In this document: piece after piece, positions 1-64,000 of the stretch
Layout: every line of letters begins with the position of its first letter
How positions within the stretch are numbered: the stretch's first letter is position 1
NCBI RefSeq assembly: GCF_023703775.1
Contig: NZ_CP098514.1
Location: 2,391,998-2,455,997, forward strand
DNA: 64,000 bases
Reading direction: 5' to 3'
Source: Haloplanus sp. GDY1
GTDB lineage: Archaea; Halobacteriota; Halobacteria; Halobacteriales; Haloferacaceae
Made by a program: the position numbers and the translations under genes
The notes under the pieces: generated by a model
Databases searched by the model: none
The model's input: only the letters and a program-made list of their open reading frames with translations
Told to the model about the DNA's origin: nothing

Positions 1-2
1 AG

Positions 3-500
3 GACTTCGCGCGGGACGAGGTGAAGATGGCCCACGCCGAACCCGCGTCGAACTCCGGCCACCAGGCGCCCTCCGCGCTGTTCGACCAGTACTTCGACGT
101 GACCGCCGGCGAGGACTACGAGATCAACTTCTCGGGCGGCCACTCCCAGACCACCCGGGGGATCGCCGCCGGCGACTACGACGCCGGCCCCATCTGTTCG
201 ACCTGTTTCAAGGACACCGTCGAGGCCGACAGCAACCTGAGCTTCGACGACTTCAAGGTCGTCTGGGCGTCCGACCCGTTCCCGAACGGTCCCGTCGCCT
301 TCCGCTACAACCTGCATCCCGACATCGTCGAGGGGATCCGGACCGCCTGGCTCGAGACCGACTTCGAGGGCACGTCGTACGCCGAGCGCACCGGCTACGA
401 CGAGTACGTTCCCATCGAGTACCGGCGACACTGGTACAACATCATGGTCATCCAGCGGTACAACGGCGTCGAATACACCCAGAGTGCCCTCGGCGAATGA
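3..500 (+). CDS. phnD: Phosphonate ABC transporter substrate-binding protein PhnD, C-terminal part (5' end outside window)
   Basis: The reading frame is already open at the first bases, so only the last ~165 residues are present. The segment has the type 2 periplasmic-binding fold pattern of PhnD/SsuA-like proteins: an [20 protein letters not shown] stretch, in which the ligand loop is followed by the conserved 'G..DaG' motif, then a [15 protein letters not shown] strand. Its role is to capture a phosphonate or related phosphorus oxyanion outside the cell and pass it to the permease. It overlaps phnC by 4 bases (ATGA), so it is the upstream gene of the phnCEE operon. Which ligand it binds cannot be read from the sequence; phosphite and phosphate esters are alternatives. 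Confidence 0.85.
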
Positions 501-1339
501 CGCTCGAAGTGTCCGATCTCAGGAAGACGTACTCGACGGGCGACGAGGCGCTGAAAGGCGTCAGCCTCTCGATCGAGGGCGACGAGACGATGGCGATGAT
601 CGGACCGAGCGGTGCGGGCAAGAGCACGTTCGTCAGATGCGTCAACCGACTCACGGAGCCCAGCGGCGGCAGCGTGCGTCTCGACGGCACCGAACTGACG
701 GCCCTGGCGGACGACGAACTCCGCGAAGCACGGCGAAACATCGGGATGATCTTCCAGGAGTACAACCTGGTCGAGCGGCTCACCGTGATGGAGAACGTCC
801 TCACGGGGCGGCTGGGCTACGTCTCACCCTGGCGTGCGTTTCGACGGAACTTCCCGCCCGATGACGTGGAGCGGGCCTACGAGATCCTCGACCGCGTCGG
901 CCTTGACGGTATGGAGAACAAGCGGGCGGACGAACTGTCGGGCGGGCAGCGCCAGCGGGTGGGCATCGCCCGGGCGGTCATCCAGCAGCCGAAGATCCTG
1001 CTCGTCGACGAGCCGACCTCCAGCCTCGATCCCGAGACCTCGAACACCGTGATGCGACTGCTCACCGACATCGCCGCCGAGCGGGAGGTCCCCGTGCTGA
1101 TCAACATCCACGAGGTCGACCTCGCACTGGAGTACGCCGACCGCGTCGTCGGCCTCCACGACGGCGAACTCGTCTTCGAGGGCACGCCCGCAGACATCGG
1201 CGACGAGACGCTCGATCGGGTGTATCGGGGCGCCGAGGTGCCGGATTCGGGCACGTCCGGGTCCACGTCCTCGGGGACGGAGGACGCGCGACCCGCCGTC
1301 GGGGCGGATCCGGAGCGGTCGGTACCGGGTGGCTCCTGA
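497..1339 (+). CDS. phnC: Phosphonate ABC transporter ATP-binding protein PhnC
   Basis: ABC ATPase of 280 residues that powers the importer from the cytoplasmic face. Visible motifs in order are Walker [10 protein letters not shown] near residue 35, Q-loop IFQEYNLV, signature [14 protein letters not shown], Walker [14 protein letters not shown], and the switch His in [14 protein letters not shown]. The '[17 protein letters not shown]' stretch is characteristic of the PhnC subfamily. The C-terminus has an extra ~30-residue Ser/Gly/Asp-rich tail, which is unusual in length but typical of haloarchaeal extensions. It starts inside the phnD stop (ATGA) and ends one base before the first permease gene, so translation is probably coupled. 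Confidence 0.93.
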
Positions 1340-1340
1340 G

Positions 1341-2141
1341 ATGGCGACCGACGAGCGAACCTGGCGGCGGCCGACGGCGTTCCGCCGGCGGGAGATGAAG
1401 TGGGCCGTCTACGCCGGCATCGTGGCCTTCTTCCTCTGGTCGGCGTGGGGGATCGGTCTCGATCTCTCCCGCGTCGTCCGGGGGGTCGGACGCGGTGCGA
1501 CGCTGCTCGGTGACTTCCTGCCACCGGACGCCACGCCCCGGCAGACACAGCGCATCGTGGACAAGATGGTCGAGAGCGTCGCCATGGCGATGGTGTCGAC
1601 GGTGACGGGGATCGTCCTCAGCGTTCCGATCGCGTTCATGGCGGCGGAGAACCTCTCTCCGAAACCGCTGTACTACCTCAACCGCGGATTCATCTCCATC
1701 TCGCGGGCGTTCAACGCCATCATCGTCGCCATCCTCGTGGTGAAGGCCGTGGGCCTCGGCCCCCTCGCCGGCATCATCACGATCACGTTCAAGACGGTCG
1801 GCTTCTTCTCGAAGCTGTTCGCCGAGGACATCGAGGACATCGACATGGGCAGCGTGGACGCGGTGCGTGCGGCCGGCGCCTCGCCGGTCCAGACCCTGCT
1901 CTACGGCGTCGTCCCGCAGATCGTCCCCCGGTTCGCCGGTCTCAGCGTCTACCGCTGGGACATCAACATCCGCACCTCGACCATCGTCGGCATCGTCGGC
2001 GCGGGCGGCATCGGCTCGGTCTTGCTCACCGCGTTCAACCGCTACGACTACCCGTACGTCTCGGCGATCCTCCTCGCGATCATCCTGGTCGTGCTCGTCG
2101 CCGAGGGCGTCAGTGCGGTCGTTCGACGGAGGTACCAGTGA
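1341..2141 (+). CDS. phnE: Phosphonate ABC transporter permease PhnE (first copy)
   Basis: Inner-membrane permease of 266 residues from ATG 1341; an upstream GTG at 1329 would add four residues and overlap phnC by 11 bases. It has an N-terminal transmembrane helix (YAGIVAFFLWSAWGI), then a BPD_transp_1 domain with about five helices. The EAA-type cytoplasmic loop that contacts PhnC is visible as DAVRAAGASPVQTLLYGVVP near residue 175. The motif SRAFNAIIVAILVVKAVGLG is typical of PhnE. It lies between phnC and a second permease that overlaps it by 4 bases (ATGA), so the transporter probably has a heterodimeric membrane core. Confidence 0.92.
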   Translation: MATDERTWRRPTAFRRREMKWAVYAGIVAFFLWSAWGIGLDLSRVVRGVGRGATLLGDFLPPDATPRQTQRIVDKMVESVAMAMVSTVTGIVLSVPIAFMAAENLSPKPLYYLNRGFISISRAFNAIIVAILVVKAVGLGPLAGIITITFKTVGFFSKLFAEDIEDIDMGSVDAVRAAGASPVQTLLYGVVPQIVPRFAGLSVYRWDINIRTSTIVGIVGAGGIGSVLLTAFNRYDYPYVSAILLAIILVVLVAEGVSAVVRRRYQ

Positions 2142-2941
2142 TGGCCGGAACGAACGAGACGCGGACGTGGCAGCGGTTCGACCGACGGCGGCGATTCGGG
2201 CGGTATCTCGGCTGGCTCGCCGCGCTGATCGTGTTCGTCGCCTCCTGGCGGTTCCTGGAGACGGGCGTCACGAGACCCGAAACCATCCCGCGGGAGATCA
2301 ACGACCTCCTGACGCGGATGTATCCGCCGGACGTCTCCTACACCGCCGAGATCGTCCGCCCGCTGATCGAGACGATCCACATCGCCGCGCTCGGCACCGC
2401 GGGGGCGCTCGTGCTCGCGGTCCCGGTCGCGCTGCTCGCCGCCGAGAACACGACGCCGAACGCGGCGACCTACTGGCTCGGAAAGGTCATCGTGACGGTG
2501 AGTCGGTCGGTCAACACCATCATCTGGGCGCTGATCTTCGTCGTGGTGTTCGGCACCGGCCCCCTCGCCGGCGCCGTCGCCATCGCCTTCCGCTCGGTCG
2601 GTTTTCTCGGCAAACTCATCGGCGAGGAGATCGAGGAGATCGACTTCGGGCAGGTCGAGGCCGTCCGCGCCGCGGGTGCCTCGCCGACACAGCTGCTCCT
2701 GTACGGGATCCTCCCGCAGGTGAAGCCGGCGCTGGTCGGCCTCAGCGTCTACCGGTGGGACATCAACGTGCGCGACTCGACGATCCTCGGGTTCGTCGGC
2801 GCCGGCGGCATCGGCGTCCAACTGTTCCGGGCGGTCAACGCCTTCGCCTGGCAGTCCGTGGCGACGGTCCTGCTGGTCATCCTCGGCGTGGTCGTCGTCA
2901 GCGAGGCCCTCTCGGCGTACGCCCGGTCGCTGGTCCGGTGA
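2138..2941 (+). CDS. phnE: Phosphonate ABC transporter permease PhnE (second copy)
   Basis: 267-residue paralogue of the preceding permease. The EAA loop (EAVRAAGASPTQLLLYGILP) and the following LSVYRWDIN segment are shared almost word for word with copy 1, while the N-terminal ~70 residues differ. It has an N-terminal helix (LGWLAALIVFVASWRFL) and then the BPD_transp_1 core. Start ATG 2138 overlaps the previous stop. The two divergent copies in series suggest PhnC works on a PhnE1-PhnE2 heterodimer. A HAD phosphatase follows seven bases downstream. Confidence 0.92.
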   Translation: MMAGTNETRTWQRFDRRRRFGRYLGWLAALIVFVASWRFLETGVTRPETIPREINDLLTRMYPPDVSYTAEIVRPLIETIHIAALGTAGALVLAVPVALLAAENTTPNAATYWLGKVIVTVSRSVNTIIWALIFVVVFGTGPLAGAVAIAFRSVGFLGKLIGEEIEEIDFGQVEAVRAAGASPTQLLLYGILPQVKPALVGLSVYRWDINVRDSTILGFVGAGGIGVQLFRAVNAFAWQSVATVLLVILGVVVVSEALSAYARSLVR

Positions 2942-2948
2942 GACAGCC

Positions 2949-3707
2949 GTGACGCCATCCACGTCCGCTCCCGACGACGCCGCCCCCGACGACGCCGCCC
3001 CCGACGACGCCGCCCCCGACGACGCCGCCCCTGACGACGCCGCCCACGACGACCCGCCGATCCTCCTGTTCGACATGGACGGCGTGCTCGTCGAGGGACG
3101 CGGCACCGACGAGACGGTCCACGAGCGCGCGCTCGACGACGCCATCGCAGAGCGCGGCCTCGACGTCGACCCCGAGACGCGGGCCTTGCTCTCCGGCTAC
3201 GAGTACGACGCCGACTTCGCACGCGGCTGTGCCCGCCTCGGCGTCGACCCCGTCGCCTTCTACGGCCTGCGGGAACGCCACGGCGAGCGCCGGGTCATCG
3301 ACCGGCTCGAATCGGGGGTCCGGACGCTCTACCCCGACGCGACGGTCGTCCAGGAACTCGCCGAGCGATACACCGTCGGGGTGGTCAGCAACAACTACGA
3401 CGGGGTCGTCCGGTTCGTCGTCGACCACCACGGCCTCGACGCGTTCGCACACGTCCGTGGCCGCGACACCGGCGTCCGCGGGTTCTACCGTCGCAAGCCC
3501 GACCCCCACTACCTCCTCGATGCGCTGGACTCGCTCGGCGGAGCCGACGGCTGCTACGTCGGCGACCGTGGCACCGACTTGCTCGCGGCGACCCGAGCGG
3601 GGCTGGATCCCGTCCTCGTGCGCCGACCGCACAACGACGGGCTGGTGCCTCCCGTGGAGCCGACGGTCGAGGTCGACTCGCTGAGCGCGCTCGCCGACCG
3701 GCTCTGA
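2949..3707 (+). CDS. HAD-superfamily hydrolase with PDDAA-repeat N-terminus
   Basis: 252-residue HAD phosphatase. The nucleophile motif I is LLFDMDGVLVEG (residues ~38-49). Motif II is VVSNN, the motif III Lys lies in YRRKPDPHY, and motif IV is YVGDRGTDLLAA. The cap resembles phosphoglycolate-phosphatase-like HADs. Starting with GTG 2949, the first 36 residues are dominated by five PDDAA repeats encoded by a 15-bp tandem repeat, an acidic spacer not found in the catalytic fold. It sits seven bases after phnE2, so it is probably co-transcribed and could dephosphorylate an imported organophosphorus compound or its product. No Schiff-base Lys signature of phosphonoacetaldehyde hydrolase was recognised, so the substrate is open. 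Confidence 0.82.
   Translation: MTPSTSAPDDAAPDDAAPDDAAPDDAAPDDAAHDDPPILLFDMDGVLVEGRGTDETVHERALDDAIAERGLDVDPETRALLSGYEYDADFARGCARLGVDPVAFYGLRERHGERRVIDRLESGVRTLYPDATVVQELAERYTVGVVSNNYDGVVRFVVDHHGLDAFAHVRGRDTGVRGFYRRKPDPHYLLDALDSLGGADGCYVGDRGTDLLAATRAGLDPVLVRRPHNDGLVPPVEPTVEVDSLSALADRL
2970..3044 (+). repeat. 15-bp minisatellite, five units, in the 5' end of the HAD gene
   Basis: The unit CCCGACGACGCCGCC is repeated perfectly at 2970, 2985, 3000 and 3015. The fifth copy (3030-3044) has one C-to-T change and a degenerate sixth copy follows. The period is a multiple of three, so each unit adds PDDAA without breaking the frame. Arrays this perfect commonly change copy number by slippage. Confidence 0.95.
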
Positions 3708-3765
3708 GACGCCGCCGTCGCTCCCGCCCACCACCGTTTTTCACCGCCGCCGACGGAGGGTCCGT

Positions 3766-4551
3766 ATGGACCACGACCTGACCATCGACGAGAAGCGCGT
3801 CTACGCCGACCGGACGGGGGCCGCCGAGGTGCTCGTGGCCGCCGAACAGGGGCTGGTCGTCGCGTCGCTCTCCGGCGACCTCGTCGGGGAGTTCGGCCTC
3901 GATCACCGGGCGACGGTCCGCGACGTGGCCGCGACGGGGGATCGCCGCGTCGTCGCCACCGACGAGGACGTCCTCGTCGGGAGCTACGACCCCACCGACT
4001 TCGGCCCCGCCGTCGCGGTGGGCTTCGATCACGGGGGCGCGCCGCTCGCGGCCGGCCCGGACGGCCGGATCGCCCGCCTCTCGGACGGGTGGACGACGCT
4101 CGGCACCGTCGAGGAGCCCCGGGCCATCGACGGCGGGATGGTCGCCGCCGCCGACGGCGCGTACACCGTCGACGGCGGCCTGCGCGACGTCGGCCTCTCG
4201 GCGGTGGCCGACGTCCACGGCCGGGGGATGCCGCTCGCGGCGACGGCGGCCGGTCTCTACCGACTCGGCAACGGCTGGATGGACGAACGCGACGGCGCCT
4301 TCACGGCCGTGAGCGCCGACGCGGGCGACGACAGGGCCGCGGCCGTCGGCGAGTCCGGACTCCTCGTCCGCGAGGCCGTCGGCGAGTGGTCGCCGGTCGA
4401 GGCGCCAGCCGACGTCGTCGACGTGGGCTTCACCGACGCGGCGACGGTGGCGGTGACGGCCGAGGGGTCGCTGCTCGCGGACGCGGGCGAGGGCTGGCGG
4501 ACGCGGGCACTGGGCGTCACGGGCGTCTCTCGGCTGGCGGTGCAGGCCTAA
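3766..4551 (+). CDS. Conserved haloarchaeal beta-propeller-like protein (HVO_0234-like)
   Basis: 261 residues, acidic, without membrane segments or signal peptide. The sequence is a series of short strand-turn repeats ending in Gly-rich turns (for example LVVASLSGDLVGEF, VVATDEDVLVGSY, PLAATAAGLYRLGNGWMD, RAAAVGESGLLVREA, TVAVTAEGSLLADAGEGW), as expected for a small beta-propeller. It sits directly upstream of prs in the same direction. From memory, the same pair occurs in other haloarchaea, where the protein is known only as an HVO_0234-type propeller. No catalytic residues are recognisable and its function is unknown. Confidence 0.75.
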   Translation: MDHDLTIDEKRVYADRTGAAEVLVAAEQGLVVASLSGDLVGEFGLDHRATVRDVAATGDRRVVATDEDVLVGSYDPTDFGPAVAVGFDHGGAPLAAGPDGRIARLSDGWTTLGTVEEPRAIDGGMVAAADGAYTVDGGLRDVGLSAVADVHGRGMPLAATAAGLYRLGNGWMDERDGAFTAVSADAGDDRAAAVGESGLLVREAVGEWSPVEAPADVVDVGFTDAATVAVTAEGSLLADAGEGWRTRALGVTGVSRLAVQA

Positions 4552-4588
4552 CGGAAACGGTTTTCGGGGCGGCCGTCGACCCGTCGGT

Positions 4589-5440
4589 ATGATCGTTCCC
4601 GGTTCGGAGTCACAGGCACTCGGCGCGGCGCTGGCCGCCGAGACGGGAGACTCGCTCGCCGAGGTGAGCTACGAGCGGTTCCCGGACGGCGAACGGATGG
4701 CGTCCGTCGGCGCCCCGGAGAGCGTCGGTCGGGCGGTGGTCGTCGCCGCGACGACCACCGACGCCGCACACGTCGAACTCCTGCAGTTACAGGACGCGGT
4801 TCGCGAGGCGGGCGCCGACGAGGTGGTGACCGTCCTCCCTTACATGGGGTACGGCCGACAGGAGCGCGCGTTCGAACCCGGGCAGCCGGTGTCGGCCCGC
4901 GCCGTCGCCCGCGCCGTGTCGACGGGCACGGATCGGGTCGTCCTCGTCGACCCACACGAGGCGTCGGTGACGGACTTCTTCGACGTCCCCTGTGACGTGG
5001 TTCGGGCGGCGTCGCGACTCGCCGCCCCGCTCCCGTCGGCCCTGACCGACCCGCTCTTTCTCTCGCCCGACGCGGGCGCCATCGGCCTCGCCGAGTCCGT
5101 GCGCGACGCCTACGGTCGCGGCGCCGTCGACTACTTCGAGAAGGTGCGCCACTCCGGGACGGAGGTGGAGATCACGCCGAGCGACGCCGGCGTCGAGGGG
5201 CGGGACGTGGTCGTCGTCGACGACATCGTCGCCACGGGGTCGACGATGAGCGAGTCCATCGCGGTCCTGAACGACCGCGAGGCCGCGGGCGTGTACGTGA
5301 CCTGCGTCCACCCGCTGTTCGCGCGGTCGGCCCGGGCGAAACTCGAACGCGCCGGGGTCGAGGGGATCTACGCCACCGACACCATCGAACGCGACGTGAC
5401 GGCCGTCTCCGTCGCCCCGGCCGTCGCCGACGTCCTGTAG
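4589..5440 (+). CDS. prs: Ribose-phosphate pyrophosphokinase (PRPP synthetase)
   Basis: Transfers pyrophosphate from ATP to ribose 5-phosphate, giving PRPP for nucleotide, His and Trp synthesis. It has 283 residues, the short archaeal form (bacterial enzymes are about 315). Diagnostic segments are the SYERFPDGE N-terminal motif, the flexible loop PYMGYGRQERAF followed by GQPVSARAVA, the metal-binding VDPHEASVTDFF, and the PRPP-binding VVVDDIVATGSTMSES (residues ~208-223). A TATA-like GTTTTC lies about 28 bases before ATG 4589, fitting a leaderless message. The DNA glycosylase gene follows after three bases. Confidence 0.95.
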   Translation: MIVPGSESQALGAALAAETGDSLAEVSYERFPDGERMASVGAPESVGRAVVVAATTTDAAHVELLQLQDAVREAGADEVVTVLPYMGYGRQERAFEPGQPVSARAVARAVSTGTDRVVLVDPHEASVTDFFDVPCDVVRAASRLAAPLPSALTDPLFLSPDAGAIGLAESVRDAYGRGAVDYFEKVRHSGTEVEITPSDAGVEGRDVVVVDDIVATGSTMSESIAVLNDREAAGVYVTCVHPLFARSARAKLERAGVEGIYATDTIERDVTAVSVAPAVADVL

Positions 5441-5443
5441 GCG

Positions 5444-6088
5444 ATGGCCGACCCCGACCGACCCGCCCCGGACGACGCCCTCGTCCTCGCGCCCGACTGC
5501 CGGCGCTGTCCCGCCCTCGTCGAGTCCCGCGACCGGATCGCGTGGGGGAACGGCCCGACCGACGCCGCGGTGGTGGTGGTCGGCGAGGCGCCCGCGGCGG
5601 GCGATCCGGACGCTCCCGAGTGGCCCGGCGGCAACCGCTCGGGGCTGGCCTACACCTCGCGACACTCCGGGCGCCGGATCCGCTCCCTCCTCGCCGACCT
5701 CGGCATCGACGACGCCTTCTACACGAACGCGGTGAAGTGTTTCCCCGCGGACGGCGACGGGTCGAACCGCGAACCCACGGCCGCCGAGCGGGCGAACTGC
5801 CGGTCGCACCTCCGGACGGAGGTCGAGACGGTCGACCCGGCGGTCGTCCTCCCGACCGGGAGACACGCGACCGCCTCGCTGCTCGCGGTCGAGGGCCGGG
5901 AACTCGACGGGTTCGTCGACCGCGTCCTCGACCCGGTCGACTGCCCGACGCTCGACACGACGGCCGTCCCCCTCCTCCACCCCTCCTACGCCGACGTGTG
6001 GCGGTCGCGACTCGGGTACGACCGCGAGGGGTATCGGACGGCGCTGGCGCGGACGCTCCGGGCCTGTGGCGTCGACGCCGACGGCTGA
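5444..6088 (+). CDS. udg: Uracil-DNA glycosylase, family 4/5-type with iron-sulfur cysteines
   Basis: 214 residues. Removes uracil from DNA, the main repair for cytosine deamination. The active-site loop is VVVGEAPAAGDPD, related to the GEAPG motif of family 4. The second catalytic loop is LLHPSYADVW (HPS). Four cysteines are placed as in the [4Fe-4S] UDGs: C19 and C22 (DCRRC), one in NAVKCFP and one in ERANCRSHL. The loop has Ala where family 4 usually has Gly, so family assignment between 4 and 5 is tentative. It is three bases behind prs and likely co-transcribed. Confidence 0.85.
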   Translation: MADPDRPAPDDALVLAPDCRRCPALVESRDRIAWGNGPTDAAVVVVGEAPAAGDPDAPEWPGGNRSGLAYTSRHSGRRIRSLLADLGIDDAFYTNAVKCFPADGDGSNREPTAAERANCRSHLRTEVETVDPAVVLPTGRHATASLLAVEGRELDGFVDRVLDPVDCPTLDTTAVPLLHPSYADVWRSRLGYDREGYRTALARTLRACGVDADG

Positions 6089-6146
6089 TCGGCGCGCACC
6101 GCCTCGCGCCGGGACGCTTTTGAGCGTTGCCGCGCATCACTCGCGT

Positions 6147-6566
6147 ATGAGCGACTGCATCTTCTGTTCGATCGTCGACGGGGAGATACCCAGCCACACC
6201 GTCCACGAGGACGACGCCGTCACCGCGTTCCTCGACGCCAACCCCCTCGCCCGCGGCCACACGCTGGTCATCCCCAAGGCCCACCACGAGCGGCTCAACG
6301 ACCTGCCGGCGGACCTCGCGGCCGACCTCTTCGCCGCGGTCCACGACCTGACCGACCGCGTCGAGGCGGCCGTCGACGCCGAGGCGACGACCGTCGCCGT
6401 CAACAACGGCGAACTCGCCGGTCAGGAGGTGCCCCACGTCCACGTCCACATCGTCCCCCGGTTCGAGGGCGACGGTGGCCGGCCGATCCACGCCCTGATC
6501 GAGGAGCGACCGGACGTGGACGACGACGAACTCGTCGACGTCGCCGCCGCCATCGAATCCGCCTGA
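6147..6566 (+). CDS. HIT-family nucleotide hydrolase/transferase
   Basis: 139 residues from ATG 6147. This start is chosen because the family N-terminus (DCIFCSIVDGEIPSH) begins here and a TATA-like CTTTTGA lies about 27 bases upstream. The catalytic histidine triad is PHVHVHIVPR near residues 97-106. HIT proteins of this branch hydrolyse dinucleoside polyphosphates or AMP-conjugates. The CxxC of the N-terminus may bind zinc. A long palindrome follows 17 bases after the stop. Confidence 0.9.
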   Translation: MSDCIFCSIVDGEIPSHTVHEDDAVTAFLDANPLARGHTLVIPKAHHERLNDLPADLAADLFAAVHDLTDRVEAAVDAEATTVAVNNGELAGQEVPHVHVHIVPRFEGDGGRPIHALIEERPDVDDDELVDVAAAIESA

Positions 6567-6583
6567 GCTCGCCCGCGACGAGA

Positions 6584-6630
6584 GATATCCACGAGCATTC
6601 ATTAAATATCTAAATGTATGCTAGGATATC
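6584..6630. promoter_or_regulatory. Nested 47-bp AT-rich palindrome downstream of the HIT gene
   Basis: The inner arms GCATTCATT (6595-6603) and AATGTATGC (6613-6621) pair with one mismatch. The outer arms GATATCC (6584-6590) and GGATATC (6624-6630) pair perfectly. The whole element is AT-rich in an otherwise GC-rich region. It could be an operator, a hairpin terminator for the HIT gene, or the scar or attachment site of a lost element. A TATA-like CATTTATAC follows about 15 bases later. Confidence 0.6.
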
Positions 6631-7019
6631 CAAGCAAACGCATTTATACTGCAAACTCGTGGCACAATATGGGAGAGGTGATCGAAATACGAACGATTCC
6701 GCACGATCCGTAACCGATCCGTGGCCGGACCGCCGGTCGGATCGACTGCGTCGTCAACGCCACACGAGACGGTCAGTCTCCAGGGTGATACGACTGGGAA
6801 TGCTACCCGTATTCGTTCATGGCCGACGCCCCGCCCACTCCCGTGGGGCGTCCACCCTGTTTTCGCGACATGCCACACGCCGCCCGCTGACCGCGGGCGA
6901 CGGTCCACCGACGATTCTCCCGACGCCGAGTCGCCGCCGTTCGTCGAAACCGAACGCCGCCCGACGACCGCCCGGTACAGGCGTGCGCGGTGAGCCCACG
7001 GCTTCGGCCTGCGAGGTGG
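6631..7019. other. Gene-free spacer, ~390 bp
   Basis: Between the palindrome and the small winged-helix gene I see no protein with family-like composition in any frame. The first ~80 bases are AT-rich with a TATA-like element (CATTTATACTG, about 6640-6650), so a short non-coding transcript is possible. The rest is ordinary GC-rich DNA. Confidence 0.5.
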
Positions 7020-7274
7020 TCAGGACGCCGTGGCGACGTATCGCGCGCCGTCGCGGTCGATAACCTCGCGCTCGGCCAGCGTGTCGAGAACCGGGAACAG
7101 CGTGATCTTCCGGAGGTCGAGCGCCTCGTGGAGTTCCTCGACCGTCGCGCCCTCGGCGGCGGCGAGGAACACGTAGACGAGTTTCGACTCCGCGGAGTTC
7201 AGCCCGTCGGGAACGTCGAGGGAGGTGTCGTCGGACGCGTCGGGACCGGTCGTATCGAGGTGGGTGGTGCTCAT
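7020..7274 (-). CDS. Small winged-helix DNA-binding protein
   Basis: 84 residues. After a ~25-residue acidic leader, the segment from LNSAESKLVYVFLAAAEG through ATVEELHEALDLRK and FPVLDTLAEREVIDRD has the helix-helix-recognition helix-wing pattern of MarR/TrmB-like archaeal regulators. There is no effector domain. ATG 7274 is preceded by a TATA-like TTTATG (plus-strand CATAAA 7302-7307) 28-33 bases upstream, so it is leaderless. Two 13-bp repeats just behind that promoter suggest autoregulation or control by a related factor. Its targets are unknown. Confidence 0.8.
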   Translation of the reverse strand: MSTTHLDTTGPDASDDTSLDVPDGLNSAESKLVYVFLAAAEGATVEELHEALDLRKITLFPVLDTLAEREVIDRDGARYVATAS

Positions 7275-7301
7275 CTCGACTAGTTCACTTTCCTACAGAT
7301 C

Positions 7302-7307
7302 CATAAA
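7302..7307 (-). promoter_or_regulatory. TATA-like element of the winged-helix gene
   Basis: Minus strand TTTATG, 28-33 bases before the start codon at 7274, the usual spacing for a leaderless haloarchaeal transcript. Confidence 0.55.
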
Positions 7308-7327
7308 TGTTTCTGCGATATGATATG

Positions 7328-7375
7328 TCGTGAACGATCCGGACGTTCCCCTTCAGTGACGATCGTGAACGATCC
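7328..7375. promoter_or_regulatory. Paired 13-bp operator-like repeats
   Basis: TCGTGAACGATCC occurs at 7328-7340 and again at 7363-7375, 35 bases apart. The second copy lies within a perfect dyad GATCGT-GA-ACGATC (7361-7374). The pair sits directly upstream of the promoter of the winged-helix gene, where an archaeal regulator would bind. The remaining spacer to the MOSC gene (7376-7600) shows another AT-rich patch (GGATATATAGG near 7386-7396) but no recognisable gene. Confidence 0.55.
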
Positions 7376-7600
7376 ACTCGATACGGATATATAGGTTGGA
7401 TAGGGGCTGACCGTTGGGTATTCGGTACGCACTCGCCGCGTCCATTCTCCGTTATCTTTCGGGAAGGATCCCCCACACCTACTAGGTTCGTGATAGTTCG
7501 GTCGGTCGGCGTGACCGTTCCCGTCTCGCCGCCCCCGTCCGCGGCGCTGTCCCGGGACCGCCGACCGAACGGTTATGCGCTCCGCCCGCCGAGGGGCCGT

Positions 7601-8110
7601 ATGGCTCGCGTCACGGACCTCTTCGTCGCGCCCGAGGGATCGGCTCCCATGGAGGCGGTCGACCGCGTCGAGGCGGTCGCCGACGGCGGACTGCGCGGGG
7701 ATCGCTACTGCACCGGCGAGGGGTACTACGCCCCCTACGACACCTGCCAGGTCACCCTCGTCGCCGCCGAGGACGTCGCCGAAATCGAGCGCGAGGCCGG
7801 CATCGACCTGACCGACGGACAGCACCGGCGCAACGTCGTCGTCGCCGGCGTCGACCTCCACGACCTGCTCGACCACCGGTTCCGGGTCGGCGAGGCGACG
7901 CTCGTCGGCACCCGCCCCCGTCCGCCCTGCGCGCACGTCGAGCAACTCGCCGACCAGGAGGGGGTCTCTCGCGCGCTCGGCGACGGCCGGGGCGGCATCT
8001 GTGCCGACGTGGTCGAGGGCGGTCCCGTCGCCGTCGGCGACGCGGTGACCGACCTCGGCTCGCGGGACCGCACCGACGCCGTCGTCGAGCGGTTGCGCTC
8101 CGAGGAGTGA
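7601..8110 (+). CDS. MOSC-domain sulfur carrier protein
   Basis: 169 residues, essentially a single MOSC domain (the C-terminal domain of molybdenum-cofactor sulfurases; also YiiM/YuaD-like). The conserved Gly/Asp-rich start GLRGDRYCTGEGYY, the RRNVVVAGVDLHDLLDHRFRVGEA core and the single conserved Cys in RPRPPCAHVEQL (residue ~109), which would carry the persulfide, are all present. ATG 7601 is preferred because a TTATG element lies ~28 bases upstream and the family N-terminus begins here. It faces the lipoprotein gene convergently, with two bases between the stops. Its acceptor is unknown. Confidence 0.88.
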   Translation: MARVTDLFVAPEGSAPMEAVDRVEAVADGGLRGDRYCTGEGYYAPYDTCQVTLVAAEDVAEIEREAGIDLTDGQHRRNVVVAGVDLHDLLDHRFRVGEATLVGTRPRPPCAHVEQLADQEGVSRALGDGRGGICADVVEGGPVAVGDAVTDLGSRDRTDAVVERLRSEE

Positions 8111-8112
8111 GG

Positions 8113-8868
8113 TCACTCCTCGTCCGCGGTCGCGTCGACCGCGTCCCCGTACCAGTCGGGCCGTTCGACGGTCGTCGTGCCGACGCCGGTGATCCGAACG
8201 GTCGTCGAGACGTCGCGCTTCCCGGTCCGATACTGCACCGTCGCCTCGGTCCGCAGGGTTCGGACCACGCCGTCCGCGTCGACCAGGAGCGTCATCGAGG
8301 CGTTCGAGGCCACGGCGGTGTCGTTGAGCGCGGCGGTCACGCGGTAGAGTCGCCGGCCGTCGCGGTCGACCGGTTCGACCGTCGCCGTCCGCCGGGTGCT
8401 CAGGCGGTAGAGCGAGTTCCGCCGCAGCGCGCCGTTCAGCTTCACCGACGAGTCGAACAGCGGGACCCGTCGGTAGGTCGCCGTGCCGTTCCGCTGGACC
8501 CGTCGGTAGGTCGTCGTCCCGTTGCGCCAGGCGGCGACGCTCGTCGGGCCGGCGGCGTAGCGGGGCGGTGCGTCGCCGACGACACGCCGACTGCTCACCA
8601 CCCGGCCGCGGATCGGGTCACCGGGATCCACGCGCCACGTCCGGTTGCTGACGACGCGGAACGAGCCGTTCGTCGGCCGCATCGTCGTCGTCGACCGCAC
8701 CGTGAACGGCTGCGACTGGAGGGCGTCCGTGTGCGCCCCGATCAGCGCGCTCGTGTCGGTCACGCCGTCCTCCGAGAGGCCCGGCGGCGGCCCCGACCCT
8801 CCCGTCGGTGCGGTACAGCCCGCGGCGACGACCAGCAGACAGGTCAGCACCGCGATCCGGCGACTCAT
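8113..8868 (-). CDS. Haloarchaeal lipoprotein, DUF-type outer-surface domain
   Basis: 251 residues. The N-terminus MSRRIAVLTCLLVVAAGCT is a lipoprotein signal peptide with lipobox VAAGC. Mature segments such as QPFTVRSTTTMRPTNGS, RRLYRVTAALNDTAVAS and MTLLVDADGVVRTLRTEATV form a long antiparallel strand pattern resembling LolA/LppX-like lipid-carrier folds, seen in many haloarchaeal lipoproteins. The start overlaps the end of ccdA by 4 bases, so it is the last gene of the thiol-redox operon. A possibly related extracellular domain is on the membrane protein that opens the operon. Substrate unknown. Confidence 0.75.
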   Translation of the reverse strand: MSRRIAVLTCLLVVAAGCTAPTGGSGPPPGLSEDGVTDTSALIGAHTDALQSQPFTVRSTTTMRPTNGSFRVVSNRTWRVDPGDPIRGRVVSSRRVVGDAPPRYAAGPTSVAAWRNGTTTYRRVQRNGTATYRRVPLFDSSVKLNGALRRNSLYRLSTRRTATVEPVDRDGRRLYRVTAALNDTAVASNASMTLLVDADGVVRTLRTEATVQYRTGKRDVSTTVRITGVGTTTVERPDWYGDAVDATADEE

Positions 8869-9596
8869 CGGGGGACCACCTCCGGGAACCCGTAGAAGAA
8901 GTAGTACATCTCCGCGACCCCCGACGCAGCGAGCAGGACGCCCGACGCGCGGTAGATCCGCTCGGTGTGGTCGCGCAGGATCGAGACGGCCGACGACCCC
9001 CCGAGCGCGGAGACGCCGGTCAGGGTCGTCAGGACGACGCTCATCCCGAGGGCGTAGGCGACGGCGATGCCGACGCCGACGGCTGGCGCCGACGCCAGCC
9101 CCTTCGCGACGACGGCGATGAACAGCGGCGCGGTACAGCCCGCGGCCGCACCCGCGTACAGGACGCCGAAGAGGAAGAACCCCACCACCGACCGCCGTCG
9201 CTCCGGCAGCCGCACGTGGACGAGCGAACCGCCCCGCCAGCCGAGCGCCATCGCGCCGCCGACGAGCAGGAACAGTCCCCCGACGACGACTTCGAGGACC
9301 GCGATGTCCGCCAGCGCTCGCGCGCCGAGCGCGACCGTCGTCCCGGCCAACCCGACGTACACGAGCGTGATGCCCAGGCCCGCGGCGACGCTGATCAGCC
9401 CCGCCCGGGCGAGGGGACCCCGAACCCGGCGGGTGAGCCGCCCGGCCGTGGCCTCGTCGTCCATCCGCGACGCGGTGTCGCCCAGGAAATACGAGAGGTA
9501 GCCGGGAAGCAGGGGGAAGGCACAGGGGGCGAAGAAGGTCACCGTCCCCGCCGAGAACGCCAGCCCGAACAGGGCCGGCAGCGCGAGCCCGCCCAT
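8865..9596 (-). CDS. ccdA: CcdA/DsbD-type transmembrane thiol-redox protein
   Basis: 243 residues with about six transmembrane helices. The first redox Cys is in TFFAPCAFPLLPGYLSYFLG (residues ~20-39), a near-exact CcdA motif (cf. SPCVLPLVPGYLS). The partner Cys is in GAAAGCTAPLF in the fourth helix. The protein passes reducing equivalents from cytoplasmic thioredoxin across the membrane to exported thiol proteins, classically for cytochrome c maturation. It lies immediately downstream of the TlpA-like gene (no gap), its expected electron acceptor. Confidence 0.9.
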   Translation of the reverse strand: MGGLALPALFGLAFSAGTVTFFAPCAFPLLPGYLSYFLGDTASRMDDEATAGRLTRRVRGPLARAGLISVAAGLGITLVYVGLAGTTVALGARALADIAVLEVVVGGLFLLVGGAMALGWRGGSLVHVRLPERRRSVVGFFLFGVLYAGAAAGCTAPLFIAVVAKGLASAPAVGVGIAVAYALGMSVVLTTLTGVSALGGSSAVSILRDHTERIYRASGVLLAASGVAEMYYFFYGFPEVVPR

Positions 9597-10139
9597 TCAG
9601 GACTCCCCCACCAGCGGCGCGACGAGGGCGTCGAACTCCTCGAACGTGCGCGCCCGCACTTCGGGGTCGTCGCCCGTCGCCGGCGTCCCGTCCGCGTCGA
9701 ACAGGAGGTTCGTGGGGTAACTGTTGGCGTTCCATCGCTGGGTGGCTTCGAGCGCGGGGTCGGAGACGACCGGCCACGTCCCCTCGTACTCCGTCCAGAA
9801 CTCCCGGACGAGCGTCTCGTCGACTTCGGGCGTGATCGACACCATGTGCAAGGCGTCGGCGCCGTAGGCCGCCCGGAGCTTCCGGAAGTCGGGCATCTCG
9901 CGCTGACACGGCTTGCACCAGGTCGTGAAGAAGTTCAACAGGGTGACCGTCCCCGGCTCGACGAGGCGCACCTCGCCGTCCGGGAAGTCCCCCCGCGTGA
10001 CGACCGAGGGGAGGGCGAGCGGGTCGTCGTCGCTCGGCGTTCCGGCGGGGTCGGTCGACGACCCGCCGAGACACCCGGCGGCGCCGCTGATCGCTGTGCC
10101 GATGGCTCCCAGGAGGAGCCGGCGCTGTCTGGAGGGCAT
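9597..10139 (-). CDS. TlpA-like exported thioredoxin lipoprotein
   Basis: 180 residues. The N-terminus MPSRQRRLLLGAIGTAISGAAGCLGG combines a twin-arginine-like start (RQRR) with a lipobox (GAAGC), as is common for haloarchaeal Tat lipoproteins. The thioredoxin fold carries the active-site motif WCKPCQREMPDF near residue 73, following LLNFFTTW, and the cis-Pro segment NSYPTNLLFD. It would reduce disulfides outside the membrane using electrons from the adjacent CcdA. It is encoded between ccdA and the 488-residue membrane protein on the same strand. Confidence 0.9.
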   Translation of the reverse strand: MPSRQRRLLLGAIGTAISGAAGCLGGSSTDPAGTPSDDDPLALPSVVTRGDFPDGEVRLVEPGTVTLLNFFTTWCKPCQREMPDFRKLRAAYGADALHMVSITPEVDETLVREFWTEYEGTWPVVSDPALEATQRWNANSYPTNLLFDADGTPATGDDPEVRARTFEEFDALVAPLVGES

Positions 10140-10202
10140 GCGATTCGGGCGGTTTCGCTCGCCGATACAAATAGCTTGGTGGGCCGTCTCGCGGGACGAC
10201 GG

Positions 10203-11669
10203 TCAGTAGGCGAACAGTTTCCAGGTCCACTCCCCGAGGGACCGCGGGCCGAGCGCCTCGGGCCGGCGCACGTCGATACCCACCTCGAAGGTGTAGCGGA
10301 CCCGTGCGTCGATCCGCGTCTCCGACGCCCCCGTCCCCACCGTCGCTTCGAAGCGGTAGGTGATCGTTTCGACGGTGCCCCGCTCCGCGTCGAGGACGGC
10401 CCGCACTCTGGCGGCCGTCACGTTCGTGACCCGGTTCGGCGGCCGCGTCTGTGCCGTCGCGAACACCGCCTCGGGATCCGTGAGTTCGACGACCACCGCC
10501 GTGTCGTTGCGCTCGGCGACGCGCCAGCCCTCGACGCCGGGGTCGGGCGGCGTGAGTCCCCCCTCGTCGTGCAGGTCGTAGTCGGCCATCCACTGCACGT
10601 AGTCGGGCGACGCCCGCACGGGCCGTCCGTCGCCGACGGTTCGCTGCCCGAGGGCGAAGCGGTCGAGGCCACGGACCGGCGGCGACCCCGTCCCGGTGTC
10701 GGCGTATATCGACGGTCCGACCGCCTGCCCGCGGAGCAGTTGGCGGTACTGCCGGTCGGTCCGGTCCACCCGGTGTTCGACGACGAACGGCTCGGCGTCT
10801 CCGGGTCCGACCGTGATCCGGAACCGGTGGTCCCGTCGCTCGGTGTTCGACAGCGCCGTCGCGTACGCCGCCCCCGGATCCTCCGGGAGTCCCGCGGGCG
10901 ACGCGTCCATCGGCCGGTGTTCGCCCACGCGAACGACGCCCGCGCCGACGACCGGGGCGACGACCACCGCGAGCGCCAGTCCGACGGCGACGGGCGACGG
11001 GCGGGTCGTGTCGGGTGGACGACCGTCGAGATGCAGGCTCGCGAGCGCCGCCAGCACGCCCATCCAGAGGATCATGACGCCGCCGCTCGTGGCCGCGAGG
11101 ACGGCGACCGACCGCGTCGCGAGCACGGCCCCGACCCCCGCGGCGGCGACGCCGCCGGCGAGGACGCCGCCGCCGAGGTGAGCGAGGAGGACGACGCCGA
11201 GGCGCCGCGGCCGTTCGACCGCCGCGCCGACCGCGTCCCGGAGCGCCGTCCCGACGGACGCACTCGCGGCCCCGAGCGCCGTCGCCGGCACCGCCCACGC
11301 GACGACGGTTCCGAGCGCGACGCCGAGCAGCGGCGACAGCACGATCACCTCCGTCGAGGGAGTCCAGCCGGCCCAGTAGAGCGCCGCCCGGACCGGCGTG
11401 TCGACGAGGAGGAACAGCGCCGCTCCAGCGGGGACCGCGAGGAGGTGGCCGAGGACGGCGAGGGCGAGGAGTGACCGTGGCGACCGGTCGGCGCGGCGGC
11501 CGACTGCGACGAGGGTGACGACCGGTGGCCAGAGGACGGCGGCCGGCGGCGAGAGCAGCCAGCCCAGCAGTCCGCGGAGTCCCACCTCCCCGACGACGGC
11601 GAGGCCGGCCGCGGGGAGGTGCCACCGACGGGTCGCTATCCATCGACCGAGACGCTGGAGGGCGGACAC
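10203..11669 (-). CDS. Polytopic membrane protein with C-terminal extracytoplasmic domain
   Basis: 488 residues, not assigned to a named family. Roughly the first 250 residues form six or seven hydrophobic helices (for example HLPAAGLAVVGEVGLRGLLG, VLAATSGGVMILWMGVLAAL, VAVGLALAVVVAPVVGAGVV). The last ~230 residues are hydrophilic and contain strand patterns (YATALSNTERRDHRFRITVG, VTAARVRAVLDAERGTVETI) similar in style to the operon's lipoprotein. It is the first gene of the minus-strand set with TlpA-like, CcdA and the lipoprotein, 63 bases ahead of the thioredoxin. It may be a surface-domain partner of that system. Confidence 0.7.
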   Translation of the reverse strand: MSALQRLGRWIATRRWHLPAAGLAVVGEVGLRGLLGWLLSPPAAVLWPPVVTLVAVGRRADRSPRSLLALAVLGHLLAVPAGAALFLLVDTPVRAALYWAGWTPSTEVIVLSPLLGVALGTVVAWAVPATALGAASASVGTALRDAVGAAVERPRRLGVVLLAHLGGGVLAGGVAAAGVGAVLATRSVAVLAATSGGVMILWMGVLAALASLHLDGRPPDTTRPSPVAVGLALAVVVAPVVGAGVVRVGEHRPMDASPAGLPEDPGAAYATALSNTERRDHRFRITVGPGDAEPFVVEHRVDRTDRQYRQLLRGQAVGPSIYADTGTGSPPVRGLDRFALGQRTVGDGRPVRASPDYVQWMADYDLHDEGGLTPPDPGVEGWRVAERNDTAVVVELTDPEAVFATAQTRPPNRVTNVTAARVRAVLDAERGTVETITYRFEATVGTGASETRIDARVRYTFEVGIDVRRPEALGPRSLGEWTWKLFAY

Positions 11670-11766
11670 GGGTAGCGATTGGGGCGGTGGGTCTTAATCC
11701 GGTCGGCCCGCGTGCCGGGGGCGAGGTCCGACCCGGGCTTAACACCGTCCCGACCCTACGGGGGGT

Positions 11767-12978
11767 ATGTCGTCCCCCGACGCGCCGCCCGACCGGCAGT
11801 TCACCTTCGACTACGACCCCGGCGAACTCCGCTGCGGGCGCGGCCGCGCGGCCGACCTGGGCGACCTGCTGGCCGCCCGCGACTGCGCCCGCGCCCTCGT
11901 CGTCACCGGGTCGAACGTCGGCGCGAACCGTGCGGTCATGGACCCGGTCGAGGCGGGTCTGGACGGCCGCCTCGCCGGCGTCTTCGACGAGACCACCCCC
12001 GAGAAGTCGCTCGCGACGGGGCTGGCGGGCGCCCGACGCGCCCGCGAGGAGGGAGTCGACGCCCTCGTCGCCGTCGGGAGCGGCAGTAGCCTCGACGTGG
12101 CGAAGGTGATCGCCGCCCTCGAGAGCCACGCCGACCCCGCGGCCGCCGCCGAGCGCGCAGTCGAGTCGGAGCGCGTCCCGGTCGACGACGACCCCCTGCC
12201 CATCGTCGCCGTGCCCACGACGCTCGCCGGCGCCGACCTCTCGGTCATCGCCGGCGTCGGCCTCTCGCTTTCGGCGGGGAGGCCGCCCCACGAGGTCCCC
12301 AACGGCTCCGTGAGCGACGCGCGACTCATGCCGACCGCCCTGTGTTACGACCTCGCGCTCTTCGAGACGACGCCGAAATCCGTCCTCACGGCCTCGGCGA
12401 TGAACGGCTTCGACAAGGCCGTCGAGTGTCTCTACTCGCCGCACGCCACGCCCGTGACCGACGCCACGGCGGCCCGCGCGCTCTCGCTCGCGTCGTCCGG
12501 GTTCCCGACCCTCCCCGAGGAGTCGATGGACGAGGGCAAGCTCTACGACGCCGTCTCGGGGGTCGTCCTCGCCCAGTACGGCATCTCGACGCCGGGCACG
12601 TACCGCGCGTCGATCATCCACGCCTTCGGCCACGGCTTCTCCCACGACTACGACGCCCACCAGGGGGTGGTTCACGGCGTCCTCGCGCCGCACGTCCTCC
12701 GCTACGTCTTCGACCGGACCCACGCGCGGCGCGACCTGCTGGCCGAGGCCCTCGGCGTCGCCGACGACGCGGCTGACCCCGCCGTCGCCGTCGTCGACGC
12801 CGTCGCGGGGGTCGCCGCCGACCTCGGGCTCCCGTCACGACTCCGCGAACTCGACGGTCTCGACCGCGCGCACCTGCCCGGGATCGCCGACGAGATCCGC
12901 GCCGACGGCCTCGTGGACGCGGCGCCCGTCGAGCCGACACGGGCGGAGATCCTGGCCGTTCTCGAAGACGCGTGGTGA
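11767..12978 (+). CDS. Iron-containing alcohol dehydrogenase family protein
   Basis: 403 residues. A Rossmann-like N-terminal half carries the nucleotide-binding GSGSSLDVAKVIA (near residue 106) and VPTTLAGADLS. The C-terminal helical half carries the metal site: Asp in NGFDKAVECLYSP and His residues in HAFGHGFSHDYDAHQGVVHG (residues ~280-300). Members reduce aldehydes or act as glycerol-type dehydrogenases with NAD(P)H and Fe or Zn. A CTTAAC element ~27 bases upstream fits a leaderless start at 11767. The substrate cannot be told from the sequence. It converges with the peroxiredoxin gene. Confidence 0.85.
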   Translation: MSSPDAPPDRQFTFDYDPGELRCGRGRAADLGDLLAARDCARALVVTGSNVGANRAVMDPVEAGLDGRLAGVFDETTPEKSLATGLAGARRAREEGVDALVAVGSGSSLDVAKVIAALESHADPAAAAERAVESERVPVDDDPLPIVAVPTTLAGADLSVIAGVGLSLSAGRPPHEVPNGSVSDARLMPTALCYDLALFETTPKSVLTASAMNGFDKAVECLYSPHATPVTDATAARALSLASSGFPTLPEESMDEGKLYDAVSGVVLAQYGISTPGTYRASIIHAFGHGFSHDYDAHQGVVHGVLAPHVLRYVFDRTHARRDLLAEALGVADDAADPAVAVVDAVAGVAADLGLPSRLRELDGLDRAHLPGIADEIRADGLVDAAPVEPTRAEILAVLEDAW

Positions 12979-12989
12979 GGATCCGTCGC

Positions 12990-13430
12990 CTACTCGCCGC
13001 CGAACTCGCTGCGGGCGTCGTCGAGTACCTCGCTGGCGTGCCCGCCCGGATCGGGAGCGTAGGTCGCCCGGACCTCGCCGTCCGCGATCAGGACGGTCCG
13101 CCGGTCGGCGTAGCCCAGGTCCGTCGAGACGCCGAAGGCCTCGGCCACCTCGCCCTCGGGGTCGGCGAGCAGGTCGAACGCCAGTCCCTCCGCCGCCGCG
13201 AACTCGGCGTGGCGCTCGACGTCGTCCATCGAGACGCCGTAGACCGTCACGCCGAGTTCGCCGAACGCCGACAGCGACTCCTGGAACTCGGATGCCTCGA
13301 CGGTACACCCCTTGGTGAAGTCCTCGGGGTAGAAGAAGACGACCGTCGGCTCCGAGAAGTCGGGTGTCACCGACTCGCCGTGCTGGTTGGGCGCCGAGAC
13401 GTCCGGGACCGGATCGCCGGGGTCGAGCAT
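12990..13430 (-). CDS. bcp: Bcp/AhpC-type peroxiredoxin
   Basis: 146 residues, full length for the BCP (PrxQ) class. The peroxidatic Cys lies in FFYPEDFTKGCTVEASEFQ (residue ~42), where the usual TPGCT motif is replaced by TKGCT. It reduces peroxides using thioredoxin-type donors in the cytoplasm. ATG 13430 is chosen because the fold starts at LDPGDPVPDVSAPN. A membrane protein gene lies 47 bases upstream in the same direction and an animal-type peroxidase further up, suggesting a local oxidative-stress theme. Confidence 0.9.
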   Translation of the reverse strand: MLDPGDPVPDVSAPNQHGESVTPDFSEPTVVFFYPEDFTKGCTVEASEFQESLSAFGELGVTVYGVSMDDVERHAEFAAAEGLAFDLLADPEGEVAEAFGVSTDLGYADRRTVLIADGEVRATYAPDPGGHASEVLDDARSEFGGE

Positions 13431-13477
13431 CGGCCGCCCTTCGGTCGCGACGGGGATAACCGGTTCGCCACCGGCGA

Positions 13478-14392
13478 CTACCCCCGGATCGCCGCGAGCA
13501 ACAGCGCCGCACCGAGCAGGCCGACCGTCCCCAGCGCGTACGCGACGATCGACTCCCGTTCCCCCGCGAAGACGACGAAGGCGCCCGCCGCGCCCAGAAA
13601 GCAGAGCCCGAGACCGCCGAGGGCGATCCTGACCGCCCGGTCGAGCCCCCCATCCGGATGCCAGTCGCTCGTCCGGGCGACGGTGTCGAGGCCGTCCGCG
13701 ACCCGGTCGGCGGCGTCGACCGGCACGACCAGCAGGAGCGGCCGACCCCACCACCCCCGGCGCCGGTATCGCGGGACGAAGACGACGTAGTCGCCGACGC
13801 GGCGGCGGTGAACCCGCCGAAGCGGCGAGAGGTCGAACGTCCGCACCGACCGGTCGTCCGGGTCGGGGGCCGCCGTCGCGACGTACTCGGCGGCGGCCGC
13901 GCCGGTCACCAGCCGGAGCCGCGCCGTCTCCGGATCGAGCCGGCCCACCGTGTACCGCACGTCCACCGCCGCCCGGCAGACGGCGACGGCGACGGGGTAG
14001 GCGAGCAGGAGAGCGGGCTGGACCGCCAGCGGCAGGAACAGGAGCGCGGCGCCGAACAGGCCGATCGGCAGGTAGCGGAGCCGGAGCCACCCGGTCGACG
14101 GCAGCAGCGTCTCGCGTTCGCGCGCGGTCCCGTGTTCGGCCGACAGCAGGACGTACCACAGCGACGCCGGCCCCCCGACGAGGAGGAGCACCCCGACGAG
14201 GACGGCGATCCGCGCGTCCCCGCCGCCGACGCCCCGAACCACGAGGAGTCCGAGCAGCGCCAGCAGGCCCAGCGCGAAGAGCCCGGCGACGCCCGCCAGG
14301 AGGTGCCACACCGCGAGCCGGAAGCGGTCGGCGTCGCGGTCCGGATACGCTGCCCACGTAACGACGTGGCCGTCCTCGGCGTCGTCGGACAT
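13478..14392 (-). CDS. Haloarchaeal membrane protein of unknown function
   Basis: 304 residues with about six predicted helices in three pairs: WHLLAGVAGLFALGLLALLG with IAVLVGVLLLVGGPASLWYV near the N-terminus; GLFGAALLFLPLAVQPALLL in the middle; and IALGGLGLCFLGAAGAFVVF with ALGTVGLLGAALLLAAIRG at the end. A cytoplasmic or external domain (~residues 145-240) separates the last pair, with the pattern VRYTVGRLDPETARLRLVTG ... YVVFVPRYRRRGWWG. I do not recognise the family. It is encoded between the peroxidase and the peroxiredoxin on the same strand, 33 bases after the former. Confidence 0.7.
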   Translation of the reverse strand: MSDDAEDGHVVTWAAYPDRDADRFRLAVWHLLAGVAGLFALGLLALLGLLVVRGVGGGDARIAVLVGVLLLVGGPASLWYVLLSAEHGTARERETLLPSTGWLRLRYLPIGLFGAALLFLPLAVQPALLLAYPVAVAVCRAAVDVRYTVGRLDPETARLRLVTGAAAAEYVATAAPDPDDRSVRTFDLSPLRRVHRRRVGDYVVFVPRYRRRGWWGRPLLLVVPVDAADRVADGLDTVARTSDWHPDGGLDRAVRIALGGLGLCFLGAAGAFVVFAGERESIVAYALGTVGLLGAALLLAAIRG

Positions 14393-14425
14393 CGCCCGGC
14401 TATCCGGCGGGCGCCGCCAAGGCTC

Positions 14426-16390
14426 TTACCCCTCAGCGAACGCGCTCACCTCGCCCGTCGGCGTCCGGACGGTGACGGTCTCGCCGTCGTCGTCGATGGC
14501 GGCCGCGTCCCGGTCGAACGCGACCGTCCGCACGCCGGGGTCGCCCTCCGGCCCCTCGCCCGTGTAGACGACGAGCCGTTCGCCGGGGCGGAGGTCCGGC
14601 AGCGGCTCCAGCCCCTCGCCCGTTATCGTCCCGGTCTGCTCCTCGAAGTCGACCACGTAGCCGTCGACGGGCAGGTCCCCGCTCCCCGCGTGTTCGAGGA
14701 TCACCGCCTCGCCGTTCGTCGGGTCGCCGGCCGGCGTGTCCGGCGCCGACCCGGTGCCGTCGGCGTCCACCTCGTGGATCGTCAGCCCGTCCGGCGCCGG
14801 TCCCGTGGCGAACCGCAGGAGGTCGCCGAACCGGTACGGCGCCGCCCGCTCCGGTTCGTCGTCCGGAACCTCGGTCACCGCTCGCGGGAGGACCGGCCGC
14901 CAGTCCGGCGTCTCGTCGACGAACGGCCGCTCGTCGGCGTCGACCAGTCCGCGGATCACCTCGCCGACGATACGGCTGCCGACCGCGCCAAGCCGGTGAC
15001 CGTCGTTCTGCCGGTCGGCCTCCGCGAGGACGTACAGCCACGCCGGCGCCTCGGTGTCGGCGCCGCGGTGGACGTCGGTCAGGTAGTCGCCGAACGACCG
15101 GCCGCTCCCCAGGGGCAGGTCGTCGTTGGAGAGGGGGTCGACGTCCATCGCCCGCGCCAGCGCCTGCCCGGACGGCAGGCCGAGCGCCTTCCCGCGCCGG
15201 AGGTTCCGGGCCGCCAGCGACGCCGGCTCCTCGTCGACGAACGGGAGCAGGTGCAGCGCCGGCGGCAACTCCGCGTCGATTCTCGCCGCGGGCTGGGGCG
15301 ACTCGTCGGTCTCGGCTCCGTGGTCGAAGAAGTACGGCCACTCGACGACGAGGCGGTCCGGCACGGGCCGGAACCCGTCGAGGTGGTCGTCCGTCTCCGC
15401 CTCCATCACCCCCGGCGGGAGGTCCGGCCCCTCCGTCCCCGCCGCCATCTTCAGCGTCTTCTCCGGCGCCGGTCCCGGGAAGAACTGCACGTCCCCCGAG
15501 TCGCGGTTGACCGTGTAGGCGTCGCGGATCTGACTGTGGCCGTAGCGGTAGGCCGCGACGGCGAACTCCACGGGGATCGCCACGGGATCGTCCGGGTCGA
15601 GGAAGAACCGACGGCCGTGGGCGCGGACGTCGTCGAGGACCGTGTTGTCACACACCCGCGGGAGGAACTCGTGGAGCACGAGCCACTGGTAGTGCCAGCG
15701 GACGAGGCGCTGGGCCGCCCCGAAGGCGTCCTCCTCGTCCTCGATCAGGTCGTGCCCGTCGCCCGAGCGGACGTAGTCGACGACGCGGTTGTGGAACTTC
15801 AGGAACGTCAACAGCAACTGCGAGATGACCAGGTTCTCGTCGTTGCGCGGGTCGACGATGAGCGCGCTCCCCTGCCCGTTTCGCTGGAGGTCCGTGGCCC
15901 CGAACCGCGCCGCCCGCGTCGCCGACTCGTCGGCCGGGGACGCGCCCGCCGCCGGCCCGGTGAGGAGTTTGGCCTCGTGGGGGTCGTCGTCGTCGTAGAG
16001 GAAGGGCCGCACTTCCGACCCGGCGCCGTACATCGAATCCAGATCCAGCGCCGGCGTCCGAAAGTTCCGAAGCGCCTCCGGATCGTTCCGACGCTCCAGC
16101 GCCGACGTGGGATCGAACGTGATCTCGTGGTCGACGAACTGGCCGAAGAAGGCCACTCCCGAGGGCACGTCGGCGTCCGCCCTCGCCCCCGGCTCCCCGA
16201 GCATCGGCCCGACGAGTTCGTCCCCGTCGACCTCGTACTCGCCCAGCGCGTCCAGGAACGCGTCGTCCCGGACGTACGGGTCGAGGTGTGCGAACCGGTT
16301 CGCGAACCGGTGGCTCCTGACCCGCCCGCTCCTCGTCGTCGCCGCCTCGTTCAGTCCGCGGTGTTCCAGACTCCCGTGGTGCCTCTCCAT
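14426..16390 (-). CDS. Animal-type haem peroxidase with C-terminal lamin-tail-like domain
   Basis: 654 residues from ATG 16390 (a TATA-like TTTATC lies 26-31 bases upstream; a GTG at 16414 is the longer alternative). Hallmarks of the cyclooxygenase/myeloperoxidase superfamily are the distal Asp-His in FFGQFVDHEITFD (D87, H88), the Arg-Glu motif in DPRNDENLVISQ (R182, E185), HNRV, and the proximal His in YRYGHSQIR (H285). No signal peptide is evident. Residues ~560-654 look like a lamin-tail domain (GEAVILEHAGSGDLPVDGY, LRPGERLVVYTG, DDDGETVTVRTPTGE). It would oxidise halide or organic donors with peroxide. Rare in archaea and possibly acquired from bacteria. Confidence 0.85.
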   Translation of the reverse strand: MERHHGSLEHRGLNEAATTRSGRVRSHRFANRFAHLDPYVRDDAFLDALGEYEVDGDELVGPMLGEPGARADADVPSGVAFFGQFVDHEITFDPTSALERRNDPEALRNFRTPALDLDSMYGAGSEVRPFLYDDDDPHEAKLLTGPAAGASPADESATRAARFGATDLQRNGQGSALIVDPRNDENLVISQLLLTFLKFHNRVVDYVRSGDGHDLIEDEEDAFGAAQRLVRWHYQWLVLHEFLPRVCDNTVLDDVRAHGRRFFLDPDDPVAIPVEFAVAAYRYGHSQIRDAYTVNRDSGDVQFFPGPAPEKTLKMAAGTEGPDLPPGVMEAETDDHLDGFRPVPDRLVVEWPYFFDHGAETDESPQPAARIDAELPPALHLLPFVDEEPASLAARNLRRGKALGLPSGQALARAMDVDPLSNDDLPLGSGRSFGDYLTDVHRGADTEAPAWLYVLAEADRQNDGHRLGAVGSRIVGEVIRGLVDADERPFVDETPDWRPVLPRAVTEVPDDEPERAAPYRFGDLLRFATGPAPDGLTIHEVDADGTGSAPDTPAGDPTNGEAVILEHAGSGDLPVDGYVVDFEEQTGTITGEGLEPLPDLRPGERLVVYTGEGPEGDPGVRTVAFDRDAAAIDDDGETVTVRTPTGEVSAFAEG

Positions 16391-16415
16391 GTGGATCGAC
16401 AACAAATGGCTCACA

Positions 16416-16421
16416 GATAAA
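16416..16421 (-). promoter_or_regulatory. TATA-like element of the haem peroxidase gene
   Basis: Minus strand TTTATC in an AT-rich patch, 26-31 bases before ATG 16390. It supports a leaderless start at that codon rather than at GTG 16414. Confidence 0.55.
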
Positions 16422-16598
16422 TGTTAGCTATCGGAACATAGATCCGCAGTGACCACTTCCCGACCGCACGCGCCTCGTGGCGTCGCCGGGCGGCGAGCCG
16501 CGGATTCCGGTGCCGTCCGTCGATCGGCGCCGGATCGTCCCGCGGCCGACGCCCGCAGGTGACGAGCGCGTGTCGGCCGAAATACTGATGGTCAATTG

Positions 16599-16826
16599 TC
16601 ACTTTGGCGAGGGTGGTCGTCGGTCGGTGCGTAAGACCGCACGGCCGACGTCGCGATACAGCCAGTGGGTCGTCGCGTACACGCCGGCCAGTGCGTTGGG
16701 GAGGCGCTCGCGCTTCGGGACGCGGACGGGGAAGTCGCCGCTCCGGCGGCGGCGACGACGGAGACGGCGATACTCGCTCGTCCCCCCGGCTCTCGCCCCC
16801 ACGTTTTTGTCGGACGGCGACGCCAT
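16599..16826 (-). CDS. Possible small basic protein
   Basis: 75 codons from ATG 16826, divergent from the ParA-like gene with an 8-base gap. The C-terminal half (DFPVRVPKRERLPNALAGVY ... THWLYRDVGRAVLRTDR) reads like a real protein. The first half is a run of Arg that GC-rich non-coding DNA can produce by chance. A basic product would be unusual in a halophile. Without it, 16427-16834 is a gene-free spacer. Low certainty. Confidence 0.3.
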   Translation of the reverse strand: MASPSDKNVGARAGGTSEYRRLRRRRRRSGDFPVRVPKRERLPNALAGVYATTHWLYRDVGRAVLRTDRRPPSPK

Positions 16827-16834
16827 GCCGTCCC

Positions 16835-17581
16835 ATGAGCGACGGTGACGTCGGAACGGTAGCGCTGGTCGGCGCGACCGGCGGTGCGGGCACCACGCGA
16901 CTGACGGTCGAACTCGGCGCGCTCCTCGCGGCCGACGGGCGCGACGTCGCACTACTCGACGCCGCGTTCGCGACGCAGGGGCTCTCCGATTACCTCTCCG
17001 GGCGGCTGGATCCGGACCTGACGGCGCTGCTGACCGACCGCCGGGAGGCGCCGCTCGCGGACGGACTGGTCGACGTTCCGATCGATACCGACGCCGGCCG
17101 GCTGGCCTGCTGTCCCGCCGCCGCGCCGTTCGAGCGCCTCGCCCGCGCGAAGTCCGCCGACTCGGCGCAGGCCCTCGAATCCCGCATCGCCACGGCGGCC
17201 GAGACGTTCGATCACGTCGTCGTCGACACGCCGCCCGTGGCCGCGAACCAGTCGGTCGCGGCGGTGAACGCCGCCGACCGTGTCGTCGTCGTCGCCCCGG
17301 CGACGACCCGCGGGCGCGACGCCGTCCAGCGGATGCGCGGGCGACTCGACGACGTCGGCTCGTCCGTCGACGCTGCCGTGGCGACCCGCGGCGACCTGTC
17401 GGTCGCGGACGCCGTCTTCCCCGAGACGGCGGCGGCCGTGACCGACGCACCGACGTGTCTCGACGAGCGGTCGGTCGCGGCCGCCGTCGCCGACGTCGCC
17501 AGCGTCGCCGTCGGCGTCGACCCGTCCTCCGGGGAAGACCCCGGACTGCTCGGGTCGGTCGGCGAGTTCGTCTCGCGGTAG
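16835..17581 (+). CDS. ParA/MinD-family protein with degenerate Walker A
   Basis: 248 residues, deviant-Walker ATPase fold: TVALVGATGGAGTTRLTVEL at the N-terminus, the switch region LLDAAFATQGLSDYLSGRLD, Walker B-like HVVVDTPPV and the late DRVVVVAPATTRGRDAVQ strand. In the P-loop the canonical K-G-G-x-G-K-T reads T15-G-G-A-G-T20-T, so both the signature lysine and the phosphate-binding lysine are Thr. It may bind nucleotide weakly or not at all and act as a pseudo-ATPase. Its stop abuts the stop of the convergent HTH gene with no gap. Start ATG 16835 is the first codon of the family fold. Confidence 0.8.
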   Translation: MSDGDVGTVALVGATGGAGTTRLTVELGALLAADGRDVALLDAAFATQGLSDYLSGRLDPDLTALLTDRREAPLADGLVDVPIDTDAGRLACCPAAAPFERLARAKSADSAQALESRIATAAETFDHVVVDTPPVAANQSVAAVNAADRVVVVAPATTRGRDAVQRMRGRLDDVGSSVDAAVATRGDLSVADAVFPETAAAVTDAPTCLDERSVAAAVADVASVAVGVDPSSGEDPGLLGSVGEFVSR

Positions 17582-18097
17582 CTACCGCAGGTCGCCGACG
17601 GAACTCATCGTCTCCGCCAGCGCGTCGCGCTTGTCGACGGTCGCCGTCGAGTCGGGTTCGAGAACGCCCTCGACGGCGTCGGACAGGTCCGGGACGGGGT
17701 CGTGGGTCTCGACGTACGCCGCCAGCGCGAAGTCCGCCTCGTCGGCACCGGCGAGTTCGACCGCCTCGGAACGGGGGAGGTCGCCGTTCAGCCAGTCCCG
17801 GAGCACGCGGCGGGCGGTCGGGGCGAGCGGGGACAGCCCCGTGACCCCACACCGGTGGAGGAGTTTGGCGGCCGTCATCGGCGCGACCCCCGCCTCGCGG
17901 GCGCAGTCGCCGACGCTCGTCCCGGCCGCGTACGCCTCCAGTACCGTCGCCGCCGCCTCGGGCGTACACGGGAGTGCGTCGTCGTGGTCCTCGAGGCGGG
18001 CGACCAGGTCGTCACCAGTCGCGTCCACCGTCGGCACCCCACGCTCGCGCTGGCGGTCGTGTACCTCGATTCCCGCGGCGATGTCCGACAGGGCCAT
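17582..18097 (-). CDS. Haloarchaeal helix-turn-helix protein of unknown function
   Basis: 171 residues, soluble. A helix-turn-helix is visible in VLEAYAAGTSVGDCAREAGV followed by APMTAAKLLHRCGVTGL (residues ~50-85), similar to the transposase/resolvase-like HTH often used in small haloarchaeal regulators. A conserved-looking C-terminal part, RRVLRDWLNGDLPRSEAVEL, is followed by an acidic tail. It is divergent from tfb and convergent with the ParA-like gene. It could regulate the neighbouring general-factor gene, but nothing in the sequence proves this. Confidence 0.7.
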   Translation of the reverse strand: MALSDIAAGIEVHDRQRERGVPTVDATGDDLVARLEDHDDALPCTPEAAATVLEAYAAGTSVGDCAREAGVAPMTAAKLLHRCGVTGLSPLAPTARRVLRDWLNGDLPRSEAVELAGADEADFALAAYVETHDPVPDLSDAVEGVLEPDSTATVDKRDALAETMSSVGDLR

Positions 18098-18224
18098 CGC
18101 CCCACAGTGGTGACTCGCTCGTTGTAAAACCCACCGCCGTACCGGGGTCACCGCGAGGGAACGTACCGGTGACCGGTAGGTTCGTTCGCGGTGATCGTCC
18201 CGTTTCCCCGGGCTCGCGCCCCTG

Positions 18225-18232
18225 TTTAAATA
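18225..18232 (+). promoter_or_regulatory. TATA box of tfb
   Basis: TTTAAATA in a GC-rich context, 28-35 bases before ATG 18260. A strong consensus-like box implying a leaderless transcript. Confidence 0.75.
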
Positions 18233-18259
18233 CTCCATCGGGACCAACTTTCGACTGTG

Positions 18260-19123
18260 ATGAGCCAGGCACGCGACACGGAGTGTCCGGAGTGCAGCGG
18301 ACGACTGAACGCCGAGGGTACCGAGACGGTCTGTGGTCGGTGCGGACTCGTCGTCGACGAGTATCGGATCGATCACGGACCCGAGTGGCGATCCTTCGCG
18401 GACGACGAGACGTCACCCGAGCGGACGGGTGCGCCGCTCACCCACTCGCGTCACGACCGTGGGCTCTCGACCGACATCGGCCGGTCGACCCGGGTGAAAG
18501 GTCGGAAGCGCCGCCGACTGTCTCGGATGCGGACCCAGCACCAGCGGGCACGGATTTCGACGAAGCGCGAGCGCAACCAGGTGTACGCGTTCACCGAGAT
18601 TCGGCGACTGGTCGGGGCGCTGTCGCTCCCCCGACACGTCCGCGAGTCGGCGTGTTCGCTGTTCCGGACGGCCCAGGAGGCGGACCTGCTCCGCGGGCGG
18701 TCGCTCGAAGGGTTCGCCTCGGCCGTCGTCTACGCCACCTGTCGGGTCTGTTCGGTCTCCCGGACCGTCGAGGAGGTGGTCGACGCCGCGAAGGCGAGCG
18801 AGGAGGAACACCGGGCCGCGTACCGGGCGCTCAACCGCGACCTCGACGTCGCGACCGGGCCGATCCACCCGGCCGAGTACGTCCCCCGCTACGCCAGCGA
18901 ACTCGACGTGGACGAGTCCGTCCGCCGGGCGGCGGAGGACCACGCCCGGCGGCTCCGCGAGTCCGGCGACGCCGCGGGCCGGAACCCCAGCGGCGTCGCC
19001 GCGGCGTGTCTCTACACCGCCGCCCGCGAGGCCGGCGCCGACCTCACTCAGCAGGCCGCGGCGGACGTTGCCGGCGTCACGCCCGTCACCGTGCGCAACA
19101 CCTACACGCTGCTGACGGAGTAG
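18260..19123 (+). CDS. tfb: Transcription initiation factor TFB (TFIIB homologue)
   Basis: 287 residues from ATG 18260; the GTG three bases earlier is an alternative. The N-terminal zinc ribbon is CPECSG...CGRCGLVVDE (residues ~9-34). The B-finger/linker contains EWRSF and a basic stretch (RVKGRKRRRLSRMRTQHQR). Two cyclin repeats follow (first around SACSLFRTAQEADLLRGRS, second around VRRAAEDHARRLRESGDAAG). The second repeat ends with the HTH that reads the BRE (GVTPVTVRNTYTLL). It bridges TBP and RNA polymerase at promoters. Haloarchaea have many TFBs; this one is near minD and mcm, as in other genomes. Confidence 0.95.
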   Translation: MSQARDTECPECSGRLNAEGTETVCGRCGLVVDEYRIDHGPEWRSFADDETSPERTGAPLTHSRHDRGLSTDIGRSTRVKGRKRRRLSRMRTQHQRARISTKRERNQVYAFTEIRRLVGALSLPRHVRESACSLFRTAQEADLLRGRSLEGFASAVVYATCRVCSVSRTVEEVVDAAKASEEEHRAAYRALNRDLDVATGPIHPAEYVPRYASELDVDESVRRAAEDHARRLRESGDAAGRNPSGVAAACLYTAAREAGADLTQQAAADVAGVTPVTVRNTYTLLTE

Positions 19124-19135
19124 CCGACCGCCGTT

Positions 19136-19804
19136 TCAGACGCGCTCGCAGGAACGAACCGCGCCGCCGAGCGACCGGAACGCGTCGGCGGCGGCCGACT
19201 CCGGCGCCGCCGACACCACCGGCCGTTCCTCGTCGACCGACCGCCCGACGCGCGGGTCGGCCGGCACCGTCGAGACGGGTGCCCCGAGAACCCGTCGGAG
19301 CGCGTCCTCCGGCGGATCGTCGGCCCCGGTCGTCCGGTTCAGGACGACGCCGACGGCTCCGGCGTCGAGTTCGCGCGCCAGTTCGCGCGTCCGGACGACG
19401 TCGGCCAGGGCGAACCGCCGGGGCGACGCCACGAGGACGCAGGCGTCCGCGACGGCCAGCGGGACGCCCACGTCGGCGCGCAGGCCGGCCGGGCAGTCCA
19501 CCACCACGCCGCCCGTCTCCCGCTCCACCGTCCGCAGTACCTCCGCGAGGTCGCCGACGTCCGCGGCGCGGGCGCCGGCCAGCGACCGGCCACAGGGCAG
19601 CAGCGACACGGCGCCCCCGCGGACGGCCTCCGACGCCGCCGCTCGCCCGGCGAGGACGTCGTGGAGGTCCGGCCCCCCATCCCGGGGCAGGTCGGCCATC
19701 CCGAGGTCTGCGTCCACGACGGCGGCGTCGAGGGCGGCCCCGAGGTTGTAGGCTGTCGTCGTCTTCCCGACGCCGCCTTTCCCCCCCGCGACGGCGACGA
19801 TCAC
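19136..19804 (-). CDS. minD: MinD/ParA-family ATPase (MinD1-like)
   Basis: 222 residues from GTG 19804. The deviant Walker A is intact: AVAGGKGGVGKTTTAYNL (K for the signature and P-loop lysines). Switch I is VVDADLGMADL and Walker B VVVDCPAG. There is no obvious C-terminal amphipathic membrane helix. The start overlaps the previous gene by 4 bases (GTGA), so this is the last gene of the run that begins at mcm. From memory, Haloferax MinD1 (HVO_0225) has the same neighbours. Archaeal MinD proteins position polar structures rather than Z-rings; what this one positions is unknown. Confidence 0.85.
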   Translation of the reverse strand: MIVAVAGGKGGVGKTTTAYNLGAALDAAVVDADLGMADLPRDGGPDLHDVLAGRAAASEAVRGGAVSLLPCGRSLAGARAADVGDLAEVLRTVERETGGVVVDCPAGLRADVGVPLAVADACVLVASPRRFALADVVRTRELARELDAGAVGVVLNRTTGADDPPEDALRRVLGAPVSTVPADPRVGRSVDEERPVVSAAPESAAADAFRSLGGAVRSCERV

Positions 19805-20481
19805 GCCAGCCTCCGGAGCGCGTCGACGGGCACGTCGACCGCCGTCGCCCGATCCGCGAGCGCCGCCGCCCGCTCCGAGACGGCGCGGAGCGCGTCCGCG
19901 TCGGCCGCCACCCGCGCGTCGAGGGTGGTCACGTCGTCCGCCCCTTCGAGCGCGGCCGCCGCCGTCGACGCCGACGCGTCCGTCAGTCGCTCCCCCCGTT
20001 CGATCCGCCGCTCGGCCGCGGTCAGCCACGCCTCGACCGCCTCCGGCGCCGCCGCGTCGTCGTCCGCGGGCGTCCCACGGCCCTCGTCGTCGTCCGTCGC
20101 GGCCGGCGGCGACGCGTCCGGCACCGCGTCGGCCGGCGGCCGCGCGTCCGCCAGTTCCCTGACCGCGGTCGCAACCGCCGATACTGGCTCCCCGTCCGTC
20201 GCTCGCCCCTCGTCGGCCACCGAGACCGGCGGCCGCTCGCCGGGCGCCGGACAGGCGTAGCCGAGCGCCCGGCGCTCCCCCGCCGGGACCACGCCCGTGA
20301 ACCCGTCGTCGTCCCAGCCGGGTTCGGGAACGCCGGCCCGCCGCGGTGGGAGGACCGGCCCGTCGAGGCGATTCTCTACCCTGACCCGCCGGTCGACCGG
20401 CGACGGGTTGCGGAGGTCGACCGTCACGAGGGCGACGTCGTCGCGACCGTCGAGTCGCGTGAGCGTCCAGTCGGACTCCAT
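19801..20481 (-). CDS. Conserved haloarchaeal acidic protein upstream of minD
   Basis: 226 residues. The N-terminal ~80 residues form a small beta-rich domain (LTRLDGRDDVALVTVDLRNP, VENRLDGPVLPPRRAG, VVPAGERRALGYACP), followed by a long low-complexity Pro/Asp/Ala linker. The C-terminal helical part of ~90 residues (VEAWLTAAERRIERGERLTD ... ALRAVSERAAALADRATAVD) may form coiled-coil. ATG 20481 follows the coiled-coil gene by 17 bases and the stop overlaps minD. Conserved position next to minD suggests a MinD partner; function unknown. Confidence 0.7.
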   Translation of the reverse strand: MESDWTLTRLDGRDDVALVTVDLRNPSPVDRRVRVENRLDGPVLPPRRAGVPEPGWDDDGFTGVVPAGERRALGYACPAPGERPPVSVADEGRATDGEPVSAVATAVRELADARPPADAVPDASPPAATDDDEGRGTPADDDAAAPEAVEAWLTAAERRIERGERLTDASASTAAAALEGADDVTTLDARVAADADALRAVSERAAALADRATAVDVPVDALRRLA

Positions 20482-20498
20482 GGCCCGCTCTGGGCGCG

Positions 20499-21323
20499 TC
20501 ACCGCGTATAAATCACGGGCGCCTCCAGCGCCTCTGCCGCCGGCCCTGCCCCCGAGAAGCGGTCGAGGCCGTCGACGACGACCGGTGCGTCGAGCGGGGC
20601 GACCCGCGCGACGCCGAGCGCGGCGGTCACCGAATCGCCCTCGTACTCGCCCGGTGACGCTCCCGCCGTCGCCGTCCCCGGGACAGCCTCCACCGCCGAT
20701 CGGAACCGCTCCCACACCGCCGCCGCCAGTTCCTCGCGCACCCGCCGTTCGAGGTTCGCCACCCGGTCCTCGAGTTCGAGGCGTCGTTCCCGCCGGTCGC
20801 GCGCCTCCCGGGCGGCTGCCTCCGCGCGGTCGAGCGCCTGTTCGGCCGCGATCCGCTCGGTTTCGGCCTCGGCGAGGCGCCCCGTCGCCTCCTCTAACTG
20901 CGCCTCGACCGCCGTCGTGTCCGCGCCCGTCTCGCGGCGCGCCTGGACCCGTCCTCGGAGTTCGGCGACCCGCTCACGGAGGCGCTCCGCTTCGGTCCCC
21001 GCCTCCGCGACCCGCCGTCGCGCCTCGCGGAGGTCGACCGTCGGCGCCGACGCCTCGGCCAGTTCGGCCCGCGCCTCCGCCAGCGCCGCCGCCGCCGCCG
21101 ACTCGTGACCCAGCGCCCGGGCGGCGGCGGCCAGCGCCCCCCGCCGGTCGAACGACGACGGCGGGAGCAACCCCACGTGGTCGTGGACGGTCCCCGGCGT
21201 CGGACACTCGACGCCGACCGGTGCCTCCGCCCCTCGAACCGCCCGGACGACCGCCGTCGCGTCGACGCCGTCGAGGTCGACCGCCCGTCCCTCGTGGACG
21301 CGGCCGGCGACGGTCACGCGCAT
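20499..21323 (-). CDS. Coiled-coil protein of the mcm-minD cluster
   Basis: 274 residues from ATG 21323. A short globular N-terminal part (VTVAGRVHEGRAVDLDGV ... CPTPGTVHDHVGLLPPSS) is followed by a long Ala/Glu/Arg-rich coiled coil covering residues ~85-210 (for example EAERLRERVAELRGRVQARR and AAREARDRRERRLELEDRV). A C-terminal globular region ends APVVVDGLDRFSGAGPAAE. The layout is SMC- or Spc-like only in the loosest sense; there is no ATPase motif. Same strand and close spacing with minD and mcm suggest a shared role, perhaps as a scaffold. Confidence 0.72.
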   Translation of the reverse strand: MRVTVAGRVHEGRAVDLDGVDATAVVRAVRGAEAPVGVECPTPGTVHDHVGLLPPSSFDRRGALAAAARALGHESAAAAALAEARAELAEASAPTVDLREARRRVAEAGTEAERLRERVAELRGRVQARRETGADTTAVEAQLEEATGRLAEAETERIAAEQALDRAEAAAREARDRRERRLELEDRVANLERRVREELAAAVWERFRSAVEAVPGTATAGASPGEYEGDSVTAALGVARVAPLDAPVVVDGLDRFSGAGPAAEALEAPVIYTR

Positions 21324-21383
21324 ACCGACCCCACCGCCGCCACCCAACTATATCCTTCGCCGCGACCGCCGGTCGCTTCGCCC

Positions 21384-21722
21384 CTACAGGTCGGCGTCGC
21401 GCATGGCCTCCGGATCGGGATGGTCGCTCCCCGCGGCGAACTTCGCGTACGGCGTGCTCTGTGTCTCTCGGTTCTCGTACGCCTCGGCCGCCTCCCGAAC
21501 CGACTCGGGGACCGCCTCGAACTCGTTGAGCGGGCGCGTGCGCTCGATCTGCACGTCGTCGTCGTGTTTCGCCCGGAGACGCAGGGCGAGAAACGCGCCC
21601 AGTTCCGTCTCCGCGAGCAGCGCCGCGCGGCCGAACCGCCGGATCACCGTCGACTCGTGACTGCGACAGACGTTGCGGAGCGTCGTCCGTGCGCCCCGCG
21701 AGTACGTGACGACGAGCAGCAC
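21384..21722 (-). CDS. Conserved haloarchaeal small protein in the mcm-minD cluster
   Basis: 112 residues from GTG 21722. The N-terminal half, LLVVTYSRGARTTLRNVCR followed by HESTVIRRFGRAALLAETEL, looks like a compact alpha/beta domain. The region FLALRLRAKHDDDVQIERTR is followed by an acidic tail. It lies 51 bases after the 93-residue gene and 60 before the coiled-coil gene. No catalytic motif was recognised. Confidence 0.7.
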   Translation of the reverse strand: MLLVVTYSRGARTTLRNVCRSHESTVIRRFGRAALLAETELGAFLALRLRAKHDDDVQIERTRPLNEFEAVPESVREAAEAYENRETQSTPYAKFAAGSDHPDPEAMRDADL

Positions 21723-21773
21723 GGGTGCCGTCCCCTGGCGGCACCGATCACCTAACCCTGTGGGTACCGGCAG

Positions 21774-22055
21774 TCAGTCGAGGCGTTCGACGTCGAACGA
21801 GTCCGGCGCGTCCGGGGCGTGGTCCCCGATCCGGTCCCGCGCCTCGGCGCGCGAGGACGCGATCACGACCACGTCCTCGACCCCCTCGGCGCCCCGGCCG
21901 ACGTACGCCCCGAGGCCGCTCTCGTCGTCGAACTCCGTCGCGTAGGTCCGCAGGGTCGCGAGCACGCGCTCCTCGGTCGCCGCGAGGTCCGCCTCCCCCG
22001 ACTCGAACGCCCGCAGCGCCTCCTCGACGTTCCTGATCGCGGAGATGCGGTCCAT
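21774..22055 (-). CDS. Small acidic protein translationally coupled to mcm
   Basis: 93 residues. ATG 22055 shares one base with the mcm stop (TGATG), so its translation is probably coupled to the helicase. Predicted structure is two N-terminal helices (ISAIRNVEEALRAFESGEAD, EERVLATLRTYATEFDDE) followed by a strand-rich part with VVVIASSRAEARDRIGDH. No family was recognised. Its place after mcm points to a replication-related accessory role, as inference only. Confidence 0.72.
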   Translation of the reverse strand: MDRISAIRNVEEALRAFESGEADLAATEERVLATLRTYATEFDDESGLGAYVGRGAEGVEDVVVIASSRAEARDRIGDHAPDAPDSFDVERLD

Positions 22056-25000
22056 CAGACCACCTTGTACTGGTCGTTGCTGGGGCTGTACACGTCGCCC
22101 TTGCGGCGCAACTGCTCGATCTGATCCATCACCTTCTCCTCCTCGATGCCCTCCGCCTCCGCCCGCTCGACGATGGCGTCCAGCGGCGCGCCCGCCTCGC
22201 CCTCGTACTCGGCGTCGACCGTCTCGATCACGTCCTTGATGCTCTTGATGCGGTCGCGCTGGCTCTTGGAGGTGCCCGTCTCGATCACGTCGGCGTCGAA
22301 CTCGCCCGTCTCGGGGTCGACCCCGATGTCCTGCAGGCAGGAGCGGACGATCTCGATCACCCGCTCGGCGTCGTCCCGTTCGACCGTATCCGAGAGCCGC
22401 ACCCGGGCGCTCGCCTCCGCCAGACGCACCAGCGCCTCCAGCTTCCGGGCCGTGACCGGCACCGGGGCGTCCTCGTCGGCCCCCTTCGCCCGCAGGTCGA
22501 CGTAGAAGTCGCGGATGGCCTCCCTGGCCCCGTCGCTCATCGTCGGGAAACAGCTCCGTTTGGCGTACGCGATGTACTTCCGCAGGAGGTCGGGGTCGAT
22601 GGCCGGTTCGACCGTCTCGGTCACCGACTCCACCTCCGACTCGGTGTGGTCGGGGTTGGCCACCTCCGTCCGCTGGGTGTTCAACTCGCCCGCGTAGTTC
22701 GTGCGCAGGATGTGCTCGGCGAGGGCGGCGTCCTCGTCCGGATCGGGCTGGTCCGTCACCGTGAAGATGAGGTCGAACCGCGAGATCAGCGCGGGTTCGA
22801 GGTCGATCTGCTCGCCGATGGGTTCGTACTGGTCGAAGCGGCCGTACTTCGGGTTGGCGGCGCCGAGGAGGGAACACCGGGACTTGAGGGTGGCGTTGAT
22901 GCCGGCCTTGGAGATGGAGATGGAGTTGTGGAGCGCGACGCCCTGACTGACGAACGTGTTCGTCGGTTCGACGGTCACGTCGTAGACGTAGTCGCACGCG
23001 TACTCCCCTTCGTTGGGAACCGATTCTACCTCACTCACCCGGTAGTATCGGAGTTCACACCGCTCTTCGAGCGCGTCCAATCGCTTCGTGGCGTCGTCGA
23101 GTGCATTCGAGACGGCCTCCTGTGCCGCAGCCGTTAGTGTCGCCCGATGCTCGGTATCGTAGCCGCCACTCTCCGCGTAGTGGACGGCGCTCGTCGTCTC
23201 GCCGTCGAGTCGATCGGCGAGTTGTCGACCCGACCAGTCCACTGCCGCTCGCACGTCGCCGAGCGTTCCGGCCTCGTCGAGGGCGAACCGAACCGCTCGC
23301 ACCCGGTCACGAAGCGTCTCGACGTGCCGTTCGACCGTCTCGATCTGCACGCCGTAACCCTCGTCGAGATTCGATTTCAATTCGCCGGTGAGTTGGAGGC
23401 CGAGCAGCCGCCTGAGCGACCGAATCTCCGCCGCTGCGCTCGACGGCAACACGTCGTGGTGCCGCTTCGTCGCCTCGCTTCGCTCCGCGAACGCCCGTGC
23501 TTTCGCGGAGCGATCGTCAGCCGGTTCGACGACGGCGTCGACGAACTGCGCCGTCGAGTCGCCCATCACGTACGTCTTCCACGCATCCTCCGCCGCATCG
23601 TGGTGGATACGCGACGCCACGCCGATCTTCGCCAACGCGTCGGCGTAATCCTCGGCCAGACCCTCCGAGGCGGTCGAGAACGACATGGCTTCGCTCTCGA
23701 CACCGCCGTCCCCGGCGAACGCGCCGACGAGGAATCGGCGGATCGCCTCCTCCGAGGCGCCGAGTACCGCGGCCGGGATGCGTTTCCCTCGTGCGGTGTG
23801 CATCACCTCCGGGACGTTCGACTCGAACCAGCGGTAGAGTTTCCTCGAGATGTACTGCTGTGTCACCGTCCCGGCGGCGTTCGTCGTGTCGCTGCTCGTC
23901 ATCCCGAACACGTCACTCATCAGGCGCTCCATGCGATTCAGCAGCCGTTCGTCCTGATTCGAGAACCCGATTTCGTGGCTGCTGCCGGCGTACGAGTGCC
24001 CCTCCGCAACCAGCAAGCCGAGGATCTCCGCGAGGTCCGGCGTGAGTTCGTCGGGGAGTCCAACGTCTTTCTCCTTTCCGCGGTGTGGCTCCTCGTCCAG
24101 CGACACGCCGGCCGTCGAGTTCGGCAGTTTCCGCGGCGCGGGGACGAACGATCCTTCCTCGACGTCGCTCGCGTCGACCGTCGTCGTCTCGCCGTCCCGT
24201 TCGACGAACATCGGATGCTCGGGCGTGACGAGGACGCTCCGTCCGTTCGAGAACGTGACGCGGACGAACTCGTCGGGCGCCTCGTGCCGGCTCACCCGGT
24301 CGACCGGCTCTTTTCCGACATCGTTCGTCTCGAAATCCACCGAGTGGACGCCGACGTCGTCGACGGGCAGGATGTCGCAGTTCACGCCGTCGACCACGTC
24401 CTCGGGTCGGTCGGCCATCGCCTCGTCGACGAAGTCGCCGATTTCGACGCGCCGGCCGTCGGCGAGCAGGATTTCAGAACTCGGATGGTAGGACTGCTGT
24501 TCGAGCGCCTCGTGCATGGCCGACCTGTCCTCCGGCCGCATCTTGTCGAGTTCGTCCACGGCCGCGATCCCCTGATCGGCCAGCACCAAGGCCCCGGCTT
24601 CCAGACTCCACTGCTGTCCGTCGCCGAAGTCGTCGCGTACAGCCGCTGCGGTCAGGCCGGCCGAACTGGATCCCTTCCCGGAGGTGTAGACGGAGCGGGG
24701 GGCGATATTCCGGATATACGATAAGAGTTGTGAGTTGTGCGAGACGATGCCGTTGCCGAGGTACGTGTGCGTGCCGGCGACTTCGAGGTCGTACACCCAG
24801 TCGTAGTCGGGGTCGACTGTCTCGATCGATTCGATACGGTCCCACGAAACGTCGCTTTCGACGAGCTGCTGGAGTGCTCCGATCTCGTCTGCGACCGTCA
24901 TCGCTTCGTTGATCCGATCTCGGACTGCGTTCCGCGCGTCTTGGGTGACCCCTCCATCGGGTGTCACGACGTTCCGCTCGTAGTTGCTGATCGACTTTTG

Positions 25001-27319
25001 TGAAACGCCCGCTGCGTTTGCGAGTTCGTCCTGAGAGAGATTCAGCTCTCGACGAAGACGTTCGATGTCGCTCCAGTCCCCCCTCTCCAACTGTTCTCGC
25101 ATGTCGTTGAGCCACTCGAGTCTCGCTTCGAACTGGCCGAGGACCGTCCGAAGGTTCCTTCGACTCGGATTTCGATCGCCGCGTTCGTGGTGCTGGTACG
25201 TCGTCCGTGGGATGCCACAGTCAAACTGTGATAGTGCGAGTGCCTCGCGGATACGTCGGAGTGGTACGGAAACATCCGGAATGATGTCGGTATTCGTATT
25301 CTCGGAAACGTCCGCGAACGCGGTTGACGCGACCGTCTTTCGTTCGGTGACGAATCCGATCTCTTCGACGTAGCTGACGAAGTCGGTTCCGCTGATCCGA
25401 AGCCGGTAACTCCCGTTTTGACGACCTCCGAGCGAAGCCTCGATTCCGAGGCCGAGCAACAGACTGCGGACGCCTTCGAGTAACTCCCGGCTCATCGACG
25501 CTACGGTAATTTCGCGCTCCTTTCGTGAGACGTGCCCCTCACCTTCGACGTATGCCTTCAGGAATGCCTGTTTGATTGAGGGACTGGCGCGGAACAGACA
25601 ATCTGGAACGCGTTGATCAGCCGAGCGTTTCAGAATTGCCGGTTCGATTTCTCTGAGGAAGTCGACGAATTCGACCGAGGAACAGCCGATCATCTCGACG
25701 CCGTCTCGATCATGGTGTGGCTTGCGCCACCAGTGCAGACCGAGCAGATCGAGACAATCGGCGACGTCACTGAGGACCGCTTCGTCGGCGTTCGTAATTG
25801 TTGCTGTCGCGCTTGATGCGGGTCCAGTTACGTGTCCTTCTCCAATCTGATACCCGAGCAATCGGGCCAGTTCCGGGGACAATTTTTCGGGGGTGTCGAT
25901 TCGATTTGCCGGGCCACTTTTCACGCGATAATGATCGATATCGAGCGAGTCGTCCCACTCGCTATCGAGACGCCTCGGAAGTGCGATGAACCTCCCTTCG
26001 TTCAGTTCTTCGGCGTTCTGGGGCTCCATTCCGAGATTATTCCGAACGAACAGAGGGTGTGACGGCGTTACCTCCACCTCGCGACCGGATTTGGTGCGAA
26101 TGCGGTACATCCGCTCGGGCGCTTCCCGTTTCCACACCTTCGTCGCCTGTCCGACGGTGATGTTCCCGTCGGCAGTCACCGTCTGGACGGAGAAATCGAC
26201 CGGCTCGTACACTCCGTCGTCGACCGATACCGGATTTTCCAGCCGCGATTCGACGAGTTCTCCGAGCGTTCGCACCGTCCCGTCTCCGAGAACGATCTTG
26301 GTATCATGTTTCTGACATTTTCCCGTACCGGGATCACCGATCAACAGCATGTGCAGGTCCCCCCGGATCCGCGATCCGTCGGGGAGGTTCTTCGTCACCC
26401 CCGAGAACAACTGGAGGATCATCGCGAGTTTCTCCTGGTCGTAGCCGTAGATGGAGGGGGCCACGGAGGCGACCATCTCGTCGTAGATGTCGGGGTGGTT
26501 CGAGAGGTCGACGATGTCCTTCTTGTCCGCCTCGCTGATCTCCATCTCCTCGAACTGTTCGTCCTCGATCTGGACGCTCACCCCGTCCATGTAGAGGTCG
26601 AACAGCTGTGATTTCTCGTTGCCGTCGGTGACCTGCTCGATGTGGAGGACGCCGGTGACGGTGACGTGGTCGCCGGCGGTCACCTCGCCGGTGATGTCGT
26701 CCTCGATGTCGACGTCGATGCTCTGGGGCGTCTCGCCGCCGCGGAGGCCCTCCGGGCTCTCCTGTACCCGGAGCTTCTGGGAGTCGACGAACTCCGACTG
26801 GTCGTAGTTGACCCGGAAGGGGCCCTGTCGCTCGCAGCCCTGACACTCGTGGGGTTCCTGGAAGCCGCCGTCGGACTGGGGGATGTAGGTCATCGTGCCA
26901 CAGCGCTGGCACTCGAAGGCGGCCTCGGTGATCTTCGGCCGGACGTCGGTCGCCTTCCGGATGATGCCCGAGACGGCGATCATCCGGCCGACGTGGTTGT
27001 CGTGGACGCGGATGGAGCGGATGTCGACGGTGTCGGGGAGGTTCCGCAGGCGGACGTGGGCCTGGCCGAGGGAGACGTCCGCGGGCAGGTCGTACACGCG
27101 CAGGGCCTCCTCCGCGAACTCGCCGATCTGATCGGGCTGGGAGAGGAAGTCGTCGGCGAGGTCCTGATCGAACTGGTAGAGGTCGTCGTAGTCGACGTGC
27201 AGCGAGCGCTGTTCGTTGGGGTAGCGCTGTGCGAGGCGACTGATCTCGTCGCGGTAGTAGTTCCGATAGAAGCGAACGAACCGGTCGATCAACTCCTGGT
27301 TCTGCGACGACTGCGCCAT
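22055..27319 (-). CDS. mcm: Replicative DNA helicase MCM precursor with two inteins
   Basis: 1754-residue precursor; removing the inteins leaves 703 residues, normal for archaeal MCM. The extein has the N-terminal domain with a zinc motif (FECQRCGTM ... HECQGCERQG). The AAA+ core has Walker A GDPGTGK (residues 328-334), Walker B VLADQGIAAVDELDKM, sensor 1 in LLGAANPKYGRF and the arginine finger in ALISRFDLIF. A C-terminal winged-helix ends the protein. Intein 1 (residues 335-862) interrupts the P-loop before its Ser; intein 2 (943-1465) follows HEALEQQ. Both must splice for activity. Hexameric 3'-5' helicase at the replication fork. A TCTTAGG element ~27 bases upstream fits a leaderless start. 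It heads the mcm-minD gene run. Confidence 0.96.
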   Translation of the reverse strand: MAQSSQNQELIDRFVRFYRNYYRDEISRLAQRYPNEQRSLHVDYDDLYQFDQDLADDFLSQPDQIGEFAEEALRVYDLPADVSLGQAHVRLRNLPDTVDIRSIRVHDNHVGRMIAVSGIIRKATDVRPKITEAAFECQRCGTMTYIPQSDGGFQEPHECQGCERQGPFRVNYDQSEFVDSQKLRVQESPEGLRGGETPQSIDVDIEDDITGEVTAGDHVTVTGVLHIEQVTDGNEKSQLFDLYMDGVSVQIEDEQFEEMEISEADKKDIVDLSNHPDIYDEMVASVAPSIYGYDQEKLAMILQLFSGVTKNLPDGSRIRGDLHMLLIGDPGTGKCQKHDTKIVLGDGTVRTLGELVESRLENPVSVDDGVYEPVDFSVQTVTADGNITVGQATKVWKREAPERMYRIRTKSGREVEVTPSHPLFVRNNLGMEPQNAEELNEGRFIALPRRLDSEWDDSLDIDHYRVKSGPANRIDTPEKLSPELARLLGYQIGEGHVTGPASSATATITNADEAVLSDVADCLDLLGLHWWRKPHHDRDGVEMIGCSSVEFVDFLREIEPAILKRSADQRVPDCLFRASPSIKQAFLKAYVEGEGHVSRKEREITVASMSRELLEGVRSLLLGLGIEASLGGRQNGSYRLRISGTDFVSYVEEIGFVTERKTVASTAFADVSENTNTDIIPDVSVPLRRIREALALSQFDCGIPRTTYQHHERGDRNPSRRNLRTVLGQFEARLEWLNDMREQLERGDWSDIERLRRELNLSQDELANAAGVSQKSISNYERNVVTPDGGVTQDARNAVRDRINEAMTVADEIGALQQLVESDVSWDRIESIETVDPDYDWVYDLEVAGTHTYLGNGIVSHNSQLLSYIRNIAPRSVYTSGKGSSSAGLTAAAVRDDFGDGQQWSLEAGALVLADQGIAAVDELDKMRPEDRSAMHEALEQQSYHPSSEILLADGRRVEIGDFVDEAMADRPEDVVDGVNCDILPVDDVGVHSVDFETNDVGKEPVDRVSRHEAPDEFVRVTFSNGRSVLVTPEHPMFVERDGETTTVDASDVEEGSFVPAPRKLPNSTAGVSLDEEPHRGKEKDVGLPDELTPDLAEILGLLVAEGHSYAGSSHEIGFSNQDERLLNRMERLMSDVFGMTSSDTTNAAGTVTQQYISRKLYRWFESNVPEVMHTARGKRIPAAVLGASEEAIRRFLVGAFAGDGGVESEAMSFSTASEGLAEDYADALAKIGVASRIHHDAAEDAWKTYVMGDSTAQFVDAVVEPADDRSAKARAFAERSEATKRHHDVLPSSAAAEIRSLRRLLGLQLTGELKSNLDEGYGVQIETVERHVETLRDRVRAVRFALDEAGTLGDVRAAVDWSGRQLADRLDGETTSAVHYAESGGYDTEHRATLTAAAQEAVSNALDDATKRLDALEERCELRYYRVSEVESVPNEGEYACDYVYDVTVEPTNTFVSQGVALHNSISISKAGINATLKSRCSLLGAANPKYGRFDQYEPIGEQIDLEPALISRFDLIFTVTDQPDPDEDAALAEHILRTNYAGELNTQRTEVANPDHTESEVESVTETVEPAIDPDLLRKYIAYAKRSCFPTMSDGAREAIRDFYVDLRAKGADEDAPVPVTARKLEALVRLAEASARVRLSDTVERDDAERVIEIVRSCLQDIGVDPETGEFDADVIETGTSKSQRDRIKSIKDVIETVDAEYEGEAGAPLDAIVERAEAEGIEEEKVMDQIEQLRRKGDVYSPSNDQYKVV
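22925..24493 (-). mobile_element. MCM intein 2 (LAGLIDADG homing endonuclease)
   Basis: 523 residues (precursor 943-1465). It begins with Ser943 (SYHPSSEILLADG), has splicing block B TPEHP (H1035) and ends VALHN with Ser+1 in the extein (SISISKAG). Two dodecapeptide motifs, ILGLLVAEG (~1099-1106) and FLVGAFAGDGG (1195-1205), mark a LAGLIDADG endonuclease. A ~200-residue helical region follows before the splicing C-terminus. It inserts in the conserved helicase core, a typical site whose sequence the host cannot readily change. The catalytic acidic residues (E, D) are kept, so the nuclease may be active. Confidence 0.9.
24734..26317 (-). mobile_element. MCM intein 1 (LAGLIDADG endonuclease plus two HTH domains)
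   Basis: 528 residues (precursor 335-862), placed inside the Walker A motif between GDPGTGK and Ser863. It starts with Cys335 (CQKHDTKIVLGDG), has block B TPSHP (H421) and ends GIVSHN with N862. LAGLIDADG motifs are LLGYQIGEG (487-495) and FLKAYVEGEG (586-595). Unusually, two XRE-like helix-turn-helix segments lie between the endonuclease and the C-terminal splicing block: ~687-728 and ~750-800 (LNLSQDELANAAGVSQKSIS). The DNA is visibly less GC-rich than the exteins, suggesting a recent arrival. Confidence 0.92.
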
Positions 27320-27368
27320 TGCTACTCGGTCGTGCCGGATCGCCTAAGAGTCTTCGCTCGGTCGCCGA

Positions 27369-27878
27369 TCAGAACGACACGTCCGTCTCGATGTCCTCGG
27401 CCGCCTCCCGCAGGCCGTCCTCGCGGGAGTCGCTGGCGAGGCGCCCCTCGAGGTCGGCGTCCGTCAGGAGTTCCGCGAACGCGTCGCGGAAGCGGTCGTT
27501 CGCGCGGGTGGCCTCGCGCTCCGTCTCGCGAACCGCCGCGTCCTCGTTCGCCCGGTCGGCGTCGCGAACGAGGTGACAGTCGAGTCGCGCCCGGCGGACG
27601 GTCTCGGTGGAGACGTCGAGGGCGTCCGCGAGTGCCGCGTCGTCGTCGCCGTCGTAGAACTCCCGGATCAGGCGGACGTAGGCGTCCGTCCGGAGCTCCG
27701 TCTCGAAGTCGTAGCGCTCGCGCATGGTCCGGACGAGGTCACGCAGGCGGGCGTCCACCGCCTCGGGGTCGTCCGCGTCGACGAGCGAACCGCGGGATTC
27801 GGCCTGTCGCTCCGTGACCGTCTCCTCGCCCGTCGCGTCGAGAAAGATGTCCCGTAGCTCCGCGGTCTCGTCGTCCAT
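27369..27878 (-). CDS. Acidic HTH-like protein upstream of mcm (possible Cmi4 homologue)
   Basis: 169 residues, strongly acidic and mostly helical. ADALDVSTETVRRARLDCHL (residues ~83-102) looks like a helix-turn-helix, preceded by DAYVRLIREFYDGDDDAALA. The C-terminal half is a charged helix. It is on the mcm strand, ending 50 bases before the mcm start. From memory, haloarchaeal proteins of this type next to mcm are labelled conditioned-medium-induced protein 4, a name that says little about function. A GTTTTTGCC element ~27 bases upstream supports ATG 27878 as a leaderless start. Confidence 0.75.
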   Translation of the reverse strand: MDDETAELRDIFLDATGEETVTERQAESRGSLVDADDPEAVDARLRDLVRTMRERYDFETELRTDAYVRLIREFYDGDDDAALADALDVSTETVRRARLDCHLVRDADRANEDAAVRETEREATRANDRFRDAFAELLTDADLEGRLASDSREDGLREAAEDIETDVSF

Positions 27879-28001
27879 GCTTCAGGAAGTCCGTTCGTGG
27901 GCAAAAACCCATCGCCGGGTCGTTCGGAGCGGCTCCCGGTCGGCGCCGACCCCCAGGCGTCCATGACCGTGGCCGGGGGGCCGAGCGGCGACCGCTCCGG
28001 C

Positions 28002-28035
28002 TTCGTCAACCACCACAAACTAAGTGGTTTACGAA
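28002..28035. promoter_or_regulatory. BirA-box-like biotin operator upstream of bioY
   Basis: The arms TTCGTCAACCAC (28002-28013) and GTGGTTTACGAA (28024-28035) are inverted with one mismatch around a 10-base spacer. Read as half-sites, CGTCAACC and GGTTTACG are separated by 14 bases, matching the known BirA/BPL box layout TTGTAAACC-N14-16-GGTTTACAA. It ends 13 bases before the bioY start and would cover the transcription start and the TATA-proximal region, so bound repressor would block initiation. Confidence 0.75.
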
Positions 28036-28048
28036 AGTCGGGGTCGGT

Positions 28049-28633
28049 ATGACCGCCACGACGGACTCGGTCGAACTGGTCGGCGAGGAGGTGACCGGCA
28101 ACGTCGCCCGCGCGGTGCTGTTCGCGGCCGCGACGAGCGCGACGGCGCCGGTGGACATGGTCCACCCGCTCGCGCCGAACGTCCCCATCACGCTCCAGAC
28201 GCTGTGGGTGTATCTCGCGGGCATCGTCCTCGGCCCCCTGTGGGCGGGCGTGGCGTTCACGCTCTACCTGCTCGCCGGACTGATCGGGCTGCCGGTGTTC
28301 GCCGGCGGCAACGCCGGTCTCGGCGTCATCCTCGGCCCCACCGGCGGCTTCCTGATCGGCTTCCCGCTCGGCGCGATGACCATCGGCGCCGTCGCCCACG
28401 GGACCGACGGCCTCACCGCCCCCGGCGAGGTTCCCGTGCCGCGACTCGTCCTCGCCTTGCTCGCCGGCACGGCCGTCGTCTACGCCGCCGGCGCCGTTGG
28501 CTACGCCGTCGTGCAGGCCATCGGCCTCGTGGCCGCCGTCTCGGCCGTCGTCGTGCCCTTCCTGCCCGTGGCGGGGCTGAAGATGGCCGGCACCGTCGCC
28601 ATCGTCCGCAGCGAGGCCATCGTCGCTCGATGA
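28049..28633 (+). CDS. bioY: Biotin ECF transporter substrate-binding subunit BioY
   Basis: 194 residues with about six transmembrane helices. The BioY signature runs through NVPITLQTLWVYLAGIVLGP, LYLLAGLIGLPVFAGGNAGL and GPTGGFLIGFPLGA, which is the biotin-binding S-component core. The N-terminus is an acidic ~25-residue extension. The stop overlaps the ATPase start (ATGA), so bioY-bioM-bioN form one operon. A biotin-type operator lies just upstream. No biotin-synthesis genes are seen nearby, so the cell may depend on uptake. Confidence 0.93.
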   Translation: MTATTDSVELVGEEVTGNVARAVLFAAATSATAPVDMVHPLAPNVPITLQTLWVYLAGIVLGPLWAGVAFTLYLLAGLIGLPVFAGGNAGLGVILGPTGGFLIGFPLGAMTIGAVAHGTDGLTAPGEVPVPRLVLALLAGTAVVYAAGAVGYAVVQAIGLVAAVSAVVVPFLPVAGLKMAGTVAIVRSEAIVAR

Positions 28634-29331
28634 CGATTGCGGTCGAGGACTACACCTACCGGTACGGCGACGACGTCCTCGCCGTCGACGGCGTCTCGCT
28701 GACCGTCGACGACGGCGAGTTCCTCGTCCTCGCCGGCGCCAACGGCTCGGGGAAGACCACGCTCGTCCGCGGGTTCAACGGCCTGCTGACGCCCGCCGAG
28801 GGGTCGGTGCGCGTGAACGGCCGCCCGGTCGACGACGACCCCGTCGCCGCCCGGTCGAGCGTCGGCATGGTGTTCCAGAACCCCCGCGACGGCTTCGTCG
28901 CCGCCACCGTCGGCGCCGACGTGGCCTTCGGCCCCGAGAACCTCGGCCTCGCGCGGGCGGACATCGACCGCCGGGTGGCGGACGCCCTCGACGCCGTCCG
29001 CATGGCCGGCCGGGGCGAGGAGCGCATCGACGAACTCTCCGGCGGCGAACGCGAGCGCGTCGCCATCGCGGGCGCGCTGGCGATGGAGCCCGACCACCTC
29101 GTCCTCGACGAACCCTTCACCGGCCTGGACTGGGCGGCCCGGCAGTCCGTGCTGGAGCGACTGCGCGCGCTCCACGCCGACGGCGTGGGGGTCGTCGTCG
29201 TCACCCACGACCTGCGCGACGTCGCGGCGCTCGCGGACCGAACCGTCGTCCTCGCGGACGGGACGATCGCGCTCGATTCGGCCGACCCCGCTCCCGACGA
29301 CCTCACCGCCCTCGGCGTCCGGCCACCATGA
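28630..29331 (+). CDS. bioM: Biotin ECF transporter ATPase BioM (CbiO/EcfA type)
   Basis: 233 residues, single ABC ATPase domain. Walker A is AGANGSGKTTLV (~residue 37), the Q-loop MVFQNPRDGFVAATVGADVA is typical of ECF ATPases, the signature is ELSGGERERVAIAGAL and Walker B HLVLDEPFTGLD. The switch His is in VVVTHDLRDV. It energises BioY through the BioN coupling protein. It overlaps both neighbours by 4 bases (ATGA on each side), implying tight translational coupling. Confidence 0.93.
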   Translation: MTIAVEDYTYRYGDDVLAVDGVSLTVDDGEFLVLAGANGSGKTTLVRGFNGLLTPAEGSVRVNGRPVDDDPVAARSSVGMVFQNPRDGFVAATVGADVAFGPENLGLARADIDRRVADALDAVRMAGRGEERIDELSGGERERVAIAGALAMEPDHLVLDEPFTGLDWAARQSVLERLRALHADGVGVVVVTHDLRDVAALADRTVVLADGTIALDSADPAPDDLTALGVRPP

Positions 29332-30032
29332 TCCGGTACGTCGCCGGCGACACCCCCGTCCACCGCCTCGATCCCCGAACCAAGCTGTTCGTGCAGGCGG
29401 CCGTCGCCGTCGCGGCCTTCGCGCACACGACACCCCGGGGACTGGCGCTGCTGACCGCGTTCGTCGCCGGCGTCTGCTGGCTGGCGGCCACGCCCGTCCT
29501 CGCCAGCCTGCGCTCCTACCGCGCCTTCCTCCCCTTCCTCGTCGCGGGACCGGCCGTCGAGGGGGCGACCCTCGGCGCGCCGTGGTTCGTCCCCGCGGAC
29601 GCCGTGGCGCCCGCGCTGGCGAGCTATCGGGTGGTCCTCCTCCTGCTGGTCTCGACGGCGTACATCCGCACCACCCGCGTCCGCGAGTCGCGGGCCGCCA
29701 TCCAGTGGCTGCTGCCGGGTCGCCCCGGCGTCGTCCTCGGTGCCGGCGTCGGGTTCGTCCTCCGATTTCTCCCCGTGCTCCGGGACGACCTGTCGACCAT
29801 CCGGCAGGCGATGGACGCCCGCCTCGGCTCCGAGCGGTCGCTCCGCGAGCGGATCCGCCTGATCGGCGTCACCGGCCTCCGCCGGGTGTTCGTCCGCGCC
29901 GACCGCTTCGCGCTCGCCCTGCAGGCCCGGTGTTTCGCCTGGAACCCGACGCTGCCCGAACTCGATCCGACGTGGCGGGACTGGCCCGCGCTCCTCGTCG
30001 GCGTCGGCGCGCTCGCGTGGGCCGTCTGGTGA
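29328..30032 (+). CDS. bioN: Biotin ECF transporter transmembrane subunit BioN (CbiQ/EcfT type)
   Basis: 234 residues. Starts with YVAGDTPVHRLDPRTKLFVQ, the usual EcfT opening before the first helix. About five hydrophobic segments follow (for example VVLLLLVSTAYIRTT and GVVLGAGVGFVLRFLPVL). The coupling motif corresponding to the ARG box is in QAMDARLGSE, ahead of a second cytoplasmic helix (RRVFVRADRFALALQARCF). It links BioY to BioM. It is the last gene of the operon; a gene-poor stretch follows. Confidence 0.88.
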   Translation: MIRYVAGDTPVHRLDPRTKLFVQAAVAVAAFAHTTPRGLALLTAFVAGVCWLAATPVLASLRSYRAFLPFLVAGPAVEGATLGAPWFVPADAVAPALASYRVVLLLLVSTAYIRTTRVRESRAAIQWLLPGRPGVVLGAGVGFVLRFLPVLRDDLSTIRQAMDARLGSERSLRERIRLIGVTGLRRVFVRADRFALALQARCFAWNPTLPELDPTWRDWPALLVGVGALAWAVW

Positions 30033-30248
30033 CGCTCACCGGGCGTATTCGACGACGCTCCCCGCGGCTGGCCGTCGTGAGACGGGTGACCGCGCCGTCG
30101 ACGAAGCCCCCCCCCTCCGTTTTGAGTTCCCCGAGCCGCCGCCTTCGGACAGCGAGGTGGTACGGCCTCGGACTCGACGCAGTCATCAGACACGCGGGGT
30201 CCCGGCGGTCCAGCAAAGACTTTGCCGGTTCGGGGTACACGGCGGACC

Positions 30249-30419
30249 ATGCATAGCTTCCCTGGCGAGGACTGCCGCTGCGAGGAAGTACACGGCGGAC
30301 ACGGCCACGAAGGACGGGGAGACAGAGACGGTGTCTGCGACAACTGCGGAAGCGAACTGGAATGGACGCTTGCCGTTGACGGCGTCCAACGCCGCGTCTG
30401 TCCCAACTGCGACGAGTAG
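30249..30419 (+). CDS. Small CPxCG-type zinc-finger protein
   Basis: 56 residues from ATG 30249. Cys pairs are visible in EDCRCEEVHGGHGH, VCDNCGSELEW and RRVCPNCDE. The last two form a classic four-Cys zinc ribbon (CDNCG ... CPNC), typical of haloarchaeal micro-proteins. A His-rich patch lies between. A perfect hairpin CGAACG-AAG-CGTTCG (30420-30434) follows the stop immediately and could terminate transcription. The 30033-30248 spacer upstream holds only a nine-C run. Function unknown; the gene could also be a relic, as decayed transposon DNA is next to it. Confidence 0.5.
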   Translation: MHSFPGEDCRCEEVHGGHGHEGRGDRDGVCDNCGSELEWTLAVDGVQRRVCPNCDE

Positions 30420-30448
30420 CGAACGAAGCGTTCGATTTCTGAGTGTCT

Positions 30449-30762
30449 ATGGCAGAATCCGACCGCCTCAGCGAGTGTATCGAGCGGATCGACTCGTCGT
30501 TTGTGGCGCGAAAGCGGACTCCCGAGTGGGCCAAGTGGGCATCCGGTGTCATCTCGCCGGTATAGCACCGAGGGGTGCCAGTCGGGGTCCCGATGAACTG
30601 GGAGTCACGCGCGTCACGTCGTCGTTCACGACTGGGTGCACAAGGCCGATCTACCGCCGATTTCGACGGTGAGTGCGGATCAACTCGCGGATGCGAGTGG
30701 ACGGCGAAGAGGTGGCTATCGGTCTCGGCGGGGATACCGGGAGCACCGAACCGGACGAGTGA
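30449..30762 (+). pseudogene. Decayed IS6-type transposase fragment
   Basis: Pieces of a haloarchaeal IS6-family transposase N-terminus follow one another in different frames. MAESDRLSECIERIDSSFV starts at 30449 and breaks after RTPEWA. GIRCHLAGI and DELGVTR come next, then VVHDWVHKADLPPISTVSAD with DQLA in another frame, and finally MRVDGEEVAIGLGGD ending at stop 30762. Intact proteins of the group read LSECIxWIDLSFVERERTPEW, GIQLHLAGLSLSNT, AVHDWVQKADL and DETVIRVDG, from memory. At least three frameshifts and the missing catalytic two-thirds make it dead. No terminal repeats were identified. Confidence 0.8.
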
Positions 30763-30850
30763 CGACCGTGGAAGCTAGACCGTAGTTCGATCCTCCGGCA
30801 CATCCCTCTGAAATAGTTCGCTCCGTCTGTTTTCGCCCGGCGTGCCAACC

Positions 30851-30856
30851 TTTAAC
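30851..30856 (+). promoter_or_regulatory. TATA-like element of the first etfD-like gene
   Basis: TTTAAC, 25-30 bases before ATG 30881, in an AT-richer stretch; indicates a leaderless transcript. Confidence 0.6.
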
Positions 30857-30880
30857 CTCCACCTGGGTCGCCCACTACGT

Positions 30881-32959
30881 ATGCCCGTCCTCCAAACCGT
30901 CACCCGGGAGACGTTCTGGACCATCGGTCCGGTCGGCGAGGCCGCCTTCTACTACCTCGCGGCCGTCGCCGTCCTCGTCTTCCTGTACGGCGTCTACGCG
31001 CGGGTCCGCACCTACGCCGCGGCGCCGGCCGACCCCTTCGACCGCCTCGACGACCTGCCCGGGCGCGTCGCCCGCGCCACCCGCCTCCTGCTCACGAACG
31101 AGGCGCAGTTCGACCGCGACGTCTACGCCGGCGTGATGCACACGTTCATCGTGTGGGGGTTTCTCACCCTGCTCATCGGGACGACCATCCTCGCGGTCGA
31201 CATGGACGTCTGGACGAAGCTCCTGGGTCGGGACTCCTTTTTCGTCGGCGACTTCTACCTCTCGTACTCGCTGGTGATGGACGCGATGGGGCTGCTGTTC
31301 GTCGTCGGCGTCGGCATGGCGCTCTGGCGGCGCTACGGCGTCCGCGACCCGCGCCTGTGGGGGAAACACACCGACCTCGAGGACGACGCCTTCGTCTGGA
31401 CGCTCTTCGTCCTCGGCGTCGGCGGCTACGTCGTCGAGGCGCTTCGCATCCTCGGCACCGGGTTCCCGGCCTTCGAGACGGTGAGTTTCGTCGGCTACGG
31501 CCTCGCGCTCGCGGGCCGGGCCGCCGGCGTCGCCCCGGGGACCGCCGAGGCCGTCTACACCGTCGCGTGGTGGAGCCACGCCCTGCTGGCGCTCGGGTTC
31601 GTCGCCCTCCTCCCCTACGCCAAACCCGTCCACATGCTCACCTCGATGGCGAACGTGGTGACCCGGGACGGGAAGGCGGGCAAGCGGCTGCCGGGCGTCC
31701 CCGCCGACGCCGACCCCGCGGACATCGGCACCGGCTCCGTCGACGACTTCACCTGGCGCGAACTCCTCGATCAGGACGCCTGCACCACCTGCGGCAGGTG
31801 TTCGTCGGTCTGTCCCGCGGAGGAGGTGGGCCGCAACCTCGACCCCCGGGACGTGATCCTCGACCTGAAGGCCTACCGCGAGCGGCGAGCGGCGGGCGAG
31901 GGCGAGGACCTGCCCATCGTCGCCGACGGCGGCGAGAGCGTGATCGCCGCCGAGTCCATGAACGCCTGTCTCTCCTGTATGGCCTGCATGGACGCCTGTC
32001 CCGTCGACATCGAGCACGTCCGGCAGTTCACGGGCATGAACCGCCGGCTCACCGAGTCGGGGCAGATGGACCCCCACGTGCAGGACGCGATGATGAACGC
32101 CTTCCAGCAGGGCAACGTCTTCGGCGACCCCGCCCGGAAGCGCCCCGAGTGGACCGACGCCCTCGACTTCGAGGTGCCCGACGCTCGCGAGGAGTCGGTC
32201 GAGTTGCTGTGGTACGTCGGCGACTACCCCTCCTACGACGACCGGAACCGGCGGGTCGCACGGTCGCTCGCCCGCATCTTCGAGGCCGCGGACGTCTCCT
32301 ACGGCATCCTCTACGAGGACGAGGCCAACGACGGCAACGACGTGCGCCGCGTCGGCGAGGAGGGGCTCTACGAGATGCTCGTCGAGGACAACGCCGCCGC
32401 CGTCGCGGACGCCGAGTTCGAGGAGATCGTCTGCACCGACCCGCACAGCTACAACACCTTCACCCACGAGTACCCCGAGATGGCCGCGGAGTTCGACTAC
32501 CCCGTCTCCCACTACACCGAGGTGGTCGAACGCCTCGTCCGCGAGGGGCGCCTCGACGTGCCCGCCTCCCTCGACCGGACCGTCACGTACCACGACCCCT
32601 GTCACCTCGGGCGCATGAACGACGTCTACGAAGCGCCCCGCGACCTGGTGTGCGCGACGGGCGCGACCCTCGCCGAGATGCCGCGCAACCGCTCGGACTC
32701 CTTTTGCTGTGGCGGCGGCGGGGGCGGCGTCTGGACCGAAGTCGAGGAGGAGGTGAAGCCGAGCGAGGAGCGCCTTCGCGAAGCCGTGGCGGACACCGCG
32801 GGCGACGTTGAGTCGTTCGTCGTCGCCTGCCCCATGTGTACGACCATGTTCGAGGACGGCCGCAAGACGGGCGGGTTCGAGGACGACGTGGAGATTCTGG
32901 ATCTGACGGAGTTGCTGGTGGAGGCGATGGACGCCGACGCCCCGGCCGTGGCCGACTGA
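30881..32959 (+). CDS. etfD: EtfD/EMO-type membrane iron-sulfur oxidoreductase (HdrD-like), copy 1
   Basis: 692 residues. The N-terminal NarI-like membrane part has about five helices, including FLTLLIGTTILAVDMDVW and FYLSYSLVMDAMGLLFVV. Two [4Fe-4S] ferredoxin motifs follow (CTTCGRCSSVCPAEEVG, CLSCMACMDACPVDIEH, residues ~300-390). The C-terminal CCG/DUF224 part holds one full cluster motif (YHDPCHLGRMND ... CCGGGGGG ... CPMCTTM); the other half-motif is reduced to CTDPHSYNTF. Related bacterial proteins (EMO; mycobacterial EtfD) pass electrons from electron-transfer flavoprotein to menaquinone. It is a close paralogue of the gene at 50336-52489. Choice of ATG 30881 follows the TATA spacing. 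Confidence 0.88.
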   Translation: MPVLQTVTRETFWTIGPVGEAAFYYLAAVAVLVFLYGVYARVRTYAAAPADPFDRLDDLPGRVARATRLLLTNEAQFDRDVYAGVMHTFIVWGFLTLLIGTTILAVDMDVWTKLLGRDSFFVGDFYLSYSLVMDAMGLLFVVGVGMALWRRYGVRDPRLWGKHTDLEDDAFVWTLFVLGVGGYVVEALRILGTGFPAFETVSFVGYGLALAGRAAGVAPGTAEAVYTVAWWSHALLALGFVALLPYAKPVHMLTSMANVVTRDGKAGKRLPGVPADADPADIGTGSVDDFTWRELLDQDACTTCGRCSSVCPAEEVGRNLDPRDVILDLKAYRERRAAGEGEDLPIVADGGESVIAAESMNACLSCMACMDACPVDIEHVRQFTGMNRRLTESGQMDPHVQDAMMNAFQQGNVFGDPARKRPEWTDALDFEVPDAREESVELLWYVGDYPSYDDRNRRVARSLARIFEAADVSYGILYEDEANDGNDVRRVGEEGLYEMLVEDNAAAVADAEFEEIVCTDPHSYNTFTHEYPEMAAEFDYPVSHYTEVVERLVREGRLDVPASLDRTVTYHDPCHLGRMNDVYEAPRDLVCATGATLAEMPRNRSDSFCCGGGGGGVWTEVEEEVKPSEERLREAVADTAGDVESFVVACPMCTTMFEDGRKTGGFEDDVEILDLTELLVEAMDADAPAVAD

Positions 32960-32968
32960 GCGCCCGGC

Positions 32969-32974
32969 TTTTTT
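32969..32974 (+). terminator. T6 tract after etfD copy 1
   Basis: Six T after a GC-rich stretch (GAGCGCCCGGC), 9 bases past the stop; typical archaeal U-tract terminator. Confidence 0.5.
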
Positions 32975-32999
32975 GCTCGCTCGCGACGTGGTGGGCGGT

Positions 33000-33932
33000 G
33001 TGTCCCTCACTCCCGAGCCCCCGCCGGCCTCCCTCGAACGCCGACGGATCGCCGTCTTCTGTCTCGTCGCCTTCGGCCTCTCGTGGACCGTCGGCCTCGC
33101 CATCTACCTGACCGGCGGCCTCCGCGACAGCCCGGTCCTGCTCGGGACGCCGCGGATCACGCTCGCCGTCGCCCTCCTCGCGACGGGCTACATGTGGGGC
33201 CCCGCCGTCGCCAACGCCGTCACCCGCGTCGTCACCGACGAGGGGTGGACGGACCTCCGTCTGCGACCCCGCCGTGCGGAGTGGCCGGTGTGGGTCGTCG
33301 CCTGGGTCGCTCCCGTCGCCCTCGTCCTCGTCGGCGTCGGCGCCTACGCCCTCCTCCTTCCGGCGCACCTCGATCCGACGCTCGGGACGCTCCGGTCGGC
33401 GCTCGGCCTCCCCGCGGGGGCGCCGCTCCCCGCGAGTCCGCCCGTCCTCGTCGGCCTCGTCGTCGCCCAGGCCCTCCTCGTCGCACCGGTGGTCAACGCC
33501 CCCTTCGCGTTCGGCGAGGAGTTCGGCTGGCGGGGCTACCTCCTCCCGAAACTCCTGCCGCTCGGCTGGCGTCGCGCCGTCCTCGTCTCGGGTGCCGTCT
33601 GGGGCGTCTGGCACTGGCCCGTGATCGCGATGGGGTACAACTACGGGCTCGACTACCCCGGAGCGCCGTGGACGGGGCTGCTCGCGATGACGTGGTTCAC
33701 CGTCGTCGTCGGCGCCTTCCTCGCGTGGGTGACGATCCGCGCGGGGAGCGTCTGGCCGGCCGTCGTCGGCCACGCCGTCGTCAACGGCGTCGGGGGGCTC
33801 GGCGTCCTCCTCGTGTCCGGGAATCCGACGCCCCTGCTCGGCCCGGCGGCGGTGGGCGTCGTCGCCACGCTAGGCTGGGCCGCCGCCGCCGTCGCCGTCC
33901 TGCGCCGCGACGAAGAGCCCGAACGCCGATGA
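33000..33932 (+). CDS. CPBP-family intramembrane metalloprotease
   Basis: 310 residues from GTG 33000 (other GTG/TTG starts lie 9-27 bases upstream). Eight or so hydrophobic helices. The ABI/CPBP motifs are present: EExxxR as GEEFGWRGYLLP, the FxxxH-type motif as AVWGVWHWP, and the last conserved His in VVGHAVVNGVGG. Members (Rce1 relatives) cleave prenylated or signal-anchored substrates or protect against peptide toxins. The 3' end overlaps the convergent MFS gene by 63 bases. Substrate unknown. Confidence 0.85.
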   Translation: MSLTPEPPPASLERRRIAVFCLVAFGLSWTVGLAIYLTGGLRDSPVLLGTPRITLAVALLATGYMWGPAVANAVTRVVTDEGWTDLRLRPRRAEWPVWVVAWVAPVALVLVGVGAYALLLPAHLDPTLGTLRSALGLPAGAPLPASPPVLVGLVVAQALLVAPVVNAPFAFGEEFGWRGYLLPKLLPLGWRRAVLVSGAVWGVWHWPVIAMGYNYGLDYPGAPWTGLLAMTWFTVVVGAFLAWVTIRAGSVWPAVVGHAVVNGVGGLGVLLVSGNPTPLLGPAAVGVVATLGWAAAAVAVLRRDEEPERR

Positions 33933-35129
33933 GCCGAGGGGACGGCGCTTCCGGGCGACGAGGCGGTCGAGGACGAGGACGGCGGCCGTGAGTCCGAGAA
34001 GCCCCGCCAGCAGGCCGACCGCGACGGCCCACCCGGCGGCGTCGGCCGTCGAGCCGACGACCAGCGGCCCGAGCGCCCCGAGCAGGATGTAGCCCGTCCG
34101 GAAGAGTCCGAAGCCGACGCCGCGTTCGGCGTCGGCCAGCGCGTCGACCGCTCGCGACTGGACCGGCGGCCCCCACGCCATCGCGGCGCCGACGAGCGCC
34201 ACCGCGGGGGCCGCGAGCGCGAGTCGCGTGGTGAGCGCGAGGGTCGCGTAGCCGGCGGCGCCGGCGGCGAACAGCACGGCGACCACGGTCTCCCGGCCCA
34301 CGAGGTCCGACGCCCGCCCGCTCACCGGCTGGAACGCCGCCACGACGACGAAGTACGCCGAGAACAGCAGCCCCGCTCGCGCCATCGAGAGCCCGTGGTG
34401 GTCGACGAGGAAGACGGGGAGCAGGGAGACGGTCGCGAGCGCGGCGAACTCCCCGACGACGGCGAGGAAGACGGCGAACGCGACGGGCGGTCGCGAGAGG
34501 ACGCCGACCAGCGCCCGCGGGTCGACCGTCCGGCCGCCGTCGGTCGTCGCCGTCGGCCGTTCCCCCTCCCTGCCCGCGACCACCACGGCCACGAGCGCGG
34601 CGGCGACGAGCGCCCCGCTCCCGACGACGCCCCGCCACCCGAACCGGGCGCCGAGCAGCGTCGCGAGGACGGGCGCGGCCAGCCCCGCGACCTGCCCCCC
34701 GACGCGGTGGACGCCGATGACGCCCCCCGTCGCGTCGAAGCGGTCGGTCAGCAGCGCCGTCGCCGGCGTGTAGTACAGCCCCGCCCCCGCGCCGAGCAGC
34801 AGGGCGAAGGCGGCGAACGCGAGGAGGGAGGGAGCGGCGGCGAGGGCGACGGCCCCGACGGCCGTACAGGCCAGCGCGGCGAGCACCACCCGCCGCGGCC
34901 CGTACCGGTCGCCGGCGGCGCCGCTCGGCAACTGCGTGACGGCGTACACCAGCCACATCCCGGTGAGGACTGCCCCGACCGTGCCGCTGGTGACGCCGAA
35001 CGTCTCCCGGAGCGAGGGGACGACCGGACTGACGAGCAACTGCGCGAGCCGGACCGCGAAGTACGACCCCACACAGACCGACAGCGCCGTGTGGCGCTCG
35101 TCCCACCCGCCCGACGACAACTGTGACAT
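33870..35129 (-). CDS. MFS transporter
   Basis: 419 residues, twelve predicted helices in two halves. The loop 2-3 signature is seen as GAAGDRYGPRRVVL (residues ~71-84), and its second-half echo as GRASDLVGRETVVA. The N-terminus is short (SSGGWDERHTALSVCVGSYF). Substrate not predictable; drug/metabolite exporters of this size are common. A perfect 5-5-5 dyad sits over the start codon and a TATA element lies 28-37 bases upstream. The 3' end runs 63 bases into the end of the convergent protease gene. A sensor kinase is divergent. Confidence 0.85.
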   Translation of the reverse strand: MSQLSSGGWDERHTALSVCVGSYFAVRLAQLLVSPVVPSLRETFGVTSGTVGAVLTGMWLVYAVTQLPSGAAGDRYGPRRVVLAALACTAVGAVALAAAPSLLAFAAFALLLGAGAGLYYTPATALLTDRFDATGGVIGVHRVGGQVAGLAAPVLATLLGARFGWRGVVGSGALVAAALVAVVVAGREGERPTATTDGGRTVDPRALVGVLSRPPVAFAVFLAVVGEFAALATVSLLPVFLVDHHGLSMARAGLLFSAYFVVVAAFQPVSGRASDLVGRETVVAVLFAAGAAGYATLALTTRLALAAPAVALVGAAMAWGPPVQSRAVDALADAERGVGFGLFRTGYILLGALGPLVVGSTADAAGWAVAVGLLAGLLGLTAAVLVLDRLVARKRRPLGSSAFGLFVAAQDGDGGGGPA

Positions 35130-35138
35130 CTGTTGTCA
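35124..35138. promoter_or_regulatory. Dyad over the MFS start codon
   Basis: TGACA-TCTGT-TGTCA, perfect inverted repeat with 5-base arms and 5-base spacer, covering ATG 35129. With a leaderless transcript this is position +1, a standard place for archaeal repressor binding. A partly overlapping dyad CTGTT/AACAG reaches to 35148. Confidence 0.45.
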
Positions 35139-35156
35139 TGGATAACAGTCTATAGT

Positions 35157-35166
35157 AATATATATT
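35157..35166 (-). promoter_or_regulatory. TATA box of the MFS gene
   Basis: The run AATATATATT, 28-37 bases before the MFS start on the minus strand; one of the strongest TATA boxes in the window. Confidence 0.65.
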
Positions 35167-35294
35167 TTCGCACCGGCCGGAGCTTCCGCCCGCCGAGGCC
35201 GCCGACCTCCGGTCCCTGTCGTCCGCGAACGGGCCGCTCCGCCCCCCGAACCGGGGTTCGCCGGAACGAACCGGACCACTAATGTGGGCGAGGT

Positions 35295-37217
35295 GTGATT
35301 GTCGGGGTGACTGACCGTGTCGAACCCGTTCGCAGCCCGAGCCGTTCCGTCGTGATCGACCACGAGTCCCTTCTCGCCCGCTCGACCGACGTCGTCTCCG
35401 TCGTCGACGCCGACGGGGTCGTGAAGTACCAGAGCCCGTCGGTCGAGCGCGTCCTCGGCTACGACCAGGAGGCGTTGCTCGACGAGTGTCTCCTCGAATA
35501 CGTCCACCCGGAGGACCGGGAGGCGGTCCGCCACATCTTCGCGGCGACGGACTCGGTCGGCACGGAACGCGACTCGGTCGAACACCGGTTCCGACACGCC
35601 GACGGATCCTGGGTCTGGCTGGAGACCCGCCGCTCGCCCGACTACGACGCCGACGCCGGCGGCTACGTCAGCACCTCCCGCGACGTCACCCGTCGAAAGC
35701 GCACCGAGCGCGAGCGCGAGCGCCTGCTCGACCGCATGGGCGACGGGTTCCTCGGCATCGACGACGACTGGCAGGTGACCTACCTCAACGACGAGGCCGA
35801 GCGCCTGCTCGACACGTCCGCCGAGGCCCTCGTGGGCGAGGACGTCCGGGAGTCGCTGGAACACGAGACCCCCGCCGTCTTCCACGACCAGTACCGCGAG
35901 GCGATGACGACACAGGAGCCGGTCTCCTTCGAGTCACACGTGCCGGCGCTCGACGCCACCATCGAGGTCCGGGTCTTCCCCTCCCCGACGGGGCTGTCGG
36001 TGTACTTCCGCGACGTGACCGAGGCCAGGCGGATCAAGCGGGAACTGGAGCGAACGGTCGAGACGCTCCACGGGCTCCACGAGATCGCGGCCGCGACCGA
36101 TCTGACGCTCGCCGAGAAGCAGTCCCGGCTGCTCGAAACCGGTCGCCGACATCTCGATCTGCCGTACGGGTTCGTCACGCGCATGACCGACGACAAGCAG
36201 GTCATCGTCGACGCCGTCGGGGACCACTCGCTGCTCCGCGCCGGCAACTCCTGTCCCATCGAGGAGTCCTACTGCCGGAAGACCCTCGAAACCGACGGCC
36301 TGCTCGCCATCCGCGACGCCGCCGACGCCGGGTGGGAGGACGACCCCGCCTACGAGCGGTTCGACCTCGGCTCGTACGTCGGTGGCCGGATCGAGGTCGA
36401 CGGCGAGCTGTACGGGACGCTCTGCTTTGCGGCCACGGACCCCCGCGCCCGGGCGTTCACCGACAGCGAGCGCTCGTTCGTCGAACTGGCGGCGCGGTGG
36501 CTGGCCTACGAGTTCGAGGAGGCCCAGTACCAGCGACGGCTCGAACGGCAAAACGAGCGGCTAGACAACTTCGCGAGCATCCTCTCTCACGACCTCCGCA
36601 ACCCCCTGAACGTCGTCCAGGGCCGGCTGGACCTCGCGGCCGAACGGTACGACGACGAGGACCTCGACGCCGCGACCGCCGCCCTGGATCGGACCTTCGA
36701 CCTCATCGACGACGTCCTCGCCTTCTCGCGGGCGGGCGGGGACGTCCTCGACCCCGAACGCATCGCCCTCCCGGCCGTGGCCGACCGGGCGTGGGCCATC
36801 GTCGATCCGGGCGGCGCCACCCTCGACGTCACGCCCGACGCCGGGACGGTGACGGCCGACGAGACGCGCCTCCAGCAACTGCTGGAGAACCTGTTCGCCA
36901 ACAGTGTGGAGCACGGCTCTACTGACGGCCGGACGCAGTCCGGCGACGGCGTGACCGTCACCCTCGGCCCCCTCGACGGGGACGAGGGGTTCTACGTCGC
37001 CGACGACGGTCCGGGCATCCCGCCGGAGCGGCGCGAACGCGTGTTCGAACTGGGACACACCGACGACGATGACGGGAGCGGTCTCGGCCTGGCCATCGTC
37101 CGCGAGATCGCGGACGCCCACGGCTGGGAGGTGGTCGTGACCGAGAGCGAGGCGGGCGGCGCCCGCTTCGAGGTCGTCACCGACGCGGCCGGGACCGACC
37201 TCCCGGTGACCCCCTGA
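35295..37217 (+). CDS. Sensor histidine kinase (PAS-PAS-GAF-HisKA-HATPase)
   Basis: 640 residues from GTG 35295 (GTG 35307 also possible). There are no membrane helices, so it senses a cytoplasmic cue. The first PAS domain is ~20-130 (DVVSVVDADGVVKYQSPSV, ending in the PAC strand GGYVSTSRDVTRRK). The second PAS is ~140-250. A GAF domain is ~270-410 with Cys residues in GNSCPIEESYCRK. Then H-box SILSHDLRNPLN, N-box ENLFANSVEH and G boxes DDGPGIPPE and GSGLGLAIV. No response regulator is adjacent, so it is an orphan kinase. Divergent from the MFS gene; a cupin follows. Confidence 0.9.
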   Translation: MIVGVTDRVEPVRSPSRSVVIDHESLLARSTDVVSVVDADGVVKYQSPSVERVLGYDQEALLDECLLEYVHPEDREAVRHIFAATDSVGTERDSVEHRFRHADGSWVWLETRRSPDYDADAGGYVSTSRDVTRRKRTERERERLLDRMGDGFLGIDDDWQVTYLNDEAERLLDTSAEALVGEDVRESLEHETPAVFHDQYREAMTTQEPVSFESHVPALDATIEVRVFPSPTGLSVYFRDVTEARRIKRELERTVETLHGLHEIAAATDLTLAEKQSRLLETGRRHLDLPYGFVTRMTDDKQVIVDAVGDHSLLRAGNSCPIEESYCRKTLETDGLLAIRDAADAGWEDDPAYERFDLGSYVGGRIEVDGELYGTLCFAATDPRARAFTDSERSFVELAARWLAYEFEEAQYQRRLERQNERLDNFASILSHDLRNPLNVVQGRLDLAAERYDDEDLDAATAALDRTFDLIDDVLAFSRAGGDVLDPERIALPAVADRAWAIVDPGGATLDVTPDAGTVTADETRLQQLLENLFANSVEHGSTDGRTQSGDGVTVTLGPLDGDEGFYVADDGPGIPPERRERVFELGHTDDDDGSGLGLAIVREIADAHGWEVVVTESEAGGARFEVVTDAAGTDLPVTP

Positions 37218-37246
37218 CATTTGTCGTCGGGCCCCGAAGCGCCCCC

Positions 37247-37726
37247 ATGCGCGTCAACGAAGCCGACCTCGACTGGGACGTGACCGAGCGCGACGAGACG
37301 TCGTTCCGCCGGAAGCGACTCGCGGCGGCGGCCGGCGGCGACCGACTCGGCTGCTCGCTCTACGAACTCCCGCCGGGCAGGAAGTCCTGGCCCTTCCACT
37401 TCCACGCCGGCAACGAGGAGGCCATCTACGTCCTCGCGGGCACGGGCCACCTCCGCACCGACGACGGCACCGAACCCCTGGAGCCGGGCGACTACGCGGC
37501 CTTCCCGGTCGGCCCCGAGGGGAGCCACCGCGTCGTCAACGACGGCGACGAGCCCCTGCGGTATCTCGCGCTGTCGACGATGAACCACCCCGACGTGACG
37601 GTGTATCCCGACTCCGAGAAGATCGGCGTCTACGCGGGGTCGGCGCCCGGAAGCGACGACTCGCGGACGGTCTCGGGCTACTACCGCCGCGACGACGACG
37701 TGGACTACTGGCTCGACGAGGCCTGA
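37247..37726 (+). CDS. Cupin-domain protein
   Basis: 159 residues. Cupin motif 1 is FHFHAGNEEAIYVLAGTGHL (metal-binding His and Glu) and motif 2 PGDYAAFPVGPEGSHRVVN. The C-terminal extension has STMNHPDVTVYPDSEKIGVY, a pattern common in dioxygenase-like or sugar-binding single-domain cupins of haloarchaea. It starts 29 bases after the kinase stop, possibly the same transcript. Its 3' end overlaps the convergent 98-residue gene by 22 bases. Ligand unknown. Confidence 0.82.
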   Translation: MRVNEADLDWDVTERDETSFRRKRLAAAAGGDRLGCSLYELPPGRKSWPFHFHAGNEEAIYVLAGTGHLRTDDGTEPLEPGDYAAFPVGPEGSHRVVNDGDEPLRYLALSTMNHPDVTVYPDSEKIGVYAGSAPGSDDSRTVSGYYRRDDDVDYWLDEA

Positions 37727-38001
37727 CCGTCGAGCGCCGCGAGGATCGCTCGCGCCGACGCCCGGTCGCGCTCCGGCGCGTCCGGCAGGTACGTCGCGAG
37801 CGCGTCGCGGACGATGGCACGGTCCGCCGGATCGAGCGGTTCACAGGCCTCGATCCGCTTCAGGATCGCGACCCCTCGATCGGGCGAGCGACCGGCCTCG
37901 ACCGTGCGCTCGACGTGATCGAGCACCGCCGCGTGGAGCACCCACGCCTCCTCGCGCGAGAGGTCGACGCCGTCGGGGCCGTGACAGGTGGACGGGGACA
38001 C
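37705..38001 (-). CDS. Small conserved haloarchaeal helical protein
   Basis: 98 residues, mostly helical: LSREEAWVLHAAVLDHVER, VAILKRIEACEPLDPADRA and IVRDALATYLPDAPERDRA. It looks like a compact four-helix domain, with no catalytic motif. The last seven codons lie antisense to the cupin 3' end. Reads on the same strand as the acyl-CoA dehydrogenase, 78 bases after its stop. Function unknown. Confidence 0.65.
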   Translation of the reverse strand: MSPSTCHGPDGVDLSREEAWVLHAAVLDHVERTVEAGRSPDRGVAILKRIEACEPLDPADRAIVRDALATYLPDAPERDRASARAILAALDGQASSSQ

Positions 38002-38079
38002 GGTGGGTCACCTCGGTCGACGGTACGTGACCGAGCGCCTTGTGGGTGTGTCACTCGGGCACACGTAGCGCACGACCGC

Positions 38080-39240
38080 TCACTCGAACGCCGACAGCCC
38101 CGTCAGGTCCTCGCCGAGGATCAGCGAGTGGACGTCGTGGGTTCCCTCGTAGGTGTACACCGTCTCCATGTTCGCGAGGTGGCGCATCGGCGGGTAGTCG
38201 ACGGTGATGCCGTTGCCGCCGAGCATCTCGCGGGCGACGCGTGACTGCTCGCGGGCCATCCGGACGTTGTTGCGCTTGGCCATCGACACCTGCTGTGGCC
38301 GGAGGTCCCCCCGCTCTTTCAGGTCCGCGAGGCGGTGGGCGAGCAGTTGGGCGGTCGTCACCTGCGTCGCCATCTCCGCGAGCTTCTCCTGTTGCAGCTG
38401 GAAGCCGCCGATGGGACGGCCGAACTGCTCCCGCTCCGTGGCGTACTCGCGGGCCGTCTCGAAGCAGTCCCGGGCGGCGCCGACCGCCCCCCACGCGATG
38501 CCGTATCTGGCCTGCGTGAGACAGGAGAGCGGCCCCGCCATCCCCTCGACCTCCAGCACGTCCGCCTGGGGAACCCACGCGTCCGCGAGGCCGATCTCCC
38601 CCGTTATCGACGCCCGGAGGGAGAGTTTCTCGTGGATGGGTTCGGTCGAGACGCCGTCGCGGTCCGTCTCGACGAGAAAGCCACGGATCGGCGTCCCCTC
38701 GGCCGACCGGTCGCGCGCCCAGACCACCGCCACGTCGGCGATGGGGGCGTTCGTGATCCACGTCTTCGACCCCGAGAGCCGGTAGCCGTCGCCGTCGCGT
38801 TCGGCCGTCGTCGCCATCGACGACGGGTCCGAGCCGTGTTCGGGCTCCGTCAGGCCGAAACAGCCGACCGCCTCGCCCGTCGCCAGGTCGGGCAGCCACC
38901 GCTCTTTCTGCTCGTCCGTGCCGAAGGCGTGGATGGGGTACATCACCAGCGCCCCCTGGACGCTCGCCATCGAGCGGAGCCCCGAGTCACCGGCTTCGAG
39001 TTCCTGCATCAGGAGGCCGTAGGCCGTCTCGCTGACGTTCGGCAGGCCGTAGCCGTCGAGGTTCGGCCCGTAGAACCCCAGGTCGCCCATCTCGGGGACG
39101 AGCTCCGTCGGGAAGGTTCCCTCGAGGAAGTGCTCGCCGATGTCGGGGCGGACCTCCTCGTCGACGAATCGGCGGGCGGTGTCCCGGATCAGGCGCTCCT
39201 CCTCGCCGAGGTCGGCCTCCAGGTCGACGTAGTCGAGCAT
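38080..39240 (-). CDS. acd: Acyl-CoA dehydrogenase (glutaryl-CoA-dehydrogenase-like)
   Basis: 386 residues, full length. The N-terminal helical domain includes DTARRFVDEEVRPDIGEHF. The signature CFGLTEPEHGSDPSSM and SGSKTWITNAPIADV are near the middle. The flavin/adenine-binding helix DCFETAREYATEREQFGRPI is followed by MLGGNGITVDY and the catalytic Glu in VYTYEGTHDVHSLILGEDLTG, the position used by glutaryl- and short-chain types. It oxidises an acyl-CoA at the alpha-beta carbons, giving electrons to ETF; etfBA and two EtfD-like proteins occur in this window. A GTTTTTC element lies ~26 bases upstream. Confidence 0.92.
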   Translation of the reverse strand: MLDYVDLEADLGEEERLIRDTARRFVDEEVRPDIGEHFLEGTFPTELVPEMGDLGFYGPNLDGYGLPNVSETAYGLLMQELEAGDSGLRSMASVQGALVMYPIHAFGTDEQKERWLPDLATGEAVGCFGLTEPEHGSDPSSMATTAERDGDGYRLSGSKTWITNAPIADVAVVWARDRSAEGTPIRGFLVETDRDGVSTEPIHEKLSLRASITGEIGLADAWVPQADVLEVEGMAGPLSCLTQARYGIAWGAVGAARDCFETAREYATEREQFGRPIGGFQLQQEKLAEMATQVTTAQLLAHRLADLKERGDLRPQQVSMAKRNNVRMAREQSRVAREMLGGNGITVDYPPMRHLANMETVYTYEGTHDVHSLILGEDLTGLSAFE

Positions 39241-39273
39241 GGCGGGGATGGGACCGCTCGCGTGAAAAACCCC

Positions 39274-39621
39274 TTACAGGAACTCCCGAACCTCGGAGTA
39301 CCACATGTCGTGGTGGTCGACGGCGCCGACGCGCTCGGCCACCTCGACGGCCAGGGCGTGCCAGCACCGCTGGCTCGGATCGGCCGTATCGAGGTTGTAC
39401 TCGGCGTCCTTGCAGGTACAGCCGCCGTCCTCGACCACGTACTCGTCGTCGTGGCCGACGACGACCGTGAAGTCGCGGTACTGCTTGACGCGCTCCTCGG
39501 AGACGGCCTCGATGGCTCGCTGACCCCGGTCGCCGTGGGCCGAGAGGATGGCGTCGACGATGGGGCCGGATAGCTCTCCGGCCGCCGAGAGCGCCGCCCG
39601 CCAGTCCTCCACCTCGCTCAC
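39274..39621 (-). CDS. SWIM zinc-finger protein
   Basis: 115 residues from GTG 39621. The C-terminal half carries a SWIM zinc finger, [21 protein letters not shown] (CxC-xn-CxH, written to the first His), following EYVVEDGG. The N-terminal half is an alpha/beta segment ([36 protein letters not shown]). SWIM fingers bind DNA or proteins, for example in recombination accessory factors. It diverges from trm1 with 126 bases between. Its partner is unknown. Confidence 0.8.
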
Positions 39622-39747
39622 GACCCGAACCGTCGGGCCTCGGCGTCTAAAGGGGTTCGGTCGGTCGGACGACCGCACGACGGGCGGCAGACGCCGGCCA
39701 CTCGGCCGAACCGACCGACTTTTTCGCCGCCACCCCGTTCCCCACCC

Positions 39748-40869
39748 ATGCGCGTCACCGAGGGCGGCGTCGAACTCGACGTTCCCGACGCCCGCGACGG
39801 GGCGAGCGAGGGACAGGGCGAGGGCGTCTTCTACAACCCCACGCAGGAACTGAACCGCGACGTGACCGTCGCCGTCCTCCGGGCGTACGCCGAGCGCGAA
39901 CCCCGCGCCGAGACGTATCTCGACGCGATGGCCGCGAGCGGGGTCCGCGGCCTCCGTGCCGCCGCCGAGGGGTGGGACGTGACCTGTGCGGACCTCGACC
40001 CGGACGCCGTGGCCCTCGCCCGCGAGAACTTCGCACACAACGACCTGCCGGGGTCGGTGGTCGAGCGAAACGTCAACGCGCTCCTCTACGACTCGGCGAC
40101 GGTGTTCGACGTGGTCGACATCGACCCCTTCGGCACGCCCATCCCCTTCGCCGACGCGGCGCTCGCCAACGCCCGCAACCTCGTCTGTGTCACCGCCACC
40201 GACACCGCGCCGCTCTGTGGCGCGCACTTCGACTCCGGCGTCCGCAAGTACGCGGCGGTCCCCCGAAACACCGACTACCACCCCGAGATGGGGCTCCGGA
40301 TCCTCCTCTCGGCCATGGTCCGTACGGCCGCCCGCTACGACAAGGCGGCCCGTCCGATCTGTTCGCACGTCTCCCGGCACTACGCGCGGACGTACCTCGA
40401 ACTCGACGGCCGGGCGACCGAGGCGGACGACTGCATCGACGAACTCGGCTACGTCCACCACTGCGAGGACTGCCTCACCCGCGAGGCCGAGGACGGCCTG
40501 ATTCCCCACCCACCGGAGACCTGTCCGGCCTGCGGGGGGTCCCGCGTCGTCACCGCCGGCCCCCTGTGGCTGGGGGCGATCCGCGACCGCGCGTTCGTCG
40601 CCGCCGTCCGCGACCGGATCGACGACGGGATGGGCGAGGCCGCCCGCGCCCGCCGACTGCTGGAGACGGTCGAGGCCGAACTCGACCGCCCCACTCACTA
40701 CGACCAGCACCGTCTCTGCAAGCAGTGGGGGCGCTCCGCCAACGCGATGGACGAGTTCCTCGCGGACCTCCGGGCCGCCGGCTACGACGCCTCCCGCGCC
40801 CACTACGGCGGCACGACGTTCAAGACGGACGCCTCGGTCGTGGAGATTCGGGACGCGACGGCCGAGTGA
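39748..40869 (+). CDS. trm1: tRNA (guanine(26)-N2)-dimethyltransferase Trm1
   Basis: 373 residues, archaeal size. Methylates G26 at the junction of the D and anticodon stems using SAM. The [20 protein letters not shown] start is diagnostic, and the SAM-binding loop is [19 protein letters not shown]. The catalytic motif is [14 protein letters not shown] zinc site is [12 protein letters not shown] ... CPACGGSR in the C-terminal domain. ATG 39748 has a T-rich element ~24-28 bases upstream. No operon partner is apparent. Confidence 0.95.
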
Positions 40870-41129
40870 TCCCCGCGGTACCCCTCCACAGAGGTCGTAC
40901 CCTTATGTCTCACTGCGCCCATGATCGACGTGGCTGGACGACGTGTGACATACTGCCGTCGTCGGTTACTCGCACTCGATCCGGCCAACACGCCTCGGGC
41001 GACCGGTAACGGCGTCGGGTCATCCCCCTCCCCTTCCCCCTCGGCGCCGTTCGGACGATCGTCGCCCGTCGAGGCGGCCGTTCTGGGCGGGTCCCGACCG
41101 AGTGCACGCCCCGACCCGCCCAAACCGCC

Positions 41130-41134
41130 ATATA
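41130..41134 (+). promoter_or_regulatory. TATA-like element of the secreted protein gene
   Basis: ATATA core within CCATATACG, 23-27 bases before ATG 41157. The rest of the 40870-41156 spacer shows no gene. Confidence 0.5.
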
Positions 41135-41156
41135 CGCAGCCCGCGTTGGGGTACGT

Positions 41157-41690
41157 ATGACCACTGCCGTCGGACGCATCGTCGCCGCCCTCGTCGTGAC
41201 CGTCGCGTTGGCCGCCGGACCGGCGCCCGTCGCCGCCCAGTCGAGCGATCAGCCGGCGTGGGCCGACGACCTGTTCGCGGACCTGCAGGACATGCAGCCC
41301 CGGTTCAACGCCAACGTCACCGACGCCGAGATGAACTTCGCCGAGCGGCAGGTGTTCAACCAGCTCGCGGGCAACGTCGTCAACGTCTACTTCGTCGACA
41401 CCGACGTGGTCTTCTCCTTCCGGATGCGCCCCGACGGCACGATCACCGACCTCCGGCAGTCCCGCCGGGACGACGCGGGCCTGAAGATGCAGATGACGCG
41501 CGACACCGCCGAGGACTTGGTCGCGCTCCCGGACCCGGTGCCGCAGTTCGTCGACGCCGTCCGGAACGGGGCGGTCGTCCGGCGCGACGGCGAGCGCACC
41601 GTCCGCGGAATCGTCATCAACGGCGAGGACGGCAAACTCGTGAAACAGGCGACGTGGACGGTCATCAACACCGTCAAGGGCCTGCTGTAG
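41157..41690 (+). CDS. Secreted haloarchaeal protein of unknown function
   Basis: 177 residues. The N-terminus MTTAVGRIVAALVVTVALAAGPAPVAAQ is a Sec signal peptide with probable cleavage after VAA. The mature part has one compact domain: DLQDMQPRFNANVTDAEMNF, VVNVYFVDTDVVFSFRMRPD, then MQMTRDTAEDLVALPDPVPQ and a closing RRDGERTVRGIVINGEDGKL. The pattern recalls SCP2-like lipid-carrier folds (strand-rich, 'tDT.edl..l' motif), but this is only a resemblance. It has no transmembrane anchor besides the signal. Confidence 0.65.
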   Translation: MTTAVGRIVAALVVTVALAAGPAPVAAQSSDQPAWADDLFADLQDMQPRFNANVTDAEMNFAERQVFNQLAGNVVNVYFVDTDVVFSFRMRPDGTITDLRQSRRDDAGLKMQMTRDTAEDLVALPDPVPQFVDAVRNGAVVRRDGERTVRGIVINGEDGKLVKQATWTVINTVKGLL

Positions 41691-41980
41691 TTCGCCGGGC
41701 CGACTTTGCTCCGCAGGCTGCGGGTGGCCGTGGCGGTAGCGTGCGGACGGCGGCCGGACGTCGCCTCGTCGTCGGGGTCGGGGCGACGACCGCGCGGGCA
41801 TCCGCTCGCCGTCCGGCACCGCGGCCGCCACCGTCGCGTTCGGTCGCCGCCCCTCGCCATCGCGGGCCGGCGGCGCCCCCCGTCCATCCCTCGGTCACCT
41901 CGTCGACCGAGAGCCACGCTCCGGTGCCCGCCGCCCGGCTTCCAGTAGAGGTTTGCGTCCCGGCCCCGTGTGCCCGACCG
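41691..41980. other. Gene-free spacer
   Basis: About 290 bases of very GC-rich DNA. No protein-like frame, TATA box or stable repeat was noticed. Confidence 0.4.
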
Positions 41981-42661
41981 ATGAGTGTCCAAGCGGAGTT
42001 CGACGCGTGGGCGGCGGCAGGCAAGGACCGAGGGATGGAGGAGCGACACTGGCACACGGCCAAGGAGGCACTCGCCCGGATGCCCGCCGAGGCCGGCGAC
42101 ACGGTGCTCGATCTGGGGACCGGGTCGGGGTACGCCCTCCGGGCGCTCCGCGAGACGCGGGAGGTCGGCCGCGGCGTCGGCCTCGACGCCTCGGGGGCGA
42201 TGGTGCGCAACGCCCGCGAGTACACCGACGACGGGGCCGTCGACTTCCTCGCGGGTGACTTCCAGCACCTGCCCCTCCGGGACGACAGCGTCGACCACGT
42301 GTGGTCGATGGAGGCGTTCTACTACGCGCGGGACCCCGACGCGGTGCTTCGCGAACTCCGGCGGGTCCTCCGACCCGGCGGCACCTTCTTCTGTGCCGTG
42401 AACTTCTTCGAGGAGAGCGAACACACTCACGAGTGGCAGGAGCAGGTGGGCGTCGAGATGCGACTGTGGGACCGGGCGCAGTATCGCGAGGCGTTCCGCT
42501 CGGCCGGGTTCCACGTGGCCGAACAGGACACCATCCCCGACCGCGAAATCGAGATTCCGCCCGCCGAGGCCTTCCCGACCGACGACTGGGACTCCCGCGA
42601 GGCGATGATCGACCGCTACCGGACGTGGGGGACCCTGCTGACCGTCGGCGTCGCGCCGTAG
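41981..42661 (+). CDS. Class I SAM-dependent methyltransferase
   Basis: 226 residues from ATG 41981. Motif I is VLDLGTGSGYALRAL (residues ~39-53), followed by acidic GVGLDASGAMV, motif GAVDFLAGDFQHLP and the post-I motif DDSVDHVWSMEAFYYARDPD with LRRVLRPGGTFFCAVNFFEE. This UbiE/COQ5-like arrangement fits small-molecule methyltransferases. The region YREAFRSAGFHVAEQDTIPD is the usual C-terminal helix/strand. Acceptor unknown. A transporter-like BrkB protein follows 49 bases downstream. Confidence 0.85.
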   Translation: MSVQAEFDAWAAAGKDRGMEERHWHTAKEALARMPAEAGDTVLDLGTGSGYALRALRETREVGRGVGLDASGAMVRNAREYTDDGAVDFLAGDFQHLPLRDDSVDHVWSMEAFYYARDPDAVLRELRRVLRPGGTFFCAVNFFEESEHTHEWQEQVGVEMRLWDRAQYREAFRSAGFHVAEQDTIPDREIEIPPAEAFPTDDWDSREAMIDRYRTWGTLLTVGVAP

Positions 42662-42710
42662 GTCCCCGGCGCCCGCGCCCTTTTCCGCCCGCCGACCGAA
42701 CCGACACGCC

Positions 42711-43961
42711 GTGACCCGACTCGCCCGGGTGCTCCCCGCCGCGCGTGCCGTCGTCCGCGAGGCTCGCGCGCGGGACGTCACCCTGCTGGCCGCCAGCGTC
42801 GCCTACTACGCCTTCGTCTCCGTCCTCCCGTTGCTCGTCCTCGCGGCCGTCGTCGCGACGACGCTCGGTGGGCCGTCGCTCCGGACGGCCGTCGTCGCCC
42901 TCGCCGGGCGCTACCTCCTGCCCGTCGGCCAGGACCTCGTCGCCGACGCGCTGGCGAACACGACCGGACAGGGCGGCGTCACCCTCGTCGGCCTCGCGCT
43001 CCTCGGCTGGGGGTCGCTGAAGCTCTTTCGGGGCGTCGACACCGCCTTCGCCCGGGTCTACGACGTCGACCCCCGTGGCTTCCTCCGGAGCATCCGCGTC
43101 GGCGTGACCGTCCTCGTCGCCGTCGGCGTCGGCGTCTTCGGCGGCGTCGCCCTCGTCGGAGCCGTCGCCGTCCTCCGACTGCCCCCCGTGGCCGTCCTCG
43201 CGCCCCTCCTCTTTTTCGCCGTCCTCGTCGCCGCCCTCTTTCCGGTCTACTACCTGCTGCCGGCGGTCGATCTCTCGCCGCGCGAGGCGCTGCCCGGCAC
43301 CCTCGTCGGCGCGCTCTGCTGGACGCTGCTCGGAACCGCCTTCGCCGTCTACGCCGCCGTCGCGTCGGCGGGGCGGTTCGCGCTCTACGGCGCCCTCGGT
43401 GCCGTCCTCCTCCTCGTGACGTGGTTCTACCTCGCGGGGCTGGCCCTCCTCGTCGGCGCGACGCTCAACGCCGTCCTCGCCGACCGAACGGCCGCCCCGA
43501 ATCGGCAGGTACAACACCCGCGGGACCGAGACCACGTGACGACGGCAATGACCGGAGACGACACGGAAGGCGACTCCGATCCCTCCCCGGCACCGGACAT
43601 CGAGGACCTCGCCGACCGGGTCGAGGAGGTCCGTGCCGATCTGGACGCCTTCGAGGCCGACGTGCAAGACCGGACGGTCGACCGGCCGGAACTGGAAGGC
43701 GAGCTGAAGGCGTACGTCCGCCGGCGGATGCGCCGCGGCCACGCCCGGGGCTGGGGTCCCTACCTCGTCCTCCTCTACGGGACGGTCCTGACCCTCGGCG
43801 CCTTCTACCTCCTCGACGACCTGATCGCCCTCGTCGCGATGGTCGTCATCTTCCTCTCGACGCTCGGGCTCTACGTCCTCTTCGTGCTCTTCGGCGCCGG
43901 GCTCTCGCTGCTCGGCAAACCGGGCGAGGCCCTCGACGCCGTGCGCCGGTTCCGGCGCTGA
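42711..43961 (+). CDS. YihY/BrkB-family membrane protein with fused C-terminal coiled-coil/TM domain
   Basis: 416 residues from GTG 42711. Residues ~1-262 are a BrkB (YihY/virulence factor) domain with six helices: LLAASVAYYAFVSVLPLLVL, GLALLGWGSLKLFRGVDTAF and GAVLLLVTWFYLAGLALLVG. A polar linker (~262-290) contains an internal Met (M280, codon at 43548). It is followed by a coiled-coil (DRVEEVRADLDAFEADVQDR), a basic patch (RRRMRRGHARGWGP) and two helices. That C-terminal part resembles stand-alone haloarchaeal proteins, so this is a fusion or two genes read as one. Function unknown. Confidence 0.82.
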   Translation: MTRLARVLPAARAVVREARARDVTLLAASVAYYAFVSVLPLLVLAAVVATTLGGPSLRTAVVALAGRYLLPVGQDLVADALANTTGQGGVTLVGLALLGWGSLKLFRGVDTAFARVYDVDPRGFLRSIRVGVTVLVAVGVGVFGGVALVGAVAVLRLPPVAVLAPLLFFAVLVAALFPVYYLLPAVDLSPREALPGTLVGALCWTLLGTAFAVYAAVASAGRFALYGALGAVLLLVTWFYLAGLALLVGATLNAVLADRTAAPNRQVQHPRDRDHVTTAMTGDDTEGDSDPSPAPDIEDLADRVEEVRADLDAFEADVQDRTVDRPELEGELKAYVRRRMRRGHARGWGPYLVLLYGTVLTLGAFYLLDDLIALVAMVVIFLSTLGLYVLFVLFGAGLSLLGKPGEALDAVRRFRR

Positions 43962-44052
43962 CTCCCGGGGTCGCCCGCGGCCGATGCCGTCGGCAACGGG
44001 GCGCCCATCGGGTGTCGGGCCGCTCCTCCCGACGCCCGTGCCGAACCGCGGG

Positions 44053-44060
44053 AATATATG
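44053..44060 (+). promoter_or_regulatory. TATA box of the PAP2 gene
   Basis: AATATATG, 25-32 bases before ATG 44085; the spacing decides against the upstream ATG at 44058. Confidence 0.6.
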
Positions 44061-44084
44061 TTCCTTCCACCACACGCCCGACCC

Positions 44085-44972
44085 ATGTCGCTCGTCGACC
44101 GAGCCGTCGCCGACCGCGGCGTGGGTGAGACGGGCGTCGTCGAGACGCTCCCGGAGGCCCTCGTCGCGGCCGCCGGACTCGTCACCCGCCTCGGCGATCC
44201 GCTGACCCTGATCGTCGTCGTCGCCGCCGCCTACCTGCTGGCGAACCGCCTCGGCGTGGCCGCCCCGCGGATGGCGACCGCGCTCGCCCTCACCGTCGGC
44301 GCGTTCGCGCTGACCCTGGCGCTCAAACACGCCTTCGCGCTCCCGCGCCCGCCCGGCGCCGGCGTCGACGGCTACGGGTTCCCCAGCGGTCACGCCATCG
44401 GCGCCACCGCCGTCTACGGCGGGCTGGTGGCGCTGCTCCCCGCCGAGCGTCGCTCCCCGACCGTCGTCGCCGCCGCCGGGTCGCTCGTCGCCCTCGTCGC
44501 CGCCTCCCGCGTCGTCATCGGCGTCCACTACCTGGTCGACGTGATCGCCGGCGTCGCCGTCGGCCTCGCGTATCTCGTCGCCGCGCTCCGGATCGGCCCC
44601 GGGCTGGCGCCCGAGCGCGTGACCGTCGCCGACGCCCGCCGCGTCTTCGCCGTCGCCCTCGCCGTCGGCCTCGCTGGCGTGGCCGTGGCCGTCGTCAGGA
44701 ACACCGTGGTCGCCGTCGCCGCCGCCGGCGGCGGCCTGCTCGGGTGGCACCTCGCCGCCGACCGGGTCGTCGCGGCCCGCGGATCGACCCCACAGCTCGC
44801 CATCTCGGTCGTGACGCTGGGCGTGGTGGTCGCGAGCGCGGCCGCGGTCCTCGACGGCGGGATCCCGCTGGCCGTCGCGGCCGCGACGACCGTCGGCGTG
44901 GTCGCCCTGCTGATCGCGGTGCCGGGGCTCTCCGGGACGGTCGCGAAAAAAGGATTGGACGTCGGCCGTTAG
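44085..44972 (+). CDS. PAP2-family membrane phosphatase
   Basis: 295 residues, about eight helices. The three acid-phosphatase motifs are [12 protein letters not shown] (KxxxxxxRP), [11 protein letters not shown] (PSGH) and [17 protein letters not shown] (SRxxxxxHxxxD). The catalytic site faces outside and likely dephosphorylates isoprenoid or lipid pyrophosphates, or phosphatidate. The last ~110 residues add four helices absent from minimal PAP2 proteins. Start ATG 44085 is fixed by the TATA box at 44053-44060. The stop overlaps the convergent glnA stop region by 4 bases. Confidence 0.88.
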
Positions 44973-46345
44973 AACTTCTCGAGGTAGCGGTCGAGTTCCC
45001 ACTCGGAGACCTCGACGATGTACTCGCCGAACTCCTGGGACTTGGCCTCGATGAACTTCTCGGTGACGTGGTCGCCGAGCGCGCTCTGGATCGTCTCGTC
45101 GGCTTCGAGGGCGTCGACGGCCTCGCCGAGGTTCGACGGCAGCGTCGTGATGCCGTACTCCTCGCGCTTCCCCTCGTCGAACTCGTAGATGTTCTCCCGG
45201 ACCGGGTCGGGACAGTCGAGGTCACGCTCGATGCCGTCGAGGCCGGCGTGGATCATGGCCGCGAAGGCGAGGTAGGGGTTACACGACGGGTCGGGCGAGC
45301 GGAGTTCGATCCGCGAGGCGGCGGGCACGCGCGCCGCCGGCTTGCGGATGAGCGCCGAGCGGTTGCGGTCCGACCAGGCGACGTAGACGGGGGCCTCGTA
45401 GCCCGGAACCAGACGCTTGTAGCTGTTGACCGTCGGGTTGGCGACGGCGGTGATCGCGGGGGCGTGATCGAGGATGCCCGCCACGTAGCTCTTCGCCGTG
45501 TCGCTCAGGTTGAACTCGTCGTCGTCGTCGTGGAAGGCGTTCTCGCCGTCCTTGAACAGCGACATGTGGGTGTGCATCCCCGAGCCGTTGATCCGCGCGA
45601 TGGGCTTGGGCATGAACGTCGCGTGGAGGTCGTGCTCGGCCGCGATGGCGCGGACGACCGCACGGAAGGTGGCGACGTTGTCGGCCGTCGACAGGGCGTC
45701 GTCGTACGTGAAGTTGATCTCGTGTTGGCCCTGAGCGACCTCGTGGTGCGAGGCCTCGATGTCGAAGCCCATGCTCTCCAGGCCGTAGATGATGTCACGG
45801 CGCACGTCCGAGGCGAGGTCCTTCGGCGCGAGGTCGAAGTAGCCGCCGGCGTCGTTGGTCTTCGTCGTCGCGCGGCCCTCCTCGTCCTCCTCGAACAGGA
45901 AGAACTCCGGCTCGGGGGCCATGTTCACGTCGTAGCCCATCTCCTCGGCGCGCGCGATGGCGTCCTTGAGGACGCCCCGCGGGTCGCCCGAGAAGGGCTC
46001 GCCGGTCGAGGTGTCGATCACGTCACAGATGAGTCGCGCGGCCGCCCCGCCGTTGTCGTCGCCGTTCCGCCACGGGAGGACGGCGAACGTCGAGGGGTCG
46101 GGGTCGAGCCGCATGTCGGACTCCTGAATGCGTACGAACCCGTCGATGGAGGACCCGTCGAAGTAGATACCCTCGGTGAACGCCTTCTCCGCCTGACTGG
46201 CCGGGACCGAGACGTTCTTGACTGTGCCGAGGATGTCGGTGAACTGGAGCCGCAGGAAGTCGACGTTCTCCTCGTCGATCTCGTCGATGACGTCCTGTTC
46301 TTCCGCCGTCAAACCGCCGTCAGCCGCCGCAGTTTCGTCCGTCAT
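44969..46345 (-). CDS. glnA: Glutamine synthetase, type I
   Basis: 458 residues. Makes glutamine from glutamate, ammonia and ATP in the cytoplasm. Key segments are [19 protein letters not shown] (N-terminal beta-grasp), [20 protein letters not shown] (ATP/glutamate site), [33 protein letters not shown] and [14 protein letters not shown] did not identify an adenylylation-type Tyr motif. It is divergent from lrp over 126 bases, a pairing conserved in haloarchaea as I recall, with both promoters in the gap. It converges with the PAP2 gene. Confidence 0.97.
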
Positions 46346-46363
46346 GTTCTGGACAGGGTTAAT

Positions 46364-46448
46364 CTATACTCCTAGTATTAAGCCCTTTTTGTTGGCTGCA
46401 ATTTCCTCTCCGCTTCGTTCGAAATTGGATATTCGTAAACTTCTATAC
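46364..46448. promoter_or_regulatory. Divergent glnA/lrp control region
   Basis: Two promoters face away from each other. For glnA, minus-strand TTAATA (plus 46376-46381) lies 31-36 bases upstream of 46345. For lrp, TTCTATAC (46441-46448) lies 24-31 bases before 46472. Between them is an AT-rich imperfect dyad around TTCGAAATTGGATATTCG (46418-46435), with ends CGAA/TTCG, well placed for Lrp-type binding and shared control by nitrogen status. Confidence 0.55.
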
Positions 46449-46471
46449 CCCCCGGGCCGTGCGTAACTGCC

Positions 46472-46930
46472 ATGACGTACGAAAATCTCGACGCCAAGCT
46501 GATCAACGCACTCCTGGGCGACGGTCGCGCGAGCCTCAGGAGCCTCGCCGAGGAGCTCGACGTCTCCGTCACCACCGTCTCGAACCACCTCCGCGACCTG
46601 GAGGACGAGGGCGTCATCGAGGGGTACACCCCGCGCGTGAACTACGACGCGCTCGGCTACGACGTGACGGCCATCCTCCAGTTGAAGGTGGAGGGGAGCG
46701 CCCTGCCGGACATCACCGACGACCTGCGCGACCAGAAGCAGATGACCAGCGTCTACGAGGTGACCGGCGACTACGACGTCATCGCCATCGGCAAGTTCCG
46801 GGACACCGACGGCATGAACGAGCAGATCAAGACCCTGCTGACCGACGCCGACATCCGCGAGTCCAACACCAGCGTCGTCCTCAACGCCGTCGTCGAGAAC
46901 AAGCAGTTCGAACTCGACGTCGACGAGTGA
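46472..46930 (+). CDS. lrp: Lrp/AsnC-family transcriptional regulator
   Basis: 152 residues. The N-terminal HTH is [20 protein letters not shown] followed by [20 protein letters not shown] (residues ~6-45). The C-terminal RAM/ligand-binding domain includes [40 protein letters not shown] and [20 protein letters not shown]. It usually forms dimers/octamers that sense an amino acid. Divergent from glnA, so glutamine synthesis is the likely target, plus itself. Confidence 0.93.
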
Positions 46931-46969
46931 GCCGCCACCTCCGGCGGGTCGCCACGGGGCGACGAGCAC

Positions 46970-48253
46970 CTACCGCCGGAGGCCGTGCGGCGTTCCGTGG
47001 AGCCGTGCCTCGCGGACGACGCTCACCCGCCAGCGGAGCAGTCCGACGCACGCGAGCCCGACCGTGAGCGCGCCGGCGACGACGTAGAAGGCGAGTTCGT
47101 AGCCGCCGGTCCGCTCGACGATCCGTGCCACCAGCGTCGGCCCGGCGACGCCGGCCATCGACCACGCGGTCAGCGCGTAGCCGTGGATCGCTCCCAGTTC
47201 CTCGGTGCCGAACAGGTCAGCCAGATACGCCGGCAGACACGCGAACCCCCCGCCGTAGCAGGTGATGATCAGGAATATCGCCCCCGCGAACAGCGGGACG
47301 GTCGTGAGGCGGGGGAGCGCCAGGAAGGCGCCGATCTGTAGCACGAAGAACACGCCGTACGTGGTCGTCCGGCCCAGGTAATCCGAGAGGCTCGACCAGA
47401 TGATCCGCCCGGCGCCGTTGAAGACGCCGATCAGGCCGACGACCCCCGCCGCGACGGCCGCGCTCGCCCCCGTGACCGCCTGCGTCATGTTCGACGCCAC
47501 CGAGAGGAGCATGATCCCCGCCGAGACGTTGACGAAGACGACCATCCAGACCAGGTAGAACTGCGGCGTGCGGAGCGCCTCGCTCGCGGTGCGCTGTTCG
47601 AGGTCCGACGCGACGATCACCCCGTGACCCTCCGTCTCGACGACCGCGTCCGGATCGATCCCCTCCGGCACCCACCCCGCCGGCGGCGTTTCGAGGTAGC
47701 TCGCACCCGCCGCCATCGCGACGAAGTAGCCCGCCCCGAGGACGTACAGGGTCGTGGGAATGCTCGTCGTCTCGATCAGCCAGTTGGCCACCGGCCCGGT
47801 CACCAGCGCCCCGGCGCCGAACCCCATCACGGCGAGTCCGGTCGCCAGGCCGCGACGGTCGGGAAACCACTTCACGAGCGTCGAGATGGGACTGATGTAC
47901 CCCAGGCCGAGTCCCACCCCGGCGACGAGGCCGTAGGTCAGGACGAACCCCACGTGGCTCCCGTACTGGACGGCGACGCCCGCGAGGACGGTTCCGCCGG
48001 CGAACGCGACGGCCGCGGCCGTCCCCGACACGCGCGGTCCGTACCGCTCCACGTACCGCCCGAGCAGCGCCGTCGACGCGCCGAGGGTGAAGATGGCGAC
48101 GGTGAACCCGAGGGTCACGTCGCCGATGCTCCACCCCTGTGTCGCCTGGAGCGGTCGCTGATACACGCTGTAGGCGTACACCGACCCGATAGACAGGTGG
48201 ATCAGCATGGCCGAGACGGCGATGAGCCAGCGGTTCTTGGTCGTCGTGGTCAT
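46970..48253 (-). CDS. OFA-family MFS transporter (oxalate/formate-antiporter type)
   Basis: 427 residues from ATG 48253. Twelve helices. The opening WLIAVSAMLIHLSIGSVYAY and the pattern VYQRPLQATQGWSIGDVTLG are typical of the OFA/MCT branch. Further signatures are SPISTLVKWFPDRRGLATG and FNGAGRIIWSSLSDYLGR. It probably moves small carboxylates, such as oxalate, formate, lactate or related acids. It ends 39 bases from the convergent lrp. The AhpD-like gene lies just upstream on the same strand. Confidence 0.88.
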   Translation of the reverse strand: MTTTTKNRWLIAVSAMLIHLSIGSVYAYSVYQRPLQATQGWSIGDVTLGFTVAIFTLGASTALLGRYVERYGPRVSGTAAAVAFAGGTVLAGVAVQYGSHVGFVLTYGLVAGVGLGLGYISPISTLVKWFPDRRGLATGLAVMGFGAGALVTGPVANWLIETTSIPTTLYVLGAGYFVAMAAGASYLETPPAGWVPEGIDPDAVVETEGHGVIVASDLEQRTASEALRTPQFYLVWMVVFVNVSAGIMLLSVASNMTQAVTGASAAVAAGVVGLIGVFNGAGRIIWSSLSDYLGRTTTYGVFFVLQIGAFLALPRLTTVPLFAGAIFLIITCYGGGFACLPAYLADLFGTEELGAIHGYALTAWSMAGVAGPTLVARIVERTGGYELAFYVVAGALTVGLACVGLLRWRVSVVREARLHGTPHGLRR

Positions 48254-48361
48254 ATCTCCCGTAACGACGGTGGCCACGAAAAAACATCCGACGAGTGATA
48301 CGATCCGCCGGAGTCCGCCTCGCCTCCGACGTCGACGCGGCGTGGCCGCCCGCGATCCGAC

Positions 48362-48946
48362 TCACTCCGACCGCGGCTCGTCCTCCAGCGGGTAGTCGAG
48401 ACCGCTCGGGTACTCGCTCTCGGCCGTCGTGTCGAGTTCCAGCGCGATACAGAACCGGTCCAGCCCCACTTCGAGGCCGGCGAACAGCAACAGCTCTACG
48501 ACCTCGGCGGCCGTGTACTCCGTCCGGAGCGCCTCGAACTGTTCCTCGGTGAGCCGGTGGGGGTCCTCGGCGAACCGCTCGGCCAGGCGGACGGCGAGAT
48601 ACGTCCGCCGGTCGAGCGCGTCCTCGTCGACGGTGCCGAAGACCGCCGCCTCCGTGGGTGCGATCCCGTCGCGAACCGACAGCGTCCGGACCGTCGCACA
48701 GTACGTACACCCGTTCACTTCGGCGATCTTGAGGCGCATCAGTTCGAGCAGTTCCGCGTCGATGCCCTCGCTCCGCGGGAACGCTCGAAACACGTCGACG
48801 ATCCGCTCGAAGATCGTCGGCGTCCACGCCATCGCGCCGAAGAACGCGCTGTCCCCGTACCAGTCGTCCGCGGCCGCCTCCAGCAACTCCGCGGCCCGTT
48901 CGTCGTCGACGTCTTCCGGTCGAAGGCTGTCCGGTCGTCCCGCCAT
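48362..48946 (-). CDS. AhpD/carboxymuconolactone-decarboxylase-like protein
   Basis: 194 residues from ATG 48946. The CMD core has the CxxC redox pair in AEVNGCTYCATVRTLSV (residues ~85-101) preceded by LLELMRLKIA. The downstream acidic helix carries TAAEVVELLLFAGLEVGLDR. AhpD-like proteins use the Cys pair and a His/Glu relay as peroxidase-supporting thiol reductases; the usual His after CxxC is not obvious, so activity is uncertain. The 96-bp tandem repeat lies directly upstream. Confidence 0.8.
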   Translation of the reverse strand: MAGRPDSLRPEDVDDERAAELLEAAADDWYGDSAFFGAMAWTPTIFERIVDVFRAFPRSEGIDAELLELMRLKIAEVNGCTYCATVRTLSVRDGIAPTEAAVFGTVDEDALDRRTYLAVRLAERFAEDPHRLTEEQFEALRTEYTAAEVVELLLFAGLEVGLDRFCIALELDTTAESEYPSGLDYPLEDEPRSE

Positions 48947-49041
48947 GCCCCCCGCTACGGGGTGTTCGCGCAAAAAGCTGGACCAAAAGACCGTCTTCCG
49001 CTACTCGACGCCGTCCTCGAACACGACGGTGCCAGTTCCAC

Positions 49042-49073
49042 CTTTTTGGCGCTCACTGCGTTCGCGCAAAAAG
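49042..49073. terminator. Stem-loop terminator at repeat junction 1
   Basis: CTTTTTGGCGC (49042-49052) pairs with GCGCAAAAAG (49064-49073), one bulged base, around an 11-base loop. T-tracts on both strands make it a possible bidirectional terminator. Confidence 0.6.
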
Positions 49074-49137
49074 CTGGACCAAAAGACCGCCTTCCGCTAC
49101 TCGAAGCCGTCCTCGAACACGACGGTGCCAGTTCCAC

Positions 49138-49169
49138 CTTTTTGGCGCTCACTGCGTTCGCGCAAAAAG
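49138..49169. terminator. Stem-loop terminator at repeat junction 2
   Basis: Same stem-loop as at 49042-49073, exactly 96 bases further on. It lies closest to the aminopeptidase stop and would be the first terminator met by that transcript. Confidence 0.65.
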
Positions 49170-49192
49170 CTGGACCAAAAACCCGCCTTCCG

Positions 49193-50281
49193 CTACTCGA
49201 AGCCGTCCTCGAACACGAAGGTGCCGTTGCGCTGGACGACCTCCCCGTCCACCTCGATGACCGAGTCCTCGGACATGTCGACGATCATGTCGACGTGTTC
49301 GGCGCTCTCGTTGCGCTCGTTTTCCTCGCCCACGGTGTCCTCGTAGGCGTTGCCCACCGCCATGTGGACGGTGTCGCCCATCTTCTCGTCGAACAGCATG
49401 TTGTAGGTGAACTGGTCGATGGAGCGGTTCATCCCGATGCCGAGTTCGCCCAGGTAGCGCGCGCCCTCGTCGGTGTCCAGGATGCCGGTGAGCACCTCCT
49501 CGTTGCGCTCGGCGCTGTGCTCGACGACGCGGCCGTCCTCGAACCGGAGGCGGGCGCCCTCGATCTCCTTCCCCTTCCGGTACAGCGGCATGTCGAAGTG
49601 GACGTCCCCCTCCACCGACTCCGTGACCGGCGCGGTGAACACCTCGCCGCCGGGCAGGTTGTGCTCGCCGTAGTCGTTCAGTGTGGGGTTGCCCGCCACC
49701 GACATGGTGACGTCCGTCTCCGCGCCGCTCCTGATCCGCACCTCGTCGGCACCGTCGAGGATGTCGACCATCCGCGACTGGTGCTCGCGCTGTGCGTCCC
49801 AGTCGAGCGTGACGGCGTCCCAGACGAAGTTCTCGTAGGCCTCGGTGCTCATGCCCGCCAACTGGGCGTGCCCCGAGGAGGGGAACTGCGTGAGACACCA
49901 GCGCGTCCCCAGCCGCTCGTCGAGGACGGGCCGCATCGCGCGGCGGTAGGCGGCGTTGGTCTCGGGGGCAACGTCGCTCTGCTCCGAGACGTTCGGCCCG
50001 CCGCGGGCGATGATCGCGGCATCCGCCTCCTCGTAGAGCGCCAGCTGGTGGGCCGGCGTCTCGAAGTCCTCGTCGTCGCTCGCCCGGAGGTACGCCCGAC
50101 TCGCCCGCTCGGAGTTGTTCAGGTAGACGGGATTGGCCCCCCGGTCGCCCAGCACCTCGTGGAGGGCGACGGCGAGGTCCTCCGCGACGGCAGGCATGCT
50201 CACCACCACGTCGTCACCCGACTCGATCCGCGCCGAGTGGTCCACGATGATCTCTGCGTGCGTGCGAATGCGCGGGTCCAT
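49193..50281 (-). CDS. M29-family aminopeptidase (AmpS/AmpT-like)
   Basis: 362 residues from ATG 50281. The N-terminal half has SARIESGDDVVVSMPAVAED and HEVLGDRGANPVYLNNSERA. The C-terminal half carries the metal ligands of clan MQ: Glu in RLRFEDGRVVEHSAERNEEV, the LGELGIGMNRSIDQFTYNML stretch, and His/Asp residues in ESAEHVDMIVDMSED. It removes N-terminal amino acids with Co/Zn/Mn. The last ten codons are duplicated twice downstream as part of the 96-bp cassette. The EtfD gene ends 54 bases upstream on the same strand. Confidence 0.88.
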   Translation of the reverse strand: MDPRIRTHAEIIVDHSARIESGDDVVVSMPAVAEDLAVALHEVLGDRGANPVYLNNSERASRAYLRASDDEDFETPAHQLALYEEADAAIIARGGPNVSEQSDVAPETNAAYRRAMRPVLDERLGTRWCLTQFPSSGHAQLAGMSTEAYENFVWDAVTLDWDAQREHQSRMVDILDGADEVRIRSGAETDVTMSVAGNPTLNDYGEHNLPGGEVFTAPVTESVEGDVHFDMPLYRKGKEIEGARLRFEDGRVVEHSAERNEEVLTGILDTDEGARYLGELGIGMNRSIDQFTYNMLFDEKMGDTVHMAVGNAYEDTVGEENERNESAEHVDMIVDMSEDSVIEVDGEVVQRNGTFVFEDGFE

Positions 50282-50335
50282 GTGGTGGGGTTCCGCCCCG
50301 GGCGGCAAAGCCTTTCGGAGTCCGACGGCCGGCGG

Positions 50336-52489
50336 CTACTCGACTCGGCCGGCCGCCCGTGTCTCCCCGCCGCCGGCGTCGACGGCCTCGACGAGTAGCT
50401 CCGCGACGTCGACGATTTCGATGTCGTCCTCGTATCCGCCGGTCTTGCGACCGTCCTCGTACATCGTCATGCACATCGGACAGGCGACGACGAACTTCTC
50501 GACGTCGCCGTCGGTGTCCTCGAGGGCCTCGCGCATCCGCTCCTCGCTCGGCTTGGTCTCCTCCTCGAGGTCCATCCAGAGGCCACCGCCGCCACCCCCA
50601 CAGCAGAACGAGTCCGCCCGGTTGCGGGGCATCTCCGCGAGCGTCGCCCCCGTCGCCCGGATGAGTTCCCGCGGCGCCTCGTACTCGTCGTTGTAGCGGC
50701 CGAGGTGACAGGGGTCGTGGTAGGTGACCGTGTAGTCGAGTTCGTCCCCGGTGAGGTCGAGTCGTCCGTCCGCGACCAGCTCCTCGACCGCCTGGGTCCA
50801 GTGGAGGACCGCCACCTCGCCGTCCGCGTTCCACTCGCCGTCGTAGTCGAATCCCATCAGCGGATCGTCGGCGAATTCGGCAAAGTCCACCTCCGGATAC
50901 TCGTTTTCGAACGTGTTGTAGGAGTGTGGGTCCGTACAGACGATGGCCTCCGGATCGACCGCCTCGAACTGCTCGACGTGGTGCCCGGCGAGGTCGACGT
51001 AGAGGAACTCCTCGCCGAGACGGCGGATGTCGTTGCCGTCGTACTTCTCGTCCTCGAAGAGGATGCCGTACTCGACGTCGGCCCGTTCGAGGAGCGTCGC
51101 CAGCGAGCGGGCCACCTTCTTGTTTCGCTCGTCGTAGCTCGGGTAGTCGCCGACGTACCAGAGATACTCCACGTCTGCCTCGCGGGCGTCCGCCACCTCG
51201 AAGTCGAGGTCGTCGGTCCAGTCGGCGCGTTCGTCGGCCGGATCGCCGAAGGTGTTGCCCTTCCGCATGACGTTGTCGAAGGTGTCCTGGACGTTCGGGT
51301 CGACGTCGCCCTGGTCCGTGAGCTGGCGATTCAGCCGCGTGAACGAGCTGAGGTGCTCGATCTCCACCGGACAGGCGTCCATACAGGCCATACACCCCAT
51401 ACAGGACTCCATCGTCGCGGCGTCGACGACGCTCGTCCCGCCGTCGGCGACGATGTCGACGTCTTCGGCCTCGCCGGCGTCCCGTTCGTCCCGATACCGT
51501 TTCAGGTCGAGGATCACCTCCCGCGGATCGAGCGGGCGACCGACGGATTCGGCGGGACAGGCCGCGGAACAGCGCCCGCAGTTCGTGCAGGCGTCCTGAT
51601 CGAGCAGTTCCTTCCAGGTGAAGTCCCCGACGGTCTCGGCGCCGGTGTCGGCGTCGAGGTCGGCCGGAATCCCCGGGAGGCGGACGCCGGCCTTCTCGTC
51701 CCGCGTGACGACGTTGGCGTACGACGCGAGCATGTGGAACGGCTTGCCGTACGGGATCGCGGCGACGAACGCGAGCGCGAGCAGCGAGTGCGACCACCAG
51801 ACGACCGGGTAGACGGCCTCGGCCGTCGCCTCGCTCATCCCCGCTGCGGCCAGCACGTCGGCGACGAACCAGCCGACGAAGCTCACCGTCTCGAAGGCGG
51901 GGAAGCCGGTGCCGAGGATGCGGACCCCCTCGGTCAGATAGCCGCCGACGCCGAGGAGGAAGAGCGTCCAGACGAAGAGGTCGTCCTCCAGCCCCGTGTG
52001 GTTCCCCCGCAGGCGCCACTTCCGTGCGGCGTACCGGCGGTACAGCGCCACGCCGACGCCGACGACGAACAGCAGCCCCATCGCGTCCATCACCAGCGAG
52101 TACGAGAGGTAGAAGTCGCCGACGAAAAAGGAGGGCTGGCCCAACAGCTTGGTCCAGACGTCCATGTCGATCGCGAGGATCGTCGTCCCGATCAAAAGGG
52201 TGAGAAAGCCCCACATGATGAACGCGTGCATGAGGCCCCCGACCGCGTCCCGGTCGAAGAGCGTCCGGTTCGAGAGGACGACCCGCATCGAGGCGACGAT
52301 CCGATCCGGCAGGTCGTCGAGGCGGTCGACGGGGTCCGCCTGCCCGGCCGTGATCCGCTCGATCCGCCGGTAGACCCCGTACGCGAAGACGAGGATCGCG
52401 ACGGCGGAGAGGCCGTAGAAGGCTAGCTCCCCGGCGTGTCCGATACCCCAGAACGTCGGTCTGGTCACGACTCCTTCCTGAGCAGCCAT
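50336..52489 (-). CDS. etfD: EtfD/EMO-type membrane iron-sulfur oxidoreductase (HdrD-like), copy 2
   Basis: 717 residues, paralogue of the 30881-32959 gene with near-identical membrane segments (FLTLLIGTTILAIDMDVW, FYLSYSLVMDAMGLLFVV). The NarI-like membrane domain (five helices) is followed by two 4Fe-4S motifs (CTNCGRCSAACPAESVG, CMGCMACMDACPVEIEH) and the CCG domain (YHDPCHLGRYND, CCGGGGGGLW, CPMCMTM). It is head-to-head with the dimethylglycine dehydrogenase-etfBA set, so its likely job is to take electrons from ETF into the menaquinone pool. TATA AATAAA (52515-52520) fits a leaderless start. Confidence 0.9.
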   Translation of the reverse strand: MAAQEGVVTRPTFWGIGHAGELAFYGLSAVAILVFAYGVYRRIERITAGQADPVDRLDDLPDRIVASMRVVLSNRTLFDRDAVGGLMHAFIMWGFLTLLIGTTILAIDMDVWTKLLGQPSFFVGDFYLSYSLVMDAMGLLFVVGVGVALYRRYAARKWRLRGNHTGLEDDLFVWTLFLLGVGGYLTEGVRILGTGFPAFETVSFVGWFVADVLAAAGMSEATAEAVYPVVWWSHSLLALAFVAAIPYGKPFHMLASYANVVTRDEKAGVRLPGIPADLDADTGAETVGDFTWKELLDQDACTNCGRCSAACPAESVGRPLDPREVILDLKRYRDERDAGEAEDVDIVADGGTSVVDAATMESCMGCMACMDACPVEIEHLSSFTRLNRQLTDQGDVDPNVQDTFDNVMRKGNTFGDPADERADWTDDLDFEVADAREADVEYLWYVGDYPSYDERNKKVARSLATLLERADVEYGILFEDEKYDGNDIRRLGEEFLYVDLAGHHVEQFEAVDPEAIVCTDPHSYNTFENEYPEVDFAEFADDPLMGFDYDGEWNADGEVAVLHWTQAVEELVADGRLDLTGDELDYTVTYHDPCHLGRYNDEYEAPRELIRATGATLAEMPRNRADSFCCGGGGGGLWMDLEEETKPSEERMREALEDTDGDVEKFVVACPMCMTMYEDGRKTGGYEDDIEIVDVAELLVEAVDAGGGETRAAGRVE

Positions 52490-52514
52490 TGCCCGAAACG
52501 TTCCCCAATCCCGG

Positions 52515-52520
52515 AATAAA
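52515..52520 (-). promoter_or_regulatory. TATA box of etfD copy 2
   Basis: Minus strand TTTATT within ACATTTATTCC, 26-31 bases before the start at 52489. Confidence 0.65.
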
Positions 52521-52587
52521 TGTTGTCACGAACGGACCGGTTCGGCGTCGACACCGATATCCGTCGGGCGGCCGTGCACACGCCACG

Positions 52588-52722
52588 ATGACCGCACTCG
52601 ATCGGTTCGACCACCCCGCGTGGACCGCCGCCGCCGCGACGGCCGCCAGTTACGGGCTCGGACTGCTCGCCCTCTTTACCCTCCTTTTCGTCGTTCCCTT
52701 CCTGCTCTTCCTGCTCGGATAA
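52588..52722 (+). CDS. Small single-helix membrane protein
   Basis: 44 residues from ATG 52588: a polar N-terminus (MTALDRFDHPAW), then one long hydrophobic helix (LGLLALFTLLFVVPFLLFLL). Possibly two short helices, given the Ala-rich stretch before. It sits between the divergent etfD and dimethylglycine dehydrogenase genes. It might be an accessory subunit of a membrane oxidoreductase, but nothing else supports this. Confidence 0.55.
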   Translation: MTALDRFDHPAWTAAAATAASYGLGLLALFTLLFVVPFLLFLLG

Positions 52723-52861
52723 CGCGGCCGTAGATGTTCGGGACTAGCTAGTTGTCAGTCGCTCGGCGAGCTTCACGGGTGAGAGTGAGAGAACCCATCG
52801 AGACACGCGTGTCCGCGACTAGAACGGACGAACACACGACGGCGAGCGAGGACGAGCGCCG

Positions 52862-55396
52862 ATGAGCGACGACGACTTCCCGTCGAACGCGGGGACGGTG
52901 ATCGTCGGGGCCGGCATCGTCGGGAGTTCCCTGGCCGGCGAGTTGGCCGAACGCGGCCGCGACGACGTCCTCCTGATCGACAAGGGACCCCTCTCCGATC
53001 CCGGGGGCTCGACCGGCCACGCGTCGAACTTCATCTTCCCGGTCGAGCACAGCAAGGACATGACGCGGCTGACCGCCGACAGCCGCGACATCTACCGGGA
53101 GTTCGACACGTTCACCAACTCCGGCGGCATCGAGGTCGCCCGCACCGACGAGCGGATGGCGGAGCTCGAACGGCGCGTCGTCTCCGCGAAGTCCTTCGGC
53201 GAGGCGGCCGAACTGCTCACCCCCTCGGAGGTCGAGGATCTGGTCCCGTACGTCGACACCGACCTGATCGAGGGCGGCTTCTACAGCAAGGACGCCGGGA
53301 CCTGTGACCCGCTCCGAGCCGCCGACCTGTACCGCCAGCGGGCCGCCGACCGGGGTGCGCTCCGGACCGCGCCGAACACGGCGGTGACCGACCTCCACGT
53401 CGAGGACGGCACGATCCGGGCCGTCGAGACCGACCGCGGCACGGTCGCCGCCGACGAGGTGGTCGTCGCGGCGGGGCTCTGGAGTCCGAAGATCGCCGAC
53501 ATGGCCGGCGTCGACATCCCGCTGACGCCCGCCGTCCACCAGATGGTCTCCGTCGGCCCCATCGAGCGCTTCGAGGAGGGCGAGGGCGAGATCAACTACC
53601 CCGTCGTCCGCGACATGGACACGCGGATGTACGAGCGCCAGCACGGCAACGACCTCGAGGTCGGCTCCTACGAACACCGGCCGATCCTGTGGGACGTCGA
53701 CGACGTGCCCTCCATCGAGGAGGCGCCGCTGTCGCCGACCCAGCCGCCGCTCACCGAGGACGCCTTCGAGGACTCGATGCAACACGCCCTCGAGATCGTT
53801 CCGGACCTCCTCGACGATCCGAACGCGGGGATCCGCCACTCGATAGACGGGCTGCTGTCGGTCACGCCCGACGGCCATCCCCTCCTCGGTCCCGTTCCCG
53901 AGGTCGACGGGCTCTGGTCCTGTGCCGCCATCTGGATCAAGGAGGCCCCCGCCATCGCCCGCGAGGTGTCGAAGTGGATGACCAAGGGCCACCCCGACGT
54001 CGACATCGTCGCCCACGATCACGTCGCCCGCTTCGACGAGTACGGCGAGACCCGCGAGTTCGTCAAATCCCGTGCCCACGAGGGGTTCCAGAAGATCTAC
54101 GGGATCGTCCACCCGCGCGAGCAGTGGGAGTCGGTTCGGCCGCTCCGGACGAGCGCGTTCTACCACCGCCAGCGGGACCTCGACGCCGAGTTCTTCGAGG
54201 CCGGCGGCTGGGAGCGCCCCCGCTGGTACGAGTCCAACGCGGACCTCGTCGAGGCGTACGAAGCGGAGATCGCCGACCTCCGGCGACCGAACGAGTGGGA
54301 CAGCCGCTGGTGGTCCGAAATCGTTCTCGGCGAACACCTGCACCTGCGTGACGCGGTCGGGATGATCGGCGACACCGGCTTCGGCATCTTCGATATCGTC
54401 GGTAGCGACGCCGCCGCGAACATGGAGCGACTCTGTGTCGCCCCGATGGACATCGACGCCGGCGACGCCGCGTACACGCCGATCCTCGCGCCGAACGGCG
54501 GGTTCGTCGCCGACCTGACGGTCGCCCGGCTCGGCGAGAACCACTACCGCGTCATCACCGGCGGCGCACACGCCGGGCAGGACAAGACGTGGTTCCGCCG
54601 CCACCTGGACGGTGACGCCGAACTCCTCGGCCGCTCGTCGGAGCTGTGTACGCTGGGGGTCTGGGGACCGAACGCCGAGGCGCTGATGGACGAGGTCGCG
54701 GAGGAGCCGATGACCGCCGACTCGTTCGACTTCGCCGAGATGCGCGAGGTCACGATCGGCCCGGTGAACGCGACGGCGTTCCGGATCTCGTACGTCGGCG
54801 AGTTCGGGTGGGAGATCTACGCCCCGATGGACCGCGGGCAGCGCCTCTGGGACACCATCTACGAGGCCGGCCAGAAGCACGACGTCCGCCCGATCGGCAC
54901 CGGCGTCTACGGCGAGACCGGCCGCATGGAGAAGGGGTATCGCCTGATCGGCGCGGACCTCGACATCGAGTACACGCCGGCGGAGGCCGGACTGACGCTC
55001 CACGGCATCAAGGACGCCGAGTTCGTCGGCAAGGACGCCTACGCCGCGGGGATCGACGGAGCGAACGCCGCGACGCTGTGTACGCTGTCGGTCGCGGATC
55101 ACGCCCCCGACGGCGGCGAGCCCCGATTCATGACCGGCGGCGAACCGATCCTCGACGCCGACGGCGACGTCCTCGTCGACGAGGAGGGCCGGCGCTCCTA
55201 CGTCACGTCGGCCGGCACCGGCCCCTCGGTCGGGGACCACCTCCTCCTGGCGTACCTGCCCCCCGAACACGCCACCGAGGGCGAGCGGCTGTGGGTGGAG
55301 TACTTCGGCCAGCAGTACCCCGTCGACGTCGAAGTCGTCGGCCACGGCGGCGTCTTCGACCCCGACGGCGACCGACTGTTCCGCAACGACTACTGA
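52862..55396 (+). CDS. Dimethylglycine/sarcosine dehydrogenase-type FAD oxidoreductase with GcvT domain
   Basis: 844 residues. Residues ~1-370 are a DAO-type FAD domain: the dinucleotide motif TVIVGAGIVGSSLAGELAER, then GSTGHASNF, whose His is at the position of the covalent FAD-linking His of mammalian DMGDH/SDH, and a late GLWSCAAIWIKEAPAIA. A central FAO_M-like segment is followed by GCV_T (~440-740, DAVGMIGDTGFGIFDIVG, SYVGEFGWEIYAP, GTGVYGETGRMEKGYRL) and a GCV_T C-terminal barrel. It oxidatively demethylates N-methylglycines, passing the one-carbon unit to folate and electrons to ETF, encoded two bases downstream. Confidence 0.9.
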   Translation: MSDDDFPSNAGTVIVGAGIVGSSLAGELAERGRDDVLLIDKGPLSDPGGSTGHASNFIFPVEHSKDMTRLTADSRDIYREFDTFTNSGGIEVARTDERMAELERRVVSAKSFGEAAELLTPSEVEDLVPYVDTDLIEGGFYSKDAGTCDPLRAADLYRQRAADRGALRTAPNTAVTDLHVEDGTIRAVETDRGTVAADEVVVAAGLWSPKIADMAGVDIPLTPAVHQMVSVGPIERFEEGEGEINYPVVRDMDTRMYERQHGNDLEVGSYEHRPILWDVDDVPSIEEAPLSPTQPPLTEDAFEDSMQHALEIVPDLLDDPNAGIRHSIDGLLSVTPDGHPLLGPVPEVDGLWSCAAIWIKEAPAIAREVSKWMTKGHPDVDIVAHDHVARFDEYGETREFVKSRAHEGFQKIYGIVHPREQWESVRPLRTSAFYHRQRDLDAEFFEAGGWERPRWYESNADLVEAYEAEIADLRRPNEWDSRWWSEIVLGEHLHLRDAVGMIGDTGFGIFDIVGSDAAANMERLCVAPMDIDAGDAAYTPILAPNGGFVADLTVARLGENHYRVITGGAHAGQDKTWFRRHLDGDAELLGRSSELCTLGVWGPNAEALMDEVAEEPMTADSFDFAEMREVTIGPVNATAFRISYVGEFGWEIYAPMDRGQRLWDTIYEAGQKHDVRPIGTGVYGETGRMEKGYRLIGADLDIEYTPAEAGLTLHGIKDAEFVGKDAYAAGIDGANAATLCTLSVADHAPDGGEPRFMTGGEPILDADGDVLVDEEGRRSYVTSAGTGPSVGDHLLLAYLPPEHATEGERLWVEYFGQQYPVDVEVVGHGGVFDPDGDRLFRNDY

Positions 55397-55398
55397 CA

Positions 55399-56151
55399 AT
55401 GGAGATACTCACGGCGATCAAACGGGTCCCGGAAACGGGATCGAAGGTGACGCTGACGGCGGATCGAACGGCAATCGACACCAGCTCGCTCGGGTTCACG
55501 GTCAGCCCCCACGAGGAGTGTGCCGTCGAGGCGGGCGTCCAGTTGGTCGAGGAGCACGGCGGCGCGGTCACCGCACTCACGCTCGGGAGCGCGGACGCGA
55601 CCGAACAGCTCCGGTCGGCCATCGCGATGGGTGCCGACCACGGGATCCTGCTCGAAACCGACGAGCGGTGGGGGCCGGCCGCGACGGCCGACGCCATCGC
55701 GGCCGCGGCCGACGAGGACGGGACCGACTTCGACCTCCTCCTGTTCGGGAACGAGTCGGCCGACGCCGCGAACCACCAGGTCGGCGTCCGCGTCGCCGAG
55801 GCGCTCGATCTCCCCTGTGTCACCGGCGTCAAGGGGCTCGACGTGACCGACGGCACGGCGGTCGCCGAGCGGGAGATTCCCGGCGGAACCGAGGTCTACG
55901 AGGTGGCACTCCCGGCCGTCGTGACGGTCAAGGAGGGCACGAACGAGCCGCGCTACCCCTCGATGCGCGCGAAGATGCAGGCCCGGAAGACCGAGATCGA
56001 CCGCCGCGACCCCGACCCGCGCGATGACGGACTCGAACTGGTGGCACTGGAGGTGCCGGAGACCGACGACAGCCCCGCCGAGATCCTCGGCGAGAGCCCC
56101 GACGCCGCGGCCGACGTCGTCGACGTCCTCGACGAACTGGAGGTGATCTGA
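55399..56151 (+). CDS. etfB: Electron transfer flavoprotein beta subunit
   Basis: 250 residues from ATG 55399, two bases after the dehydrogenase. EtfB features are AIKRVPETGSKVTLTADRT, NPHEECAVEAG-like SPHEECAVEAGVQL, VTALTLGSADATEQLRSAIA, LLLFGNESADAANHQVGVRV and the signature VKEGTNEPRYPSMRAKMQAR (recognition and AMP-binding region). The pair shuttles single electrons from dehydrogenases to the membrane. The C-terminal ~25 residues are an acidic haloarchaeal tail. Confidence 0.94.
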   Translation: MEILTAIKRVPETGSKVTLTADRTAIDTSSLGFTVSPHEECAVEAGVQLVEEHGGAVTALTLGSADATEQLRSAIAMGADHGILLETDERWGPAATADAIAAAADEDGTDFDLLLFGNESADAANHQVGVRVAEALDLPCVTGVKGLDVTDGTAVAEREIPGGTEVYEVALPAVVTVKEGTNEPRYPSMRAKMQARKTEIDRRDPDPRDDGLELVALEVPETDDSPAEILGESPDAAADVVDVLDELEVI

Positions 56152-56153
56152 CG

Positions 56154-57122
56154 ATGGTGCTCGTCGTCGTCGAACACGACGGCGGGGTGATCGACGACGC
56201 CTCCGCCCAGGCGCTCACGCTCGCACGCGACCTCGCGGCGGCGGTGGAAGAACCCCTCGAAGCCGTCGCCTTCGGCCCGGAGGCGGCGGGCGTGGCGGAC
56301 GACGCCGGCGCCTACGGGGCCGCGGTCGTCAACGCCGTCGAGGGCGACGACCTCGACGACTACGCGCCCGAAGCGTACGCCCGAGCCGTCGTCCAGTGTG
56401 CCGAGGGGACTGGCAGCGACGCGGTCGTCGCCCCCGGCACCGACCGGGGGTCGGAGGTCCTCGCCCACGCGGCCGCGAAACTCGACGAGACGATGGCCGC
56501 GGAGGTCGTCGACGTCGCCCCCGACGGCGACGGCTACGAACTCACACGCCAGCGCTGGGGCGGGACGCTCCTCGAACACGCGCGACTCCACGCCGACACG
56601 AAGGTACTGACCGTCGCGCCGAACGAGGTGTCGGCGGTCCCGACCGACGACGGCCCGGCCGACGTGAACCCGTTCGCGCCGGACCTCGAAGCGGGCGACC
56701 TCCGCGTCCGCCGCACGCGCGTCGAGGAGTCGGACGTCGAGGGCGTCCCGCTGAGCGAGGCCCGCGTCGTCGTCGCCGGTGGTCGCGGCACCGACGGCGA
56801 CTTCGAGGCGCTCGAGGAACTCGCGGACCGGCTCCCCGACGCCGCGGTCGGCTCCTCCCGCGCCGCGGTCAACGAGGGGTGGCGGCCACACGACGACCAG
56901 ATCGGCCAGACCGGAGCCAAGATCGCCCCGGAGATCTACGTTCCCTGTGGCATCAGCGGCGCCGTCCAGCACATGGTCGGCTGCAAAGGCGCCGAAAACG
57001 TCCTCGCCGTCAACACCGATCCGGACGCGGCCATCGTCGGGAAGGCCGACTGGGCGGTCGTCGCCGACCTCCACGAGGTCGTTCCGGCGGTCACCGAGGA
57101 GCTGGAGCGGCGCACCGAGTGA
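56154..57122 (+). CDS. etfA: Electron transfer flavoprotein alpha subunit
   Basis: 322 residues from ATG 56154, two bases after etfB. The C-terminal FAD domain is diagnostic: ARVVVAGGRGTDGDFEALEE, AVGSSRAAVNEGWRPHDDQI, QTGAKIAPEIYVPCGISGAV and VLAVNTDPDAAIVGKADWAV followed by VADLHEVVP. The N-terminal domain pairs with EtfB. Together with the dehydrogenase upstream and EtfD opposite, it forms a complete path from methylated glycines to quinone. Confidence 0.95.
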   Translation: MVLVVVEHDGGVIDDASAQALTLARDLAAAVEEPLEAVAFGPEAAGVADDAGAYGAAVVNAVEGDDLDDYAPEAYARAVVQCAEGTGSDAVVAPGTDRGSEVLAHAAAKLDETMAAEVVDVAPDGDGYELTRQRWGGTLLEHARLHADTKVLTVAPNEVSAVPTDDGPADVNPFAPDLEAGDLRVRRTRVEESDVEGVPLSEARVVVAGGRGTDGDFEALEELADRLPDAAVGSSRAAVNEGWRPHDDQIGQTGAKIAPEIYVPCGISGAVQHMVGCKGAENVLAVNTDPDAAIVGKADWAVVADLHEVVPAVTEELERRTE

Positions 57123-57245
57123 CGCACCCCCGTCGATCCGGCGGCTCCACACCGGACGCGGATCCGTCGTGTCACGGGGTGGCGCACTTTCTTGTGCTTC
57201 GGTGACAAATACCATGCGGTCGCTCGCTCGGGCGACCGATCCAGC

Positions 57246-57539
57246 ATGGAGACGTACATCAGCCTCGTGAACTACACGGCCGAGGGCGTACAGCACATGG
57301 ACGAGAGCCCGGACCGCCTCGACGCGGCCCGGGAGGTCGTGGAGTCGCTGGGGGGCGAACTCCGCGAGTTCTTCCTCACGATGGGGCAGTACGACGCCGT
57401 CGTCGTCATGGCGTTTCCGGACGCGGAGACGGCCACGCAGGCCGGCATCACGATCTCGGGCGAGGGTGCGGTCCGGACCGAAACCCTCCGCGCGTTCCCG
57501 GAGGACGAGTACCGCGAGTTGATCGCCGGGCTCCCCTGA
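57246..57539 (+). CDS. GYD-domain protein
   Basis: 97 residues, a single GYD domain: YISLVNYTAEGVQHMDESPD, a central GQYDAVVVMAFPDAETATQA (the GYD motif appears as GQYD) and ISGEGAVRTETLRAFPEDEY. It is an alpha/beta dimeric ferredoxin-like fold of unknown function, often beside metabolic enzymes. It follows etfA by 123 bases and ends in a T6 terminator. Confidence 0.85.
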   Translation: METYISLVNYTAEGVQHMDESPDRLDAAREVVESLGGELREFFLTMGQYDAVVVMAFPDAETATQAGITISGEGAVRTETLRAFPEDEYRELIAGLP

Positions 57540-57547
57540 CCGACTCG

Positions 57548-57553
57548 TTTTTT
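57548..57553 (+). terminator. T6 tract after the GYD gene
   Basis: CGACTCG followed by TTTTTT, nine bases past the stop. It would separate the ETF-GYD group from the threonine aldolase gene, unless it also serves as that gene's T-rich promoter element 25-30 bases before ATG 57578. Confidence 0.5.
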
Positions 57554-57577
57554 GCCGTCGCCGCCCCGACTCGGAGC

Positions 57578-58600
57578 ATGATCGACCTGCGATCCGACAC
57601 GGTGACGAAGCCCTCCGACGCGATGCGCGACGCCGCCCGCGACGCCGACGTGGGCGACGACGTCTACCGCGACGACCCGACGGTGAACGAACTCGAACGC
57701 CGGGCGGCCGACCTCGTCGGCTGCGAGGCCGCGCTGTTCGTCCCGACGGGGACGATGGGCAATCAGGTCGCGGCGGCCGTCCACGCCGACCCCGGCAGCG
57801 AGGTCGTCGTCGACGACGAGGCCCACGTCGTCCGCTGGGAACTCGGCAACCTCGCGCAGGGCGCCGGCCTCCAGACCCGCACCGTCGACGCCGGCGACCG
57901 GGCGGTCCCCTCGCCCGCACAGATCCGCGACGGCAGCCACGACCGCGACCTCCACCGACCCGGGACCGGCCTCCTGTGGCTGGAGAACACGCACAACGCC
58001 CGCGGCGGCGTGGCCGTCCCCCGCGACCGGATCGAGGCGGCCGCCGAGGCCGCCGGGGACGTCCCCGTCCACCTGGACGGCGCCCGCCTGTTCAACGCCT
58101 GCGTCGCCCTCGACACCCCGCCCGCCGAGATGGTCGCGCCCGTCGACTCCGTCCTCTTCTGTCTCTCGAAGGGGCTCGGCGCCCCCGTCGGGTCGATGCT
58201 CGCGGGGAGCGAGGACTTCGTCGAGGCGGCCCGCCGGGTCCGGAAGCGCTACGGCGGCGGGATGCGGCAGGCCGGAATCGTCGCCGCGCCCGGCCTCCGA
58301 GCGCTGGAGAACCGCGATCGCCTCGCGACCGACCACGAGAACGCCGCCCGACTCGCGGCCGGACTGGACGCCATCGACGGCGTGTCGGCGCGGGACCCCG
58401 ACACCAACATCGTCGTCGCGGACGTGGCGGGCACCGGCCTCGACGGCGCGGCGTTCGTCGACGCCTGCGCCGCCCGCGACGTGGCCTGTGTGCCCTTCGG
58501 CGGGACGACCGTGCGGTTCTGTACCCACCTCGACGTCGACGGCGAGGACGTGGACCGGGCGATAGAGCGGATCGCCGGCGTCGTCGAATCGGTGGCGTGA
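57578..58600 (+). CDS. ltaE: Low-specificity L-threonine aldolase
   Basis: 340 residues, PLP enzyme, fold type I. It opens IDLRSDTVTKPSDAMRDAAR, the diagnostic N-terminus, followed by DVGDDVYRDDPTVNELERRA. The PLP-phosphate loop FVPTGTMGNQVA, HLDGARLFNA (cofactor Asp) and the Schiff-base Lys in FCLSKGLGAPVGSMLAG (residue ~196) are all present. It splits L-threonine into glycine and acetaldehyde. Its position near the glycine-producing dimethylglycine/sarcosine dehydrogenase links it to glycine/one-carbon metabolism. Confidence 0.93.
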   Translation: MIDLRSDTVTKPSDAMRDAARDADVGDDVYRDDPTVNELERRAADLVGCEAALFVPTGTMGNQVAAAVHADPGSEVVVDDEAHVVRWELGNLAQGAGLQTRTVDAGDRAVPSPAQIRDGSHDRDLHRPGTGLLWLENTHNARGGVAVPRDRIEAAAEAAGDVPVHLDGARLFNACVALDTPPAEMVAPVDSVLFCLSKGLGAPVGSMLAGSEDFVEAARRVRKRYGGGMRQAGIVAAPGLRALENRDRLATDHENAARLAAGLDAIDGVSARDPDTNIVVADVAGTGLDGAAFVDACAARDVACVPFGGTTVRFCTHLDVDGEDVDRAIERIAGVVESVA

Positions 58601-58745
58601 TCCGCCGCGGCACCGCCCCCCGACCCGTGGTCCCCGACGCCCTCGCCGCCGGCGGACTGTCGCTCCCGCTGGGCGTCCCGGGCGGCTCGGGGCGTCCGCT
58701 ACAGATGAGCAAGGCGAGTGCTTCGGGGCTCGATCCCGAGGCGGT

Positions 58746-59687
58746 TCACAGCTCCGGTTCGAGGTAGACGAACCGCACCCGGTCGTCCCGAGCCCGGAGT
58801 TTCTCCTCGATGCGGCTGACGTCGGCGTCCAGGTCGTCCGTGTCGAGGGCCGGATCGAAGCTCACGTCGGCGGCGACGAGGATGGCGCTCGCCCCGACGA
58901 ACATCGTCCGGAACCGGTCGACGTGGGTCACGCCCGGGTGGTCGGCGATGATCGACTGGAAGTCGTCTTCGAGTCCCTTCGGCGCGCTCTCGCCGAGCAG
59001 GAGGCGCTTGTTCTCCCACGCCAGCGCCAGCGCGAACCCCATCAGGAGGACGCCGATCAGCGCCGCGGAGACGGCGTCGTAGATGTAGTTGCCCGTCGCC
59101 CGCGTGAGGAGGATGCCCACCAGAGCGATCACCGCACCGCCGAGGGCGATGGCGTCCTCCGTGAAGGCGGTCAGGGTGGTCACGTCGCTGGTCGATCTGA
59201 ACGCCTCGACCAGGCTCGACCAGCCGTACTCCTCCATCTGCCGCCGGAGTTCGGCGTTCGCCTTCACGAACGCGTAGGTTTCGAACGCGATAGCGCCGAG
59301 GAGGACGACGACGCTGACGTAGACGGCGTCGAACGTGACGCCCCCGAAGGTCACCATCCCCGGCGCGGCCGAGTGTCCGTGGACGATGGCGCCGTAGCCG
59401 TGTTTCAGGCTCTCCCACCCCGCGATGCCGAACAGCAGGACCGACACCAGGAAGCTGTAGAAGAACTGGGCCTTCCCGTAGCCGAAGGCGTGCCCGCGGC
59501 TCGGCTCTTTCTTGCTGTATCGAATCCCGATCAGGAGGAACACCTGGTTGCCCGTATCCGAGATGGAGTGGTACGTCTCGGAGAGCATCGAGGGACTCCC
59601 CGTGAGGAGGAAGGCGCCGAACTTCAGCACCGCGATGGCGCCGTTCGCGACGAGTGCGGCTATCACCACGGACCTGCTCCCGGCCAT
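58746..59687 (-). CDS. Cation diffusion facilitator transporter
   Basis: 313 residues from ATG 59687. Six helices; metal-binding helix motifs are SETYHSISDTGNQVF (HxxxD) in TM2 and FRSTSDVTTLTAFTEDAIAL (acidic residues) in TM5. The loop RGHAFGYGKAQFFYS is the conserved HPFGYGKxxxF equivalent. The C-terminal cytoplasmic metallochaperone-like domain (VTHVDRFRTMFVGASAILVA) is present. It exports divalent metals (Zn, Mn, Fe, Co) against protons. In the TM2 site, SxxHSxxD becomes YHSISD, which is close to canonical. TATA-like GTTGAATC lies ~26 bases upstream. Confidence 0.9.
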   Translation of the reverse strand: MAGSRSVVIAALVANGAIAVLKFGAFLLTGSPSMLSETYHSISDTGNQVFLLIGIRYSKKEPSRGHAFGYGKAQFFYSFLVSVLLFGIAGWESLKHGYGAIVHGHSAAPGMVTFGGVTFDAVYVSVVVLLGAIAFETYAFVKANAELRRQMEEYGWSSLVEAFRSTSDVTTLTAFTEDAIALGGAVIALVGILLTRATGNYIYDAVSAALIGVLLMGFALALAWENKRLLLGESAPKGLEDDFQSIIADHPGVTHVDRFRTMFVGASAILVAADVSFDPALDTDDLDADVSRIEEKLRARDDRVRFVYLEPEL

Positions 59688-59762
59688 GTGCGTCCCTCGG
59701 ACGGCCCCCGATTCAACCTTCCGACCGCAACCGAGTTGTCGTCGCGGTCCCTTCACCCCGCC

Positions 59763-60323
59763 ATGCTCGCCGTCTGCTCCGACACCCACGGCACCGACGA
59801 CCCCCGCCTGACCGGCCGCACGCGCGAGGCCGTGGCCGCCGCGGATCTGGTGATCCACGCCGGCGACTTCACCACGCCAGCCGTCCTCGACGCCTTCCGC
59901 GAGGCGTCGCCCCGACTGGTCGCCGTCCACGGCAACGCCGACCGCGAGGCCGTGCGAGCGCGTCTGCCCCCCGCCGCCTCGACGACCTACGCCGGCGTCC
60001 CTATCGCGGTCACCCACACGGAGCGCGGCGGGCCGACCGCGCTCTCCCTGTTCGGCCGGGAGCGCGGCGCCGCTCTCGTCGTCTCGGGACACACCCACCG
60101 CCCGGCCGTCGTCGACGACGCGGACGGGCCGGTGTTGCTCAACCCGGGGAGCCACGCCGACCCGCGCGGAAACCGCCCCGGTCACGCGGAACTGTGGGCG
60201 GCCGAGGCGGACGTCCCCGCGGACGTTCGGGAGCGCGTCGCGGCGACGACGGGGCTGGTCGGCGTCGTTCGCACGCCGGACGGCGACGTGATCGAGTCGG
60301 TTCACGTTCCGCCGCTCGACTGA
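59763..60323 (+). CDS. YfcE/MJ0936-type metallophosphoesterase
   Basis: 186 residues. Metal ligands in order are D and H in VCSDTHGTDDP, D in VIHAGDFTTP, N in VAVHGNADR, H in IAVTHTERGG and GHTHRP. It is a small di-metal phosphodiesterase, acting on simple phosphodiesters in vitro in relatives; its physiological substrate is unknown. The canonical GNCD motif is GNAD here. It is divergent from the CDF gene with 75 bases between. Confidence 0.9.
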   Translation: MLAVCSDTHGTDDPRLTGRTREAVAAADLVIHAGDFTTPAVLDAFREASPRLVAVHGNADREAVRARLPPAASTTYAGVPIAVTHTERGGPTALSLFGRERGAALVVSGHTHRPAVVDDADGPVLLNPGSHADPRGNRPGHAELWAAEADVPADVRERVAATTGLVGVVRTPDGDVIESVHVPPLD

Positions 60324-60765
60324 GTTCGTCGCTTCCGGCCGTCGCCCCCGCGGTCGGGGACCCGATCGGTCGCGACGAGAGGGAACGAAATGGAGGGCCG
60401 AAGCGTCGGCGATGGAGGGCCGAAGCGAGGTCGGGGGACCACGCACTCACGGATACGTCCGACGCCATAATATAAACACCGTAGGCTCAAACGCCCATTT
60501 GAGTTTGCTCGCGCCGGGAGACGGTCCCGCCGTCGAGCCACTCGTCGCGCCGCCGCCGGCACTGATAAACTGGTGGCTCATTCAAGCACCGGACTCGTCC
60601 GTCTTCGTGGCGTACGGCTCCCTGGGAACCGCCGCGAGCCCTCTCCCCCCGTCGCGGAGGCACCCCCCCGCTCGTCGGCGGTTCCCCTCCGTCGACCACG
60701 TCCGACGGCTCCCGATACGCCGGGTCGGCGAAACGGCTTTGTGCGGCCCGGGTCACCTTCCATCC
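60324..60765. other. Gene-free spacer with short repeat, orphan TATA and hairpin
   Basis: No credible protein in this 442-base stretch. It holds a 22-bp direct repeat (ATGGAGGGCCGAAGCG at 60390 and 60412), a strong TATA-like AATATAAA (~60469-60476) usable in both directions, and a small hairpin CTCAAA/TTTGAG (~60485-60502). A short non-coding transcript is possible. Confidence 0.5.
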
Positions 60766-60924
60766 ATGGCTCCCTCCGTCGTGCTCCAGTACTCGGACCT
60801 CCTCGGGGACCCCTTCTTCCTCGCGCTCGTGGGGCTGATGCTGTTGCTCGTCTTCTTCGGCTACCTGCTCGTCCGCCGGACCCTCCTCTCGCTCCGGGAG
60901 GGGTACGACGAGGGGTACCGGTAG
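60766..60924 (+). CDS. Small haloarchaeal membrane protein
   Basis: 52 residues from ATG 60766. One central hydrophobic helix (PFFLALVGLMLLLVFFGYLL) is followed by a basic turn (VRRTLLSLREGYDEGYR). It precedes the phosphate-transporter gene by 51 bases in the same direction and may share its transcript. No family was recognised. Confidence 0.6.
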   Translation: MAPSVVLQYSDLLGDPFFLALVGLMLLLVFFGYLLVRRTLLSLREGYDEGYR

Positions 60925-60975
60925 CCGGCTCCCGGTACGGCTTAGTACCCCCCTCCCTCAGAAGGGCACGGACGG

Positions 60976-62148
60976 ATGGTCGCCACTGGGACGCTGCTGA
61001 CGTTCGTGGTCGCCGCGCTAGCGAGTCTGTTCATGGCGTGGGCCATCGGCGCCGGCTCCTCGGGGTCGACTCCCTTCGCCGCCGCCGTCGGCGCGAACGC
61101 CATCTCCGTGATGCGTGCCGGCTTCGTCGTCGGCCTGCTCGGCTTCGCCGGCGCCGTCCTTCAGGGTGCGAACGTCACCGAAGCGGTCGGCACGGGGTTG
61201 ATCGACGGCGTCTCGCTGACCGCCACCGCGGCCATCGTCGGGTTGCTCACCGCGGCCGTCCTCGTCGCCGTCGGCGTCTTCACGGGCTACCCAATCGCCA
61301 CCGCCTTCACGGTCACCGGTGCCGTCGTCGGCGTCGGCCTCGCCCTCGGCGGCGACCCCGCGTGGGCGAAGTACCGACAGATCGCGGCCCTCTGGGTGCT
61401 TACCCCGTTCGCCGGCGGCGGCGTCGCGTACGCCACCGCCCGGATCCTCCGCTCGCCGTCCGTTCCCGAGCGGTACGCCATCGCCCCGCTCGGCGGCCTC
61501 GTCGGCGCCCTCGTGGCCACCGTCGAGTTCACGCTGCTCGGTCCGGCCGGCGAGGGCGGCTCCGTCGCGGACGCCCTCGGTCCGGCCGTCCCCGGCGGCG
61601 CCCCGGCCGTCACCCTCGGCTGTGCGCTGCTCGTGACGGCTGTCCTCTTCCGCGGACTGGTCACCCATCCCGAGGCGACCCAGCGCCGGTTCCTGCTCGT
61701 CCTCGGCGGGCTGGTGGCCTTCTCCGCCGGCGGGAGTCAGGTGGGGCTGGCCATCGGCCCGCTGGTCCCCCTGCTGGATACGGTGTCGGTCCCGCTGCCC
61801 GCGGTGCTCGCCGGCGGCGGCCTCGGCCTCCTGCTCGGCTCGTGGACCGGCGCCCCGCGCATGATCAAGGCGCTCGCACAGGACTACTCCTCGCTCGGTC
61901 CTCGGCGCTCGATCGCGGCGCTCATCCCCTCCTTCGCCATCGCTCAGACCGCCGTCGCGTTCGGCATCCCCGTCTCGTTCAACGAGATCGTCGTCTCGGC
62001 GATCATCGGCTCCGGCTACGCCGCCGGCGGCAGCGGCGTCAGTCGCCGCAAGATGGCCTACACGGTGCTCGCGTGGATCGGGTCGCTCCTGCTGGCCTTC
62101 GCGGTCGGGTTCGGCGCCTTCACCGCCATCGACGCGGTCGTGGTCTGA
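60976..62148 (+). CDS. pit: PiT-family inorganic phosphate transporter
   Basis: 390 residues, ten or more helices. The two inverted PiT signatures are present: MAWAIGAGSSGSTPFAAAVG (N-terminal, cf. GANDxANxxG) and the C-terminal FGIPVSFNEIVVSAIIGSGY. The 'GAxDG..L' type loop is reduced to GTGLIDGVSLTATA. It imports phosphate or metal-phosphate with Na or H. The Asp of GAND is replaced (GAGSSGS), as in many archaeal PiT proteins. It converges with the CNNM gene (one base between stops). Confidence 0.87.
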   Translation: MVATGTLLTFVVAALASLFMAWAIGAGSSGSTPFAAAVGANAISVMRAGFVVGLLGFAGAVLQGANVTEAVGTGLIDGVSLTATAAIVGLLTAAVLVAVGVFTGYPIATAFTVTGAVVGVGLALGGDPAWAKYRQIAALWVLTPFAGGGVAYATARILRSPSVPERYAIAPLGGLVGALVATVEFTLLGPAGEGGSVADALGPAVPGGAPAVTLGCALLVTAVLFRGLVTHPEATQRRFLLVLGGLVAFSAGGSQVGLAIGPLVPLLDTVSVPLPAVLAGGGLGLLLGSWTGAPRMIKALAQDYSSLGPRRSIAALIPSFAIAQTAVAFGIPVSFNEIVVSAIIGSGYAAGGSGVSRRKMAYTVLAWIGSLLLAFAVGFGAFTAIDAVVV

Positions 62149-62149
62149 C

Positions 62150-63529
62150 CTACCCCTCGGCCTCGGCCTCGTCGGCCGGCTCCTCCTCCTCCTCTTCGTC
62201 CTCCTCGTGGATCGTGATTCGGGCCTTCATGATCCGGGTGTTGTCCACCTGCTCGATCCGGATCGTGATGCTGTCGTACTCGATCTTCTCGCCCTCCTCG
62301 ACGAGGCGGCCGGCGCGGTTGAAGATGAAGCCCGCGAGCGTCTCGAACTCCTCGCCCTCCGGGAGGTCGAGACCGAGGGTCTCGTTCACCTCGTCGATGT
62401 TGACCTCGCCGCGGACGATCACCACGTCGTCCTCGACGAACTCGAACGGCTCCTCCTCGTCGCCTTCGAGGATGTCGCCGACGATCTCCTCGACCATGTC
62501 CTCCAGCGTGATCAGTCCCTCCGTGGTGCCGAACTCGTCGATGACGATCACCATCCGCATCCGGTTGTCCTGGATCTCCTCCAGCAACTCGTCGACGTTC
62601 TTCGATTCCGGAACGTGGAGGGTCGGCTGGACCACGTCCGTCAGGTCGACGTCGCCCTCGCCGTAGTGTTTCTGCCGGATGAGGTCGCGCAGGGTGACGA
62701 CGCCGATGATGTTGTCGAGGTTGCCCTCGTAGACCGGGATGCGTTCGTGATCGCTCTGGACGCACGTCTCGATGGCCTCGTCGATGGCCGCGTCCTTCGG
62801 GACCGCGGTCATGTCCAGACGCGGCGTCATCACCTCCTTGGCGATGGTGCGGTTGAACCGGAAGATGCGCTGGAGCATCTCGCGTTCCTCCTCCTCGATC
62901 ACCCCCTCGCGCTCCCCGGTCTGGATCATGTTCTGGATCTCGTCACGGGTGACGTAGCTCGTCTCGATGGCCGACCGCCCGCCAGTCACGCGGTTGATCG
63001 CCCGGGTCAGGTTGTCGAAGACGATCACCAGCGGCAGGAGCACCAGTTCCGAGTACTTGAGCGGGCGCGCGATCCGCAGCGCCCACGACTCGGTGTTCTC
63101 GACCGCGTAGGACTTCGGCGCGCTCTCACCGAACAGGAGGACGAGCGTGGTGATGCCGAACGTCGCCGCGATCACGGCCCGCCCCCGCGAGAGGTAGATG
63201 GCAAAGAGCCCGGTCGCGATCGACGACATGGCGATGTTGACGATGTTGTTGCCGACGAGGATGGTGATGAGGAGCCGGTGGGGGTCGGATTTCAGCTCCT
63301 GAACCGCCGTCGCGCCGGGCACACCGTCCTCGACGAGCGATTCGACCCGGTGGCGGGCCAGCGAGAACATCGCGATCTCCGAGGAGGAGAAAAACGCCGA
63401 CAGCGCGATCAACACGAGTATCGCGACCGATCCGGCGATGGTCACGGTCGTGTCGGTCAGCGGCACGATGTCGGCGATCTGCGCCGGGGGCCCGACTCCG
63501 GCGGCGCTCGCTGTCGACGACAAACCCAT
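62150..63529 (-). CDS. CNNM/CorC-family transporter-like protein (DUF21, CBS pair, CorC domain)
   Basis: 459 residues from ATG 63529. The DUF21/CNNM membrane domain has four helices (LVLIALSAFFSSSEIAMFSL, RLLITILVGNNIVNIAMSSI, ITTLVLLFGESAPKSYAVE). Two CBS domains follow (EVMTPRLDMTAVPKDAAIDE, IDEFGTTEGLITLEDMVEEI). A CorC/HlyC domain ends in a Glu-rich tail. Such proteins mediate Mg or other divalent-ion export and bind ATP-Mg through the CBS pair. The tail (DEEEEEEE-type) is a typical halophile extension. TATA-like CTTAATTC lies about 31 bases upstream. Confidence 0.9.
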   Translation of the reverse strand: MGLSSTASAAGVGPPAQIADIVPLTDTTVTIAGSVAILVLIALSAFFSSSEIAMFSLARHRVESLVEDGVPGATAVQELKSDPHRLLITILVGNNIVNIAMSSIATGLFAIYLSRGRAVIAATFGITTLVLLFGESAPKSYAVENTESWALRIARPLKYSELVLLPLVIVFDNLTRAINRVTGGRSAIETSYVTRDEIQNMIQTGEREGVIEEEEREMLQRIFRFNRTIAKEVMTPRLDMTAVPKDAAIDEAIETCVQSDHERIPVYEGNLDNIIGVVTLRDLIRQKHYGEGDVDLTDVVQPTLHVPESKNVDELLEEIQDNRMRMVIVIDEFGTTEGLITLEDMVEEIVGDILEGDEEEPFEFVEDDVVIVRGEVNIDEVNETLGLDLPEGEEFETLAGFIFNRAGRLVEEGEKIEYDSITIRIEQVDNTRIMKARITIHEEDEEEEEEPADEAEAEG

Positions 63530-63632
63530 GGAAGTACCCTTCCTAATCACGGCCCTGAATTAAGCGTTGCCCTCACGCGACCCGAACGCCCCGAGCGAAG
63601 GGCTTAGGCCGCCGCCTGCCGTACGCGGGGAC

Positions 63633-63917
63633 ATGTCAGACGGCGACCCACCGATCACCCTGTATCGCCTGCAGGCCTGTCCGTACTGCGAGCGCGTCGT
63701 CCGGACGCTGCAGGACCTCGACCTCGACTACGCCTCTCGGTTCGTCGAGCCGATGCACTCCGAGCGGAACGTCGTCAAGCGGGTCGCGGGGTCGCGTCCC
63801 GTCCCCGCCATCGTCGACGAGCGAACCGGCGTCACGATGTCCGAGTCCGCCAACGTCGTCGAGTACCTGGAGTCCACCTACGGGGACGGCCTCGTCGACG
63901 CGGGAGGTGACGCCTGA
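63633..63917 (+). CDS. Glutaredoxin-like protein
   Basis: 94 residues from ATG 63633. A thioredoxin-fold N-terminal GST/glutaredoxin domain with the active motif LQACPYCERVVRTL, the cis-Pro segment SRPVPAIVD and SESANVVEYLE, which corresponds to the glutathione-binding SxxI region. It reduces disulfides using a low-molecular-weight thiol (gamma-glutamylcysteine in halophiles). TATA-like CTTAGG ~28 bases upstream. The peroxiredoxin start shares one base with its stop (TGATG), so the two are coupled. Confidence 0.9.
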   Translation: MSDGDPPITLYRLQACPYCERVVRTLQDLDLDYASRFVEPMHSERNVVKRVAGSRPVPAIVDERTGVTMSESANVVEYLESTYGDGLVDAGGDA

Positions 63918-64000
63918 TGGTCGACTTCGAGGTGGTCTCCCTCCCCGAGACCGACCACGTCGCCGAGGGCGACCGCGCCCCCGACTTCACCCGCCCCCTC
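63917..64000 (+). CDS. Peroxiredoxin, N-terminal fragment (continues past window)
   Basis: 28 codons present: VDFEVVSLPETDHVAEGDRA followed by PDFTRPL, the beta-hairpin opening of AhpC/TSA or thiol-peroxidase proteins (xG..APDF). The active-site Cys lies beyond the window end. Translationally coupled to the glutaredoxin gene, which would recycle it. Confidence 0.7.
   Translation, partial: MVDFEVVSLPETDHVAEGDRAPDFTRPL

Follow-up and report, generated by a model that had tools for sequence, protein, structure and literature searches.

A protein that joins a haem peroxidase to a lamin-tail domain (LTD) is encoded in the window, the whole 64,000-nucleotide stretch of the Haloplanus sp. GDY1 genome analysed here. 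Its presence in a haloarchaeon raises the question of where the two domains came from, on which side of the membrane the protein would act and what it would oxidize. A first-pass annotation had described an animal-type peroxidase with the LTD at its C-terminus, had noted the absence of an obvious signal peptide, and had nevertheless taken the LTD to suggest anchoring at the cell surface.

The gene and its catalytic domain

The open reading frame (ORF) lies on the minus strand, and its coordinates agree with those of the first-pass annotation. The gene, its catalytic part and its putative promoter element are placed as follows.

14426 to 16390, minus strand: peroxidase-LTD gene, an ORF of 654 amino acids with its stop codon
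14813 to 16390, minus strand: catalytic haem-peroxidase domain, residues 1-526 (best PF03098 stretch 104-294), from Pfam, bacterial alignments and PDB fold matches
16415 to 16422, minus strand: putative TATA-like element ATTTATCT, with the ATG at 16390 about 28 nt downstream

A GTG at 16414 offers an alternative, longer start. The spacing between ATTTATCT and the ATG at 16390 would fit a leaderless start at this ATG rather than at the GTG.

The 654-residue protein matches PF03098 (An_peroxidase) with an E-value of 5.5e-16 and 58.7 bits, above the curated Pfam cut-off of 25, and bacterial homologues align with its residues ~1-528. A phmmer search of the PDB with the single protein gave zero matches, the NCBIfam scan gave no usable match for it, and no phage record matched. 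A PDB profile search built from 60 homologues found the cyanobacterial TDX16 peroxidase (8s6c; 2e-16), lactoperoxidase (LPO), myeloperoxidase (MPO), eosinophil peroxidase and DdPoxA. Similarly, an AlphaFold model of the whole protein (pLDDT 82; all domain structures are models without haem) matched 8s6c best in Foldseek, followed by LPO and MPO (prob 1.00), with DdPoxA also among the matches. Against the peroxidases, this full-length model reaches modest TM-scores (about 0.40-0.44, normalized by query length). Cyclooxygenase-2 (COX-2) and alpha-dioxygenases were matched as well, with the peroxidases scoring well above the oxygenases. By homology, the protein is a member of the peroxidase-cyclooxygenase superfamily.

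Active site and proposed mechanism

The residues proposed to build the haem pocket fall in five stretches of the gene.

16127 to 16141, minus strand: distal motif Q84-F-V-D87-H88, with Gln at the predicted halide site, Asp as a predicted haem-ester residue and His as the predicted distal His, from conservation and the motif definition in PMC4420034
16037 to 16057, minus strand: putative Ca2+ loop T112-P-A-L-D116-L-D118, in which T112, D116 and D118 are unchanged across the 22 haloarchaeal sequences
15836 to 15847, minus strand: R182-N-D-E185 (distal Arg and predicted second haem-ester Glu), from conservation and profile alignment
15536 to 15538, minus strand: proximal haem ligand H285 (context Y281-R282-Y283-G284-H285), from conservation and profile alignment
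15194 to 15205, minus strand: N396-L-R-R399, proximal (Asn predicted to hydrogen-bond the proximal His, plus Arg), from conservation, with NLxRxxxLGLP aligned to lactoperoxidases

The catalytic landmarks D87-H88, R182/E185 and H285 are present with the numbering given earlier. Together with Q84, N396 and R399, they do not vary in any of 22 haloarchaeal sequences; in a wider set of 60 from archaea and bacteria, each is either invariant or at least 90% conserved. The superfamily is recognized by the signatures GQxxDHD and RxxE and by a proximal His-Asn pair (PMC4420034). The first is found as GQFVDHE at residues 83-89, its last position being E89 in the window and Halolamina proteins and D in most others, and the second as R182-N-D-E185; H285 and N396 are both conserved, the hydrogen bond between them being predicted. 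The loop residues T112, D116 and D118 may be the counterpart of T168, D172 and S174 in MPO. The Met that forms the sulfonium link in MPO (Met243) corresponds to N186, which follows E185. R282, three residues before the proximal His, occupies what we take to be the position of the radical Tyr in the family 4 oxygenases (COX and alpha-dioxygenase); it is an Arg as in peroxidases and is invariant in the 60 sequences. An oxygenase function was rejected on the strength of this residue.

In the proposed mechanism, H2O2 would enter the distal pocket (Q84, H88 and R182) and convert the ferric haem to compound I, while H285, hydrogen-bonded to N396, would hold the haem. The haem would probably become ester-linked to D87 and E185 autocatalytically, a chemistry that has been described for the superfamily (PMC4420034; PMC5787809; PMC10204396). 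Compound I would then oxidize small reductants; chloride is a less likely donor than bromide, iodide, thiocyanate or phenolic and organic compounds, since N186 stands where MPO has the Met of its third haem bond. A chloride-oxidizing, MPO-like enzyme was judged unlikely on the same residue. LspPOX and DdPoxA do not oxidize chloride; the Rhodopirellula enzyme, which does so slowly, is a counter-example. For family 5, the ancestral bacterial one, a review of the superfamily calls the role 'completely unknown' (PMC4420034).

The lamin-tail domain

The second domain occupies nearly all of the remaining C-terminal sequence.

14447 to 14797, minus strand: LTD, residues 532-648, from Pfam, relatives, alignment and fold model

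The first-pass annotation placed an LTD at the C-terminus, and this position holds; its extent is about 120 residues, from ~532, rather than the ~95 stated. In the window protein itself the match to PF00932 (residues 532-648; E-value 6.5e-4, 20.5 bits) falls under the Pfam cut-off of 34.3 and alone would be doubtful. The relatives and the fold settle the identification. Pfam matched the LTD in 15 of the 15 fused proteins scanned (best E-value 5e-14), and two relatives exceed the cut-off, namely L007 of the Halorubrum type (53.0 bits, 5e-14) and L015 (36.8 bits, 5.6e-9). In an alignment with other LTD proteins, among them haloarchaeal staphylococcal-type nucleases (SNase-LTD), the window LTD shows 32-39% identity to theirs. 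Residues 527-654 were also modelled with AlphaFold, from an alignment that included five other haloarchaeal LTDs; the model has a pLDDT of 87, and its top 15 PDB matches in Foldseek are all mammalian lamin LTDs (E-values 3.9e-6 to 1.6e-4, prob 1.00). The whole-protein model likewise has a beta-rich C-terminal domain. The LTD is thus confirmed as a real fusion; chance resemblance is ruled out by the 15 of 15 fused proteins and the fold search. It is most likely a module for protein-protein or membrane/nucleoid docking, or for salt stability, with no part in catalysis.

Distribution and ancestry

Among 391 sampled Halobacteria genomes, the fused form is present over its length in 15 (about 4%, the window included) and the unfused form in seven. 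The rarity in archaea presumed by the first-pass annotation is borne out, as PF03098 was found in six of 393 genomes of the phylum, all six within the window's own order. 'Animal-type' peroxidase is a historical name. The label is apt as far as the PF03098 haem-peroxidase family is concerned, but the protein has its closest relatives in other haloarchaea, and bacteria come next, with homologues spanning Cyanobacteria, Pseudomonadota, Actinomycetota, Bacteroidota and others.

A tree of the catalytic domain from 90 sequences (IQ-TREE, LG+C20; root not inferred) unites all haloarchaeal peroxidases in a clade (100/97) nested among bacterial sequences. The fused proteins of the window, Halolamina, Halorubrum and a genome of another family (G300) form one clade (100/99), and the unfused haloarchaeal proteins form its sister clade (100/99). 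Within the fused clade, the closest partner of the window protein is Halolamina (100/95), and G300 joins the two next (100/97). A position of the catalytic domain among widespread haloarchaeal peroxidases that lack the fusion had been considered; the fused proteins instead form a supported clade of their own. This structure points to one LTD gain and to transfers between haloarchaeal lineages. The peroxidase would be of bacterial ancestry and acquired by haloarchaea through lateral transfer, the LTD having joined later in one lineage; as the tree carries no inferred root, the evidence for this direction of transfer is the nested position of the clade and its patchy occurrence. No bacterial donor could be named, the haloarchaeal clade being sister to a broad bacterial set. 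The LTD extension is absent from the Gemmatirosa and Salinibacter plasmid homologues, whose sequences were read.

The N-terminus varies as well. A transthyretin/CarboxypepD_reg-like domain of ~100 residues precedes the catalytic domain in the Halorubrum fused proteins and in the unfused haloarchaeal proteins, and is missing from the window, Halolamina and G300 proteins. Profile comparison with hhalign shows that these N-terminal domains are mutually homologous (E-values 2e-9 and 3e-9 when compared with the main unfused set) and that two Symploca peroxidases have a homologous N-terminus (3e-8). In the simplest history that we infer, the transthyretin-like domain was ancestral, the LTD was gained once, and the subclade of the window protein then lost its N-terminal domain. 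The family thus offers a natural experiment in which Ig-like additions are swapped on a bacterial-type peroxidase, a transthyretin-like one at one end and a lamin tail at the other. Another beta-rich addition, a beta/gamma-crystallin domain (PF00030, E-value 4.7e-8), precedes the peroxidase in a gammaproteobacterial homologue (L094).

Gene gain and loss at the locus

The peroxidase gene lies in a segment that is nearly empty in a congener.

14393 to 16834, no strand assigned: extra 2.44 kb separating a ParA-like gene from MP304; G280, of the same genus, has 146 bp in this interval
13478 to 14392, minus strand: MP304, a conserved protein of 304 amino acids with hydrophobic segments and no Pfam family, 33 bp downstream of the peroxidase
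12990 to 13430, minus strand: peroxiredoxin (AhpC/TSA family) after MP304, kept in G280, G080 and G716

Two genomes of the genus (G280 and G080) have the gene order of the window (MCM, ParA-like, TFB-like, HTH, ParA-like, MP304, peroxiredoxin and Fe-ADH), and the peroxidase is absent from both. In a third genome of the genus, G716, the MP304-peroxiredoxin block is preceded by the last 131 residues of the peroxidase (73% identity). There an AbiEi antitoxin domain stands in frame with the LTD end, directly upstream of the block (L135:967-1896; same region in L156), and window synteny is lost beyond the AbiEi side, as if a rearrangement had broken the peroxidase gene. Two haloarchaea of different families (L024 in G037 and L025 in G339) encode short in-frame proteins that consist of the transthyretin-like domain and the last ~130 residues of the peroxidase; the whole haem pocket is deleted in frame, with differing breakpoints. 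The empty sites and the deletions of the catalytic part in G716, G037 and G339 indicate that the gene is mobile and dispensable. By these comparisons it is a recent arrival in the genus, of which two further genomes (G289 and G719) carry the unfused type. All pairs tested gave dN/dS values of 0.09-0.48, in the catalytic domain and LTD alike, and both domains are apparently under purifying selection.

No conserved operon was found, as neighbours within ~8 kb are not common to the window, Halolamina, Halorubrum and unfused loci, save for scattered distant matches. MP304 was matched in eight of 12 genomes of the genus, and the peroxiredoxin follows it in G280, G080 and one of the two G716 copies, though not in L157 or L158. 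Elsewhere in the window, an MCM helicase ORF of 1754 amino acids (22055-27319) appears to hold two inteins.

Cellular location

The absence of an obvious signal peptide is confirmed. Neither N-terminal hydropathy nor the sequence itself revealed a signal peptide, lipobox or transmembrane (TM) segment in the window protein, whose highest 17-residue Kyte-Doolittle mean over the first 60 residues is 0.18. The corresponding N-terminal mean never exceeds 0.48 in the fused relatives, and no export signal was found in any of those examined, including the Halorubrum forms with the N-terminal domain counted. The unfused haloarchaeal peroxidases have no evident signal either, nor do the bacterial homologues among the matches listed, which start directly at the domain. 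Surface anchoring, which the LTD had been taken to suggest, is unsupported because no fused relative examined has a signal peptide, lipobox or TM segment. A cytoplasmic location is predicted for the window protein, although non-classical export of the peroxidase-LTD protein may occur.

A cytosolic LTD would be unusual, since LTDs elsewhere in haloarchaea are mostly found on exported proteins. The SNase-LTD nucleases mostly have signal, lipobox or TM-type N-termini, and one of them, which has hydrophobic segments at its N-terminus, is the sole other LTD protein found in the window genome. Lipoboxes have been reported on the haloarchaeal LTD hydrolases Hlac_1867 and Hvo_1477 (PMC5118699). As far as sequence can tell, the LTD here is not a mark of a surface protein, and the peroxidase-LTD case weakens the habit of reading the domain as one.

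Proposed function and alternatives

The account that we consider likely is that of a laterally acquired PF03098 peroxidase of bacterial ancestry, later fused to an LTD, which would act in the cytosol as an H2O2-dependent enzyme with ester-linked haem and would rely on the LTD to dock it or to keep it stable. The sequence, the fusion, the conserved haem pocket and the predicted fold, the clades of the tree, the arrival of the gene within the genus and the missing signal peptide are observations; that the protein binds and links haem, its activity and substrate, where it resides and what the LTD does are predictions. Haloarchaea keep molar KCl inside the cell, and a cytosolic member of a halide-oxidizing superfamily therefore raises a direct, testable question of substrate choice at such concentrations. 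In a bolder version, the LTD would dock an oxidant-producing peroxidase on the membrane or nucleoid, giving a confined intracellular archaeal enzyme that oxidizes halide in a molar-chloride cytosol, which we hold to be quite unlikely. Slightly less probable still is an exported peroxidase that the LTD would fix to the surface, where hypohalous acids would be directed against competitors. Most other LTD proteins of haloarchaea are exported or bound to membranes, and characterized relatives such as DdPoxA are secreted, but the fused proteins examined have no signal peptide, lipobox or TM segment, and neither the unfused haloarchaeal ones nor the listed bacterial homologues have an evident signal.

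Of the alternatives, antioxidant housekeeping is the most probable, though it too is unlikely. Here the enzyme would scavenge H2O2 with the adjacent peroxiredoxin, and peroxidase, MP304 and peroxiredoxin would form a small oxidative-stress operon, as their common strand, the 33-bp gap to MP304 and the nearness of ccdA and a thioredoxin-like gene, both of that strand, might suggest. However, the MP304-peroxiredoxin pair pre-dates the peroxidase, being present without it in G280 and G080. The peroxiredoxin was there before the peroxidase, so its adjacency is no evidence of a common pathway. The Halolamina and G300 loci, moreover, share no homologous neighbour with the window, Halorubrum shares only a distant MOSC-type gene, and the window genome already has a KatG-type gene. 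The patchy distribution, the empty sites in the genus and the catalytic deletions in three genomes could also mean that the gene is degenerate cargo passing through with no selected role in the strain; the intact ORF, the invariant active site and the dN/dS values for both domains make this improbable. Least probable is a lipid oxygenase of the alpha-dioxygenase or cyclooxygenase kind, acting on fatty acids or membrane lipids with the LTD for membrane association. Such enzymes belong to the same superfamily and appear among the Foldseek matches, but R282 stands at the radical-Tyr position, both haem-ester acids are present and the peroxidases score far better.

Comparison with known systems

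The closest counterparts of the window's peroxidase-LTD protein are those of Halolamina pelagica (L003/L032; 68% identity, 67% in tblastn) and a congener (L004 in G074; 66%). They have the same two-domain architecture without an N-terminal extra domain, at a different genomic site that adjoins an aldehyde-dehydrogenase-like gene; no published study of them was found. The Halorubrum proteins (L006-L016) belong to the same catalytic-domain and LTD clade at 49-51% identity (47-48% in tblastn) and differ by their additional N-terminal domain. The unfused haloarchaeal peroxidases (L017-L023 and L131-L134; 46-48% identity) have the same active site, with the transthyretin-like domain instead of an LTD. 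The bacterial 'heme peroxidase family protein' group (Symploca, Nitrosomonas, Mumia, Sinorhizobium and Salinibacter) shows the same active-site pattern at roughly 33-46% identity (34-43% in tblastn); those examined have no LTD and no evident signal peptide, and only Symploca has the transthyretin-like N-terminal domain.

Among more distant enzymes, TDX16 peroxidase (8s6c), LspPOX, LPO, MPO and DdPoxA share the superfamily fold and the distal and proximal residues, and their ester-linked haem chemistry is known. Structure-aligned identity to the window protein is 14-17%, none of them has an LTD, and DdPoxA is secreted whereas the window protein has no export signal. Conversely, haloarchaeal SNase-LTD and metallo-beta-lactamase-LTD proteins of the Hvo_1477 and Hlac_1867 type have the same C-terminal LTD, with a nuclease or hydrolase partner in place of the peroxidase, and are mostly exported or lipobox-bearing.

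No description of the peroxidase-LTD combination was found in the literature searched, most subscription journals being outside its reach. The combination appears undescribed, although both domains and the route by which bacterial genes become haloarchaeal chimeras were already known (PMC5992828). In the chimeric composite (ChiC) genes of haloarchaea, a bacterial domain has been recombined with another domain in haloarchaea (PMC5992828). The haem-peroxidase ChiC family HVO_1871 is chlorite-dismutase-like and has a fold different from that of the window protein (PMC5992828). The peroxidase-LTD gene, with its clade among bacteria and an LTD added once, represents the same kind of event as the ChiC genes.

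Follow-up and report, generated by a model that had tools for sequence, protein, structure and literature searches.

How did the end of one gene come to stand three times in a row ahead of the next gene? The question is raised by a locus of Haloplanus sp. GDY1, in a window of 64,000 nucleotides (the whole stretch of DNA that was analysed; contig NZ_CP098514.1, positions 2,391,998 to 2,455,997), where the last codons of an aminopeptidase gene are repeated between its stop codon and an AhpD-like open reading frame. The reading that we favour, with a modest balance of probability on its side, is that a short haloarchaeal hairpin element, here called E, was placed at gene 3' ends with duplication of the gene tail (X), and that the resulting arrays then turned over.

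The array at the aminopeptidase gene end

TRF reported a tandem repeat at 48964-49225 with a period of 96, 2.7 copies, 96% matches, no indels and a score of 489, which confirms the tandem 96-bp unit of gene tail, stop codon and hairpin with T-tracts described in the first-pass annotation; the runner-up in the window scored 160. The second-strongest array, a 15-bp tandem repeat with 6.3 copies, lies at 2965-3058. Both spacings between neighbouring copies are the same (96 and 96). Read on the minus strand, the order is aminopeptidase gene ending in X, E, 4 nt, X, E, 4 nt, X, truncated E and the ATG of the AhpD-like frame (Table 1). X comprises the last ten codons, TAG and a 10-nt trailer, and it is present in three copies. 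Three stem-loops had been proposed; two of them are complete, with a GC-rich palindrome, and the third is truncated and keeps its first arm only. The suggestion that the copies retain a remnant of the reading frame was borne out, and within the units the frame is interrupted by the TAG stops only (translations in Table 1). Across 48929-49225 the aminopeptidase frame is open into the AhpD-like frame save for the three TAG stops, probably by chance. The AhpD-like frame gave no match in a Pfam search at 1e-3, and its NCBIfam matches (peroxid_rel, 7e-9; ahpD_dom, 0.021) were all under the curated cut-offs.

Table 1. Coordinates of the features at the aminopeptidase gene end (window positions)
Feature	Position	Strand	Remarks
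Aminopeptidase gene (Peptidase_M29)	49193..50308	-	ORF list; Pfam PF02073, E 1.1e-66; repeated tail made up of last 10 codons plus stop
Tail X within the gene: GTFVFEDGFE, TAG, 10-nt trailer	49183..49225	-	
Hairpin element E, copy 1: TTTTTGGTCCAGCTTTTTG-palindrome-CAAAAAGGTGG	49134..49181	-	family pattern
Tail copy 2: GTVVFEDGFE, TAG	49087..49129	-	begins 4 nt past GGTGG
Hairpin element E, copy 2	49038..49085	-	
Tail copy 3: GTVVFEDGVE, TAG	48991..49033	-	
Truncated third hairpin	48961..48989	-	first arm only
Downstream AhpD-like ORF	48362..48946	-	ORF; ATG at 48946, 14 bp from truncated hairpin

When the whole genome was searched with the 96-bp unit, matches were obtained at the three adjacent places of the array only, and genome-wide dispersal of the unit was rejected. 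A search for plasmid relatives gave no match. The hairpin without the rest of the unit has one further copy at another locus of the same genome. The concern that the repeat might be an unrelated dispersed element applies to one part of it: the unit is not dispersed, and its hairpin belongs to a class-wide dispersed family. An assembly artefact or a chance repeat is almost certainly not the explanation, because the copies differ from one another and similar arrays with units of other lengths occur at the same and at other genes in independently assembled genomes; the high TRF score also stands against it, and no point in its favour was found. The period of the array, a multiple of three, had been thought to allow in-frame addition of repeats, but this is not a rule, since start-to-start periods at the different loci are 96, 93, 92, 89, 87, 81 and 136 nt. 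Copy number differs across sister species, among which losses of arrays are also seen. At the window's own locus a clean empty site was not found among the species compared, and the downstream genes vary between species.

A dispersed hairpin family and the gene tails beside it

The hairpin, TCCAGCTTTT-palindrome-AAAAGGTGG, represents a widespread family. A pattern in which only the two arms were fixed (TCCANCTTTT, 12-42 free bases, AAAAGGTGG) matched 54 of the 148 genomes of the taxonomic family (16/28 genera), and a pattern with the G fixed matched 77 of the 292 genomes of the class (33/77 genera); the reversed control patterns gave 0 matches. Among the matches listed in a scan of named genomes were Haloferax, Halogeometricum, Halobellus, Haloprofundus, Halegenticoccus, Halobium, Halorientalis, Halomarina and others, together with many scattered bacterial genomes, which look like chance because the collection scanned is so large. 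E is common in haloarchaea and apparently unnamed.

E is a short, dispersed, imperfect palindrome. Whole-element z-scores take in the arms fixed by the search pattern and core-only z-scores are fairer; on their own, 56 (DNA parameters) or 63 (RNA) of the 117 distinct cores fold at z < -2. Judging from its sequence, the core may hold tandem sheared G.A pairs. For whole elements the F strand gives the more stable structure in 136/136 (DNA) and 126/136 (RNA) cases, a bias that comes mostly from the fixed arms. The bias is smaller in the cores alone (67 vs 29 with DNA and 71 vs 41 with RNA parameters, of 117), and strand-specific structure was not relied on. Mean core similarity is 0.729 between orthologous copies, 0.567 between different loci of one genome and 0.541 between non-orthologous copies of one genus. 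Orthologous cores (0.73) are more alike than cores at other loci within one genome (0.57), so nothing points to recent spread within genomes, and homogenisation of the stems among the loci of one genome, which had been suspected at a few g11 loci, is unsupported by the same figures.

Ten E loci searched against Rfam gave 0 matches at the gathering score. In IMG/VR, searched with the strict pattern only, there were 36 matches, on contig pieces with a GC content of 0.24-0.55; by eye none has a GC-rich palindromic core, and a viral origin of E finds no support in these matches. REPs are moved by a Y1-type transposase. Unlike REPs, E is not associated with Y1_Tnp: PF01797 was matched in 38/54 E-positive genomes vs 103/148 genomes overall (Fisher p = 1), and 16 E-positive genomes are without any PF01797 match, which leaves dependence of E on this transposase unsupported.

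For the tail repeat, the 220 nt before and after E were compared in 136 distinct copies from the fetched loci, after removal of elements less than 150 nt from the end of a locus and of copies whose flanks were identical. A direct repeat across E with a score of at least 16 was present in 49 of the 136 copies (37 loci) vs 2.2% of the swapped-flank controls, and one with a score of at least 25 in 46 copies vs 0.5%, the controls including some orthologous pairs. With few exceptions the repeated sequence is the upstream gene's 3' end, and mostly it includes the stop codon; at L146 it is not clearly a gene tail. Downstream tail copies begin 2-9 nt past GGTGG in 45/49 cases. X has a median length of 40 bp (quartiles 34-53 nt), and its left edge is variable, with 7-120 nt between the end of X and TCCAG. 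With gene direction assigned by a codon-position heuristic, not by annotation, the upstream gene lies on the E strand in 47/49 copies, both exceptions falling inside one array (L191). The tail copy is the rule of one E arrangement and not an accident. The L191 array (G078:C2:11000-15200), at a restriction-modification-like gene, packs five copies of E into about 2 kb and has several tail repeats.

Judged from translations, the host genes include those for aminopeptidase, radical SAM protein, pheT, ilvD, sufS, pta, etfA, radA, thiolase, gatA, a heme-binding protein and a restriction-modification-like protein, plus one tRNA tail; Pfam checks covered M29, radical SAM, PTA and the SufS-like aminotransferase. 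Genes for tRNAs may be hosts as well, because at L168 and L065 E adjoins, by eye, duplicated tRNA 3' ends.

Filled sites, empty sites and the origin of the arrays

At sufS of Haloferax, G107, G139 and G129 have both E and an X copy, and G136 has a scar. G089 has E but lacks the X copy, as does G142, where the element has suffered an internal deletion; E is absent from G125, G145, G117, G121, G054, G133, G148, G074 and G112. Flanks were compared for two of the three filled sufS species (G129, with a rearranged array, was left out) and for six filled pta species (G112 and G133 were left out). In G107, whose two 63-bp X copies are identical, the flank past the distal copy is 0.77-0.96 identical to all six empty relatives compared, whereas the flank past the gene's own tail gives 0.41-0.43, the level of unrelated sequence. 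The signal is weaker in G139 (0.60-0.66 distal vs 0.39-0.45). At pta, where most Haloferax have E or a decayed form of it, all six filled species compared with the clean empty G145 gave 0.64-0.94 for the distal and 0.40-0.44 for the proximal flank. Because the downstream copy carries the flank of E-free relatives, the hairpin and the extra tail appear to have been added together, before the old tail; relative to the empty state, the added block as read from the alignments would be X + E, ahead of the old X and its flank. The direction of this change is one that we infer, since X-X recombination could later have removed E and left a clean empty site, and exact loss through the two X copies would also fit some of the empty sites.

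These flanks bear on a rather unlikely alternative, namely that E is a native, non-mobile terminator hairpin at which replication pauses, so that template switching to the gene tail creates tandem duplications at the foot of the hairpin. It would account for the constant position of the junction, for the presence of tandem arrays at given genes in many different species and for the age of the arrays, those at the radical-SAM gene looking old because the junction GGTGGGACTGGGAC is common to species of two genera (g1 and g6). However, duplication of X-E should put E beside the old flank, and instead X adjoins it, as in the empty relatives; the conserved arms at unrelated genes would in addition require a spreading step. 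It is improbable, too, that the array is kept by selection as a set of serial terminators insulating the downstream gene. T-tracts are present in every copy, as set by the search pattern, and T stretches terminate transcription in Haloferax volcanii (PMC7237163), but copy number is variable and arrays are lost in sister species, and the final unit of the array, itself truncated, is so close to the next ORF start (14 bp) that little space is left for a separate promoter. Serial termination gives no reason for the copying of the gene tail or for its abutting the hairpin foot at many unrelated genes, and it leaves unexplained why E-free relatives carry the flank found past the downstream copy.

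The placement of E with duplication of the tail, which we prefer, is grounded in direct observation of the family, its anatomy, the flanks at empty sites and the co-evolution of the tails. Short non-coding E elements would be placed into gene 3' ends in an event, presumably an insertion, that duplicates the last ~25-75 bp of the gene and yields gene-X, E, X and the old 3' flank; the gene would keep its codons and stop because the event left a duplicate of its tail. X-E-X would then presumably recombine or slip between the direct repeats to form arrays of 2-4 units, and the same recombination could contract arrays, even to a clean single X, and homogenise the coding tail with its non-coding copies. 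With T-tracts on both arms E is a plausible two-way transcription terminator, an activity suggested by analogy with the work on H. volcanii, and it may therefore be tolerated or useful at gene ends. The best reading of E would be that of a formerly mobile element. Several points stand against this explanation: the wide range of X lengths and the shifting left edge, unlike the fixed target duplication of an ordinary transposase; the 87/136 copies without a tail repeat; the lack of any sign of recent within-genome spread; the lack of association with the Y1 transposase; the weaker flank signal at sufS of G139; and the tail copies of G001 described below. A more far-reaching version is possible, though we find it doubtful: a class-wide mobile element that spares its host gene would enter the last codons of housekeeping genes and preserve codons and stop by duplicating the tail, and the long-lived array would keep rewriting C-terminal codons and stop through turnover between coding and non-coding copies.

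The tail copies were compared with their own genes in two cases. For radical SAM (11/12 genomes of the genus, 7/11 with copies; G008, in which the gene spans the contig start, was left out) the copies differ by 1.36/30 nt from their own gene vs 3.84 from the genes of other species (permutation p 0.00045). For pta (13/15 Haloferax genomes, 8/13 with copies; G125 and G142, in which the gene is split or incomplete in the matches, were left out) the corresponding values are 0.89/21 nt vs 3.15 (p 5e-5), both p values being rough because related species were treated as exchangeable. At pta of G112 and G133 even a change of amino acid (QEE to QNE) recurs in the non-coding copy. Because the copies match the gene of their own species best, the arrays seem to turn over and to rewrite the gene end. 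Concerted evolution by repeat exchange would be the simplest reading of these sequences, the alternative being repeated fresh duplication at the same nucleotide. In the radical-SAM array of G001 (L319), the tail copies differ from their own gene at 4/30 sites and equal the gene tail of G011, as if the gene, not the copies, had been replaced.

If the preferred reading is true, E targets gene ends, and protein-coding 3' ends evolve together with non-coding copies. The arrays would then offer a testable case of concerted evolution at the C-terminus of a protein; they might also serve Haloferax genetics as a natural terminator module and point to a DNA-joining mechanism with a long, variable target duplication.

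Related elements and a second arrangement

Diversity-generating retroelements consist of a gene 3' end, a hairpin and then a copy of the gene end. E resembles them in this layout but differs in that no adenine-directed pattern was seen by eye in the aligned copies. Integrative elements use gene 3' ends as att sites, and the duplicated tail restores the gene end. The same restoration is found with E, and a tRNA gene is affected as well (L168), but an integrase would not fit into the whole insert of roughly 60-150 bp, and each gene has a different duplicated sequence. With its range of duplicate lengths (quartiles as above), E is also unlike classical MITE or IS elements with a fixed short target duplication.

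REP and REPIN sequences are short dispersed hairpins, and in E. coli some of them lie no more than 15 nt from a stop codon (PMC12306157); E likewise is a short dispersed hairpin near stop codons. The words 'Tandem', 'duplicat' and 'Halo' are absent from the text of that source. PATE, SMR and MITE of Haloquadratum are, like E, small, palindromic, transposase-free haloarchaeal elements (PMC3119063). The MITEs have terminal repeats related to known transposons, and PATEs and SMRs are reported without target duplications, those described often targeting other mobile elements (PMC3119063); unlike PATE and SMR, E sits at gene 3' ends and has a tail duplicate flanking 49/136 copies (87 without). Terminators of H. 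volcanii have T-tracts just 3' of the gene, some with hairpins, and E shares the T-tracts directly past the gene and the hairpin; the H. volcanii motif is a T stretch followed by C (PMC7237163), whereas the T-tracts of E are mostly followed by G. The text of this source is without 'Repeat' and 'palindrom'. A literature search covering openly licensed papers found no description of E or of tail copying, which is weak evidence of absence.

Many of the copies without a tail repeat have a different neighbour. In 38 of these 87 copies an opposite-strand gene has its stop codon within 20 nt of GGTGG (within 7 nt in 34/38, where it stands 0-7 nt before CCACCTTTT), gene direction again being assigned by the codon-position heuristic; examples are L102, L103, L150, L153, L158 and L162. 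A tail copy on the far side was present in 0 of the 38 examined, the scores being 7-14 vs 8-13 for the reverse-complement control. The opposite arrangement often continues into a second hairpin, and convergent genes can each carry one E, which gives an inverted structure of several hundred bp. On the 3' side of sufS in G089 (L336) and G142 (L337), E adjoins the stop codon of a convergent gene and not a tail copy, and G142 keeps only the two ends of E.
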